A program made the position numbers and the translations under genes. A DNA stretch of 46,243 nt from Bacteroidota bacterium (GTDB lineage Bacteria > Bacteroidota > Rhodothermia > Rhodothermales > Bin80), in contig JAPPNA010000015.1 in the NCBI GenBank assembly GCA_028873925.1, forward strand, positions 1-46,243, given 5' to 3'. Of this stretch, positions 1 to 46,243 are shown in pieces. How positions within the stretch are numbered: position 1 is the stretch's first letter; each line of letters begins with the position of its first letter. Under the pieces are notes generated by a model, which had not been told where the DNA came from, did not search any database, and was given only the letters and a program-made list of their open reading frames with translations.

Positions 1-373
1 CGAAACGTGAAATAGGCAAAACCCCGTGATTCACGCGTTTTGCAAGAGCTTCAGTGGTATATCGCGGTCAATATTTGTCCTTATCCCACTTCACTTCAAG
101 AAAATCGTGCAGTGACGCGCTGCAGGGTCCGGCAGAATGCTCCGAACGAGTGTCAAACCCCATACCGGCTGCGCGGAATTGCCCCCCCCCCCGCAGAAGC
201 TGACTGCCGGCACGGATCACACCGGAATCTGACCGCCACAGGTGCCACACCGCTGCCAATCCAAGTGGGCAATGTGGGTTTGCCGGTGGAACCTGTAGTC
301 AACGGCGCATACATCCGCCGCAACAGGGTGCCGAGTGCCTGCGAATTACTCAGAGGTACTGGCACCCCAGGAA
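1..373. other. Non-coding stretch at the left edge
   Basis: No convincing gene lies here; the short open frames have no recognisable sequence. It contains a run of about ten C residues (near 181-190) and a hairpin just after the ABC ATPase stop codon (326-367). In Mla-type operons a substrate-binding MCE (MlaD-like) gene usually follows the ATPase, but none is present here. A stretch at about 3-34 resembles one at 43155-43187, just upstream of the nagB fusion. Confidence 0.6.
326..367 (-). terminator. Possible hairpin terminator of the MlaEF operon
   Basis: A 7-bp inverted repeat (GGGTGCC at 326-332, GGCACCC at 361-367) begins 7 bp after the stop of the ATPase gene on the minus strand. The inner bases GAGT/ACTC can extend the structure. 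No T-tract follows on the minus strand, so it could be a Rho-dependent end or an mRNA-stabilising hairpin rather than a classical intrinsic terminator. Confidence 0.3.
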
Positions 374-1114
374 TCAACGGCCGATGCTGTATTCGTTGGC
401 TTTGACGAAAGACCGAAGGGTGGAATCAGAACTGGCGTGGAGCTCATCCACCGTGCCCAGCCAGTGCAGTCGGGCCTGATGCAGGTAGGCTACGCGGTCG
501 GCAATCCGCAACACCGAGTGCATGTCATGCGTCACTACAATGCTGGTAATGTCCAACTGATCAGCCAGGCCCTTGATGAGCTCATCAATGGTGTTGGAGG
601 TTTCCGGATCAAGGCCGCTGGTAGGCTCGTCATATATGATGTAGCGGGGCCTGAGTGCAATCGCACGCGCCAGCGCGACACGTTTGCGCATGCCACCGGA
701 CAATTCCGATGGGCATGTGGCCCCCACTTCGGGCAACTGCACGAGATTGAGGCATTCCTGCACCTCATGGTGGATCTCGGTCTCGGTCTTCCGGGTGAGA
801 GTGCGCAGCGGGAAAGCGACATTCTCAAACGCATCCATGGAGTCAAACAGGGCTCCCCCCTGAAAAAGTACCCCGAACTGGCGCCGGATCTGACGCAGTT
901 GTCGGTAGGAGATGTTGGAGAGATCAATACCATCGACAGTCACCCGGCCCCGGTCGGGGCGAATCAGCCCGATCGCATGCTTCATCAGCACGCTCTTGCC
1001 GGCACCGCTTCGCCCGATGATGGCTATCGTTTCCCCATCGTACAGGTCAAGGGAAATATCCTCCAGCACCAGATTGCCGGAGAATGACTTGTGCAGATTC
1101 CTGATGGAGATCAT
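374..1114 (-). CDS. mlaF: MlaF-like ABC transporter ATPase
   Basis: A 246-residue ATP-binding subunit of an MlaFEDB/TGD-type lipid transporter, which moves phospholipids between inner and outer membrane. Walker A GRSGAGKS is at residues 34-41, the LSGGM signature starts at 138, Walker B YIIYDE is at about 158-163 and the H-loop histidine is in VVTHD (196). The segment GVLFQGGALFDSM after the Q-loop is typical of the Mkl/MlaF branch rather than of other ABC importers. The gene starts 20 bp after the stop of the permease gene, so the two form an operon. No MCE-domain gene is adjacent within the window. The family is clear; the exact orthology to E. coli mlaF is an inference. Confidence 0.9.
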   Translation of the reverse strand: MISIRNLHKSFSGNLVLEDISLDLYDGETIAIIGRSGAGKSVLMKHAIGLIRPDRGRVTVDGIDLSNISYRQLRQIRRQFGVLFQGGALFDSMDAFENVAFPLRTLTRKTETEIHHEVQECLNLVQLPEVGATCPSELSGGMRKRVALARAIALRPRYIIYDEPTSGLDPETSNTIDELIKGLADQLDITSIVVTHDMHSVLRIADRVAYLHQARLHWLGTVDELHASSDSTLRSFVKANEYSIGR

Positions 1115-1134
1115 GGGTGGAAGGGTACGGATGC

Positions 1135-1896
1135 TTACAGCAGCAGGATAGCCAGCACCAGGTCAGCAATCAGCACGACTACGCAGCTGGTGACCGCCGC
1201 ACGGGTCGTGCTCTTGCCCACGCCCTCAGCGCCGCCTTCAGTGTAGTAGCCCATGTAGCAGGAAATGGATGTAATGAAGAATCCGAACACGAGCGACTTA
1301 ATGAGCCCGAACCAGGGACCGAAGTCGTCATAGTGCGCCTGGGCACCGCTGATGAATTCCCCTACAGAAACGACATCGGTCAGCATTGCTGCGCCAAAGG
1401 CCCCCATGACCCCAACAAAGCACGCCGCGACGTACAGGATCGGAAACATCAGTACGCCGGCCACCACGCGCGGCACAATCAGATAGCCGACCGAATTGAG
1501 GCCCATGACCTCCAGTGCGTCAATCTGCTCAGTCACACGCATGGTACCGAGCTCCGCTGCAATCCGGGCCCCGACACGGCCCGACAGAATAAATGCCGTG
1601 ACGACCGCCGCCAGTTCCATTGTCAAAGAGGGCACGACCACCGCGCCGATGATGCTGGCTGGAATCACAGGGGATACGAGTTGATAGGCGGTCTGCACGG
1701 TGGTTACCGCCCCTGAAAACGCGGCCGCTAGGGCAACAATCGGAATGGAATCCAAGCCGATCCGCCCCATCTGGATGACGATATTCTTGCGGTAGATGGC
1801 AATGTCATCCAGCGAGGCTCCGGCCCGCTTCAGCAGCAGGGCAAAACGTCCGATGCTGTAAAAAGGCTGAAAGAGTCTCAGTGCTAGGGCCTGCAT
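1135..1896 (-). CDS. mlaE: MlaE-family ABC transporter permease
   Basis: A 253-residue inner-membrane permease of the MlaE (DUF140) family. It has an amphipathic N-terminal segment followed by several hydrophobic helices, and it ends in a long hydrophobic tail (VVVLIADLVLAILLL). The conserved motifs ELGTMRVTEQIDALEVMG (about 138-156) and GAEGVGKSTT near the C-terminus are hallmarks of the family. It is the first gene of the operon with the MlaF-like ATPase and would form the E2F2 core of a lipid transporter. It diverges from radA across about 100 bp that must hold both promoters. Confidence 0.9.
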   Translation of the reverse strand: MQALALRLFQPFYSIGRFALLLKRAGASLDDIAIYRKNIVIQMGRIGLDSIPIVALAAAFSGAVTTVQTAYQLVSPVIPASIIGAVVVPSLTMELAAVVTAFILSGRVGARIAAELGTMRVTEQIDALEVMGLNSVGYLIVPRVVAGVLMFPILYVAACFVGVMGAFGAAMLTDVVSVGEFISGAQAHYDDFGPWFGLIKSLVFGFFITSISCYMGYYTEGGAEGVGKSTTRAAVTSCVVVLIADLVLAILLL

Positions 1897-1997
1897 GGCG
1901 TGAATGGATGTATGGGTGCGTTTATGACGCGGCCCGATTCATGTTTCTGACCCGCAGCGCCGCTGCGTGCGTACAATCAGGATAATCGGATAACGGC

Positions 1998-3338
1998 ATG
2001 GGTAAGACCAGAACGCGTTACGTCTGTCAGGAGTGCGGCCACTCTTCCCCAAAATGGCTGGGCAGATGCCCGAGTTGCAGCTTCTGGGACACCATGGTGG
2101 AAGAGACGGGCAAAGAAGCAAAGCGACCTTCCCTGCGGCGCGCACAGCCGCAGCCCATGGATGTGGTGGAAATCGGTGAAATGCCCCGCATTGTCACCGG
2201 CGGTGCGGAACTGGACCGACTCATGGGCGGCGGCATCATGCGGGGTTCCATAGCCCTGGTCGCCGGCGATCCCGGAATCGGCAAGAGCACCCTCATGACG
2301 GAACTGGGGCGCTATGTGGACCCGCTGACGGTGCTCTATGTGACCGGCGAAGAATCCCCCCGGCAGGTCAAACTCAGGGCGCAGCGACTCGGCGCGGCTA
2401 CCGCAAATGTGCTGCTGCTGGCCGAGACTGATACGGCCCACATTCTGGATGCCGCCGAAGATACGGCACCGGATGTGGTTATTATTGATTCCATCCAAAC
2501 CATGTATCACCCGGATGTTCAAGGGGCCGCCGGGAGTGTGAGTCAGATCAGAGAGTGTGCCGCCGTACTGATGCGGGCGGCCAAAGCCATGAATGCGGCG
2601 GTATTCCTGGTGGGACATGTAACCAAAACCGGTTCCATTGCCGGGCCGCGCGTACTTGAGCATCTGGTTGACACCGTTCTGTACTTTGAGGGGGACCGGC
2701 ATCATGGCTATCGGGTGTTGCGGGCGGTTAAGAACCGGTTCGGCTCCACCAACGAGATCGGGGTCTTTGAAATGACCGGTACCGGTCTGAGGGAGGTATC
2801 CAATCCCAGCGAGATCTTCCTGGCGGAGCGGCAGGCCGGACTCAGCGGTTCGTCGGTCATCTGTTCGGTGGAAGGCACACGGCCGGTGCTGGTGGAGGTT
2901 CAGGCCTTGGTTACACCAACCTCCTACGGAACGCCCCAGCGGGCCGCAACAGGAATTGACCCGAGACGTCTTCAGCTGCTCCTGGCGGTCCTGGAAAAAC
3001 GGGAGGGCCTGAGTCTGGGCGGCCATGATGTATTTCTCAATGTGGCGGGTGGCGTGCGATTGGATGAGCCGGCGGCTGATCTCGGCGTGGCTGCGTCCAT
3101 CGCGTCATCGCTGCATGATCTGGCAATGGCCGCCGAAAATGTGCTGATCGGTGAAATCGGCCTCGGCGGAGAGGTTCGAGGGGTCAGCAAACTGGAACTG
3201 CGGTTGCGGGAATCCGAGAAAATGGGGTTTACCCGGGCAATCGTACCCAAGATCAGCCTGCAGGGCCTCGTCCCGGTACCCGGCATCAAAATCCATGCCA
3301 TAGAAAGTGTCAGCGAGCTGCTGGGGCTGCTCGGATGA
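1998..3338 (+). CDS. radA: DNA repair protein RadA/Sms
   Basis: A 446-residue protein. RadA is a RecA-related ATPase that drives branch migration during recombinational repair. All parts are visible: an N-terminal C4 zinc finger (C10, C13, C24, C27), Walker A GDPGIGKST (90-98), the RadA-specific KNRFG motif (245-249), and a C-terminal Lon-like domain containing EPAADLGVAAS. The ATG at 1998 gives the classical MGKTRTRYVCQECG start. The length is normal for the family. The sigma factor gene follows after 12 bp, so the two may be co-transcribed. Confidence 0.97.
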   Translation: MGKTRTRYVCQECGHSSPKWLGRCPSCSFWDTMVEETGKEAKRPSLRRAQPQPMDVVEIGEMPRIVTGGAELDRLMGGGIMRGSIALVAGDPGIGKSTLMTELGRYVDPLTVLYVTGEESPRQVKLRAQRLGAATANVLLLAETDTAHILDAAEDTAPDVVIIDSIQTMYHPDVQGAAGSVSQIRECAAVLMRAAKAMNAAVFLVGHVTKTGSIAGPRVLEHLVDTVLYFEGDRHHGYRVLRAVKNRFGSTNEIGVFEMTGTGLREVSNPSEIFLAERQAGLSGSSVICSVEGTRPVLVEVQALVTPTSYGTPQRAATGIDPRRLQLLLAVLEKREGLSLGGHDVFLNVAGGVRLDEPAADLGVAASIASSLHDLAMAAENVLIGEIGLGGEVRGVSKLELRLRESEKMGFTRAIVPKISLQGLVPVPGIKIHAIESVSELLGLLG

Positions 3339-3350
3339 CTCCGGGCAATA

Positions 3351-4040
3351 ATGGCAACCCCGGCATCGTTTTCAGGTCGCACGCCAGATCACAATCGGTT
3401 GATGCCATCCGGAATGGCTGAACGAATCAGCGATGACGCGCTGTTGGCCGCGTATGCGGAACGCGGTGACCGGCAGGCCTTCAACCAGTTGGTTCGGCGG
3501 CATAAAGATCATGTCTATCGCTACATTCTTTCCATGGTGCGGGATCCAGAGCTGGCCAGCGATCTGTTTCAGGACACGTTTCTGCGCGTGATTGATGTGC
3601 TGCAGAACAGGCGCGGCTCCTATACGCCCCAGAGTCGTTTTGCGGGTTGGGTCACGCGCATTGCACGCAATATTGTGCTGGACCACTTGCGGAGTCGTTC
3701 CAAGTGGTACGATATTGCGGATGGTGACGAAACCTATTTTGACCGGCTCGCGGATCCGGAGCCGTTGCCGGATGAAGTGCTCCACGGCCATGAGCAGCGC
3801 AGTTGGCTCACCGGATGCATCTCGCAGCTGCCTGATGCTCAGCGGGAAGTGCTCATCCTCCGACAGGACACGGACCTGACGTTCAAAGAGATTGCGGACC
3901 TTACCGATGTGTCCATCAACACCGCCTTGGGGCGTATGCGCTATGCTCTGATTAATCTTAGGGCGCTGATAAAAAAACAAATGCCTCAGCCCAACGCGGC
4001 ATTGTCGCGCACCGGCCTGGCGGAAACCGCACCCGTGTGA
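3351..4040 (+). CDS. ECF-family RNA polymerase sigma factor
   Basis: A 229-residue group 4 (ECF) sigma factor. Region 2 is visible around FNQLVRRHKDHVYRYILSMV and the DLFQDTFLRV box; region 4 contains LPDAQREVLILR and a helix-turn-helix with FKEIADLTDVSINTALGRMR. The start is uncertain: ATG codons at 3351, 3402 and 3414 are all in frame, and the first gives an unusual 17-21-residue N-terminal extension. Seven bp separate its stop from the next gene, a one-TM protein with the layout of an anti-sigma factor, so the two probably form a sigma/anti-sigma pair. Whether it controls the two secreted coiled-coil proteins downstream is inference. Confidence 0.92.
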   Translation: MATPASFSGRTPDHNRLMPSGMAERISDDALLAAYAERGDRQAFNQLVRRHKDHVYRYILSMVRDPELASDLFQDTFLRVIDVLQNRRGSYTPQSRFAGWVTRIARNIVLDHLRSRSKWYDIADGDETYFDRLADPEPLPDEVLHGHEQRSWLTGCISQLPDAQREVLILRQDTDLTFKEIADLTDVSINTALGRMRYALINLRALIKKQMPQPNAALSRTGLAETAPV

Positions 4041-4047
4041 TTTGGTC

Positions 4048-4611
4048 ATGGATAAAAGACTTCAACTGCTTGAACATCTGTATGGGGAGGTATCGGACCC
4101 GCAAGCGCTGAAGGCGCTTCTGGCGGATCCTGAACTGCGGGAAGAATTCGGCCATCTTGAGGAGGTGCGTGATGTGCTCGCGTCCGGTATGGGGCGCACA
4201 CTGCCGCACGCGCCAAAGGCCGCGGTGGACCGGGTAATGCAGGCGGCGCTGCCGCGGCCCCGCAGGGTGTATATGGGGCGCAGGCTGCGGCCCCGACGCA
4301 TCGTCATCCTGGCTGGCGCATTGTCTGCAGCAGCGGCCATTGTGGCACTGCTGATTCTGGGCAGTCAGCCGCGTGATGAGGTGCCCGAGGTGGCAGAAGT
4401 TGAACATCAGGCCGATCCCGATACGGTGCTCAAATGGGACGATACGGATGACTTTATTCAGGTGCGCCAGACGCTCTCGGTGGTGCGCCAGCGCACCAGT
4501 CCTCAACTGTGGGATGAATCCGCGGTGATGTCCCTGGATTCCATTCCGGCCAACCCGGCGGCTGCATTGCCGGGTATCCATTCAGTAAGCATCAACCCAA
4601 GAGTTCCTTAA
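4048..4611 (+). CDS. Putative membrane-anchored anti-sigma factor
   Basis: A 187-residue protein with a cytoplasmic acidic/helical N-terminus of about 85 residues, an Arg-rich patch (GRRLRPRRI), a single transmembrane helix (about 88-108, rich in A, L, I and V) and a periplasmic tail of about 80 residues. That layout, and its place 7 bp after an ECF sigma gene, match a membrane anti-sigma factor. No zinc-binding HxxxCxxC (ZAS) motif is seen, so it is not a classical zinc anti-sigma. I chose the ATG at 4048; an in-frame TTG at 4042 is less likely. The function is inferred from position and topology only. Confidence 0.65.
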   Translation: MDKRLQLLEHLYGEVSDPQALKALLADPELREEFGHLEEVRDVLASGMGRTLPHAPKAAVDRVMQAALPRPRRVYMGRRLRPRRIVILAGALSAAAAIVALLILGSQPRDEVPEVAEVEHQADPDTVLKWDDTDDFIQVRQTLSVVRQRTSPQLWDESAVMSLDSIPANPAAALPGIHSVSINPRVP

Positions 4612-4616
4612 GAGCT

Positions 4617-5501
4617 ATGAAGGAAATACTCCGTACTACCGTATTGGTGGCGGCCGTCCTCTTCGCCTACGGAGGCACGGCCGTTGCCCAGACCATTGAC
4701 CTTAAGATCGCCGACGGGGTCGTAACGCTCAATGATCGGATTCTGTCCGAAAACGATCTGCCCGCCAGTCTCAAGCTGGATGGCGTTCGGTTCAGAGCGC
4801 GGCTGAGAGATGCGCGCAGTATCGTGGTGGAAATCAACGGCCGGCAGTACGACATTACCCGTCGCACCATTGAACCAAAAGCCTGGCGGACCCGCAAATG
4901 GCACATCCGTGTCGGAGAAGGCGACTATGAGTTAAGAGGAAACGGCTCCCTGTGGACGCTGCCCAAGCCGGTGGACATGGCGGAAGCGATGAGGCTTGCG
5001 GCGGAAGCCTTCGCTGCGACTACGGGATCTCTTGATAAGGCTTTTGAATCATACAGTCGTAACGTCAACAGGAATGTCGATCGGTTAACCGTATCGTTGA
5101 CCCGTTTGGCGGACAGGACTGACACGCTTGACATCACGATCATGCCTCGCCTGAGTCGGATGGCAGAAGTGTCAAGCTACCTGTCGCAAGTGCACGCTGC
5201 GGATCAGGAACTCTTTGCCGAAGTGCAGGCGGAGTGGTTGCTGGAGGCCGAAATGGTCGCCTTGGCGGCCCGCATCCGGGCCATGGAAGCCTCAGATGAA
5301 CGCCGCGCCCAAGTGGAGAAGCTGCGTGCACAGCTCCAGGAAACCTTTAAGAAGAAACAGGACAACCGGCGCCGCGAAATCCGCCAGCTTGAGGAAGAGC
5401 TGGCGCGCCTCAAGGAACGGACCGAAGAGAGGGACCAGGCGCGCGAACGCCTGATTGAAGCGCGCCTGAGGGAATTGCTCGGCAGTGAGCACATGCCGTA
5501 G
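4617..5501 (+). CDS. Secreted coiled-coil protein, unknown function
   Basis: A 294-residue protein with a clear signal peptide (hydrophobic TTVLVAAVLFAYGG, cut after TAVAQ at about residue 25). A beta-rich region of about 90 residues follows, then helical segments, and a highly charged coiled coil (about 195-290) full of R, E, K and Q that ends in RLRELLG. It starts 5 bp after the anti-sigma-like gene and is surely in the same operon. The C-terminus resembles that of the next secreted protein (5896-7074), which ends in RLNQLLG, and both have the same order of parts, so they are probably distant paralogues. This layout is reminiscent of periplasmic stress chaperone/sensor proteins, but no family is recognised. 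Confidence 0.75.
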   Translation: MKEILRTTVLVAAVLFAYGGTAVAQTIDLKIADGVVTLNDRILSENDLPASLKLDGVRFRARLRDARSIVVEINGRQYDITRRTIEPKAWRTRKWHIRVGEGDYELRGNGSLWTLPKPVDMAEAMRLAAEAFAATTGSLDKAFESYSRNVNRNVDRLTVSLTRLADRTDTLDITIMPRLSRMAEVSSYLSQVHAADQELFAEVQAEWLLEAEMVALAARIRAMEASDERRAQVEKLRAQLQETFKKKQDNRRREIRQLEEELARLKERTEERDQARERLIEARLRELLGSEHMP

Positions 5502-5895
5502 CGAGTTATTTTACGCCATGCTGTTCGGTTATGCCATATGCCTTGGCCGTTGGGTCTTGGGTGTCGGCTGGGCACTCCGTCGGCAACTGCAAGGTCGTCA
5601 TGCGTAAGGATTTGCAGCTCGCTGGCCCCGCAAAGACCTCACACCAGCCGGATGCGGACTATGGCCCAGCGGTTAAGGGAGTGGACGCTGAGGTCTTGCA
5701 GGAATTTACGGCCGATACGCAATCGCGCGGTATTGACCACCGATATCCCTCATGTCCGCCCGAAAGTCCGGGGTTGGAGAGGTGGAATTGCTAAGGCTGA
5801 ACTTGGAAGTGCGATGGAGCGTAACGCCTGTTTCCAACGTCTAACAGATATGCGCCTGATGGCGCACGAACGCTTATAACCAGGCAAGATTGAAG
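5502..5895. other. Intergenic, no gene recognised
   Basis: This 394 bp gap lies between the two secreted coiled-coil genes. Several short open frames exist on both strands, but none has a recognisable motif or a good start. It may hold a promoter for the second secreted protein; I see no clear -35/-10 pair. Confidence 0.5.
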
Positions 5896-7074
5896 ATGAA
5901 ATTCCAAACGCTGCTGACCTGCACGCTGGCCTTGGGCCTGTTGCCTCTGCCAGCAATCGCCCAAGAGGAGGAAACCGAGGAGGAAGTGGTCATTGAGCTG
6001 AACGAAGAGGCTGCGGAGACCCTCGTAATTACGGCCCCGGTATTGGACAGCCTGATGGTGGGAGGGGATGTACATATTGAACGCGATGGCAGTACCATTG
6101 TCGTCACCGGACGGCGCGAAGGTGGAGACCGACGGGTCAGGTACATCGAAAGGCACCTCAATGAACGCGGACGGCATCGGCCAAACTGGCCTGCGATTAT
6201 GCTTCGTCGGGATGGACGCGGTGCGTACGGCGTGCTCAGCCGGATATTTGAACTTGAGGGCGATTCCCTTGTGATCTTGAAAAATGACAGCACGGATGTA
6301 CAGAAAGTCTGGGTCATGCCGTATCGGGAGCCGGACCGCCGTGATGTGCGAGTGGAGCACCGGGGTGATTCGATGATTGTGATTGTCGGAGAGCCTTCGC
6401 GGGGCCGCAAGTCCGGCGTGGACAGGGACCGGCACCGAGGCCGCACGGAAGTGCGGATTCGCCGCGCGCAGGACGGACGCAGTGCGTATCGAGTGTCCGG
6501 TCGGATATTTGAGTTTGAGGGCGATTCCCTTGTGGCCTTGAACAATGATAGCACGGGTGTGCAGAAAATCCGGGTCCTGCCGTATCGCGAGCCGTACAGC
6601 CGTGATGTGCGTGTGGAGAACCAGGGCGATTCAATGATTGTGGTTATCGGCGAGCCTTCGCGGGGCCGTATATCCGGCGTGGACAGGGATCGGCGCAGGG
6701 GCCGCCCGGAGGTGCGGATCCGCCGCGCGCAGGATGGGACACGGCCCCATGTACGGATTCAAAGGTGGCCTCGCCATCAGCCCAGCGCTGAGGCCGCAGA
6801 GATTGCGCGGATGGAAGCCCGAGCGCGCACACTGGCTGAGGCGGCCCGTACGGCGAGCGATGATGATCGCGCCGAGAATGAGGCTGCGCTGAGAGCACAT
6901 CTTGCCGAACTCTTTGATCTGAAGCTGCGCATGGAAGAGCGCAGGGTGGAACGTGAACGCGAGCGTTTGGGACAGCAGGAAACCACGCTGTCCGATCGCC
7001 GGGCCAATCGCGACCGGATTATTGACGACCGCTTGAATCAGCTGTTGGGCCGCGGCTCCGTGTACCGCTGGTAG
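5896..7074 (+). CDS. Secreted repeat and coiled-coil protein, unknown function
   Basis: A protein of about 392 residues starting MKFQTLLTC with a signal peptide cut near PAIAQ. An acidic stretch follows (EEETEEEVVIELNEE), then a beta-rich region with an almost perfect tandem duplication of an 87-residue unit (see repeat 6211-6732), and finally a charged helical C-terminus ending in RLNQLLG. Each repeat contains a FELEGDSLV or FEFEGDSLV segment, a PYREP segment and GDSMIVxxGEPSRGR. I use the ATG at 5896; the in-frame TTG two codons earlier is less likely. Its tail resembles that of the 4617-5501 product. The function is unknown; a cell-envelope location is inferred from the signal peptide. Confidence 0.75.
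   Translation: MKFQTLLTCTLALGLLPLPAIAQEEETEEEVVIELNEEAAETLVITAPVLDSLMVGGDVHIERDGSTIVVTGRREGGDRRVRYIERHLNERGRHRPNWPAIMLRRDGRGAYGVLSRIFELEGDSLVILKNDSTDVQKVWVMPYREPDRRDVRVEHRGDSMIVIVGEPSRGRKSGVDRDRHRGRTEVRIRRAQDGRSAYRVSGRIFEFEGDSLVALNNDSTGVQKIRVLPYREPYSRDVRVENQGDSMIVVIGEPSRGRISGVDRDRRRGRPEVRIRRAQDGTRPHVRIQRWPRHQPSAEAAEIARMEARARTLAEAARTASDDDRAENEAALRAHLAELFDLKLRMEERRVERERERLGQQETTLSDRRANRDRIIDDRLNQLLGRGSVYRW
6211..6732 (+). repeat. Two tandem 261-bp in-frame repeats inside a secreted protein gene
   Basis: Two copies of 261 bp (87 codons) lie head to tail, about 6211-6471 and 6472-6732. They share long identical stretches such as gagggcgattcccttgtg and gagccttcgcggggccg. A third, partial unit may start at about 6721. 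High DNA similarity points to a fairly recent unequal duplication that preserved the frame. Confidence 0.9.
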
Positions 7075-7108
7075 TGGTATATTGCCATCAATTCAGCCGC
7101 TGCCTGCA

Positions 7109-7636
7109 ATGACTGCCGTACAACGACTGCGCAGTGCCCTTAGAGAGATCCCGGACTTCCCCAAGCCCGGGGTCATGTTTCAGGACATTACGCCCATTAT
7201 GGGCAACTCCGAACTGCTGCACGATGCGATCATGGTCCTGGCGAAGCCGTACCGGAATCTGGGCATCACCAAGGTGGTGGGGGTGGAATCGCGTGGCTTT
7301 ATTCTGGGGCCTCAACTGGCGCTGCATCTGGAGGCCGGATTTGTACCGGTGCGCAAACAGGGAAAGCTGCCGTATGAGACGTTTGCTGTAGAGTACAATC
7401 TGGAATACGGCAAGGACATCATCGAAATGCACATTGACGCGGTCAAACCCAGCGACCGCGTGCTGATTCATGACGATGTACTGGCCACCGGCGGCACGGC
7501 CTCGGCGACGGAGCGCCTGGTGACGCGCAGCGGGGCGGATATCGCGGGGTTTTCGTTTCTGGTGGAGATTGGTGCCCTTCAGGGGAGTCGCGCACTCAGC
7601 GGGCATATTCCGTTCCACGCTGCGATTACGACCTAG
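7109..7636 (+). CDS. apt: Adenine phosphoribosyltransferase
   Basis: A 175-residue enzyme that makes AMP from adenine and PRPP in purine salvage in the cytosol. The N-terminal IPDFPKPGVMFQDITP motif and the VGVESRGFILGPQLA segment are typical of Apt, and the PRPP-binding loop is VLIHDDVLATGGTA (about 127-140). The ATG at 7109 gives the standard MTAVQRLRSALREIPDF start; an upstream in-frame TTG at 7082 would add nine residues and is less likely. Its stop codon overlaps that of the convergent ridA gene. Confidence 0.96.
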   Translation: MTAVQRLRSALREIPDFPKPGVMFQDITPIMGNSELLHDAIMVLAKPYRNLGITKVVGVESRGFILGPQLALHLEAGFVPVRKQGKLPYETFAVEYNLEYGKDIIEMHIDAVKPSDRVLIHDDVLATGGTASATERLVTRSGADIAGFSFLVEIGALQGSRALSGHIPFHAAITT

Positions 7637-8040
7637 CGCACCGCTACGCAGGATATTTCGATCAGGGCACCGCGCGGCAGGCCGGACACCGCCACGGCTG
7701 CGCGTGCGGGTGGAATCTCGTTGAAGTAGCGGGCGTAGACTTCGTTTATGGTCGGATAGTCACTGATGTCAGCCAGATAAATGGTGCATTGGACTACATT
7801 TTCATAATCCATGCCGGCCGCGCCAAGGATCGCGCCCACATTATTGAGCACCCGTTCCGTCTGCTTCACGATAGTGCCGCCGATCATGTGTCCGCTCTTC
7901 GGATCTATCGCAATCTGACCGGAGCAGTAAAGGGTGTCGCCTACCAGAACCCCCTGACTGTAAGGGCCGATGGCCGCAGGTGCCATAGTGGTCCTTATCA
8001 CCGTACGTACGGGCGCGCTGTTAAGCAGTTTGCGTGCCAT
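7633..8040 (-). CDS. ridA: RidA-family enamine/imine deaminase
   Basis: A RidA (YjgF/UK114) protein of about 135 residues; the family hydrolyses reactive 2-aminoacrylate and related imines made by PLP enzymes. Diagnostic motifs are APAAIGPYSQG near the N-terminus, YCSGQIAIDP, the NVGAILGAAGM helix, the VVQCTIYLADISDY segment and the conserved C-terminal PPARAAVAVSGLPRGALIEI. I chose the ATG at 8040, which gives a length close to the usual 125-130 residues; an in-frame ATG at 8091 would add 17 residues with no family match. Its TAG stop shares the palindrome CTAG (7633-7636) with the convergent apt stop. Confidence 0.93.
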   Translation of the reverse strand: MARKLLNSAPVRTVIRTTMAPAAIGPYSQGVLVGDTLYCSGQIAIDPKSGHMIGGTIVKQTERVLNNVGAILGAAGMDYENVVQCTIYLADISDYPTINEVYARYFNEIPPARAAVAVSGLPRGALIEISCVAVR

Positions 8041-8216
8041 AAAAACTTGCGGTACTGGACTGGTGAACAGAGATGCCTCTGCCTGGCGCATACAATATCC
8101 AAAACGCCGCTCATTTTCTGTATGAATTTATCTCAAAGAATGACCGTTGGGTGGCGGGCAAACCCACGTGAGTGTTCGTTCGTATCACGACTGGATGACC
8201 AAAGCAATATATTCTG

Positions 8217-9023
8217 ATGGACTTGGGACTTAACGGACGTGCAGCGTTTGTGGCCGGTGCCAGCAGCGGGCTCGGATTGGCCGCGGCTGTGGCTTTGGCG
8301 CGGGAGGGTTGCCATGTGGCTCTCTGCTCTCGGGATCAGTCGCGGATTGAGGCGGCTGCCGCCGCTGTCCGGCAACAGCTGGCATCCAGTCAGGTGTTGC
8401 CGCTGGCGTGCGATGTTACCGATGAAGCACAGATTCGCAATGCGCTTGATCGTGTGGCCGTTGAATTTGGGCGGCTGAACATTCTCATCACCAACGCGGG
8501 TGGTCCTCCAACAGGCCTCATTGATGATTTTGACGCGGATGGCTGGCGTGATGGGTTGGAGCTTAATCTGGTGAGCACTATCAATCTTTGCCGCCATGCT
8601 CTGCCGCATTTGCGCAGGGCGGCCCGGGACGATGGCCATGCACGCATCCTCATGGTTACCTCCATTGCGGCTAAGCAGCCCATTGGGACCTTATATTTGT
8701 CCAATACTTCAAGAGCCGGGGTGCAGGGATTTGCCAAGACGCTTTCCGAAGAGGTCGGCCCGGAGGGGATCACGGTTAACACTCTGATGCCCGGCTTTAC
8801 GCGCACTGATCGCCTTCAGCATTTGGTGGAGGATCTGATGGAGCGTCACGGGAAGACGGCTGATGAGGTGGAGGCTGGCTGGGCATCGGGTGCGGCGCTG
8901 CGACGACTGGGAGATCCCGAGGAATTTGCTGCTGCGGCCACATTTCTGGCCGGCCGGCCGGCCGGGTTCATCACGGGTATCGCACTTCCTATCGATGGCG
9001 GCTATAGTAAACACATGCTGTGA
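8217..9023 (+). CDS. SDR-family oxidoreductase with atypical active site
   Basis: A 268-residue short-chain dehydrogenase/reductase. The Rossmann cofactor loop GASSGLGLA is at residues 14-22, NAGG follows the fourth strand, and PGFTRTD and IDGGYSKHML close the fold. The catalytic serine is in VTSIAAKQ, but the usual YxxxK is not there: the aligned stretch reads LYLSNTSRAGVQGFAK. A subgroup of bacterial FabG-like SDRs carries this SNTxRAG form, so the change is probably inherited rather than damage, yet the substrate and even activity are uncertain. It starts 4 bp before mnmA-side spacing begins and probably shares a transcript with mnmA. Confidence 0.88.
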   Translation: MDLGLNGRAAFVAGASSGLGLAAAVALAREGCHVALCSRDQSRIEAAAAAVRQQLASSQVLPLACDVTDEAQIRNALDRVAVEFGRLNILITNAGGPPTGLIDDFDADGWRDGLELNLVSTINLCRHALPHLRRAARDDGHARILMVTSIAAKQPIGTLYLSNTSRAGVQGFAKTLSEEVGPEGITVNTLMPGFTRTDRLQHLVEDLMERHGKTADEVEAGWASGAALRRLGDPEEFAAAATFLAGRPAGFITGIALPIDGGYSKHML

Positions 9024-9026
9024 AAT

Positions 9027-10166
9027 ATGAAGCCCCGGGTACTGGTGGCAATGAGCGGTGGAGTGGATTCGTCGGTTGCGGCCGTACTCCTCCACAAGGA
9101 GGGGTATGAGGTCATCGGACTTACGATGAAGACCTGGGATTATGCCCACAGTGCACCGCGCCGTGCAGGTAAGGAAGTGGGCTGCTGCACGCTGGAATCA
9201 ATGAATGATGCCCGGCAGGTGGCGCTGCGGTACGGATTCGCACATTTTGTGGTTGATATCCGCAAGGAGTTCGGTGACTGGGTCATTGAGCGGTTTACCG
9301 ACGAGTATCTGGCGGGCCGAACGCCGAATCCATGTGTGTTGTGCAATACGCACATCAAGTGGGACGCACTGCTGAGACGGGCGGATGATTTGGGGTGCGC
9401 CTTCATGGCCACCGGCCATTATGCACGGGTGCGGCAGGAAAACGGACGCTGGGTGCTTTCCAGTGGGCGGGATTTAAACAAGGACCAGAGTTACGCCCTG
9501 TGGGGACTGCCCCAGGCGCATCTGGCCCGAACGCTGTTTCCGTTGGGCCATTACGAAAAACCTGCCATTCGCCAAATGGCCCATCAGTACGGTCTGGAGG
9601 CGGTGGCAGCTAAGCCCGATTCCTACGAAATCTGCTTTATTCCAGACAACGACTATCGGCGGTTCTTGTCAGACAGGGTGGAGGGTCTGTCAGCGCAGGT
9701 GGCTGGCGGGCCGATGGTGCTTAGCGACGGGACGGAAGTGGGGCGGCATGAAGGATATCCGTTTTACACGATCGGGCAGCGAAGGGGACTTAGGATTGCG
9801 CTCGGATATCCGGCCTACGTAACCGCCATTGATCCCGGCACCAATACGATAACCGTAGGGCCGCGGTCGGACCTGATGCAGCAGACACTGATGGCCCGAG
9901 AGATCAACCTGATCAAGTACCCGGACCTCTGCGAGGAGCGTCCAGCCTTCGGCAAGATCCGTTACAAGGACCCTGGCGCGCCATGTCTGGTGCGGCAGAC
10001 TCCGGATGACGAACTGGTGGTTGATTTTACGCGTCCCAGAAGCGCAATCACCCCCGGGCAGTCAATGGTGCTGTATGAGGGCGCTGATGTGCTGGGAGGC
10101 GGTTGGATTCATTCGGTAGCCGAGCGAAGTGATGTTCATGCCACGGCTTCCACGGCGACAGCATGA
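9027..10166 (+). CDS. mnmA: tRNA 2-thiouridine(34) synthase MnmA
   Basis: A 379-residue enzyme that thiolates U34 in tRNAs for Lys, Glu and Gln. The PP-loop SGGVDSS is at residues 10-16, the catalytic cysteines are C103 (in NPCVLCN) and C203 (in YEICFIP), and the ATGHYAR and KDQSYALWG motifs are present. Length and order are normal. It begins 3 bp after the SDR gene and its ATGA stop overlaps the start of the next lipoprotein gene, so three genes form one operon. Confidence 0.97.
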   Translation: MKPRVLVAMSGGVDSSVAAVLLHKEGYEVIGLTMKTWDYAHSAPRRAGKEVGCCTLESMNDARQVALRYGFAHFVVDIRKEFGDWVIERFTDEYLAGRTPNPCVLCNTHIKWDALLRRADDLGCAFMATGHYARVRQENGRWVLSSGRDLNKDQSYALWGLPQAHLARTLFPLGHYEKPAIRQMAHQYGLEAVAAKPDSYEICFIPDNDYRRFLSDRVEGLSAQVAGGPMVLSDGTEVGRHEGYPFYTIGQRRGLRIALGYPAYVTAIDPGTNTITVGPRSDLMQQTLMAREINLIKYPDLCEERPAFGKIRYKDPGAPCLVRQTPDDELVVDFTRPRSAITPGQSMVLYEGADVLGGGWIHSVAERSDVHATASTATA

Positions 10167-10492
10167 TGCGTACGGTGTTACTACTCGTGCTGGTGGCGGC
10201 GGCATGTCAGTCCATGCCCCGAGAACAGAAACTGACGGAATCAGAAATGGCTCAGGCAGAAGATACCACTGCTATTCGCGGTGTTGGCACCATTGTATTC
10301 AATGATTTTGAGGGAGGCTTTTACGGAATCGTGGCTGATGGCGGACAGCGGTATTATGCGGGTACCTTGGAAGAAGATCTGCGGGTGGACGGTTTACGTG
10401 TCCGTTTTGTGCTTCGTGAGCTAACGGGCGTGATGACCACCGTGATGTGGGGGCGGCCCGTGGAGATCATTACGTTGGAGCGATTGCAGTAG
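10163..10492 (+). CDS. Small lipoprotein, unknown function
   Basis: A 109-residue protein with a lipoprotein signal: a short hydrophobic stretch (TVLLLVLVAAAC) with the lipobox VAAAC, so the mature protein would start at Cys15 and be anchored to a membrane. The rest is predicted to be a small beta domain (VGTIVFNDFEGGFYGIVADGG...). It overlaps mnmA by 4 nt (ATGA), which suggests translational coupling. A second ATG one codon later is equally possible. No family is recognised. Confidence 0.75.
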   Translation: MMRTVLLLVLVAAACQSMPREQKLTESEMAQAEDTTAIRGVGTIVFNDFEGGFYGIVADGGQRYYAGTLEEDLRVDGLRVRFVLRELTGVMTTVMWGRPVEIITLERLQ

Positions 10493-11132
10493 GGCCCCGA
10501 TAATCCGGTGGCCTGCGCGGGGACAACGCACTCTTCCAGATCGCGAGGCTGATGCTCGCAATCCGATGGCCCATCCGCCCGATCAGGATCGATTCCGAGG
10601 CTGCAACTCCATAACCATGCCGCAGTATTGCCCATCATGCAGGAGCGGGCAGTCCCCAACGGTTACCAGTACCCTCGGCGGTGCGATCCTATTCGTGCCC
10701 GGCGGTGCCCCGGGTGCTTGAGAAACGACCGTTACGGGCCGCGAACGGTGGGTGCCACGGGGCCGGATTGAGCGCATGGCCAGACAACGATCGCCGGGAA
10801 CTCTTCCCCACCGCACCATTGGGGGATGCCTACCCGATTACGCCTACCGGTTTGCCCGGGACTCCCTCCAGGCAGTCAGAATGCGGCGCATGAACACTCA
10901 GGTGGATGGTCTCCGGTATCGGATGCCGACGCGCCGATTGGACGCGCGCCGGAAAGTCGGGAGGCGTATCGGCCTGCAATGCGGAACAGATACTCCGGCG
11001 GGACAGCCAGTGCCAATGATCCCACAACGCAGTGGGTCCGCACCGAAACCACTCTCGGTGGGCCGCCCATTGCAGCCCGCAAAAAAATCGCTCAAAGTGA
11101 AACCTTTTGACAAGTCTTCTGTCAAAAGGAAT
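10493..11132. other. Intergenic region upstream of the MerR/VIT unit
   Basis: 640 bp without a convincing gene. Open frames on both strands lack motifs. The 3' end holds the inverted repeat at 11103-11129 that overlaps the ribosome binding site of the MerR gene. The open frame running into the MerR gene from 10752 has no family-like sequence before 11133 and is not taken as coding. Confidence 0.55.
11103..11129 (+). promoter_or_regulatory. Perfect 9-bp inverted repeat covering the MerR gene's ribosome binding site
   Basis: CCTTTTGAC (11103-11111) and GTCAAAAGG (11121-11129) are exact inverted copies with a 9-nt spacer. The right arm contains AAAAGG, the Shine-Dalgarno-like sequence placed 3-4 nt before the ATG at 11133. 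In RNA the hairpin would hide the binding site; in DNA it could be the operator of the MerR-type protein. The left arm also contains TTGACA, a -35-like hexamer. Confidence 0.6.
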
Positions 11133-11498
11133 ATGACGATGCAGGAACTTACCCATCTAACCGGTATCACGGCACGTCAGGCACGTTACCTGATTGCTGA
11201 AGGCTTTATGCCTGCCCCCACCGGGGGACGGGCGCATGCTAAGTACGGGGAGGCCCATTTGTCGGCAATCTGGCGATATCAGCGGTTGAGGGCGGCGGGA
11301 TTTGCGCCGGCCTCCATACGGCTGCTGCTCAAGACCCGGACCGGGGTTCCCGTTGAAGTCATTCCGGGGGTTACCCTCGTTGTAGATCCCAAGCTCATAG
11401 CCTCCAACACGCCTGTAACGGGCCTGAGTGCACGAATCAGTACAGCGCTGGAGCAAGTTCTTTCTGTCAAGATATCTGAGGATTCAAATGAAAAGTGA
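11133..11498 (+). CDS. MerR-type HTH transcriptional regulator
   Basis: A 121-residue protein. The N-terminal winged helix-turn-helix matches the MerR superfamily: MTMQELTHLTGITARQARYLIAEGF at 1-25, then a wing and the helix HLSAIWRYQRLRAAGFAPASIRLLL. The short C-terminal part has no metal-binding cysteines, so it is not a classical metal sensor. I chose the ATG at 11133 because AAAAGGA lies just upstream and the family homology begins there. Its last 11 nt overlap the start of the VIT/vWA gene, so the two are translated from one mRNA and probably work together. A perfect inverted repeat overlapping its ribosome binding site may be its own operator. Confidence 0.85.
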   Translation: MTMQELTHLTGITARQARYLIAEGFMPAPTGGRAHAKYGEAHLSAIWRYQRLRAAGFAPASIRLLLKTRTGVPVEVIPGVTLVVDPKLIASNTPVTGLSARISTALEQVLSVKISEDSNEK

Positions 11499-13605
11499 TA
11501 CTTCTTCCACCGCGGCCGAAAACTGGCTTGCCTTATCACCCTTCCCGGATGAGCGAGCGGCTAATGACCCCATTACCCGGCTGATTTACGCGGGCAGCCG
11601 GACGGACGAATCCTATGCGCCAATGGTGAAGATGGACTTCAGGGTCACAATCCGGAGCGGGCTGGCAATGGTAGCCATGACGCGCACCTACGTCAATAAG
11701 CTGGATGAACCGATCGAGGCCATCATGAGCATTCCCGTACCGGTGCAGGCCGCATTCTTCAATCTGAGTGCGGTGATCGGCGGCAAGCGGTACGAAGCGC
11801 AGGCCAAGTCCAAGCGGCAGGCGCGTGATGACTATGAGGAGGCCATTGATGAGGGTAAGGCGGCTGTGTTGCACGAGGAGTTGTTGCGGGGCATTCACTC
11901 ATTGTCGGTCGGCAATCTTGGTGCGGGACAAGTGGCGGAAGTCACCTCGCATTGGGCTGAACCCTTACGGTTTTTTGAGGGGATTGGGCAGCTGCGGATT
12001 CCGCTGACCGTAGGGGATGTGTATGGCATTTCTCCGCTGGAAGATGTGGATACGCTGGAAACCGGTGGGCCGGTACCCCAGGCCACGCTGCGGATAGATC
12101 ATGATGCGGGGGGTATTGAGCTGACCAGTGGCATCTTGCAGCCCGAGGACGGAGGGGGCCTGTTTGCCCAGGTGCCGAGTAACGCGCCCATAGAGATCAG
12201 AATGCTAAAGCCGAAGGTTGCCGCCCTGACCGGCCATACGGCCGATGCACGCCAGGTGGAGCTGCAAATTGTACCGGAGGCAGCGGCCACAGAGCGGCTG
12301 AACGCCGCCATTCTGGTGGATCGGTCCGGTTCCATGTATTCGGGTTGTGAGAGGTCGGGGGCATCACAGGAATCCAAGCACGCCGCCGTAGTTCGCGGCC
12401 TGCGGGAAGTCTTGCCTCATTTGCACAGCCAGGATCGTCTGGCGCTTTGGGAATTTGATACTTCCTGCGATCGGGTGGGGCGCTCTGAGGGCTTGGAGCA
12501 TCTCGCGGCGTTTGCCCGATCAGTGTCTCAGCTCAGACAACCGAGCGGGGGCACTGCCATCGGTCATTCGCTTCGTACGGTGATGCAGGCGCATGCTGGC
12601 GCGGATATTCTCCTGATCACGGATGGCCAGAGTTACCAGTTGGACGTACAGGCGCTTGCGCGCTGCGGTCATCGCGTATTTGTAGTCCTGGTTGGCGAAG
12701 ACAGCCTGGAAGCAAAGGTCGGGCATCTGGCCGCATTGACCGGTGGGGATGTACAATTCAGCTATGGTACTGATGTAGGCATGGCGTTGCGGGCCTGCAT
12801 CCAGGGGATGCGTCAGCAGCGGGCAACGGAGCCGCTTTGCCGGATGGATGAAAACAATCAGCCGGTAAAGGTACGTACCAGCCGCAGTAACGCGGCTATC
12901 AAGGCTTTATGGTCTTCGGGTACCGGATCAGAGGAGACCGGTTCCGGCTTTGCCAGGGCGGTGGCGGCCTATGCGGCAAGTCTTGCCTTTGCCGGGGCAG
13001 GTGAAGAACAGGCGGAAGCGATTGCCATCGCGGAGGGCCTCGTGACCCATTTGACCAGTTTAATCCTGATTGCCACCGAAGGGCCCGCGCAGAAGGATCT
13101 GCCGCGGACCATCAAACAGCCGATTGCAGCTCCCAGACGCGCCGTTACGGGTAATCAAGGCAGGGTTTACGCGGCACTGCCCTCAGACCCCGGATTGCGG
13201 AGCGCCAGGGCAATGCCGCTGGGGGCACCTCTGGATCCCGTTATGCCACTTAGCTCGTACACGCCGGGCGCGTGCTATCTGAGGGAACCCCGCTGGCTTG
13301 ACTGGGAAAACCTGGAGTGGTTGGGCGCGATGATTGACTGGAACGCTAACGCTGCGGGATTGGCAAAGGGAGAGTTGCATGGTCTACCCTCCGACATTCA
13401 GATGATGATTCAAGAGTTAGCCTGTGAGCTGGACGATCTGGCGGATGAATTGAGCACCGAGGCGGAGCTGCTTGTGATTGCCCTGGCTGCACTTGCCGCT
13501 TCCAAAGAATCCAGGCAGGCAGCACGCGTGTACCGGCGTCTGACCGCGAGCGTAGATGGCGACAGGTTGGACGAATACGCGGATTCTTTGGGCCATCAGG
13601 CGTAG
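11488..13605 (+). CDS. VIT and von Willebrand A domain protein
   Basis: A 705-residue protein. An N-terminal VIT domain (about residues 30-165; AMTRTYVNKLDEPIEAIMSIPVP, YEAQAKSKRQARDDYEEAI) is followed by a vWA domain with an intact MIDAS: DRSGSM at about 278, GGT at about 355 and LLITDG at about 377. The C-terminal 230 residues contain Ala-rich helices. There is no signal peptide, so it is probably cytosolic. I chose the ATG at 11488, preceded by GAGGA; the longer reading from 11428 lies inside the MerR gene. The VIT/vWA order is that of inter-alpha-trypsin inhibitor heavy chains and of many uncharacterised bacterial proteins. The role is unknown; the linked regulator suggests a controlled response. 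Confidence 0.88.
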   Translation: MKSDTSSTAAENWLALSPFPDERAANDPITRLIYAGSRTDESYAPMVKMDFRVTIRSGLAMVAMTRTYVNKLDEPIEAIMSIPVPVQAAFFNLSAVIGGKRYEAQAKSKRQARDDYEEAIDEGKAAVLHEELLRGIHSLSVGNLGAGQVAEVTSHWAEPLRFFEGIGQLRIPLTVGDVYGISPLEDVDTLETGGPVPQATLRIDHDAGGIELTSGILQPEDGGGLFAQVPSNAPIEIRMLKPKVAALTGHTADARQVELQIVPEAAATERLNAAILVDRSGSMYSGCERSGASQESKHAAVVRGLREVLPHLHSQDRLALWEFDTSCDRVGRSEGLEHLAAFARSVSQLRQPSGGTAIGHSLRTVMQAHAGADILLITDGQSYQLDVQALARCGHRVFVVLVGEDSLEAKVGHLAALTGGDVQFSYGTDVGMALRACIQGMRQQRATEPLCRMDENNQPVKVRTSRSNAAIKALWSSGTGSEETGSGFARAVAAYAASLAFAGAGEEQAEAIAIAEGLVTHLTSLILIATEGPAQKDLPRTIKQPIAAPRRAVTGNQGRVYAALPSDPGLRSARAMPLGAPLDPVMPLSSYTPGACYLREPRWLDWENLEWLGAMIDWNANAAGLAKGELHGLPSDIQMMIQELACELDDLADELSTEAELLVIALAALAASKESRQAARVYRRLTASVDGDRLDEYADSLGHQA

Positions 13606-14321
13606 TCGGGTTTCAAGTGCCGGGCCTAACTTACTGCAATGAAAGGGGTAGAGTGCACTTCACTTAATGTATTACATGAACTGAAGTTCGGCGCTGAATG
13701 GTCGGGCCAACCTCTGGACACACAGGTACGGTTTGTACGAGTCAGCAATTGGCGGGTATCACCGGATTCGGTGCATCGGAGGTGACACTGCCCGGATTTG
13801 GGCTGGCCATGGGTCTGATTGCCGCCGTCACATGCCGGGCCGCCAACTGAAGGATAGGCGGCGTGTCTCGGGGTCAATAGAGGTGGGCAGCGGCTACAAA
13901 CAATTGTGCCAGCTTATCCGCTACCGATAGGTCGGCACCGCTCAGGTTTACCATCACGGTAACCACTACGCCCGATTCGGGCTGAATAATGAGTTGGGAG
14001 GTCGCGCCGCCGAGGCGGTGTCCCAGATTCAGTTGGTTAAGGTGAGGGGCCTGGGGGGAGATCATCCCGGGCGGGGGACAGGCTTCGGCGAAGATTCTGT
14101 CAGCTGTGAGCTATCAAAGGCCCACATCCGATTCGGATTGTGGGGTGGCTTCTGAGCAGGATGCAGTCTTGACGAAATCCGGGCGTGATTAAGTCTACAC
14201 GGTTCAGATTATCGTGGAATCACGACATCTTGCCTGCCTCTTGAACCCCGCACGGCAGCAGTGGCGTAGTCAAACTGCCGCAGATGACACCCGCATGGAC
14301 TCACGATCCTGTCACGCCAGC
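13606..14321. other. Gene-poor region with a degraded gene
   Basis: 716 bp between the VIT gene and the convergent helical-repeat gene. The only recognisable content is the beta-lactamase-family remnant at 13874-14065 on the minus strand. The rest shows no motif, no RNA gene and no clear repeat. Confidence 0.55.
13874..14065 (-). pseudogene. C-terminal remnant of a beta-lactamase-family serine hydrolase
   Basis: A 63-residue open frame reads like the end of a class C beta-lactamase-related serine hydrolase: LGHRLGGATSQLIIQPESG, VVVTVMVNLSGADLSVADKL and AQLFV. It ends in a natural-looking stop. The region upstream (14066-14300) does not carry the rest of the domain: there is no SxxK or YxN motif in any frame that I can see. 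The GGATS spot also seems to lack a few residues present in family members. The gene is therefore a fragment, probably non-functional. Confidence 0.5.
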
Positions 14322-15155
14322 TCACCGCTGTCTCTCCCGATGCTCAGGAGGCACATATTGATATGTGTCCAGCGTACCCGCCAGCGCATCAGCCAGGATG
14401 TCCTGCAGCCAGCTCTGGCCATACGCTAGATCCCGCCTGGTTAGCTTTTCTTCGTTTCCGACAAATTCCTGCGCCATCTGGAGCAGTTCCGCATCGTGGA
14501 GCGACGCGGCCAGCTCTATGGCTGCTTTCATTGTGCGTGCTGATTCGTGCGAGGGTTCCAGCTCAATTCCCTGGATGTACTTAGCAGCCACTTGCTTCAG
14601 TTGCTCTATCTCTGATTTGCTGAATGAACTCAGCCCCCAATAGTCCACCATCATGCGGAACGTCTTCAAGGCACCTGCGAGTGCATCTGCCGTAATGCCC
14701 GATTGCGGGGTTGTGGCAAAAGCCATGACAGGCTTAACGGTCGCTCGGCCAAAGTTAATCATGAGTTCCCGCCATCGGTTTCCGCAGCAAAGCCACGGCA
14801 GCAGCACCTCAACCGTGGCCGGATCGTTCAATTGCCGTACCTGCCGGGCCATATGCATTGCATACTCGGCGCTCCCGTGAGTTTGATGGGCAAACAGGGC
14901 CCCGCCCAAGAGCCACTGTCGGGCCCGTTCGTTTTCGTTTGCCAGAGCCTCAATGAGTGCGGCCTTTACATCTGATGTACGCTGATCCTCCGGCAGCCGA
15001 ATGTAGCCCTCCAAACCGAGAAAACTCGTGGACTGATCGGCACTGGTCAAATGCCTCACTATTTCGTCAGGCGCTGTCGGCCACGGGTGCTGGGCACTGG
15101 CATTGAAGATCGGGAGGAGGCCAATGAGATAGGCGCAAGCGTGTCGGGTGTACAT
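14322..15155 (-). CDS. Secreted alpha-helical (HEAT-like) protein, unknown function
   Basis: A 277-residue protein. The ATG at 15155 gives MYTRHACAYLIGLLPIFNASAQ, a good signal peptide; a start at 15212 would lose it. The rest is almost entirely helical, with paired helices such as TSDVKAALIEALANENERARQWLLGGALFAH and SARTMKAAIELAASLHDAELLQMAQEF, reminiscent of HEAT/ARM repeats but without a clean consensus. It lies 14 bp after the stop of the broken M15-type peptidase gene on the same strand, so both probably belonged to one operon. No family is recognised. Confidence 0.65.
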   Translation of the reverse strand: MYTRHACAYLIGLLPIFNASAQHPWPTAPDEIVRHLTSADQSTSFLGLEGYIRLPEDQRTSDVKAALIEALANENERARQWLLGGALFAHQTHGSAEYAMHMARQVRQLNDPATVEVLLPWLCCGNRWRELMINFGRATVKPVMAFATTPQSGITADALAGALKTFRMMVDYWGLSSFSKSEIEQLKQVAAKYIQGIELEPSHESARTMKAAIELAASLHDAELLQMAQEFVGNEEKLTRRDLAYGQSWLQDILADALAGTLDTYQYVPPEHRERQR

Positions 15156-15169
15156 GGTCCGAATCCACC

Positions 15170-16457
15170 TTATTTGTCTAAATTTAAGAGACAGTCCTCG
15201 TATTTGCCCCACGGCAACGCGTCAAAATTCAATTCGGCCTTCGCTAATTCCGCCAACTTTGTGAAGTAGGGTTGGTTACAACCGGTGCTGATATCTACCG
15301 CGTCCCCGTGCATATGGCGGCTGGTCTTGGGTGCTTCACTTCTCACATCCGTATTCCCCTGGGGACACCTGTAGCCTGAAGAGAGCGAGATGGGACCGCC
15401 GTACAAGTCTCGGAGTTCCTGAACATCCGCCATAATGCTCATGATGCCATATGGGCGATGCTTGCCATTTTCGTTGCCATCACTCCACCATCCCATGAAT
15501 TCGTCCCAGGAAAAATTCGCCGTAGAGCCGCCTGTACTGAAATCATGACAGCCGGGAATCCAATCCACTCCAATGTCCTTGTACTCCGTGATCAGTTCGC
15601 AAACTGTCTCGTCGTCACAGCTACAGTCGTCCACTTCTTCATCATCGCCTCCAGTGTTACAATCGTCATCATGCGAGCACTCCCCTTCGCTTGGGATGCA
15701 ATACATCAAAGAGATCGAACGTCCATCGCAATAGAGGAGAGCACCGGTCTCAGGATCATGGTAGCACATGACCCAATAGAAACAGAGCGCGCCTGCACTT
15801 TGGCTTCCATTGAGCCCTGCATCTGTAGCGTAAATTCGCGCGGTTGCTCGCCAAGACGAAAAACACGCGCCTGGCGGGGCTCATAATCCAGATCGAATTC
15901 CGCCACAATTGTGAGTGAATCTGGAAAGTACTCCTGCCAGTAGCTGTTCAGGATTTCTGATAGCTCCGTGACTGGGGCGGGTGTAACGATTTCCAAGATC
16001 CTGTCCGAGAACGTTTGTCCACCACTTTCTATCCCAAATACGGCTACTCCCATTGATTCACGATTGTCGCTGCTTAACCGCAGAGGCTCGCCGCTCAACC
16101 GCGCAACCACACGCGGCTGCCATCAAGCTGCCTGAGCACATGTGCCTCGGACCACTTGGGGGGCCGTATGCGCGCGATCTGGTGGCCAACGGGCGGGTCT
16201 GCCTGAGTTGGCTCAGGCACGGATAAATGCCGATCAGTATAGAATGCCTTAGCCGCCGCAATAAGTAAGTCATGGTCTTGCTTTACACCGCTACTTAAGC
16301 CATCGCAGCTCAAGCAAGCGATCGTGGCCGCGATCGCGAGAGTCAGGAGTCTGGAAGATCTCTGGGGTCCAAGACCGATGCTAAGTTCGGGCCCAGCATT
16401 AGATGCCGATTCCCATGGAGAAACGAGCCTGCCAATGGTGAGCATAGACTGGAGCAT
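15170..16457 (-). pseudogene. Secreted M15-type peptidase gene with two frameshifts
   Basis: Three overlapping frames on the minus strand read as one protein. Frame 1 (16457-16095) starts with a lipoprotein/signal-like segment (LLTLAIAATIACLSC). Frame 2 (up to 16110) continues as ARLSGEPLRLSSDNRESMG, then frame 3 (from about 15880) gives ACFSSWRATARIYATDAG and FYWVMCYHDPETGALLYC. Frame 3 ends with a Cys-rich acidic linker and an M15 domain containing SSGYRC and SRHMHGDAVDI, the SxHxxGxAxD zinc/substrate motif of M15/VanY-like peptidases. One shift falls near 16100 (a GTGTGG step), the other near the GGGG run at 15876-15879. Sequencing error is possible, but two shifts in one gene, in a region with other decayed genes, favour real damage. 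Confidence 0.65.
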
Positions 16458-17037
16458 TTTCAGACAGTGGCAAACAGGGTGGTGCTGACTGGAGAGTTAG
16501 GACATCCAGCGCCAATGAGTTTGATTTCACTTGACATCACCCGGCACGTCACTGGTCTTGTGGGAATCGGGTACCGGTTTACCGCGCGCTTTTGGATTCT
16601 TCGCGCTGAATTTACGGGCGCACTCAATGCCTGCTCAAGTGTACGGAACTTTGTCTGAGCCTACGGCTTCAGACCCGGTTTGCTCATGGTCCACTCTAAG
16701 CACAAGTTTGCCATATCTGCCAGAGCCGGTGCGAATTCCCGGCTTTTGAATACGTTTCCTTGGCCTGATCGGTGCGATCCTCCCCCGTTTTCCAAGCCAA
16801 TCTCCATTTTTGTGGTGGCTGAGCGGCCCATTGAGGCTGAATTCGGCTCGCGAAGGCCCGTTTGAACCAGTTCGGACGATCAATAAGGTAAGTACCATGA
16901 ATAGGTTGTGAATGTATTCGATTTTTTAACCCCAGTCCGACCTTGCGTACGCTTCGCGCTGAGGTGCGATGCGGCTCCCGGGGGTGGATGGCGTGACATG
17001 GACAGCGTATGCGGAGAGACTGGAAAGCCATCTGGCG
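16458..17037. other. Intergenic region before the group II intron
   Basis: 580 bp without a recognisable gene on either strand. It contains one good hairpin (GTCTGAGCC at 16653-16661 against GGC-T-TCAGAC at 16665-16674), not followed by a T-tract on either side. The last bases before 17038 would be the 5' exon of the intron. Confidence 0.5.
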
Positions 17038-17393
17038 GTGTGCCACGAGTGGCACTGAAGTGTTGTTCTTTTACAGGGCTGAAGTGTAACGCAACTGCGT
17101 TGGAGATGGAGGTAGGTCCTCCGCAGCCGCCTTTCAGGGGGAGGCTGCAAACCACCGGCTGGTGCTTGGCTTTAAGGGCCCGGTACTGAGCAAGTCTGGA
17201 AAAGGCGGGGGTACGGTGTGCCACGAGCGGCACAGAATTAGTGTTCTTTAACATTAGGGAAGTGTAGCGCAACTGCGTTGGAGATGGAGGTAGGTCCTCC
17301 GCAGTCGCCCTTCAGGGGGAGGCTGCAAACCGCTGGCTGCTGCTTGGCCCTAAGGGTCCGGTGGTGAGCGAGTCTGGAAAAGGCGGGGCTACG
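17038..17393 (+). repeat. Tandem duplication (2 x 178 bp) of the intron 5' end
   Basis: Copy 1 (17038-17215) and copy 2 (17216-17393) are exactly equal in length and directly adjacent, each beginning GTGTGCCACGAG and ending in TACG. By eye they are roughly 85% identical, with a perfect block around ctgcgttggagatggaggta. Differences cluster in two patches rather than being spread evenly. Confidence 0.92.
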
Positions 17394-17813
17394 ATCCCGT
17401 CAGGTGTGGACTATGGAGCTGAACGTAAGTGAACCGCTGTTGACGTGTCGTTACGCCTTTAAGTGTGGTCAAAACCGGGGTAAGCGTACCTACTCCGGGA
17501 CAAGGGTCAGCGGGGACCTGATTACTGGCTGATCGGCCACCGGCATATAGGCGGCAGGAACATAGTCTTGGCTCCAGCGCGGAACGTGGGAAGGTGTCGG
17601 AGGGGTGTTAAGGGAGCGTAGCAAGTGGGGAAGCCCCACAAGTTACTGAGTACCAATACCCTCCACGCTGGCGGATCGGCTCGTAGTAGTGTTGAAGCGT
17701 CTGTAATGGGCGTGGAGCGAAGGGGCCGACTCGGTTGGCTGACAGGACGCGGCAATCGCCCGAGCGAGAGGACTGCGTTCAAGAGGCAAGTGCCTGACTG
17801 GGCGGACCGAGAA

Positions 17814-17848
17814 GAGCCGTATGAGGTGAGAGTCTCACGTACGGTTCT
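17814..17848 (+). ncRNA. Group II intron domain V
   Basis: The 35-nt stretch folds as a textbook domain V. GAGCCGTA pairs with TACGGTTC, a two-nt CG bulge follows, the upper stem TGAGGT pairs with GTCTCA, and the loop is GAGA (a GNRA tetraloop). This is the catalytic core of the ribozyme and the strongest single sign of the intron. Confidence 0.93.
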
Positions 17849-17887
17849 GAGGGGGCCTGGGGGTGCAATTCCCCCGGGCTACCCGAC

Positions 17888-18895
17888 ACGCTTACTGCAT
17901 CTTCACCCGTCCAGCGCCCAAAACTCATGCTCTGAGCGCCTGTGAAGGGCCAAATCCAGGCCAAACAATCATCAAACGGTACACGGCCGCCGCCGCGGGC
18001 CATATAATCCAGCCAATCGCAGCACCAGATACCCTCAATCCGGCCCAAATCAATGGATCAGCCGCCAAAAAATCAATGCTAACAATGCTGCCTGAATGCC
18101 ACCGCACGCGTCACCAAAATCCGGGCACCGAATGACTGTTCAGCTCGCGAAAATGCCGCCCCATTCTGTTGAATTCCCTTGCATAAAAGGTAGGGAGTCC
18201 CCCTACAAGACATATCCGGGAGGCACATCATAAAAGGACAAAGTAGTGCGTTGTGTCCAACGCAAACTGACGGTCTGTGCTGATACACTGATGACGGAGT
18301 CAGCTGCGGTTTACGTGTCATAGCCCCTGCGGCGGGTTAGTCAGGCGACGTTTCCATACATGGTTTCTACCGATGCCGGTCTGAGTCCACGAGGACTAGG
18401 CCTTCGGACCCCGAAGGAGTCTAGGTGGAAAACGGCTTCAGTACCCGGGTGCCGGCATGACCGCCCGATGTAGCGTTACGCCTTCCCGCGCTTGAATGAC
18501 CGAACATCGGACCGGCATCTAAAGTGTCGGCCGAGACTAATTCACCCTCTCTATCCGGCCCGGTCCGACAAGATTGCCGATTCAGCAATGATTTAGTCGT
18601 TGCCTTTTGGATACGAAAACTTCGCGTCTTGGCCCGACCTTGAGGCCGCCGTGCGCGACATCCTGCAGTTGGGACAAGATTGTTAAGGCACAGCAGAAGC
18701 GGTACGCGGCATCGTGTCTACCCGGTCAGAATTGGAGTTCGAGGTGGCAACACAGACCTGATCTGCGTTCAATCAGCACACTCGGCCCCGATAATTCCGG
18801 CTGGATCCGATCCACACGGGCGTTCAGTGAGGGCATCGACCGAATACAGTCCGCTCAGGCGAGCAGCGCCACGCTCACCGAGGCCCACGGGAATA
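17888..18895. other. About 1 kb without a clear gene, hairpin-rich
   Basis: No supported protein gene. A 60-residue hydrophobic open frame on the minus strand (17925-18107, including DFLAADPLIWAG and WPAAAAVYRLMIVW) could be a small membrane protein or a fragment of one, but it has no family match. From about 18180 the DNA is full of inverted repeats: GTAGGG/CCCTAC (18190-18206), TGCGTTG/CAACGCA (18247-18264) and the set listed at 18365-18600. The ppdK gene ends at 18896 on the minus strand. Confidence 0.5.
18365..18600. ncRNA. Candidate structured RNA with alternative stems
   Basis: Perfect inverted repeats are packed in 230 bp: ATGCCGG (18373-18379) with CCGGCAT (18452-18458); GTCC/GGAC (18385-18396); CCTTCGG/CCGAAGG (18401-18417); CCGATGT/ACATCGG (18465-18510); TGTCGG/CCGACA (18525-18570); ATTGC/GCAAT (18573-18589), followed by a short TTTT. 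The segment ATGCCGGT (18373-18380) can also pair perfectly with ACCGGCAT at 18511-18518, so two folds compete. It matches no RNA class I know (RNase P, tmRNA, 6S and the common riboswitches were considered). The strand is undecided. Confidence 0.35.
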
Positions 18896-21532
18896 TCACG
18901 GTGAAGCAAGATGCGCCTGCGCGGCTGCCAAACGGGCGATCGGAACACGGAACGGCGAACAGGAGACGTAGTCCATACCGACCTGGTAGCAAAATGCAAC
19001 CGAAGAAGGCTCGCCACCATGCTCTCCGCAAATGCCGACCTTCAACTCGGGATTGGACTCGCGCCCGAGTTCGGTCCCCATTCGGACGAGCTGCCCGACA
19101 CCCTGCCGGTCCAACACCTGAAACGGATCGTCCCGAAGGATCTTGTGATCCACATAGTCGGGCAGGAACTTGCCCGCATCATCACGGCTGTACCCGAAAC
19201 ACATCTGGGTCAGATCGTTGGTGCCGAAGGAGAAAAACTCGGCCTCCCTGGCGACCTCATCGGCCGTGAGCGCAGCCCGGGGCACTTCAATCATTGTGCC
19301 GACCAGGTAATCAATCCGATCGTCTTTCTCGGCAAACACCTGATCAGCGGTCTCGTGAATGATGGCCTTCTGATTGACAAACTCATTGACCGTGCCGATC
19401 AGCGGCACCATGATTTCGGGTACCGCGTCGATGCCTTCACTCTTGCATTCCAGGGCTGCTTCAATTATCGCGCGCGCCTGCATGGCAGTGATTTCCGGGT
19501 ACGTTACGCCGAGCCGGCATCCGCGGTGGCCCAACATGGGGTTGAATTCATGCAATTCAGCCACCTTAGCCTGTACATCCGCCAGGGGGACACCCATGCG
19601 ATCGGCCATGTCCTGCTCTCCCTGCGCATCATGTGGCAGGAATTCATGCAGCGGCGGATCCAGCAGCCTGATCGTGATGGGCATGCCCGACATGGCGGTA
19701 AAGATGCCCTTGAAATCCTCCTTCTGGAACGGGAGAAGTTTGGCGAGTGCGGACTGGCGGGCTGCTTCAGAGTCGGCCAGAATCATTTCCCGGACCGCCT
19801 GAATACGGTCCCCTTCAAAGAACATATGCTCGGTTCGGCAGAGCCCGATTCCTTCAGCTCCGAATTCCACCGCCTTGGTGGCATCCTCAGGTGTGTCGGC
19901 ATTGGTTCGGACACCGATCGGACGAAACTCATCCGTCCAGGCCATGAATGTCGCGAAATTTTCTCTCATGGTGACTGGAACCAGCTCCTCCTGACCGATA
20001 ATGACCTCACCGCTGGAGCCGTTGATGCTGATCCAGTCGCCTTCGGTAACGGTAGTTCCATCCACCGCAAATGATCTGGTCGCATAGTCAATCACTACGG
20101 CACCGCACCCGGCCACGCAGGGTTTGCCCCATCCACGAGCCACGACCGCAGCGTGGCTGGTCATGCCGCCTCTTGAGGTCAGAATACCCTCCGCGGCATC
20201 CATTCCGCCCACATCCTCCGGGCTGGTCTCCGTGCGGACGAGCATGACCTGTTTGCCGGCTCTGGCCCACTGCTCAGCGTCATCGGCGGTAAAGACCACC
20301 TGACCGACCGCTGCACCAGGCGATGCGGGCAGGCCCTTGGCCAGCACCCGGTCCTGGTAGGCGGCTTCGTCTTTGAATCCCGGATGCAGCAGCTGGTCCA
20401 GATGTCTGGGTTCCACCAGATACTTAACAGCCTTCTCCCTGCTGGTGAGGCCCTCACCGACCATATCCACCGCGATTCGGAGGGCGGCGCGGCCGGTACG
20501 CTTTCCACTGCGCGTCTGCAGGATGTACAGGGTTTCCTCCTGAATGGTGAACTCAATGTCCTGCATGTCCTGGTAGTGCTTCTCCAGCGCCGTGGTCATT
20601 TCCAGCAGCTGCTGATACGGCTCCAGAAACTCATTGGCCATTTCAATGATGGGCCGGGGCGTACGGATGCCGGCGACCACATCTTCACCTTGAGCATTGA
20701 CCAGATACTCGCCATACAGCTCATGCTCACCGGTAGACGGGTTGCGCGTAAAGCAGACACCGGTACCGCTGGTTTCTCCCAGGTTGCCGTAGACCATGGC
20801 CTGCACATTCACTGCCGTTCCGAGCAGACCGGTGATCCTGTTGATCTGGCGGTACTTTGCAGCCCGCGCACTGTCCCAGGAGCCGAAGACGGCATTGATG
20901 GACAGCCTCAGCTGAAGCTGCGGGTCCGTCGGGAACGGGTCACCAATCTTGGACTGGTAAATCGCCTTGAACTCGGCCACCAGCTCCTTAAGATCCTCCG
21001 CGTCCAGCTCCAGATCTTCAGTTACTCCCTTCCGCTTCTTCATACGGTCCAGTGCCTCCTCAAAGTACTCATGGTGGACCCCCATGACCACATCGCTGAA
21101 CATATCAATGAACCGGCGATACGCATCGTAGGCAAAACGGATGTTGCCGGTCTCCCGTGCCAGGCCTTCTACGACCGTGTCATTCAGCCCCAGGTTGAGT
21201 ACGGTATCCATCATTCCGGGCATGGACTGGGCGGCACCGCTGCGTACCGACACCAGCAGTGGTCGGTCCGGGTCCCCGAGGGTGCGTCCCAGGGCCTGTT
21301 CCACATGCTCAAGGCCCGTCTGGACCTGCTCCCGGAGCCCTTCCGGCCAAGCGTGTGACTGCCGGATATAATGCTGGCATGCCTCGGTTGTGATCGTGAA
21401 TCCGGGAGGTACCGGCAGGCCGATGTTGCTCATTTCGGCCAGATTGGCACCCTTGCCGCCCAGGAGGGCCTTCATCTCTTTCCTACCTTCGGTTGCGCCG
21501 TGTCCGAAGCGGTACACATATTTTGCGGGCAT
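18896..21532 (-). CDS. ppdK: Pyruvate, phosphate dikinase
   Basis: An 878-residue enzyme that interconverts pyruvate, ATP and Pi with PEP, AMP and PPi. The N-terminal nucleotide-binding domain contains [26 protein letters not shown] and [22 protein letters not shown]. The swivelling phosphohistidine domain has [19 protein letters not shown] with catalytic H460, and the C-terminal TIM barrel has [12 protein letters not shown] with the catalytic cysteine. The length is standard. It diverges from topA across a strongly AT-rich 190 bp region. It can work in gluconeogenesis or PPi-linked glycolysis; the enolase gene is elsewhere in the window. Confidence 0.97.
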
Positions 21533-21542
21533 AGCCTCAGAT

Positions 21543-21574
21543 TTATATAATCCGTGTGAAAAATATTCCCAAAA
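21543..21574 (-). promoter_or_regulatory. Possible ppdK promoter
   Basis: Reading the minus strand, TTTTG (21570-21574) is followed about 20 nt later by TTATATAAA (21543-21551), 11 nt before the ppdK ATG. This resembles the Bacteroidota layout with a -33 TTTG box and a TA-rich -7 box. The flanking 21541-21605 is the most AT-rich stretch in this part of the window. The call rests on pattern only. Confidence 0.3.
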
Positions 21575-21723
21575 TCAGCGAAATTTAGGGCGAAAATATT
21601 TTCAGATTGTGTGAAAAGGCCCCTGCAGGCGCAGAATTGGAGGCATGAGTCACCTTTTGGCCGGGTCCTGATGCGCAACGCAGGCCGCTGTCGGGCGTTG
21701 CACGGGACCGAGCAATTCAAATC

Positions 21724-24303
21724 ATGAAGCTAGTCATTGTAGAATCTCCCACCAAGGCCAGAACAATCGCCAGGTTTCTGCCCAAAGGGGAGTACACCAT
21801 CAAAGCCAGTATTGGACACATCCGGGACCTGCCCGCCAAGGCCAGCGATGTGCCGGCGCGATACAAGGGGCGCCCGGAATCGGACATCGGCATACTGCTG
21901 GACAAGGGCGTTGAGCCCATTTATGTGATCCCCGCCGACAAGAGGCGGACGGTAGCTGAGCTCAAGGCTGACCTGAAGGATGCCGATGAGCTGCTGATTG
22001 CCACCGATGAGGACCGGGAAGGGGAGGCGATCGGTTGGCATCTGACCCAGGTGTTATCGCCGACAGTGCCTATCCGGCGTATGGTTTTTCATGAGATTAC
22101 CCGGAGTGCGATTCAAAGTGCGCTTCGGAATACGCGTCAGATCAACACCCAACTCGTCCAGGCCCAGGAAGCGCGCAGGATGCTTGACCGATTTGTGGGC
22201 TGGCGGTTGTCGCCGGTGCTCTGGCGCAAGATTGCCCCCAAGTTGAGTGCAGGCCGCGTGCAGAGTGTCGCCCTGCGGCTGCTGGTGGAACGGGAGAAGA
22301 AAAGATTGGCGTTTGTGGGGGCAGGTTACTGGGACATCCGGGCCAGGTTAAGCGTCCCCGAAGGTCCCGCGCCCCCTGCCTTTGATGCCATCATGACTGC
22401 GCTGGGGGATCGCCGGATTGCAACGGGGCGGGATTTCGATGATGATACCGGGGAGCTCAAGGCATCCGTGCAGAAAGAGGTGCTGCTGCTGGGCAAGGCG
22501 CAGGCGGCGGACCTTAAGGAAGCTCTCCTCGCGGCGACCTGGAAGGTGGAGTCCGTTGAATCTAAGGAGCGCAAGAAGTACCCCGCGCCGCCCTTCATCA
22601 CCTCCACCCTGCAGCAGGAGGCGAGCAGAAAATTCCGCTGGGGGGCGAAGAAAACCATGGGTGTGGCGCAGAAACTGTATCAGGAAGGATACATCACCTA
22701 TATGCGTACTGACTCGGTTCAGCTTTCGCAGGAAGCTCTCATGGCGAGCCGCCAGGTAATTGAGCGCATGTACGGTGCTGACTACCTGAGCCGGAATGTT
22801 CGTCAGTACAAGAGCAAATCCGCCGGTGCCCAGGAGGCCCATGAGGCCATTCGGCCGGCCGGCACGGAGATGAAGCCGGTCAGGGCCCTCGGCCTAACCG
22901 GTGATGAGGCTAGACTGTACGATCTGATCTGGAAGCGCACCGTGGCGTGTCAGATGGCCTCCGCCCTGTTGAGGCACACGACCGCCCGGATTGCAGCGGT
23001 GATGCGCCAGCAGGAGACGGCACACTTTCGTGCGTCCGGCCGTGAAGTTCTCTTTGACGGGTTTCTGAAGGTGTATGTGGAGGGCCGTGACGATCCTGAA
23101 AAAGATTCCACTCGTGCCCCGCTGCCCATGCTCATTGCCGATCAGAGGTTGAACTGCCTCGGAGTGGAGCCCAAGGAGCACGCCACCCAGCCTCCGGCCC
23201 GCTACACCGAGGCCTCGCTGATCAAAAAGCTGGAGCAGGAGGGGGTCGGGCGGCCCAGCACCTATGCCTCCATCATGGATAAGATCACCCGCAAGCGCGA
23301 GAAAAAGGAGCTGGTCGTCCGACAGGGCAGGGCGCTGGCTCCCACCTTTACTGCGTTCGCCGTCAACCAATTGATGGAGGCCAACTTTGAACGGCTGGTA
23401 GACTACGGATTCACTGCCGACATGGAAAAGGTGCTTGACGACATTGCGGCCGGCCATCGGAATCATACCGAGTTTCTGCTGGACTTTTACCAAGGCAATA
23501 CCGGGTTGCGCGAGGATGTTGATAAGGCTATGGAGAATGTGGATCCCAGAACCATATCAACGATCACGGCCCCCAAATGGGGGCAGTGTGTGGTACGGAT
23601 CGGCCGGTTTGGTCCCTATGCAGAGGCTGAAATGAACGGGATCGTTTACCGCGGATCCATCCCCGCCGCACTGCTGCCGGCGGATGCAACGGAGGAATCC
23701 CTGATGGCACTGCTCAGGCTGAAGAAAGAGGCCAGAGTATTGGGCACGCATCCGGAAACCGAACGCAATATTGTGCTGAAGAATGGGCCGTACGGCTGGT
23801 ATGTGGAGCATGTTAATCCCGAAGGCGGCCGTGGTCGTCCGCCGCGCGCCTCACTGCTGGATGGGATGCTCGCGGAGGACATGGATCTGGATCTGGCGCT
23901 GCAGCTGCTGTCCTTCCCGAGGGAGCTGGGGGCACATCCTGAGTCAGGTGAGCCGGTCACGGCTCATCTGGGGCGGCACGGCCCATATGTCAGGCATAAG
24001 TCCGTTAATGCCACCCTGCCCAAGGGCATCGATGTGCTGATGGTAACCCTTGAGCCCGCACTGGACGTTCTGGCGAAAAAGGGTGCCCGGCCGGGGGTGG
24101 TGCGTACGCTGGGCGAGGCACCGGACGGTAAGCCTGTGGAGCTGTTGGAGGGTAGATACGGTCCGTATGTGAAACACGGACGTACCAACGCATCCATCCC
24201 GAAGAATCAGGACGCAACAGCTGTTTCGCTGGAACAGGCGCTCCAGCTGCTGGAGGCCAGGAAAGCCAGGAAGAAACCGAAGCGACGCACCAAACGGCGT
24301 TGA
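21724..24303 (+). CDS. topA: DNA topoisomerase I
   Basis: An 859-residue type IA topoisomerase that relaxes negative supercoils. The Toprim domain starts at KLVIVESPTKARTIARFL, with the acidic triad in ATDEDREGEAIGWH (95-106); the catalytic tyrosine is Y326 in YITYMRTDSVQLS. The C-terminus has no zinc fingers. Instead it carries several topoisomerase C-terminal repeats marked by GPYAEAE, GPYGWYVE, GPYVRHK and GPYVKHG, and ends in a basic tail (KKPKRRTKRR). This C-terminal type is common in Bacteroidota and others. The start at 21724 gives the canonical MKLVIVESP. Confidence 0.97.
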   Translation: MKLVIVESPTKARTIARFLPKGEYTIKASIGHIRDLPAKASDVPARYKGRPESDIGILLDKGVEPIYVIPADKRRTVAELKADLKDADELLIATDEDREGEAIGWHLTQVLSPTVPIRRMVFHEITRSAIQSALRNTRQINTQLVQAQEARRMLDRFVGWRLSPVLWRKIAPKLSAGRVQSVALRLLVEREKKRLAFVGAGYWDIRARLSVPEGPAPPAFDAIMTALGDRRIATGRDFDDDTGELKASVQKEVLLLGKAQAADLKEALLAATWKVESVESKERKKYPAPPFITSTLQQEASRKFRWGAKKTMGVAQKLYQEGYITYMRTDSVQLSQEALMASRQVIERMYGADYLSRNVRQYKSKSAGAQEAHEAIRPAGTEMKPVRALGLTGDEARLYDLIWKRTVACQMASALLRHTTARIAAVMRQQETAHFRASGREVLFDGFLKVYVEGRDDPEKDSTRAPLPMLIADQRLNCLGVEPKEHATQPPARYTEASLIKKLEQEGVGRPSTYASIMDKITRKREKKELVVRQGRALAPTFTAFAVNQLMEANFERLVDYGFTADMEKVLDDIAAGHRNHTEFLLDFYQGNTGLREDVDKAMENVDPRTISTITAPKWGQCVVRIGRFGPYAEAEMNGIVYRGSIPAALLPADATEESLMALLRLKKEARVLGTHPETERNIVLKNGPYGWYVEHVNPEGGRGRPPRASLLDGMLAEDMDLDLALQLLSFPRELGAHPESGEPVTAHLGRHGPYVRHKSVNATLPKGIDVLMVTLEPALDVLAKKGARPGVVRTLGEAPDGKPVELLEGRYGPYVKHGRTNASIPKNQDATAVSLEQALQLLEARKARKKPKRRTKRR

Positions 24304-24585
24304 ACCTAAGCGGATGCACGCCGAGTTCGCCCTTTCGGCCTTGGCCGAGCCTCCGGCAATCAGGATGATCTGCCGGTCCGGGATACTGCAGAGCGTCAGC
24401 TAGGATGAGCCGTTTTCTTATGCGGAAGCCGGCAACTTCACAAAGCTGATTCGTTGTAGACTCCCAGGTACCGACCGACCAAAGGTGCCGGCACTTTCGC
24501 CGTGAGGGCCGCTAATGAGAGGGTGCGGGTGAGCATCTGCGGAGTGCCGCAGGAAAATGCATGCGCGCCCCCGGGTGATCCGGGC

Positions 24586-25908
24586 TCAGGGCAGATAGAC
24601 GATCCGGATCGCGCTGCCCATGGATTCAGCCCAATAGACCCCGGCCGGCAGGTTGCCGGGATGCCAAACCGCCTGCGAACGACCTTGGGCAGACAGGGTG
24701 GCAATCAGGCGCCCGCTCAGGTCCCAAATCCGAACAGATGACACGTCCGGGGCCAATTCAAGGGTCAGCGGCCCGCTGAACGGGTTGGGGAACGCGCTGA
24801 GCGGCGGAGGCTTTGCCGGTGACCGTGGTCGGCCTAGGGCAGTCTGCCGATAGCTGTAGATTGCCCGCCCGGCCTCGGCAATCACGATTGCGCTGCCATC
24901 TGTCCGAACGGCATGGCCAAAAGCGGGGCCGCCTTGGAGGCGGTGCTCCGGATACCAGTTGTGGAATTCATCGATGTCCAGTATCCAGACGGCACCGGGC
25001 CGGTCGGACAGCCCGGAAGGCGAGCCGATAACAGCGGTTGTCCGGTCAAGGTCCACGCTGTGGCCGAATTGTTGCAACCCCATCGCAGGAACGGGCCGGA
25101 AGACATCCGTCTGCTGCCAGATGGTGTCGCGGTGGACAAAGAGATAAGTCGTCTGAGCCTCTGGAGCCCCTAGGACGGCATAGGTGTTTTCCTGGCGCAC
25201 CGATAGGGCGACTGCATGGCCGAAATGGTGCCCGAAGCCGGCATCGCCGGCGGTAAGGACCGCCCGTAGCACCCAATCCGATCCCGAAGTTCGATTATAA
25301 ACGTATGCCAGCCCTGCTTCCCGGCCCCGCGGCTCGTCCGCCAGGGGGGCTCCGATCAGCAGGGTCTCCGAATTCATCGCCAGCGCGGCACCGAACGCGG
25401 ACTGGTCGGCTTCGCCGATCAATTCGGCCTGGTGTTGCCAGGTTGCCGCAGGGGCGTGGATGTAAAGGTCAACCGCACCACGCGCACGATCATTGGCGGG
25501 ACTTCCGACTGCGGCAAAAATGCCCGTAAGCGCGACCGCGCGCCCAAAGCCCGACCTGGAAGACTGCACACAGAATTCGCGCAGCCCGGAGTCCAATTCA
25601 TACCAGCAGACGCGACGCGCGCCGGGCGCACCGGCCAGCAGCAGGTCGCCCTCAAGCGCCAGGCTGTAGCCAAGACTGTCTCCGTCAGACCCGCGGGTAT
25701 GATGCCGCAGCTGCCAGTAGTCACCCGTCCAAGCATACACCCACAGTCCCCCCTGTCCCTGATTGTAGGCGGGTGCTCCAACCGCCAGAAACTGGCCATC
25801 CAACTCCAAAGCGTGCCCGAAAGAGGGGTCAGGTGACTCGATAATGATCTGGGCCGCAGCTGTCTGAACCAGGCCGACCCACATCAATACCAGCGCCCGA
25901 GTCCGCAT
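24586..25908 (-). CDS. Secreted beta-propeller protein with T9SS sorting domain
   Basis: A 440-residue protein with a signal peptide (ALVLMWVGLVQTAAAQ), followed by about six FG-GAP-like units with the phrase FGHALELDGQFLAVGAPA and variants (SLGYSLALEGDLLLAGAP, FGAALAMNSETLLIGAP, FGHSVDLDRTTAVIGSP). These build an integrin-like beta-propeller. The last 80 residues are a type A T9SS sorting domain: AFPNPFSGPLTLEL, VRIWDLSGRLIATL, LPAGVYW and a final RIVYLP. The protein is thus probably exported across the outer membrane by type IX secretion and attached or released. It ends 22 bp before the RsgA gene start on the same strand. Its ligand is unknown. Confidence 0.85.
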   Translation of the reverse strand: MRTRALVLMWVGLVQTAAAQIIIESPDPSFGHALELDGQFLAVGAPAYNQGQGGLWVYAWTGDYWQLRHHTRGSDGDSLGYSLALEGDLLLAGAPGARRVCWYELDSGLREFCVQSSRSGFGRAVALTGIFAAVGSPANDRARGAVDLYIHAPAATWQHQAELIGEADQSAFGAALAMNSETLLIGAPLADEPRGREAGLAYVYNRTSGSDWVLRAVLTAGDAGFGHHFGHAVALSVRQENTYAVLGAPEAQTTYLFVHRDTIWQQTDVFRPVPAMGLQQFGHSVDLDRTTAVIGSPSGLSDRPGAVWILDIDEFHNWYPEHRLQGGPAFGHAVRTDGSAIVIAEAGRAIYSYRQTALGRPRSPAKPPPLSAFPNPFSGPLTLELAPDVSSVRIWDLSGRLIATLSAQGRSQAVWHPGNLPAGVYWAESMGSAIRIVYLP

Positions 25909-25929
25909 GCGCCTGGGCTGTCGCCCGTT

Positions 25930-26892
25930 TTACTGACCCTTTGGGGTGATGGAATCCAGGATATTCAAATAGCTCCGATACCGGGCCCGCGTGATGGAGT
26001 CTTTGGCGACAGCCTCCTTGACCGTACAGCCCGGTTCATGGGAATGCGTGCAGGCGGCATAGTGGCACTGATGGACATACAGCTTGAATTCCGGGAAATA
26101 ATGGGCCAGTTCCCACGGCTCAAGATCCAGCACCCCAAACTCACGAATGCCGGGGGTGTCCACGACGAAACCTCCGCTACTCAAGGGGAGCAGTGTGGTA
26201 TACGCCGTGGTGTGGCATCCCCGACGCGTCTTCAGGCTCACTTTCCCCTCCCGCAGATTAAGGGAGGGATCGACGCGGTTCAGCAGCGAAGACTTGCCTA
26301 CCCCCGAGGGGCCGGTAACTACGCTCATACGCTGCGTAAGAGCGGATCGGAGCGACTCGATCCCTTCGCTCATCAATGCACTGGTGAGCAGCACATCGTA
26401 GCCCAAGCGCATATAGCGGCTACGGAGCTTATGGATGAGGTCCAAAATGGATCCGGTGGTTAAGTCCATCTTGTTGAAAATGATGCCGACCGGAATACGC
26501 TGCACACCGGCAGTAACCAGTATGCGGTCAATAAATCCCGGACTGGGGCGCGGCAGGGCTGCCGACTGCACGATCCAAACCTGATTGATGTTGGCGACCA
26601 TGACCTGGACCTTGCCGCCATGCCGGCCGGCAGCCCGGCGACTCAGCCAGTTCCGACGTTCATGGACAGCGGTGATCAGTCCGCTGCCATCGGGATTAAT
26701 CCGCAGGGATACTTCGTCGCCCACCGCGACGGGCTGCGTGACATGCTGGTGATCAAGTCGGAAGCGTCCACGGAGTCGGGCGCGAACCACGCGGGCATCC
26801 GTGCGCACATCCACCCGTTTACCGGCAGACAGTATGATGGTGCCGGTGGCTTCCTCATTGGAATCTTCGGCGGCCTCTACTCCCAGTCCCAT
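25930..26892 (-). CDS. rsgA: Ribosome small subunit GTPase RsgA
   Basis: A 320-residue circularly permuted GTPase that acts in late 30S assembly. An OB-fold domain (about 25-105) is followed by G4 (NKMD, 140-143), G1 (GPSGVGKSS, 194-202) and G3 (DTPG, 245-248), in the permuted order G4-G1-G3. A C-terminal zinc site is formed by C276, C281, H283 and C289. The length is normal. The ATG complement at 26890-26892 overlaps a plus-strand ATG (CATG), but that plus-strand start is not the likely start of the small divergent gene. The T9SS propeller gene follows 21 bp downstream. Confidence 0.95.
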   Translation of the reverse strand: MGLGVEAAEDSNEEATGTIILSAGKRVDVRTDARVVRARLRGRFRLDHQHVTQPVAVGDEVSLRINPDGSGLITAVHERRNWLSRRAAGRHGGKVQVMVANINQVWIVQSAALPRPSPGFIDRILVTAGVQRIPVGIIFNKMDLTTGSILDLIHKLRSRYMRLGYDVLLTSALMSEGIESLRSALTQRMSVVTGPSGVGKSSLLNRVDPSLNLREGKVSLKTRRGCHTTAYTTLLPLSSGGFVVDTPGIREFGVLDLEPWELAHYFPEFKLYVHQCHYAACTHSHEPGCTVKEAVAKDSITRARYRSYLNILDSITPKGQ

Positions 26893-26956
26893 GAAACCTA
26901 ATACTCAGGAATACGTCTATACAACCAGCGCATACCGGTACAAATCAGCGTACGTA

Positions 26957-27181
26957 ATGGCCGATAATCAGGATCCCCAAACCGATATTTTTGGTCAGGC
27001 TCAGGAGGCCTTCAGCCAACTTGAACTGGATCAGAAAGTCCGATTCCTGGCGCAGGAGGCAGTCAGCACGGCCTGTGAGGCAGCGCAGGTTCTGGTGGAT
27101 TTTGTGGCAGAAGAGTGCGGGAGTCTCTTTGAAACCGCGCAATCTCAGCAGCCCCCCAAAGAGGAGTCACCGGCGGGCTGA
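26957..27181 (+). CDS. Small acidic helical protein, unknown function
   Basis: A 74-residue protein, MADNQDPQTDIFGQAQEAF followed by a helix-rich middle (SQLELDQKVRFLAQEAVSTACEAAQVLVDFVAEECGSLFE) and a Pro/Glu-rich tail. It has no signal peptide or TM helix. I chose the ATG at 26957; a start at 26891 would place 22 extra residues within the rsgA start region. It is divergent from rsgA and its stop lies 2 bp from that of lon. It resembles small Bacteroidota proteins found near rsgA, but I cannot name a family. Confidence 0.6.
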   Translation: MADNQDPQTDIFGQAQEAFSQLELDQKVRFLAQEAVSTACEAAQVLVDFVAEECGSLFETAQSQQPPKEESPAG

Positions 27182-27183
27182 CT

Positions 27184-29547
27184 CTATGATCGGGTCTGGA
27201 AGAAAGATTGCGGATCCGTAACCGCTTCAGTCTCCAGTGTCAGGTCCAGCGCGTCCTGCATCCTTCGGATGTAGGACACCTGGAGTCCTTCCAAGGCATC
27301 CTGGTTGATTTCCAGGACATCTTTTTCATTGCGCAGGGGCAGCACCACGGTCTTGATGCCCGCGCGTTTGGCCGCGAGCACTTTTTCCTTGATGCCGCCG
27401 ACCGGCAGCACCAGCCCGCGCAGGGTGATTTCGCCGGTCATTGCCAGATCGTGCCGCACGCGGCGCTGGGTAAAGATTGAGGCCAGTGCACTAATCATGG
27501 CTACGCCCGCGGATGGTCCGTCTTTGGACACCGCGCCTGCTGGCACATGGACGTGCAGATCCCACTTCCTGAAAGCGTTGACGGGGATCCGAAGAACTTC
27601 CGCCTTAGATTTGACGTAGCTCAGGGCCGCCTGCGCGGACTCCTTCATGATGTCGCCCAGACTGCCGGAGAGGATCAGTTTGCCCGAGCCGCGTGACACC
27701 GATGCCTCCACGAACAGGATGTCTCCACCGGTAGGTGTCCAGGCCAGTCCGGTAGACACGCCCGGCACTTCCGTGCGCTCGGCCACATCGCTGAAGTACT
27801 GCTTAGCTCCCAGGAATCCATTCAGGTCATCCCGGTCAATCGAGCCTCCGGTAACATCTTCGTCGGTGGCCACCTTCTTGGCTACACCGCGAATCACACT
27901 GCCGATGGTGCGTTCCAGCTGCCGGACCCCCGATTCACGGGTGTATCCGTCAATAATATGGCTGAGGGCATCATCACTGATTTCGAATTGCTCAGGCGTG
28001 AGGCCGTTCCGATCAATCTGACGGGGTACCAGATATCCTTTAGCAATACAGAGTTTCTCTTCCAGCGTGTACCCGGTGATATTGATCATCTCCATACGGT
28101 CGCGCAGGGGAGCCGGGATCTGCTGCAGCGAATTCGCCGTCGCGATGAAGAGGACCTTGGACAAATCGTAGTCCAGTTCAATGTAGTGGTCATTGAAGGC
28201 TGAATTCTGCTCCGGGTCCAGCACCTCCAGAAGTGCGCTGGACGGGTCGCCCAGGTGATGGCTGGCAAGTTTGTCCACCTCGTCAAGCATGAATACGGGA
28301 TTGGAGGTGCCTGCCTTCTTGAGGCCCTGCAGAATGCGCCCGGGCAGGGCTCCGATGTAGGTGCGCCGATGGCCGCGGATTTCGGCCTCATCACGAACGC
28401 CGCCCAGGCTGATCCGTACGAATTTGCGGTCTATGGCCCGAGCGATACTCTGGCCGAGGCTGGTCTTGCCGACCCCTGGCGGACCGTAGAAGCACAGGAT
28501 GGGTGCTTTCATGTCCCCCTTGAGCTTCAGCACCGCCAGATACTCTACAATCCGCTTTTTGACCTTGTCCAGGCCGTAGTGGTCCTCATCCAGCACGGTT
28601 TCCGCGTTGCCGATGTCCAGGTGATCCTTGCTGCAGCTGTCCCAGGGAAGATCCAGCAGCCAGTCAACATAATTCCGCACTACCGCGTAGTCCGGTGCGG
28701 CCGGGTTGGTGCGGTTGAGTTTTTTGAGCTGTTCTTTGAAGGACTTCTGCACATGCTCGGGCATTTCCTTTTCGGCGGCCCGCTCGCGCAGGCTGTCCAG
28801 GTCGGATGATTCGTCCTCTTCTCCGAGCTCCTTCTGGATCAGCTGCATCTGCTTTCTCAGGTAGAACTCGCGCTGCTGCTGGTCAACCTCGTCTTTCATC
28901 CGGTTGCGCAGGTCCTCGGAGATTGTCATCACCTGGCGCTCCCGATTGAGATGCTCCAGCACCAGACGGGCCTGGTCCGACAGGGATGTCTTTTCCAGCA
29001 GCGTCTGTTTTTCCTCAACGCTGAGCTGGAGGTTTGAAGCAATGAAGTTGATCAGAATATCGGGCGCATCAAAATTTTCAATCGCATCCGCCGCCTCATT
29101 CGGGATGTGGGGGGATAGGCTTACGATTTCGATGGCCAGCGTCTTGATGGAATGCAACAGTGCTTCCAGTTGAATCTCATCCTCCTGTTCCTCTTCGGGA
29201 AACGGTCCGATTTTCGCCTTGAAGTAGGGATCATCCTGGGTGTACTTCCTGACCCTGAAGCGTTGCGTGCCCTGGATCACAATGTTCTTGGTCCCGTCCG
29301 GCATCTGGATCCGTTTCAGGATCGTGGCCATGGTGCCGACGCTGTACAAATCATCGCCATCCGGGTCTTCCTCATCATGCTGCCGTTGGGATACCACCCC
29401 CAGGAGCTTGTTGCCTTCGCAGGCATCCTGCACTAGCCTGATGGAAGAATCGCGCCCGACCGTTATGGGCAGAATAATGCCCGGAAACAGCACCGTGTTG
29501 CGCAGTGCCAGAATCGGCAGCCGTCTGGGCAGTTTTTCGTTACTCAT
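27184..29547 (-). CDS. lon: ATP-dependent protease Lon
   Basis: A 787-residue serine protease that degrades damaged and regulatory proteins in the cytosol. The N-terminal substrate-binding LON domain (PILALRNTVLFPGIILPITVGR) is followed by a long coiled coil, the AAA+ domain with Walker A GPPGVGKT (355-362) and the EVDK-type Walker B, and the proteolytic domain with the Ser679/Lys720 dyad (KDGPSAGVAM and VGGIKEKVLAAKRAG). This is the LonA form. It is monocistronic and divergent from the DUF3467 gene; no HAIR/CIRCE-like element is evident upstream. Confidence 0.97.
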   Translation of the reverse strand: MSNEKLPRRLPILALRNTVLFPGIILPITVGRDSSIRLVQDACEGNKLLGVVSQRQHDEEDPDGDDLYSVGTMATILKRIQMPDGTKNIVIQGTQRFRVRKYTQDDPYFKAKIGPFPEEEQEDEIQLEALLHSIKTLAIEIVSLSPHIPNEAADAIENFDAPDILINFIASNLQLSVEEKQTLLEKTSLSDQARLVLEHLNRERQVMTISEDLRNRMKDEVDQQQREFYLRKQMQLIQKELGEEDESSDLDSLRERAAEKEMPEHVQKSFKEQLKKLNRTNPAAPDYAVVRNYVDWLLDLPWDSCSKDHLDIGNAETVLDEDHYGLDKVKKRIVEYLAVLKLKGDMKAPILCFYGPPGVGKTSLGQSIARAIDRKFVRISLGGVRDEAEIRGHRRTYIGALPGRILQGLKKAGTSNPVFMLDEVDKLASHHLGDPSSALLEVLDPEQNSAFNDHYIELDYDLSKVLFIATANSLQQIPAPLRDRMEMINITGYTLEEKLCIAKGYLVPRQIDRNGLTPEQFEISDDALSHIIDGYTRESGVRQLERTIGSVIRGVAKKVATDEDVTGGSIDRDDLNGFLGAKQYFSDVAERTEVPGVSTGLAWTPTGGDILFVEASVSRGSGKLILSGSLGDIMKESAQAALSYVKSKAEVLRIPVNAFRKWDLHVHVPAGAVSKDGPSAGVAMISALASIFTQRRVRHDLAMTGEITLRGLVLPVGGIKEKVLAAKRAGIKTVVLPLRNEKDVLEINQDALEGLQVSYIRRMQDALDLTLETEAVTDPQSFFQTRS

Positions 29548-29781
29548 AAGTTATGGCCGGATCCCGGCTGGCTCCAAATGACCGATGTGCGGGCCGAGCC
29601 AGGAGGTTCATCCGGAAAGTGTACAAATTTGCTGGACAGTTAGCAGGTCAAAAATTGGGCCAACCCCCTGGACTGCCATTTTGACACCTGAGAACTGTTC
29701 CTGTTGCGTGACCAAATTGCGCTGTTACGGGTAAAAGGCGGACAACCTGACGGGTGCGGCGCAAAATTTCCGGGATTAAGC

Positions 29782-30105
29782 ATGGCTGACAAAAAGGACA
29801 CGAACAAGGAAAACCAGCTCAATATTGAGCTGCAGGACAAAGTGGCTGAAGGTGAGTACGCCAACCTGGTCATGATCGCGCATTCCGCTGAAGAGTTCAT
29901 CATGGATTTCATCAGGGTCATGCCCGGTGTCCCGTCGGGCCGGGTGAAGAGTCGCATCATTGTTACTCCGGCCCATGCCAAGCGTTTTCTGCGCGCGCTG
30001 GCCGACAATGTGGAGCGCTACGAGAGGGCGCATGGCGAGATTCATGTCCCGGCCGGCCCGGGTGCAACCATTGAATTTGGCGGCGGGAATGTAGGACGCG
30101 CCTAA
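29782..30105 (+). CDS. DUF3467 family protein
   Basis: A 107-residue protein that matches the DUF3467 family: NIELQDKVAEGEYANLVMIAHSAEEFIMDFIRVMPGVPSGRVKSRIIVTPAHAKRFLRAL gives the characteristic core (key parts: EYANL, HS, EFxxDF, PGxP, VxSRIxxTPxHAK). The function of this small cytosolic family is unknown. I use the ATG at 29782 because the conserved part begins soon after it. It is convergent with the LptF/LptG-family gene; their stop codons overlap at CTAA (30102-30105). Confidence 0.85.
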   Translation: MADKKDTNKENQLNIELQDKVAEGEYANLVMIAHSAEEFIMDFIRVMPGVPSGRVKSRIIVTPAHAKRFLRALADNVERYERAHGEIHVPAGPGATIEFGGGNVGRA

Positions 30106-31178
30106 GCTCTGGACCAGCGCAGCGCCATCAGCGCGCCGATCAGAAACACCGCATGCGGCAGGGCCGCAGTCAGCATAGGGTCCAGCTCACCGGAATACCC
30201 GAAAGGCTCCGTAAGCTTCTGGACAGCCAGGTACGAGAATGCCACCAGCAGTCCCAATCCGATCTGCACCGCCTGGCCCCCGCGCCGGCGGGTACAGGCC
30301 AGCGGCAGTGCGATCAGCATCACGATAAGGTTCGCCAGCGGATAGGTGTACTTGGTGTAATACCCCACTTCGGCATGACCGATGTCCGCGGTGCCGCTTC
30401 TGCGGAGGGCATCCACATAGTCGGCGGCCACGGGAATGGTCATCGTTTCGATGTCCCGCTCCGTACGGGCCAGATCGCGCGGGAATACCTGCAGTATGGT
30501 GTCAATGCTAACCGCTACCCGACGCGTTTCCCTATCGCCATCAAAAGCGCGGACGGTGCCGTACGGGATGTGCCACACGGAGTCTCTCCAGACCATGGTC
30601 TGGGCATCAATGCGTTCCGTAAGCTGGCCATCGGTACTGAACCGCTGCAGCAGCACGCGGTGCGCGGTACTCGTACGCCGGTTGAAGTAGCCGACCGTAA
30701 TGACACTCAGCGGGTCATTCTGCAGATGGATGTCGCTGATATCCACCTGTTTTGGCGCATCCTTAAGGTACAGGCTGTCATAATCCAACACGGTCTGGTT
30801 GGTGCGCGGGGCCAGCCAGCCACCGACAGTAAGCATCAGCGCGCTCGCAGCCAGTCCGACCAGCGAATAGGGAATCAGCAGCCGATAAAGCGCCACGCCG
30901 CCAGTCTGGAGGGCGATTATTTCCAGGCGCTGAGCTAATTTGCCCGTTACGTAAATTGCAGCCAGAAACAGGGCAAGCGGTGAAATCAGCCGGACGATTT
31001 CGGGGATATAGCTGGGGTAGTAGACCGTATAGATCCGGGTCAGGGGTGCTTTACTGTCCAGAAAATCATCAATATGCTCCAAGTAATGGAGCAGAATGAA
31101 GAACAGGATCAGGCCGGCCACCAGCAGCACATAACTGCCTGTCACCCGTTTGATGATGTGCCAGTCAAAGGTAACCAT
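30102..31178 (-). CDS. LptF/LptG-family permease
   Basis: A 358-residue inner-membrane protein of the YjgP/YjgQ family, the subunit type that passes LPS to the periplasmic bridge in the LptB2FG transporter. Three N-terminal TM helices (VLLVAGLILFFILLHYLEHIDDFL, IVRLISPLALFLAAIYVTG, LIPYSLVGLAASALML) are followed by a periplasmic beta domain and C-terminal TM helices with YTYPLANLIVMLIALPLACTRRRGG. The start is at 31178 (MVTFDWHIIKRV); the longer reading has no family sequence. Only one subunit is here, so LptF or LptG cannot be decided. LptD lies nearby (32831-35536). Confidence 0.92.
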   Translation of the reverse strand: MVTFDWHIIKRVTGSYVLLVAGLILFFILLHYLEHIDDFLDSKAPLTRIYTVYYPSYIPEIVRLISPLALFLAAIYVTGKLAQRLEIIALQTGGVALYRLLIPYSLVGLAASALMLTVGGWLAPRTNQTVLDYDSLYLKDAPKQVDISDIHLQNDPLSVITVGYFNRRTSTAHRVLLQRFSTDGQLTERIDAQTMVWRDSVWHIPYGTVRAFDGDRETRRVAVSIDTILQVFPRDLARTERDIETMTIPVAADYVDALRRSGTADIGHAEVGYYTKYTYPLANLIVMLIALPLACTRRRGGQAVQIGLGLLVAFSYLAVQKLTEPFGYSGELDPMLTAALPHAVFLIGALMALRWSRA

Positions 31179-31244
31179 CGCTGTGCCGCAACAATTGGGT
31201 GCCCGGCGGTGTACTGCGAATTCTAACGAACGTTCAAACAATTG

Positions 31245-32420
31245 ATGAAGGTGCACGAGTATCAGGCCAAGGACATCCTGGAGCAGCATGGGGTCGCCAT
31301 GCTGGCCGGCGAGGTGGCCACTACCGTTGAGGAGGCCGTGGCAGCGGCCCGGCGCTTGAACGCCGATCGGTTTGTAGTTAAAGCGCAGATTCATGCCGGC
31401 GGTCGCGGAAAGGGCGGCGGTGTCAGGCTGGCCCTGGGCCTGGAGGAAGTCGCCCAGGTGGCCGGTCAGATTCTGGGCATGAACCTGGTCACCCATCAGA
31501 CCGGCCCCGGCGGACAGCGGGTCCGAAGCGTCCTGGTGGCCAAGGCCGTTGATATTGCGCACGAATACTACCTGGGGATCACGCTGGATCGGTCAAAGGG
31601 CCGTTTTGTGATTATGGCCTCCACGGAAGGGGGCGTGGAGATTGAGACGGTGGCTGCGGAGACCCCCGAGAAGATTCAGAAGGCGTGGGTGGATCCCGCA
31701 CTGGGACTGCAGGCGTTTCAGGCACGGCAGCTTGCGTACGGGCTGGGGTTTTCCGGCCCGCAGGCACGGCAGGCGGCGGGCCTGGTGATGGGGCTGTATC
31801 GGGCCTGCCATCGGGTGGATGCCTCCCTGCTGGAGATCAATCCGCTCGTGCTCACCCGACAGGGTGAGGTGCTGGCTATTGACTGCAAACTGAATCTGGA
31901 TGATAACGCCCTGTTTCGGCATCCCGATCTGGCCGCCTTGCGCGATTTGCATGAGGAGGATCCGCTGGAGGTGGAAGCCGGCGAGTCCCATCTCAACTAT
32001 GTGAAACTGGATGGCAACGTCGGCTGCATGGTTAACGGTGCGGGACTGGCGATGGCCACGATGGACATCATTAAGCTGGCCGGCGGCAATCCGGCGAATT
32101 TTCTGGATGTCGGCGGCACCGCCAGCGCGGAAACGGTGGAAGCCGGCTTCCGCATAATCCTCAAAGATCCGAATGTACAGACCGTACTGGTCAATATTTT
32201 CGGCGGCATTGTCCGCTGTGACCGTGTCGCGCGCGGGGTGGTGGAGGCCGCGGCCAATGTGGGGATTGCAGTGCCGCTGATTGTCCGCCTGCAGGGCACC
32301 AATGCGGAGCGCGGACAGCAGGTCCTTAACGACAGCGGCATCACGTTGGAATCGGCCGTGCTGTTTGAGGACGCGGCCGTAAAAGTACGCCTTGCTCTGG
32401 CCGCCGAAATATACGGCTGA
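31245..32420 (+). CDS. sucC: Succinyl-CoA synthetase, beta subunit
   Basis: A 391-residue TCA-cycle subunit. The ATP-grasp domain carries VKAQIHAGGRGKGGGV, EYYLGITLDR and EINPLVLTRQGEVLAIDCKLNLDDNALFR; the CoA-ligase part has NVGCMVNGAGLAMATMDIIKLAGG and NIFGGIVRCDRVARG. I take the ATG at 31245 (MKVHEYQAKDIL). The alpha subunit gene (sucD), often next door, is not in this window. It diverges from the LptF/G gene, and the next gene, a GNAT, overlaps it by 1 nt (TGATG). Confidence 0.96.
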   Translation: MKVHEYQAKDILEQHGVAMLAGEVATTVEEAVAAARRLNADRFVVKAQIHAGGRGKGGGVRLALGLEEVAQVAGQILGMNLVTHQTGPGGQRVRSVLVAKAVDIAHEYYLGITLDRSKGRFVIMASTEGGVEIETVAAETPEKIQKAWVDPALGLQAFQARQLAYGLGFSGPQARQAAGLVMGLYRACHRVDASLLEINPLVLTRQGEVLAIDCKLNLDDNALFRHPDLAALRDLHEEDPLEVEAGESHLNYVKLDGNVGCMVNGAGLAMATMDIIKLAGGNPANFLDVGGTASAETVEAGFRIILKDPNVQTVLVNIFGGIVRCDRVARGVVEAAANVGIAVPLIVRLQGTNAERGQQVLNDSGITLESAVLFEDAAVKVRLALAAEIYG

Positions 32421-32836
32421 TGAATTCCGATCACTTTGAATCCACTCTGGACATTGAAATCCGGGAAGGCCTGGAGGGCCTGACTCCGGGTCGGATCAGT
32501 GTGCTGTACCGCCGGGCCCCGCTGTTTCGTCCCGTCCAGGATCAGACGCGGCTGTGGACCATGTTTGAGAAATCCTCCCTGGTCCTGACGGCCTGGAAGG
32601 GCACTCGGCTGGTCGGGATTGCGCGGGTGCTCTCGGATGGTGTTATGTACAGCTTTATCTGCGATCTGGCGGTGGAGCCTGATGTTCAGGGGCTCGGCAT
32701 TGGTAAGCGTCTGATCCGGAGCGTGCTGGACCGGTGTGCGGGCACCGATGTGATGCTGCGCAGCCCGCAGGGTCGCTTTCACGAGCACGCGGGGCTCAAG
32801 CCGCTTGACGATGCCTGGATCGTGGAGCGGTCATAG
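32420..32836 (+). CDS. GNAT-family N-acetyltransferase
   Basis: A 138-residue protein with the GNAT fold. A beta strand SLVLTAWKGTRLVGIARVLSDG precedes the acetyl-CoA loop VEPDVQGLGIGKRLIRSV (the Q/RxxGxG/A motif is QGLGIG), followed by the strand VMLRSPQGRFHEHAGLKPLDD. Its start overlaps the sucC stop by one base, so it is translated with sucC. The substrate is unknown; its end overlaps the LptD gene end by 6 nt on the other strand. Confidence 0.88.
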   Translation: MNSDHFESTLDIEIREGLEGLTPGRISVLYRRAPLFRPVQDQTRLWTMFEKSSLVLTAWKGTRLVGIARVLSDGVMYSFICDLAVEPDVQGLGIGKRLIRSVLDRCAGTDVMLRSPQGRFHEHAGLKPLDDAWIVERS

Positions 32837-35536
32837 ACCGTACCGCCGGTCACGCTCGGCCTTGGGCTGACGAAGGCGCAAGAACTCACTGAGCCGCCCG
32901 CTTTTGACATGGAGGTCAAATCCCCAGGACTGGTAGCTCCCGAAAGGGATCCATGTGAAGGCCATGTTCCAGCACTCAAATTCTTTGGCGAGATTCAATG
33001 TGGTGGTGACCAGTTTTCTGCGCTCAATATCATACCCGGTCTGGCCGCGCACCCGCCAGGTGGGCGTGAGGCTGAAGTTGAATCCTGTATTAACGGTGGC
33101 GGACCGGTTCAGCCGGACCAGCGGCCGCGAAATCTGATAGCTGAAACTGAGGTTCATGGACCATTCTTCCAGCCCGCCTGCGCCGCTGCCCGGAGCAAAG
33201 GGCATCCCCATCCCCATGGTTGAGCCGGTGGGCGGCTGGGTCTGACCGAACGGGGGCGGGCCAGGCTCCGCCGGAGCAGCCCCCAGGCGCATTCGGCCTC
33301 TCAGGCGCATGTCTCCGCGAATACTGAGCTGGGTCAGACGGGCAAACCTGAAGCGGGTCAGCGAAAAGACATAATCGTCTACGATACCGGAGCGAGCCGT
33401 GTTGAGTCCGTACGGCGACCAGGTGGAGCTGAAGTTAACGTTGACGCGGCCCAACACATGGGTGCGTGCGGAAATCCGGACCGGGGCCATCCGCAGCGAA
33501 TCGGCGGCCAGGTTGTAGCTGCTGCTGACATTGATGGTGATCAGACGCAGTACACGCTGATCCACATTGCCGACCGAGTCGGTCCGCACATCCTTGGTCT
33601 CAAACGTGTTGTCAAGGCCGAAATTGATGGCCTGCTGCAGGCCGGTCTGCACGCCTGTGACGATACTGTAACGGCGCGGGTGGATGGCCCCGGAGGCCAG
33701 TGTGTCCGCGACCGGCGTGCCATCGACATGACGCACGGCACGCGTGTAGCCCCAGGAATCGCTCCCGAAATCAGGCCGGTACGAAAACCCAACCCGCGGG
33801 CGCAAGGTGTGGCGCAGGCCCTCATAACGACCGATCTTCACAGGAAACAGCCCGTAGATGGTCGTATTGGCACTGACACCGGTATCAAATTGGCGAAGGG
33901 CAAAAAAGCCTGTAGCTGTCTGACGCTGCACTACGCCGGATGTGTCCACCGCCTGCCGCTGCGTATTGACGAACCATGCCTCGGAATAATTCAGGTTGGG
34001 CGAGAGATTCAGCCGTATACGTCCGACCAGGGGGATCCGGTTGACGGAGAATGGAGCGGCCACCGGCACGCGGTGGGTGGCTGTAAAGGCGAATCGGCTG
34101 TCCTCCTGGCCGGTAATGGCGGCGTATTTGTCACCGTCAAAGACGGCTTCGTACCAGGCATAATCAATCGGGTGCCCGTCTGCCAGCGTGTCTCCTTGCG
34201 CAATGAGCTGCCCGTCGCTCAGCGGACGGTAATTGAACCGGTTGCTTACACGGGACGAAATACTGTACTGGAGCCGCTCGTACCATCGCTCGTCGCGGCT
34301 GCCTCCGCCACGCTTGAATGGCGCACGGGTGCTTTGCGAGAAACTGAGCTCCGGCAGCGCTAGGTCGGCGCTGCCGGAAGATAGGATCTGATTCTGCCGC
34401 ACATTCACCGACAGGGAACGGCGGCTTCTGAACTGCCGGGTATACTGGATGGATGAGCCCACCGACTGCCGCACATTATCATTGTATTGCGTTGACACCG
34501 TCTTCAGGTAGCTGCTGGAGGTCAGGTTGACGTTGGCCGTCAGGCGCTCTCTGGGGTTGAGGGTCTGGTTGTGCGTCCATCGGAAACTGAGATTATTGCG
34601 GACAAACAGGTCGGGATCATGCTTTTCACCACTGCGCTCGCGCAAATAGTCCACGCTCAGCATACCGCTGAAGCGGTCCCTGCGATTGTAGCGGAACAGG
34701 GGGCTGGTCTGCCAGCTCCCCTTGGTCCAGATCCCCAGTCGAAGCTGCAGGTCCGTGTACTCATTGAGCGCCCAGTACCACCCCCAGTTGCGCAGGTAGA
34801 AGCCGCGCTGATCCTCGCCGTACTCCGGTGCCAGGAGCCCGCTTCTGCGTCCCTCCTGGTAGGGCAAGAACCCGAACGGTAGCCATACCGGCATGGGAAT
34901 ATTGAAGATGTACAGCTGAATCGGACCGGTATAGACCCATTTCTGGTCCACCACCTTCATACGGGAGGACCGCAGGGAGTAGGAAGGGGTTTCGTCCTCG
35001 GCGCAGTTGCAGGTGGTATAAAGGCCATCGCGAATGAAGATGGTGCTGTCTTCGCGCATTTTGGCGACATCCGCCTGAATGAAGCCTTCCTCAAACTGTG
35101 TGCGCGCCGCCACAATGCGGCCTCGCTCGGTGGACAGGTTGTAGGAAATCCGTGCACCCTGCAGCATTTCTTCGCCCTGCACAAACTGCGGCCGTCCCAC
35201 CATACCGGAATCCGTGGCCAGCCCGGTGGCGGACAGCTCTTCCTCATCAAACAGAATGGCAATGGACCAGGCGGTTATCGTCATGTCGTCGTATGCTACA
35301 CGGGCATTGCCGAACAGCTGACCGATATCCCCGTCGGTGTCATGGAAGTCAATCACCAGCGAATCATCCGCCGCGAACGTTACGGGCTGCTTTTGCGCGA
35401 CTGCGGTAAGCGGAAGGGCGGCGGCCAGGAGCACGGGCAATGTGACGCGGCCGCATCCGGAGACCAGGTGCGCCCGCCACCTAGGCAAGGCACAGCGGAC
35501 CTGCCGCGGGCCGGTTATGTGCCGGGAGCCAATCAT
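32831..35536 (-). CDS. lptD: LptD-like outer-membrane LPS assembly protein
   Basis: A 901-residue outer-membrane protein of the Bacteroidota LptD (OstA-like) type that inserts lipopolysaccharide into the outer leaflet. An extended signal peptide (TLPVLLAAALPLTAVAQ) precedes an OstA-like beta-jelly-roll domain (about 50-170; GNARVAYDDMTITAWSIAILFDEEELSATG). A conserved CNCAEDETPSYSLRSSRMK and a PMPVWLPFGFLPYQEGRRSGLL turn follow, and then a long beta-barrel with alternating patterns. It ends convergently with the GNAT gene, 6 nt overlapping. The N-terminal start is uncertain; the first 20 residues are unusually basic, and an inner start would give a tighter signal peptide. Confidence 0.9.
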   Translation of the reverse strand: MIGSRHITGPRQVRCALPRWRAHLVSGCGRVTLPVLLAAALPLTAVAQKQPVTFAADDSLVIDFHDTDGDIGQLFGNARVAYDDMTITAWSIAILFDEEELSATGLATDSGMVGRPQFVQGEEMLQGARISYNLSTERGRIVAARTQFEEGFIQADVAKMREDSTIFIRDGLYTTCNCAEDETPSYSLRSSRMKVVDQKWVYTGPIQLYIFNIPMPVWLPFGFLPYQEGRRSGLLAPEYGEDQRGFYLRNWGWYWALNEYTDLQLRLGIWTKGSWQTSPLFRYNRRDRFSGMLSVDYLRERSGEKHDPDLFVRNNLSFRWTHNQTLNPRERLTANVNLTSSSYLKTVSTQYNDNVRQSVGSSIQYTRQFRSRRSLSVNVRQNQILSSGSADLALPELSFSQSTRAPFKRGGGSRDERWYERLQYSISSRVSNRFNYRPLSDGQLIAQGDTLADGHPIDYAWYEAVFDGDKYAAITGQEDSRFAFTATHRVPVAAPFSVNRIPLVGRIRLNLSPNLNYSEAWFVNTQRQAVDTSGVVQRQTATGFFALRQFDTGVSANTTIYGLFPVKIGRYEGLRHTLRPRVGFSYRPDFGSDSWGYTRAVRHVDGTPVADTLASGAIHPRRYSIVTGVQTGLQQAINFGLDNTFETKDVRTDSVGNVDQRVLRLITINVSSSYNLAADSLRMAPVRISARTHVLGRVNVNFSSTWSPYGLNTARSGIVDDYVFSLTRFRFARLTQLSIRGDMRLRGRMRLGAAPAEPGPPPFGQTQPPTGSTMGMGMPFAPGSGAGGLEEWSMNLSFSYQISRPLVRLNRSATVNTGFNFSLTPTWRVRGQTGYDIERRKLVTTTLNLAKEFECWNMAFTWIPFGSYQSWGFDLHVKSGRLSEFLRLRQPKAERDRRYGL

Positions 35537-35936
35537 GCGACGGGCGGGTCAAAAGGCGGACTGCCGCGCTCGCGAAGGGCGAACGGTGGGAACCCGCCCC
35601 GGCGGGCGGACCATGGTCCGAAAAGCAGTGCCATTGGATTCGGCCGGATCTGTGATGGTTGCGCCGCAAATCCTGTACCGAAATGCCCGATCGCAGTCGG
35701 ATACGGCCCTTGTACGGCCGAAGTCTGAGCAAGCGGCCTCATCCGGCGCGCAAGGCCGCCAGGTTGGGGCGCTGTTGCCTCTGGGCTTATCGCTGAGCCA
35801 TCGGGGACTGTCAGGTGACGGGTCGACCCTCGGGGTGCGCTGCAGCGTGAAAATCGGGGCATGTCTGTGATTAAGCGCGCCTCAAACCGGTACCCCACAG
35901 TCCGGTGCCGCCGAATATCAGGCCATCAATTGCCCG
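35537..35936. other. Intergenic region upstream of lptD
   Basis: 400 bp between ftsB and lptD (both minus strand). There is no convincing gene. Two neighbouring symmetric sites lie 57-84 bp before the lptD start codon: CCCGCCCCGGCGGG (35593-35606) and the perfect 14-bp palindrome CGGACCATGGTCCG (35607-35620). They could be operator-like, but palindromes this short occur by chance. Confidence 0.5.
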
Positions 35937-36239
35937 CTACTCTTCCACCCGATAGACTGTTTCGTCAGGCTTACGCATGCCGTACTGTTCGCGGGCAATG
36001 CGTTCAATGGTTTCGTCTGACACCGGGGAGGCCATACGGATCTGAAGGTCTTTGATTTCCGCTCTGAGCCGGATATTTTCTTCACGCAGTTCCATGAATT
36101 CGCGCTCCCACTGCGCACGCCGGACCAGGCTGTAGCTGTCAAACCAGACGAACCAGAGTGCACCGAGGATAAGCAGCAGCACGAAGGCAAAGCGTAGCAG
36201 GCCCTTGTAGGGGGCCATTGGTACCGTCTGGTCGGGCAT
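35937..36239 (-). CDS. ftsB: FtsB/DivIC-like cell division protein
   Basis: A 100-residue single-TM protein of the septum formation initiator family (FtsB/DivIC), which links early and late divisome proteins. After a short cytosolic N-terminus there is a TM helix (LLRFAFVLLLILGALWFVWF) followed by a coiled coil (REFMELREENIRLRAEIKDLQIRM) and an ERIAREQYGMRKPDETVYRVEE end that is typical of the family. I chose the ATG at 36239 because a strong Shine-Dalgarno AGGAGGTG lies 8-9 nt upstream and overlaps the enolase stop codon, which suggests coupling. The 36305 start would run into eno and add 22 residues. Confidence 0.88.
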   Translation of the reverse strand: MPDQTVPMAPYKGLLRFAFVLLLILGALWFVWFDSYSLVRRAQWEREFMELREENIRLRAEIKDLQIRMASPVSDETIERIAREQYGMRKPDETVYRVEE

Positions 36240-36246
36240 CGAAGGT

Positions 36247-37590
<1,344 letters not shown>

Positions 37591-37617
37591 TCACCGGAGC
37601 GCTGCCGCACCGTGATA

Positions 37618-38898
37618 TCAGCGCTGGCGCACGGTTGTCGTCCCGCTGATGGTCAGCCCCCGGCAGCTGTAGCTGACCTGGGTGGATTCACCGTTGTTCC
37701 ACCGGGACACATAGAAGACATCTTCGGCGGTCGGGAAGGCCGTGGCCATACGTGCGGCTCCGTCATTGTCACCGATGCGTGCATAGGCATCCGCAATGAG
37801 CCAGAAAACGGCGGCCTGTTCGCGGTCGGCCACGCCGCAGCGCGCTACAACGGTAGAATACAGGTCGGGTACGGCCCGCGCGGCAGGTGTGAAGTTCTCA
37901 TCAAGGCTTACGGCCTGATTGTAGGAATCGCGCGCGGATCGGTACTCCTCCATGTCCTGGTAGGCGAGGCCGATATTGTAATGGTCCTGAGCGAGCAGCT
38001 CAATATCGGGCAGGGCCGACAACTGCTCAAAAAGCTCAAGGGCCTGCTCATTGTCACCATCCTCAACATACATTTTCATCAGCAGGCGGAGCGTGGGCGC
38101 GCTCGGCTCCATAGCGAGCACTTTCGGGGCCAGGCCGAGCATTTCGTCGCGGTATGCCTCCTGCTGATAGAGCTCAAACAGCTGCAGGGTAATTTCCGGG
38201 TCGTCGGGATTAGCATTGTGCTGGTCTTCCAGGAAAGCGATCTGCTCGTCCGGCGGAATAACCACGAAGTACTTGCGGATCAGATTGTCAATTTCGGTCT
38301 CCTCTCCGCGCCGGTGTTGCAGTTCCCGCAGAAAATCCAGAGCGCCACCGATATCTCCGGCCTGGTAGAGTTCATTAATGAGTACATCCAGGTAGTACGG
38401 GTTGATGCGTTCCGGTGCCATGTCATAGGCCTCCCGGTACGCGACGATTGCCTCTTCCTTTATGTCGTCAAGATGCGCTATATGGGTCTGAATGAACCGT
38501 CCTTTGTCGCGCGTCCAGACAAACGGATCGACTTCCGCACCAGCGCCCTGCAATACGGGGATCACCCGGTCAAAAACAGACAGCGCGGAATCCAGCCATA
38601 CGCGCTTTCGGACCGGATCGGTCTCGGCATCGGCCAGTGCCTCGTAGATGTCAATGGCCCGCTCAAAATTTGAGTCGGAATCGCGCGGGAATCCCGGGGC
38701 ATTCGTGAGAATCCAATTGAGGTCCTGCACGGCATCCTGCCAGTTCTTGTTTTTCCAGTTCTCGTAGTAGAGGCTCCAGTGCATGCGGACCTCGTACTCC
38801 GCGTTTGCGGCATCGGTTTGGGCCTGCACCTGCAACGTAAGCGAGCCCGCATACAGGCAGGCCAGCGCCAGGGAGAGACGAATTGAAGCTGATCTCAT
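37618..38898 (-). CDS. Secreted TPR protein
   Basis: A 426-residue protein with a signal peptide (LSLALACLYAGSLTLQVQAQ) and at least six TPR-like helix pairs, for example EVDPFVWTRDKGRFIQTHIAHLDDIKEEAIVAYREAYDMAPE and YNIGLAYQDMEEYRSARDSYNQAVSLDENFTPA. It ends with SYSCRGLTISGTTTVRQR, a compact Cys-containing tail that looks like a small C-terminal domain. It is probably periplasmic or outer-membrane-linked. Its stop is about 90 bp upstream of the eno start on the same strand, so it is likely a separate or leading unit. The function is unknown. Confidence 0.8.
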   Translation of the reverse strand: MRSASIRLSLALACLYAGSLTLQVQAQTDAANAEYEVRMHWSLYYENWKNKNWQDAVQDLNWILTNAPGFPRDSDSNFERAIDIYEALADAETDPVRKRVWLDSALSVFDRVIPVLQGAGAEVDPFVWTRDKGRFIQTHIAHLDDIKEEAIVAYREAYDMAPERINPYYLDVLINELYQAGDIGGALDFLRELQHRRGEETEIDNLIRKYFVVIPPDEQIAFLEDQHNANPDDPEITLQLFELYQQEAYRDEMLGLAPKVLAMEPSAPTLRLLMKMYVEDGDNEQALELFEQLSALPDIELLAQDHYNIGLAYQDMEEYRSARDSYNQAVSLDENFTPAARAVPDLYSTVVARCGVADREQAAVFWLIADAYARIGDNDGAARMATAFPTAEDVFYVSRWNNGESTQVSYSCRGLTISGTTTVRQR

Positions 38899-39181
38899 GG
38901 TGTTCTGTCAGTTTTGGCAGGATTCGGGCCATACAGCAAAGAGGGCCGGAGACATTGCGCGTACCGCAACATGAAACTGTAGCACTTTCAAAATGGGTCC
39001 CAGCATTCTAACAGCTCCGGCAAATCATCCGGCCGCGGCGGGCATGTCCCGCCGAGTCGGTCATCGCGAAACCTCCAATATACAATCTGAACATTGCAAT
39101 TTTCGGGACTCCAGGAACAGACACACATACGGATTGCGCTTCCGCGGCTATGGAAGGGTTCAACCGAGCGCCCCCAAGGGC

Positions 39182-40459
39182 TCAACCCAACCTGCGCTTG
39201 ATGAACCAGCGCTCGCCCACATTGACGGTGACAGAGAATCCGATAAAGCGGTCGCGCACAAGATTTCGGTCCAGCGTTCCCCGAGTGCCCACCTCCAGGA
39301 CCAGATCGACGCGGGTACCGGTAAATAGCGTAGGCAATCCGAGTCCACCGGTCATGGCCATTACGTCAATTTTCGTGCCAAGCGCTGATGCCGGGCTCAC
39401 GTATAGATTGTCCCGATAGAAGCCCAGGCGGTAGGCGATGCGTGACACATAGGAATCCAGTTGACTGATGCCCGCCGGAATCCATTCAATTCCTCCTGAA
39501 TACCGCAGCCGATCATGCAGTTGCGCGGTGGAAAACCCAACCACGGGCAGTGTGGCACTGGCTTGGGACCAGGGCTCGTAGCGGACGCTAGCGGCAAAGA
39601 GCCAGTTGTTGCGCAGCTTGAATCCCGCGCCTGCGCGCAGGCTGGCAGGCAGATCGAGCTCCCCGTACACCTGCGCGCCCAGCGTATCGCGATCCAGACT
39701 CTCGCCCAGCGTGAGGGCCCGTTCGGCATTCAGTGATGCGGGCAGTGAAGCGCTCGCCCCCAGCGTGAGCTCACTTACGGGGTTACGGAACGCCATGAGC
39801 ACACCGCCGGTGGCTGTGGTCCCTCGGTATCGGGTACTGGTGGAGACGTTGGTGTAGAGAAAATCCGTGGTGTTGAAGCTGGTCCTTCGGGACTCCTCGG
39901 TGATCCCGAACAGGAAGTCGGAACTCATCCCCAGGCTAAGCCAGGGCCGTATACGCAGACCAAAGCCGACCCGCACCTGTCGCAGGCCCCCGGTGCCGCC
40001 GTGTTCAACGGTGTAGCTCATCGGATCACCGCCGGATACCGCCAGGGAGCCAGGTGTCGTTACCCGATAGTCCATACGGCTGTAGGGCTCAAGCGAAAGG
40101 CCAAGCCCGAGACGGTTGGGCAGAAGCGGAACCCCCACTTGGAAGGCATTGAAAGCTCCGCGTATCAGCTGCTCGGAATTGCCGCTGTTGTCCTGCGCCC
40201 GGATCCGATCAAAGAGAATTCCTGCCGATACCCTAACCAGGGACTGTCGGCTCCATGCACCTGGGTTTGCAAAATTCATGTAGTCGTGAGAGAACAGCGC
40301 AATGCCATCTCCTCCGAGCGAACGGGCGCGGCTGGATGCGAATGTGTGCAGCTCACCCACCCCGTAGCGTGAATAGAGTGATCCGTCATTACGCCCCTGC
40401 GCACGGGCATCTGCGAGGCCGATACCTGAGACCACAAATATGGCAAGTAGCTTTTTCAC
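39182..40459 (-). CDS. Outer-membrane beta-barrel protein
   Basis: A 425-residue protein with a signal peptide (LLAIFVVSGIGLADARAQ) and a sequence of alternating polar/hydrophobic strands typical of outer-membrane barrels: YSRYGVGELHTFASSRARSLGG, RLGLGLSLEPYSRMDYRVTTPGS, RVGFGLRIRPWLSLGMSSDFLFG. The end IGFSVTVNVGERWFIKRRLG has an aromatic/basic finish. The motif ARSLGGDGIALFSHDYMNFANPGAW resembles the N-terminus of FadL/OmpP1-type transporters in Bacteroidota. It uses a GTG start that overlaps the stop of the DUF4270-like gene by 4 nt (GTGA), so translation is coupled. Confidence 0.8.
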   Translation of the reverse strand: MKKLLAIFVVSGIGLADARAQGRNDGSLYSRYGVGELHTFASSRARSLGGDGIALFSHDYMNFANPGAWSRQSLVRVSAGILFDRIRAQDNSGNSEQLIRGAFNAFQVGVPLLPNRLGLGLSLEPYSRMDYRVTTPGSLAVSGGDPMSYTVEHGGTGGLRQVRVGFGLRIRPWLSLGMSSDFLFGITEESRRTSFNTTDFLYTNVSTSTRYRGTTATGGVLMAFRNPVSELTLGASASLPASLNAERALTLGESLDRDTLGAQVYGELDLPASLRAGAGFKLRNNWLFAASVRYEPWSQASATLPVVGFSTAQLHDRLRYSGGIEWIPAGISQLDSYVSRIAYRLGFYRDNLYVSPASALGTKIDVMAMTGGLGLPTLFTGTRVDLVLEVGTRGTLDRNLVRDRFIGFSVTVNVGERWFIKRRLG

Positions 40460-41574
40460 TGCGACAGGATTATGTGGGCCTGTGGTGCCGGGCCCTGGGT
40501 GTGCAGCAGGGCGACATCTAGGGAGTTGTCCGGCACCGGAGCGCGGATTTCCAGATAAGCAAAGGTTTCACTGCCCACCAGGACCCGCTGCAGGTATGTC
40601 GTCAGATCTGCACTCTGAAAGCGGTAGGTACCCTGGGTGTTGCGCTCGGCCTCGCCAAGAAAGGTTGCAGACTGTGTCGTATCACTGGGAACGGCGACCA
40701 GCTGGAGCTGCTGAATCTGAGGGCGAAGAAAGCCCGGCGGTGCCATAGCCCCTTCCAGCGTATCGGCCGTTACGGTCACTACGGCCCCGTTGATCGGTAC
40801 GTCCTCGTATGCCTTCAGACCGAATTTGAGCTTGATCACCGGTCCTGCGCCATCCTGAAACAGGATGGTGTTGTCGGGAATCATTGATGCCCCGGAGCGC
40901 TGAACACCCGTGAAGGTCCTGCTGAGGTCAAACGACACGGTGCCGCCGGTCGTGTTGAGTCTGAGTCTGCTGCCGGTGAGCCGAAAACCGACCACAGCAT
41001 TGCCCTGGGAAGCTGACAGGCTGAATCCTCTAAACAGCGAGTCCACACGGGCCCCACGCAGGACGGTGTCGTATCGGTCCAGCCACGATCTCGGTAGCGG
41101 GGCGGTAACTTGCGTGTCGGCGGCGGCAAACGTTACGCTGGTGACCCGGTCACCGGTCATCAGTGTAGTGTCAGCCTGATAGCCGGTCGGATCCCAGAGA
41201 TCGGCCAGATTGAAAATGTCCAGGGTTAGGGAGGCCAATGTGTCTCCATACAGGTAGCTGCGTGACAGTACGAGTTCCGCGCTGCGCGTCGTGCTGGTAT
41301 CTCCGGCGGTGAAAGCTCCAGAGAAACCGATATACGCGGTAGCGTCAATCGTACCGGCCAGCGGATCGTCCACGCGTCCTGCCAGGACGCGCGATAGGCC
41401 GCCGGTATAGTCCGCCAGGCCTGAGGGGGCGATTTCGGTGAGGGCCAGTGATCGGGCACTGGGTCCGAATTCGGTTCCCAGCAGGTCCACCCCTACATCA
41501 GAAACAGTATCCGTACAGGCAGCTGCGGCAAAAAGCAGTATTGCGGCGGAAAACCTGGGATATGCCGTGTTCAT
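40456..41574 (-). CDS. DUF4270-like lipoprotein
   Basis: A 372-residue lipoprotein: the signal FSAAILLFAAAAC has a lipobox with the mature Cys at about residue 20. After the anchor comes DTVSDVGVDLLG, the usual opening of DUF4270 proteins. The body is beta-rich. In Bacteroidota a DUF4270 gene commonly follows the short starch-synthase gene, and the same order is seen here (starch synthase, then this gene, then the barrel). It overlaps the barrel gene by GTGA. The function is unknown; an outer-membrane surface or periplasmic location is likely. Confidence 0.72.
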   Translation of the reverse strand: MNTAYPRFSAAILLFAAAACTDTVSDVGVDLLGTEFGPSARSLALTEIAPSGLADYTGGLSRVLAGRVDDPLAGTIDATAYIGFSGAFTAGDTSTTRSAELVLSRSYLYGDTLASLTLDIFNLADLWDPTGYQADTTLMTGDRVTSVTFAAADTQVTAPLPRSWLDRYDTVLRGARVDSLFRGFSLSASQGNAVVGFRLTGSRLRLNTTGGTVSFDLSRTFTGVQRSGASMIPDNTILFQDGAGPVIKLKFGLKAYEDVPINGAVVTVTADTLEGAMAPPGFLRPQIQQLQLVAVPSDTTQSATFLGEAERNTQGTYRFQSADLTTYLQRVLVGSETFAYLEIRAPVPDNSLDVALLHTQGPAPQAHIILSQ

Positions 41575-41870
41575 GCGCGCTTAACGTCCGAAAAAGGCGA
41601 ATTCGTACAAACTCAACATGGCACTGACTTGTTTCTGATGTGCCCTCACCGCATGTGGCGGCCCACATCTTGCGTGCAAGCCTAAGCCATCACATGTTTA
41701 CTACCACAGACCGGCCTTCGCAGCCCAATGGCGTTGCATGCCCAAAAACGGCCCACTCCAACTTTGCGGCAGATCCGCCAGGATCGGGAATTTCCGGTCA
41801 GGTAGGATGCGTGTGCCTTGAAGCCGGTGCTGGCCCCGGACCTGCCGCGCGTCTGCGCCAAGAGGGGCCA

Positions 41871-42698
41871 CTACTTTGCCGGGTCCCCTAGTGCGGATTC
41901 GTACAGCTTAATGGTCTGCTCCGCAATCTCACTGGCGTTTCCCAAGAGCTGAACAGCTTCCTTGGCGGGAGGCACCGAATCAGGGAACGCGCTGAGGTCC
42001 GAATACTTAAGTCCGACATCGGCAATGGGCTGCCCGATAAACTCTGTCAGATCAGATGGAGCCGATCCGTTGAGCATCTGAAGCCGGCTGAGCTGCGATG
42101 CGAGCGCGGGCGTGAGATTGGCATCGGGTTCCACATTGTCGGGCGTATAAATCACACGCGTATCAGCAAACAGCGAATGGTCGGATTTCTCACGGTATTC
42201 GCTCGTTGACAGGAGCACCGGCAGCAGGCCGCTGATCCAGCCGAAGGCGTGTACAATATCAGGCTTCCAGCGCAGTCGGCGGACCGTTTCAAGCACGGAG
42301 CGGCAGAAGAACATTGATCGCTCGTGGTTGTCCTGATACAGCCGGCCTTCCTTGTCCTGATGCAGCCCTTTTCGTTTGAAGAAGCGGGCATTGTCCATGA
42401 AGTACACCTGCAGGCGGATGCCGGGAATGGAGGCCACCTTGACCTTAAGCGTTTCCTTACCTCCGCCCATAGGGATCGAGGCCCCGCAGAGCCGTATGAC
42501 CTCATGGAGGCGGTTACGGCGCTCGCTGATAAGCCCGTACCGGGGCATCATGATCCGCGTTTCAAATTGCCCGCTGACATGCAGGCTTTCCGACAGGTGC
42601 CGCGCCAGGGGTCCGATGGCGCTGCTTTCAGCTTTGGTAAACGGTGCAACTTCTCCGGTCACAAATAATACCTTCACGCGTTGCACCATAGCGGCCAC
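41871..42698 (-). CDS. Starch/glycogen synthase-like GT5 domain protein
   Basis: A 275-residue protein equal to the N-terminal half of a GT5 glycogen synthase. VKVLFVTGEVAPFTKAESSAIGPLARHL matches the ADP-glucose-binding N-terminus, and PDIVHAFGWISGLLPVLL matches the next conserved strand. The usual KxGGL motif reads KAESSAIG, so the classical nucleotide-sugar lysine loop is altered, and the C-terminal Rossmann domain is absent. Such short GT5-only proteins are known in Bacteroidota, so this is probably a lineage feature rather than a truncation. ATGs at 42698 and 42689 are both possible. It precedes the DUF4270-like gene, a conserved pairing. Confidence 0.82.
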   Translation of the reverse strand: MAAMVQRVKVLFVTGEVAPFTKAESSAIGPLARHLSESLHVSGQFETRIMMPRYGLISERRNRLHEVIRLCGASIPMGGGKETLKVKVASIPGIRLQVYFMDNARFFKRKGLHQDKEGRLYQDNHERSMFFCRSVLETVRRLRWKPDIVHAFGWISGLLPVLLSTSEYREKSDHSLFADTRVIYTPDNVEPDANLTPALASQLSRLQMLNGSAPSDLTEFIGQPIADVGLKYSDLSAFPDSVPPAKEAVQLLGNASEIAEQTIKLYESALGDPAK

Positions 42699-43185
42699 GG
42701 GCTTAGTTCAGCTGATTCAGTTCAAGGGGCCCGGAAGCAGTTCCAAGGCCTCATTGTCGTAATATAACAAACTGGGTTTAAGAATCCAAACCCTGGAATC
42801 TGTTCAGTTTTGATGAATTCTCCGAAAGCGGTGAGCCTTGCTGAATCCGAGACAGTAAAGGTCTCCGGTCCGGTTTTCCGTCGGACCCTTGGTTGGCTGT
42901 TTCCCGGCGAACAGACTGAAATGAACGGCCAGGCGCTTGCAATACCGCGGTGCGTGTGCGATGCCTCCCTGGGGATCCGAGCGTCTCGTCCCGTGCTGTT
43001 GGCGGCGGTTGTCTGCTTCGGGCCTATGCCCGCGTGCATGGGGGCGCGTAGGGCACCGGTGCGGTGGCAATCCAACTCTCAGGTACATGGGTGACGCAGT
43101 GGTGTCGGAGCCGGGTAAATCTGCCCATCAGGGCTGCGGGATTACGCGGCCGGTAAAACGTGAAAGCAGGCAAAGCGCGTGAATC
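42699..43185. other. Divergent intergenic region before nagB
   Basis: 487 bp between the starch-synthase-like gene and the NagB fusion. No gene is recognised; the short open frames have no motif. The last 31 bp (43155-43187) resemble the first bases of the window (3-34): AACGTGAAA, AGGCAAA and GTGA-TCA occur in the same order and spacing. Confidence 0.5.
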
Positions 43186-45090
43186 ATGATTAGTCCAAGG
43201 GCCTCTGAAAGTTGGGCTTTATCCCGGCGGGAGCGTGTGCCTGTTCACATTTTTGAGGATCCCGGCCAGGTCGCGCACGAAGTGGCGCATCACATCGCTA
43301 AAGTGATCCGGCACCGGAATACGGAGGGCTGGCGAACGGTGTTGGGCCTGACGACGGGATCAACGCCACTGGGTGTATATAAGGAGCTGATTCGTCTTCA
43401 CCGGCATGACGGGCTGGATTTTTCCGGGGTGGTGACCTTCAACCTGAACGAATACTATCCGATGGAGCGGTCCAGCCTGCAGAGCTACCACCGGTTCATG
43501 CGGGAGCACCTGTTTGATCACATCAATGTGCCGGAGAGTCAGATTCACATGCCCAACGGAGAGTTATCTGCAGCGGAGGTGGACAACTGGTGCACCGACT
43601 ATGAGACCGCTATTGGTGAGGCCGGCGGACTGGACCTGGTGCTGCTAAGGATCGGGCGCAGTGGCCATATAGGATTTAATGAGCCGGGTAGTGGTCGACG
43701 GGCGCGGACGCGTGCCGTGATTCTGGACGAGATCACCCGCAAAGATGCGGCGAGCAGTTTTTTTGGCGAAGAAAACGTGCCCCGCCGGGGACTGACCATG
43801 GGGGTCGGCACAATTCTGGATGCCCGGGAGGTCCTGCTGATGGCGACCGGGGAGGGTAAGTCCAACATTATCAGACGTGCCGTTGAAGAGCCGGTCTGCG
43901 ACGAGGTTACGGCCTCCTATCTTCAGGACCACCCGAGCAGCGCCATTTATCTGGATAAGGGGGCGGCCGGCGGGCTCACCCGCGAACAGACTCCCTGGCT
44001 TGCCGCAAATGTGGAGTGGGATCTGCCCATGGCTAAGCGGGCCATCATTTGGCTGAGCGAGAAGCTGAACAAGGCCATACCACGTCTGGAGGCGGCCGAT
44101 TTCCACAACAGCCATCTGCACAGCCTGGTTTACGCGCATCCGCAGATTGACGAGTTGTGCCTGAGTGTGTTTGAGGACCTGCTTCAGCGGGTATACTATC
44201 GGGCCCAGCTACCGGCTGGTAAGCAGGTTATTCTGTTCAGCCCGCATCCGGACGATGATGTTATTTCCATGGGGGGTATGCTGGACAAACTGGTCCGCAA
44301 TGATAACGAGATCATTGTGGCCTACATGACGAACGGATCGGTGGCGGTGTTTGATGCCGATGTGACGCGGTATCTGGATTTCGTGGAAATGTGTCTTGAG
44401 GACCTGGGCATCAGCGGTCGTGCGGCTGCGGAGTATCGTGCCCGTCGGCAGGAGATACTGGATTTTCTGGCCACAAAGCAGCCCGCACAGGTGGATATGG
44501 GCGAGGTGCAGCACATTAAGGCCAGTATCCGCTACTCTGAGGCTGTGGCCGGTATTGAGGTGCTCGGACTCGGGCGCGAAAACGCCCGATTCATTGATCT
44601 GCCGTTCTATCAGACGGGGCGTGTCGGCAAAAAGCCGATCGGGTCGGACGATGTGCGGATCATCCTGGATCTGATGGAAGAGCGCCAGCCGGATCACATT
44701 TTTGTAGCCGGTGATCTCTCTGACCCGCACGGGACGCATCGCAAATGTTACGTCGCGATCCAACAGGCACTGGAGCGTTATAACGCGGAGGGCTCGGGCA
44801 TCGGTAAGCCTCCCAAAGTGTGGCTGTATCGCGGGGCGTGGCAGGAGTGGGAAATCCACCAGGCTGACGTATTCACGCCAATCTCAAAGGCGGAGATGGC
44901 CCGGAAGATTGAGGCTATATTCAAGCATGAGAGCCAGAAAGACCGGGCGATGTTCCCCGGTGCGCACGACGATCGTGAGTTCTGGCAGCGGGCGCACGAC
45001 CGCAATACCGGCACGGCCGCAGCGCTCAACCGCTTGGGCCTGCCGGAATTCTACGCGGCCGAAGCCTTTGTGACCGGCTATTCCATGTAG
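43186..45090 (+). CDS. nagB: Glucosamine-6-phosphate deaminase fused to a PIG-L deacetylase
   Basis: A 634-residue fusion. Residues about 15-290 form a NagB/SIS-like domain: LTTGSTPLGVY, TFNLNEYYPM, RSGHIGFNEPGS and GVGTILDAREVLLMATGEGK. Residues about 345-560 form a PIG-L (LmbE) zinc deacetylase with SPHPDDDVISMGG (PHPDDD at 353-358) and DPHGTHRKC. The pairing suggests that N-acetylglucosamine-6-phosphate or a related amino sugar is deacetylated and deaminated in one polypeptide; such fusions are known in Bacteroidota. The NagB catalytic-base position (E. coli D72, in FNMDEY) reads Asn here (FNLNEYY, N88), and the usual GVDGHIAFNEP reads GRSGHIGFNEP, so NagB activity is uncertain. Start: ATG at 43186. 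Confidence 0.92.
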   Translation: MISPRASESWALSRRERVPVHIFEDPGQVAHEVAHHIAKVIRHRNTEGWRTVLGLTTGSTPLGVYKELIRLHRHDGLDFSGVVTFNLNEYYPMERSSLQSYHRFMREHLFDHINVPESQIHMPNGELSAAEVDNWCTDYETAIGEAGGLDLVLLRIGRSGHIGFNEPGSGRRARTRAVILDEITRKDAASSFFGEENVPRRGLTMGVGTILDAREVLLMATGEGKSNIIRRAVEEPVCDEVTASYLQDHPSSAIYLDKGAAGGLTREQTPWLAANVEWDLPMAKRAIIWLSEKLNKAIPRLEAADFHNSHLHSLVYAHPQIDELCLSVFEDLLQRVYYRAQLPAGKQVILFSPHPDDDVISMGGMLDKLVRNDNEIIVAYMTNGSVAVFDADVTRYLDFVEMCLEDLGISGRAAAEYRARRQEILDFLATKQPAQVDMGEVQHIKASIRYSEAVAGIEVLGLGRENARFIDLPFYQTGRVGKKPIGSDDVRIILDLMEERQPDHIFVAGDLSDPHGTHRKCYVAIQQALERYNAEGSGIGKPPKVWLYRGAWQEWEIHQADVFTPISKAEMARKIEAIFKHESQKDRAMFPGAHDDREFWQRAHDRNTGTAAALNRLGLPEFYAAEAFVTGYSM

Positions 45091-45093
45091 CGG

Positions 45094-45582
45094 TCAGCTG
45101 ATGTGGCAGTGAGCCAGGCCGCGTTTTTCCAAGTAGCGCTGATGGAATTCTTCCGCCCGGTAGAACGGGCCAGCGGGTTGGATTTCGGTTACGATGGGCC
45201 GTTGCAGCAAGGCCTGCCTCCGTTCGCGCGACGCTTTGGCGGCTGTCGTTTGCTCAACGCTGTGGCAGAAGATCACAGACCGATACTGTGAGCCGATGTC
45301 CGGTCCCTGCCGGTTCCGCGTGGTCGGGTTGTGATTGTCCCAGAATACTTCCAGCAGACCAGCATAGCTGATGACAGCCGGATCGAATTCAACCTCTACG
45401 ACTTCCGCATGCCCGGTGCGATCCGTGCATACGTCCCGGTAGGTCGGATCCCGGGTGGTGCCGCCGGCATAGCCGACAGCGGTGCTCATGACTCCCTGAG
45501 TGCGTCGGAAAGCGGCTTCCACCCCCCAGAAACAGCCAGCCCCAAAGGTCGCTTTCTGAAGTGTCAGATCAGTTCGCTGCAT
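45094..45582 (-). CDS. msrA: Peptide methionine sulfoxide reductase A
   Basis: A 162-residue enzyme that repairs oxidised methionine (S-sulfoxide). The catalytic motif GCFWGVEAAFRRTQGV is at the N-terminus, followed by VGYAGGTTRDPTYRDVCTDRTGHAEVVEV and the conserved DIGSQYRSVIF. The length is standard. It lies 3 bp from the end of the nagB fusion, convergent. There is no MsrB domain fused. Confidence 0.96.
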   Translation of the reverse strand: MQRTDLTLQKATFGAGCFWGVEAAFRRTQGVMSTAVGYAGGTTRDPTYRDVCTDRTGHAEVVEVEFDPAVISYAGLLEVFWDNHNPTTRNRQGPDIGSQYRSVIFCHSVEQTTAAKASRERRQALLQRPIVTEIQPAGPFYRAEEFHQRYLEKRGLAHCHIS

Positions 45583-46243
45583 ATGCGCAGTGATTGGTGT
45601 TGGAACACTTATATGCCGTTGGAGGCCGTGAAGATTGCTGCGTTTACGGCCTGGTCGGACATTGCGTGGCAGCTTCCACGGTCAGCGTTTCGGGTCAAAC
45701 GCCTGGTGCTGCCTTCGGATCATAACAGCGGCCGCCCGCGGATGTCAAGGGGCCATAGACAATCCCGATGCAGGTCTTTACCGTGACCGAACCTTAGGCC
45801 CGAGGCATACTCAGCTGCCTTTGCGGATGCACTGTTAGGGCTCACTTCCTTCTCAGTGAGCGCTTGGTGATGGGACGGACTCTCGCTTGGCACCGGTCAA
45901 ACTGACCTCATGCCCCAAGTACATTTGCCTGGCTGTGACGCTGGTAAATCACAGCGGGACGGATAGCCGCCCGCCGGGTCTCACAATTTCCAAGAGGAAC
46001 TGTCTGCACGGGTAAGGGCCCTGCATTCAACCGAATTCCGGAATCGGCATCCTTAATCGGGATCCGCACCCGGTTGTTTGTCCGGGCCAGTCACGCAACC
46101 GGCACCACCACCGGGTGGCAGCGCTATTGCGGGGCGGCACTGTGGGCCAGGCCGGAAGTGGATCGTACGCCTAGCTCTCGTAATGGGAATTATATATTTA
46201 ACTGCAACCTTTGTCCGCCCCTCCGGGGTGTCTTCGCCATTTT
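45583..46243. other. Right-edge region without a recognised gene
   Basis: 661 bp without a clear gene, RNA or repeat. Short open frames on the plus strand (for example 45635-45838) have no motifs. The last 60 bp are AT-rich (attatatatttaactgc) and could be the promoter area of a gene outside the window, with a small hairpin (CCCC/GGGG) at 46217-46230. Confidence 0.5.

Follow-up and report, generated by a model that had tools for sequence, protein, structure and literature searches.

A doubled group II intron 5′ end as the probable remnant of a nested twintron in a Bacteroidota genome

In Methanosarcina acetivorans, group II introns become nested by homing repeatedly to specific sites within others of their kind, a process that is balanced by deletions through homologous recombination and that leaves no functional flanking gene (reviewed in PMC4424553). 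In Thermosynechococcus elongatus, the TeI3/TeI4 twintrons contain ORF-less introns inserted, with good EBS/IBS pairing, at a site of related introns that lies in domain IV near the start of the ORF; the driver maturases are intact, and insertion into IS elements and one case of exon shuffling by intron-intron recombination are also described (PMC2882425). The twintron of Trichodesmium erythraeum, in which the inner intron resides in domain I of the outer intron, is complete and located in a protein gene, and its sequential splicing has been shown (PMC4649490). Finally, part of the Clostridium tetani intron C.te.I1 is duplicated, and its repeated 3′ part (domains V/VI) drives alternative splicing (PMC3919590; described in PMC4424553).

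The locus reported here is a decayed new example of known behaviour, namely nested group II intron homing with recombination losses. It shares nested homing, recombination losses and the lack of a functional flanking gene with M. acetivorans (compared through the review PMC4424553), but it differs in the insertion point, a domain-I hairpin loop within a sister intron, and in that no more than a remnant is left. As in T. elongatus, an ORF-less intron sits well paired in a related intron and exons would have been exchanged between introns; by contrast, the site is in domain I and an intact maturase of the same class was not found in the assembly. The location of the inner intron in domain I recalls T. 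erythraeum, whereas completeness, a host protein gene and sequential splicing set that twintron apart. Part of an intron is duplicated, as in C.te.I1, but here insertion has doubled the 5′ part, and pairing is missing at the outer site.

The window, as we call the whole stretch of 46,243 nt that was analysed, belongs to a draft genome of 3.93 Mb in 185 contigs (G000; 98.6% complete). Two intron 5′ ends of 178 nt each, at 17038-17215 (copy 1) and 17216-17393 (copy 2), follow one another without a gap at a spacing of 178 nt, and both open with GTGTGCC. Their identity of 86.5% (E 5e-58) excludes chance likeness. Both match the Rfam model RF01999 (group-II-D1D4-2; cut-off 36 bits), and the last hairpin of the model is absent from the match of copy 1 because copy 1 ends in the loop of that hairpin. 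The copies are parts of two introns and are not alternative 5′ ends of one: copy 1 is a 3′-truncated sister intron (A), 90% identical to a fragment at contig C183, and copy 2 is the start of a full intron of 672 nt (B). The features of the locus are collected in Table 1.

Table 1. Features of the doubled-intron locus (window coordinates)
Feature	Position	Strand	Description
5′ exon of A	16952..17037	+	Piece of a reverse transcriptase gene that belongs to another group II intron (H), ending ...PGVDGVTWTAYAERLESHLA/
Intron A	17038..17215	+	Initial 178 nt only, truncated in domain-I hairpin loop; RF01999 83.7 bits; 86.5% identity to copy 2
IBS2 of B (AAAGGCG)	17201..17207	+	In domain-I hairpin region of A; 7/7 Watson-Crick with EBS2
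IBS1 of B (GGTACG)	17210..17215	+	Domain-I hairpin of A, end in loop; 6/6 Watson-Crick with EBS1
Intron B	17216..17887	+	Complete, 672 nt, ORF-less; RF01999 102.3 bits, RF00029 65.6 bits; paired 5′ splice site 17215/17216
EBS2 (CGCCTTT)	17454..17460	+	Covariation scan across relatives
EBS1 (CGTACC)	17485..17490	+	Loop in 18-copy alignment
Approximate mosaic breakpoint	17496..17509	+	C72-like versus other-type intron sequence; best break intron nt 281-286, p 0.001
Domains V and VI	17812..17887	+	RF00029 65.6 bits and fold; branch-point A at 17881; 3′ end ...CTACCCGAC
3′ exon	17888..18203	+	Dispersed repeat of ~320 nt; four more genomic copies

Intron B has the features of an RF01999-type bacterial group II intron: a 5′ GUGYG, a domain I core, a domain V (RF00029, cut-off 40 bits) whose fold is, as expected, a bulged hairpin, a domain VI in which an A, seven nt from the 3′ end, bulges out unpaired, and a 3′ AY. 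No reverse transcriptase (RT) is encoded inside 17038-17887; an intron-encoded RT is not obligatory, ORF-less group II introns being accepted members of the group. A counterpart of B with a single 5′ end and 93% identity is present at C72:424-1095. The original prediction of an ORF-less group II intron that has two differing 5′ ends, a complete domain V, a domain VI-like hairpin and no RT was therefore right, in its coordinates as well, and the covariance-model check proposed with it places both 5′ ends in RF01999 and the 3′ end in RF00029.

The two exons derive from different loci, and intron-free copies of each exist. The 5′ exon is, right up to the junction, 97% identical to G000:C6:6718-6802, where an RT ORF runs through the site uninterrupted by an intron (...CATCTGGCG/GACCTGTGCGACCG; protein ERLESHLA/DLCDRVHSGAYR), downstream of a match to RF02005, that is, a domain-I class other than RF01999. 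Because the RT frame of this intron-free homologue continues past the junction, 17037/17038 is a true junction, that of intron A; on sequence grounds, a third group II intron (H), of another class, carries A in its RT gene. The RT at C6 continues off the end of its contig and is perhaps entire in the cell. At C64, a decayed RT fragment (910-1090; L094) begins at the codon where A splits the RT gene in the window; it was considered as a reciprocal recombination product and rejected, since no intron sequence precedes it.

The 3′ exon is 87-89% identical to the copies of the repeat at C27, C168, C130 and C107, in which the site is uninterrupted (...GCTGAAACG/ACGTTTAC). Thus, 17887/17888 likewise marks a genuine junction, although the intron to which it belonged lay in another locus. 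The repeat ends near GGGAGTCC, and its interpretation as the end of an IS transposase was rejected, the reading frames being unsupportive. In the comparison with intron-free copies that had been suggested for the flanks, both junctions accordingly held, but as junctions of two different loci. Intron B is inserted in A at base precision, as the junction and the guide match described below indicate; A does not, however, resume beyond B, and since the sequence from 17888 on is the dispersed repeat, the locus is the remnant of a twintron and not an intact one. This answers the earlier objection that no continuation of the first copy is seen after 17887: the 3′ exon is from another locus than the 5′ exon, so the remainder of A was probably removed by later rearrangement.

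The loop carrying EBS1 is obvious in the alignment of the intron family (18 copies), and its pairing with the 5′ exon of each copy exceeds shuffled pairings (p 5e-5, with the window copy included or excluded). When the relatives were scanned blindly for a further segment that covaries, a single position emerged, ~30 nt upstream of EBS1, which lines up with exon positions near -9 to -15; this EBS2 is based on few well-paired copies (permutation p 0.004, rising to 0.017 when the window copy is left out). In addition to this covariation among relatives, the guides of B pair with the inner junction at 13/13 (EBS1 6/6, EBS2 7/7), compared with 7.5/13 for the outer exon (EBS1 2.5/6, EBS2 5/7). In a background scan of 215,848 positions, a score of at least 12.5 was reached only by the inner junction itself, which is also the sole exact 13-nt target in the whole 3.93-Mb genome. 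One-mismatch targets number six genome-wide, half of them (3/6) being the same domain-I hairpin in B itself, in the C72 copy and in the C170 copy. Folding places the insertion point of B in the loop of a 7-bp hairpin in A, with the 3′ arm inferred from B and from a fragment at C166. The latter fragment (2758-3078; L015) begins at the domain-I hairpin in which A is truncated and reads GGGGTACGATCCCG without interruption. The site in the repeat (GAAACG/ACG) scores 10/13 with the guides of B in the same register, and a sibling of B may, on this match, have homed into the dispersed repeat.

The guide match and the flanks favour what had originally been mentioned as an alternative, a related intron inserted in a truncated one, and the locus is very probably the remnant of a nested twintron. 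In the first step, A would have inserted into the RT gene of H. In the second step, B, an ORF-less sister of A, would have reverse-spliced into the loop of a domain-I hairpin in A, with its guides EBS2 CGCCTTT and EBS1 CGTACC recognizing AAAGGCG and GGTACG, respectively; the result would be two 5′ ends in tandem, nt 178 of A directly abutting nt 1 of B. In the third step, a downstream exchange, most simply homologous recombination of B with a sibling intron in the dispersed repeat, would have removed the remainder of A and of the gene of H and made the repeat the new 3′ exon. The first two steps are legible in the sequence, and the third is one that we infer. If the locus were transcribed and a maturase present, the necessary pairing would be available only at the inner 5′ site (17215/17216), and splicing from there would restore no gene. 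The 3′ ends of A and H were lost, most simply by recombination with the sibling in the repeat, or were misjoined in assembly; the join between B and the 3′ exon lies within repeated sequence, and the assembler may have made it in error. Neither an intact A-B-A twintron nor the reciprocal recombination product was found in the draft of 185 contigs. Deletion by recombination of B with the 3′ part of A itself was also considered and displaced, because the foreign 3′ exon favours exchange with a sibling elsewhere.

Among the alternatives, the one that survives best, improbable as it is, is chance end-joining, in which a broken A was ligated, through a three-base ACG overlap, to the 5′ end of an intron resident in the repeat (...GAAACG/). 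Such an event would account at once for the doubled 5′ end and for the foreign origin of the 3′ exon and agrees with the 10/13 match of the repeat site in the same register, but it requires an exact hit on intron nucleotide 1 together with the lucky creation of the only 13/13 target in the genome. Slightly less probable than end-joining is a single intron, the duplication included, that could splice from either of two 5′ sites and so take an 850- or a 672-nt form. GTGTGCC at both 5′ ends, which are real junctions, and the true intron-exon boundary at the outer one speak for this reading, and the original prediction held that either 5′ end could be used; that statement finds no support in the guides, which pair with the inner site and not adequately with the outer one, whereas an alternatively splicing group II intron would have both sites paired. 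Moreover, the outer exon and the 3′ exon come from different genes, so that 850-nt splicing would restore nothing, and the remaining copies in this genome and in its family all lack a doubled 5′ end. A search for the domain-I/intron junction pattern across 84,980 genomes gave seven matches, all ordinary sequence without an intron match, and a similar pattern matched only the window among 16 genomes of the taxonomic family. If the locus were transcribed and a maturase present, the necessary pairing would be available only at the inner 5′ site (17215/17216), and splicing from there would restore no gene.

It is less likely still that the assembly has artificially joined repeated intron copies. 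The genome is a draft in which many contigs terminate in or beside introns; however, the A/B junction falls with base precision on the first nucleotide of B with a 13/13 guide match, and the assembler broke contigs at such repeats elsewhere, the downstream join of B to the repeat being the less safe one.

The nested-twintron reading is also consistent with the relationships within the intron family, which in this genome comprises the full-length, single-5′-end copy at C72 (93%), a shorter copy at C170 (77%) and a number of fragments. The C72 intron shares 98.9% identity with copy 2 but only 87.6% with copy 1, and many variants of copy 1 are common to the C183 and C170 copies; the two 5′ ends therefore come from two lineages of one intron family. 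Duplication of the first 178 nt by local unequal exchange or replication slippage, followed by divergence, would suit the exact tandem and equal lengths, but it is the least credible explanation of all, since the lineages were distinct before they met, C72 groups with copy 2 and not outside both copies, and the guide match is left unexplained.

Intron B and the C72 copy differ at two positions in nt 1-244 and at 49 in nt 245-672, the divergence rising from 0.8% to 11% at about nt 245-300. A large share of the differences beyond nt 244 is found in C72 alone, and C72 may therefore be the mosaic. On sequence comparison the pattern fits an exchange, with either the window copy or C72 as the mosaic, and the foreign 3′ exon is a firmer sign of exchange than the breakpoint.

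Elsewhere in the intron family, other arrangements were observed. Some copies from other genera within the taxonomic family contain an RT, as in the relative L024 (TIGR04416 438.9 bits, GIIM domain). In G004, several near-identical copies are located within the RT gene of another group II intron, and two family introns form a direct tandem (G004:C3:339864-345232; L036, L046), the first with the matched exon GGGATCT and the second beginning directly after an intron 3′ end. At C72 (1095-1118; L013), the intron end GAT is followed directly by GTGTGCCAGGAGGGGCACACTGG. This sequence resembles the start of a further, decayed intron and suggests a tandem insertion at an occupied site.

The search for a same-class maturase proposed with the original prediction found no intact one in the assembly. 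The genome has two RVT_1 proteins, namely an RT matching the anti-phage defence family Drt2 at C48 (1186-2643; L050; 456.6 bits, cut-off 390) and a protein of at least 868 aa at C31 (350-2953; L051), which has a long C-terminal part, matches group II RTs weakly and by score is not a group II maturase. The same-class RT remains as one broken piece with stops, beside a domain V at C169. With this piece and the perhaps complete RT of another class at C6, the present-day mobility of B appears doubtful.

The guides of the C72 copy score 11.5/13 on the domain-I hairpin, compared with 8.5/13 on the actual exon of that copy, and the hairpin of B itself is one base off in IBS1 (GCTACG versus GGTACG). 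It is tempting to speculate, although we consider it rather unlikely, that the guides of the B lineage are tuned to the conserved domain-I hairpin of their own intron family, that the lineage spreads by homing into sister introns, and that the one-base difference in its own hairpin is partly self-protective. The locus indicates a route by which a doubled intron 5′ end can originate, the landing of an intron in its kin and not alternative splicing, and it keeps a readable history that leads from an intron in the gene of an intron, through an intron in an intron, to an exchange of exons. It also raises the idea that some group II introns may target the conserved core of their sister introns.
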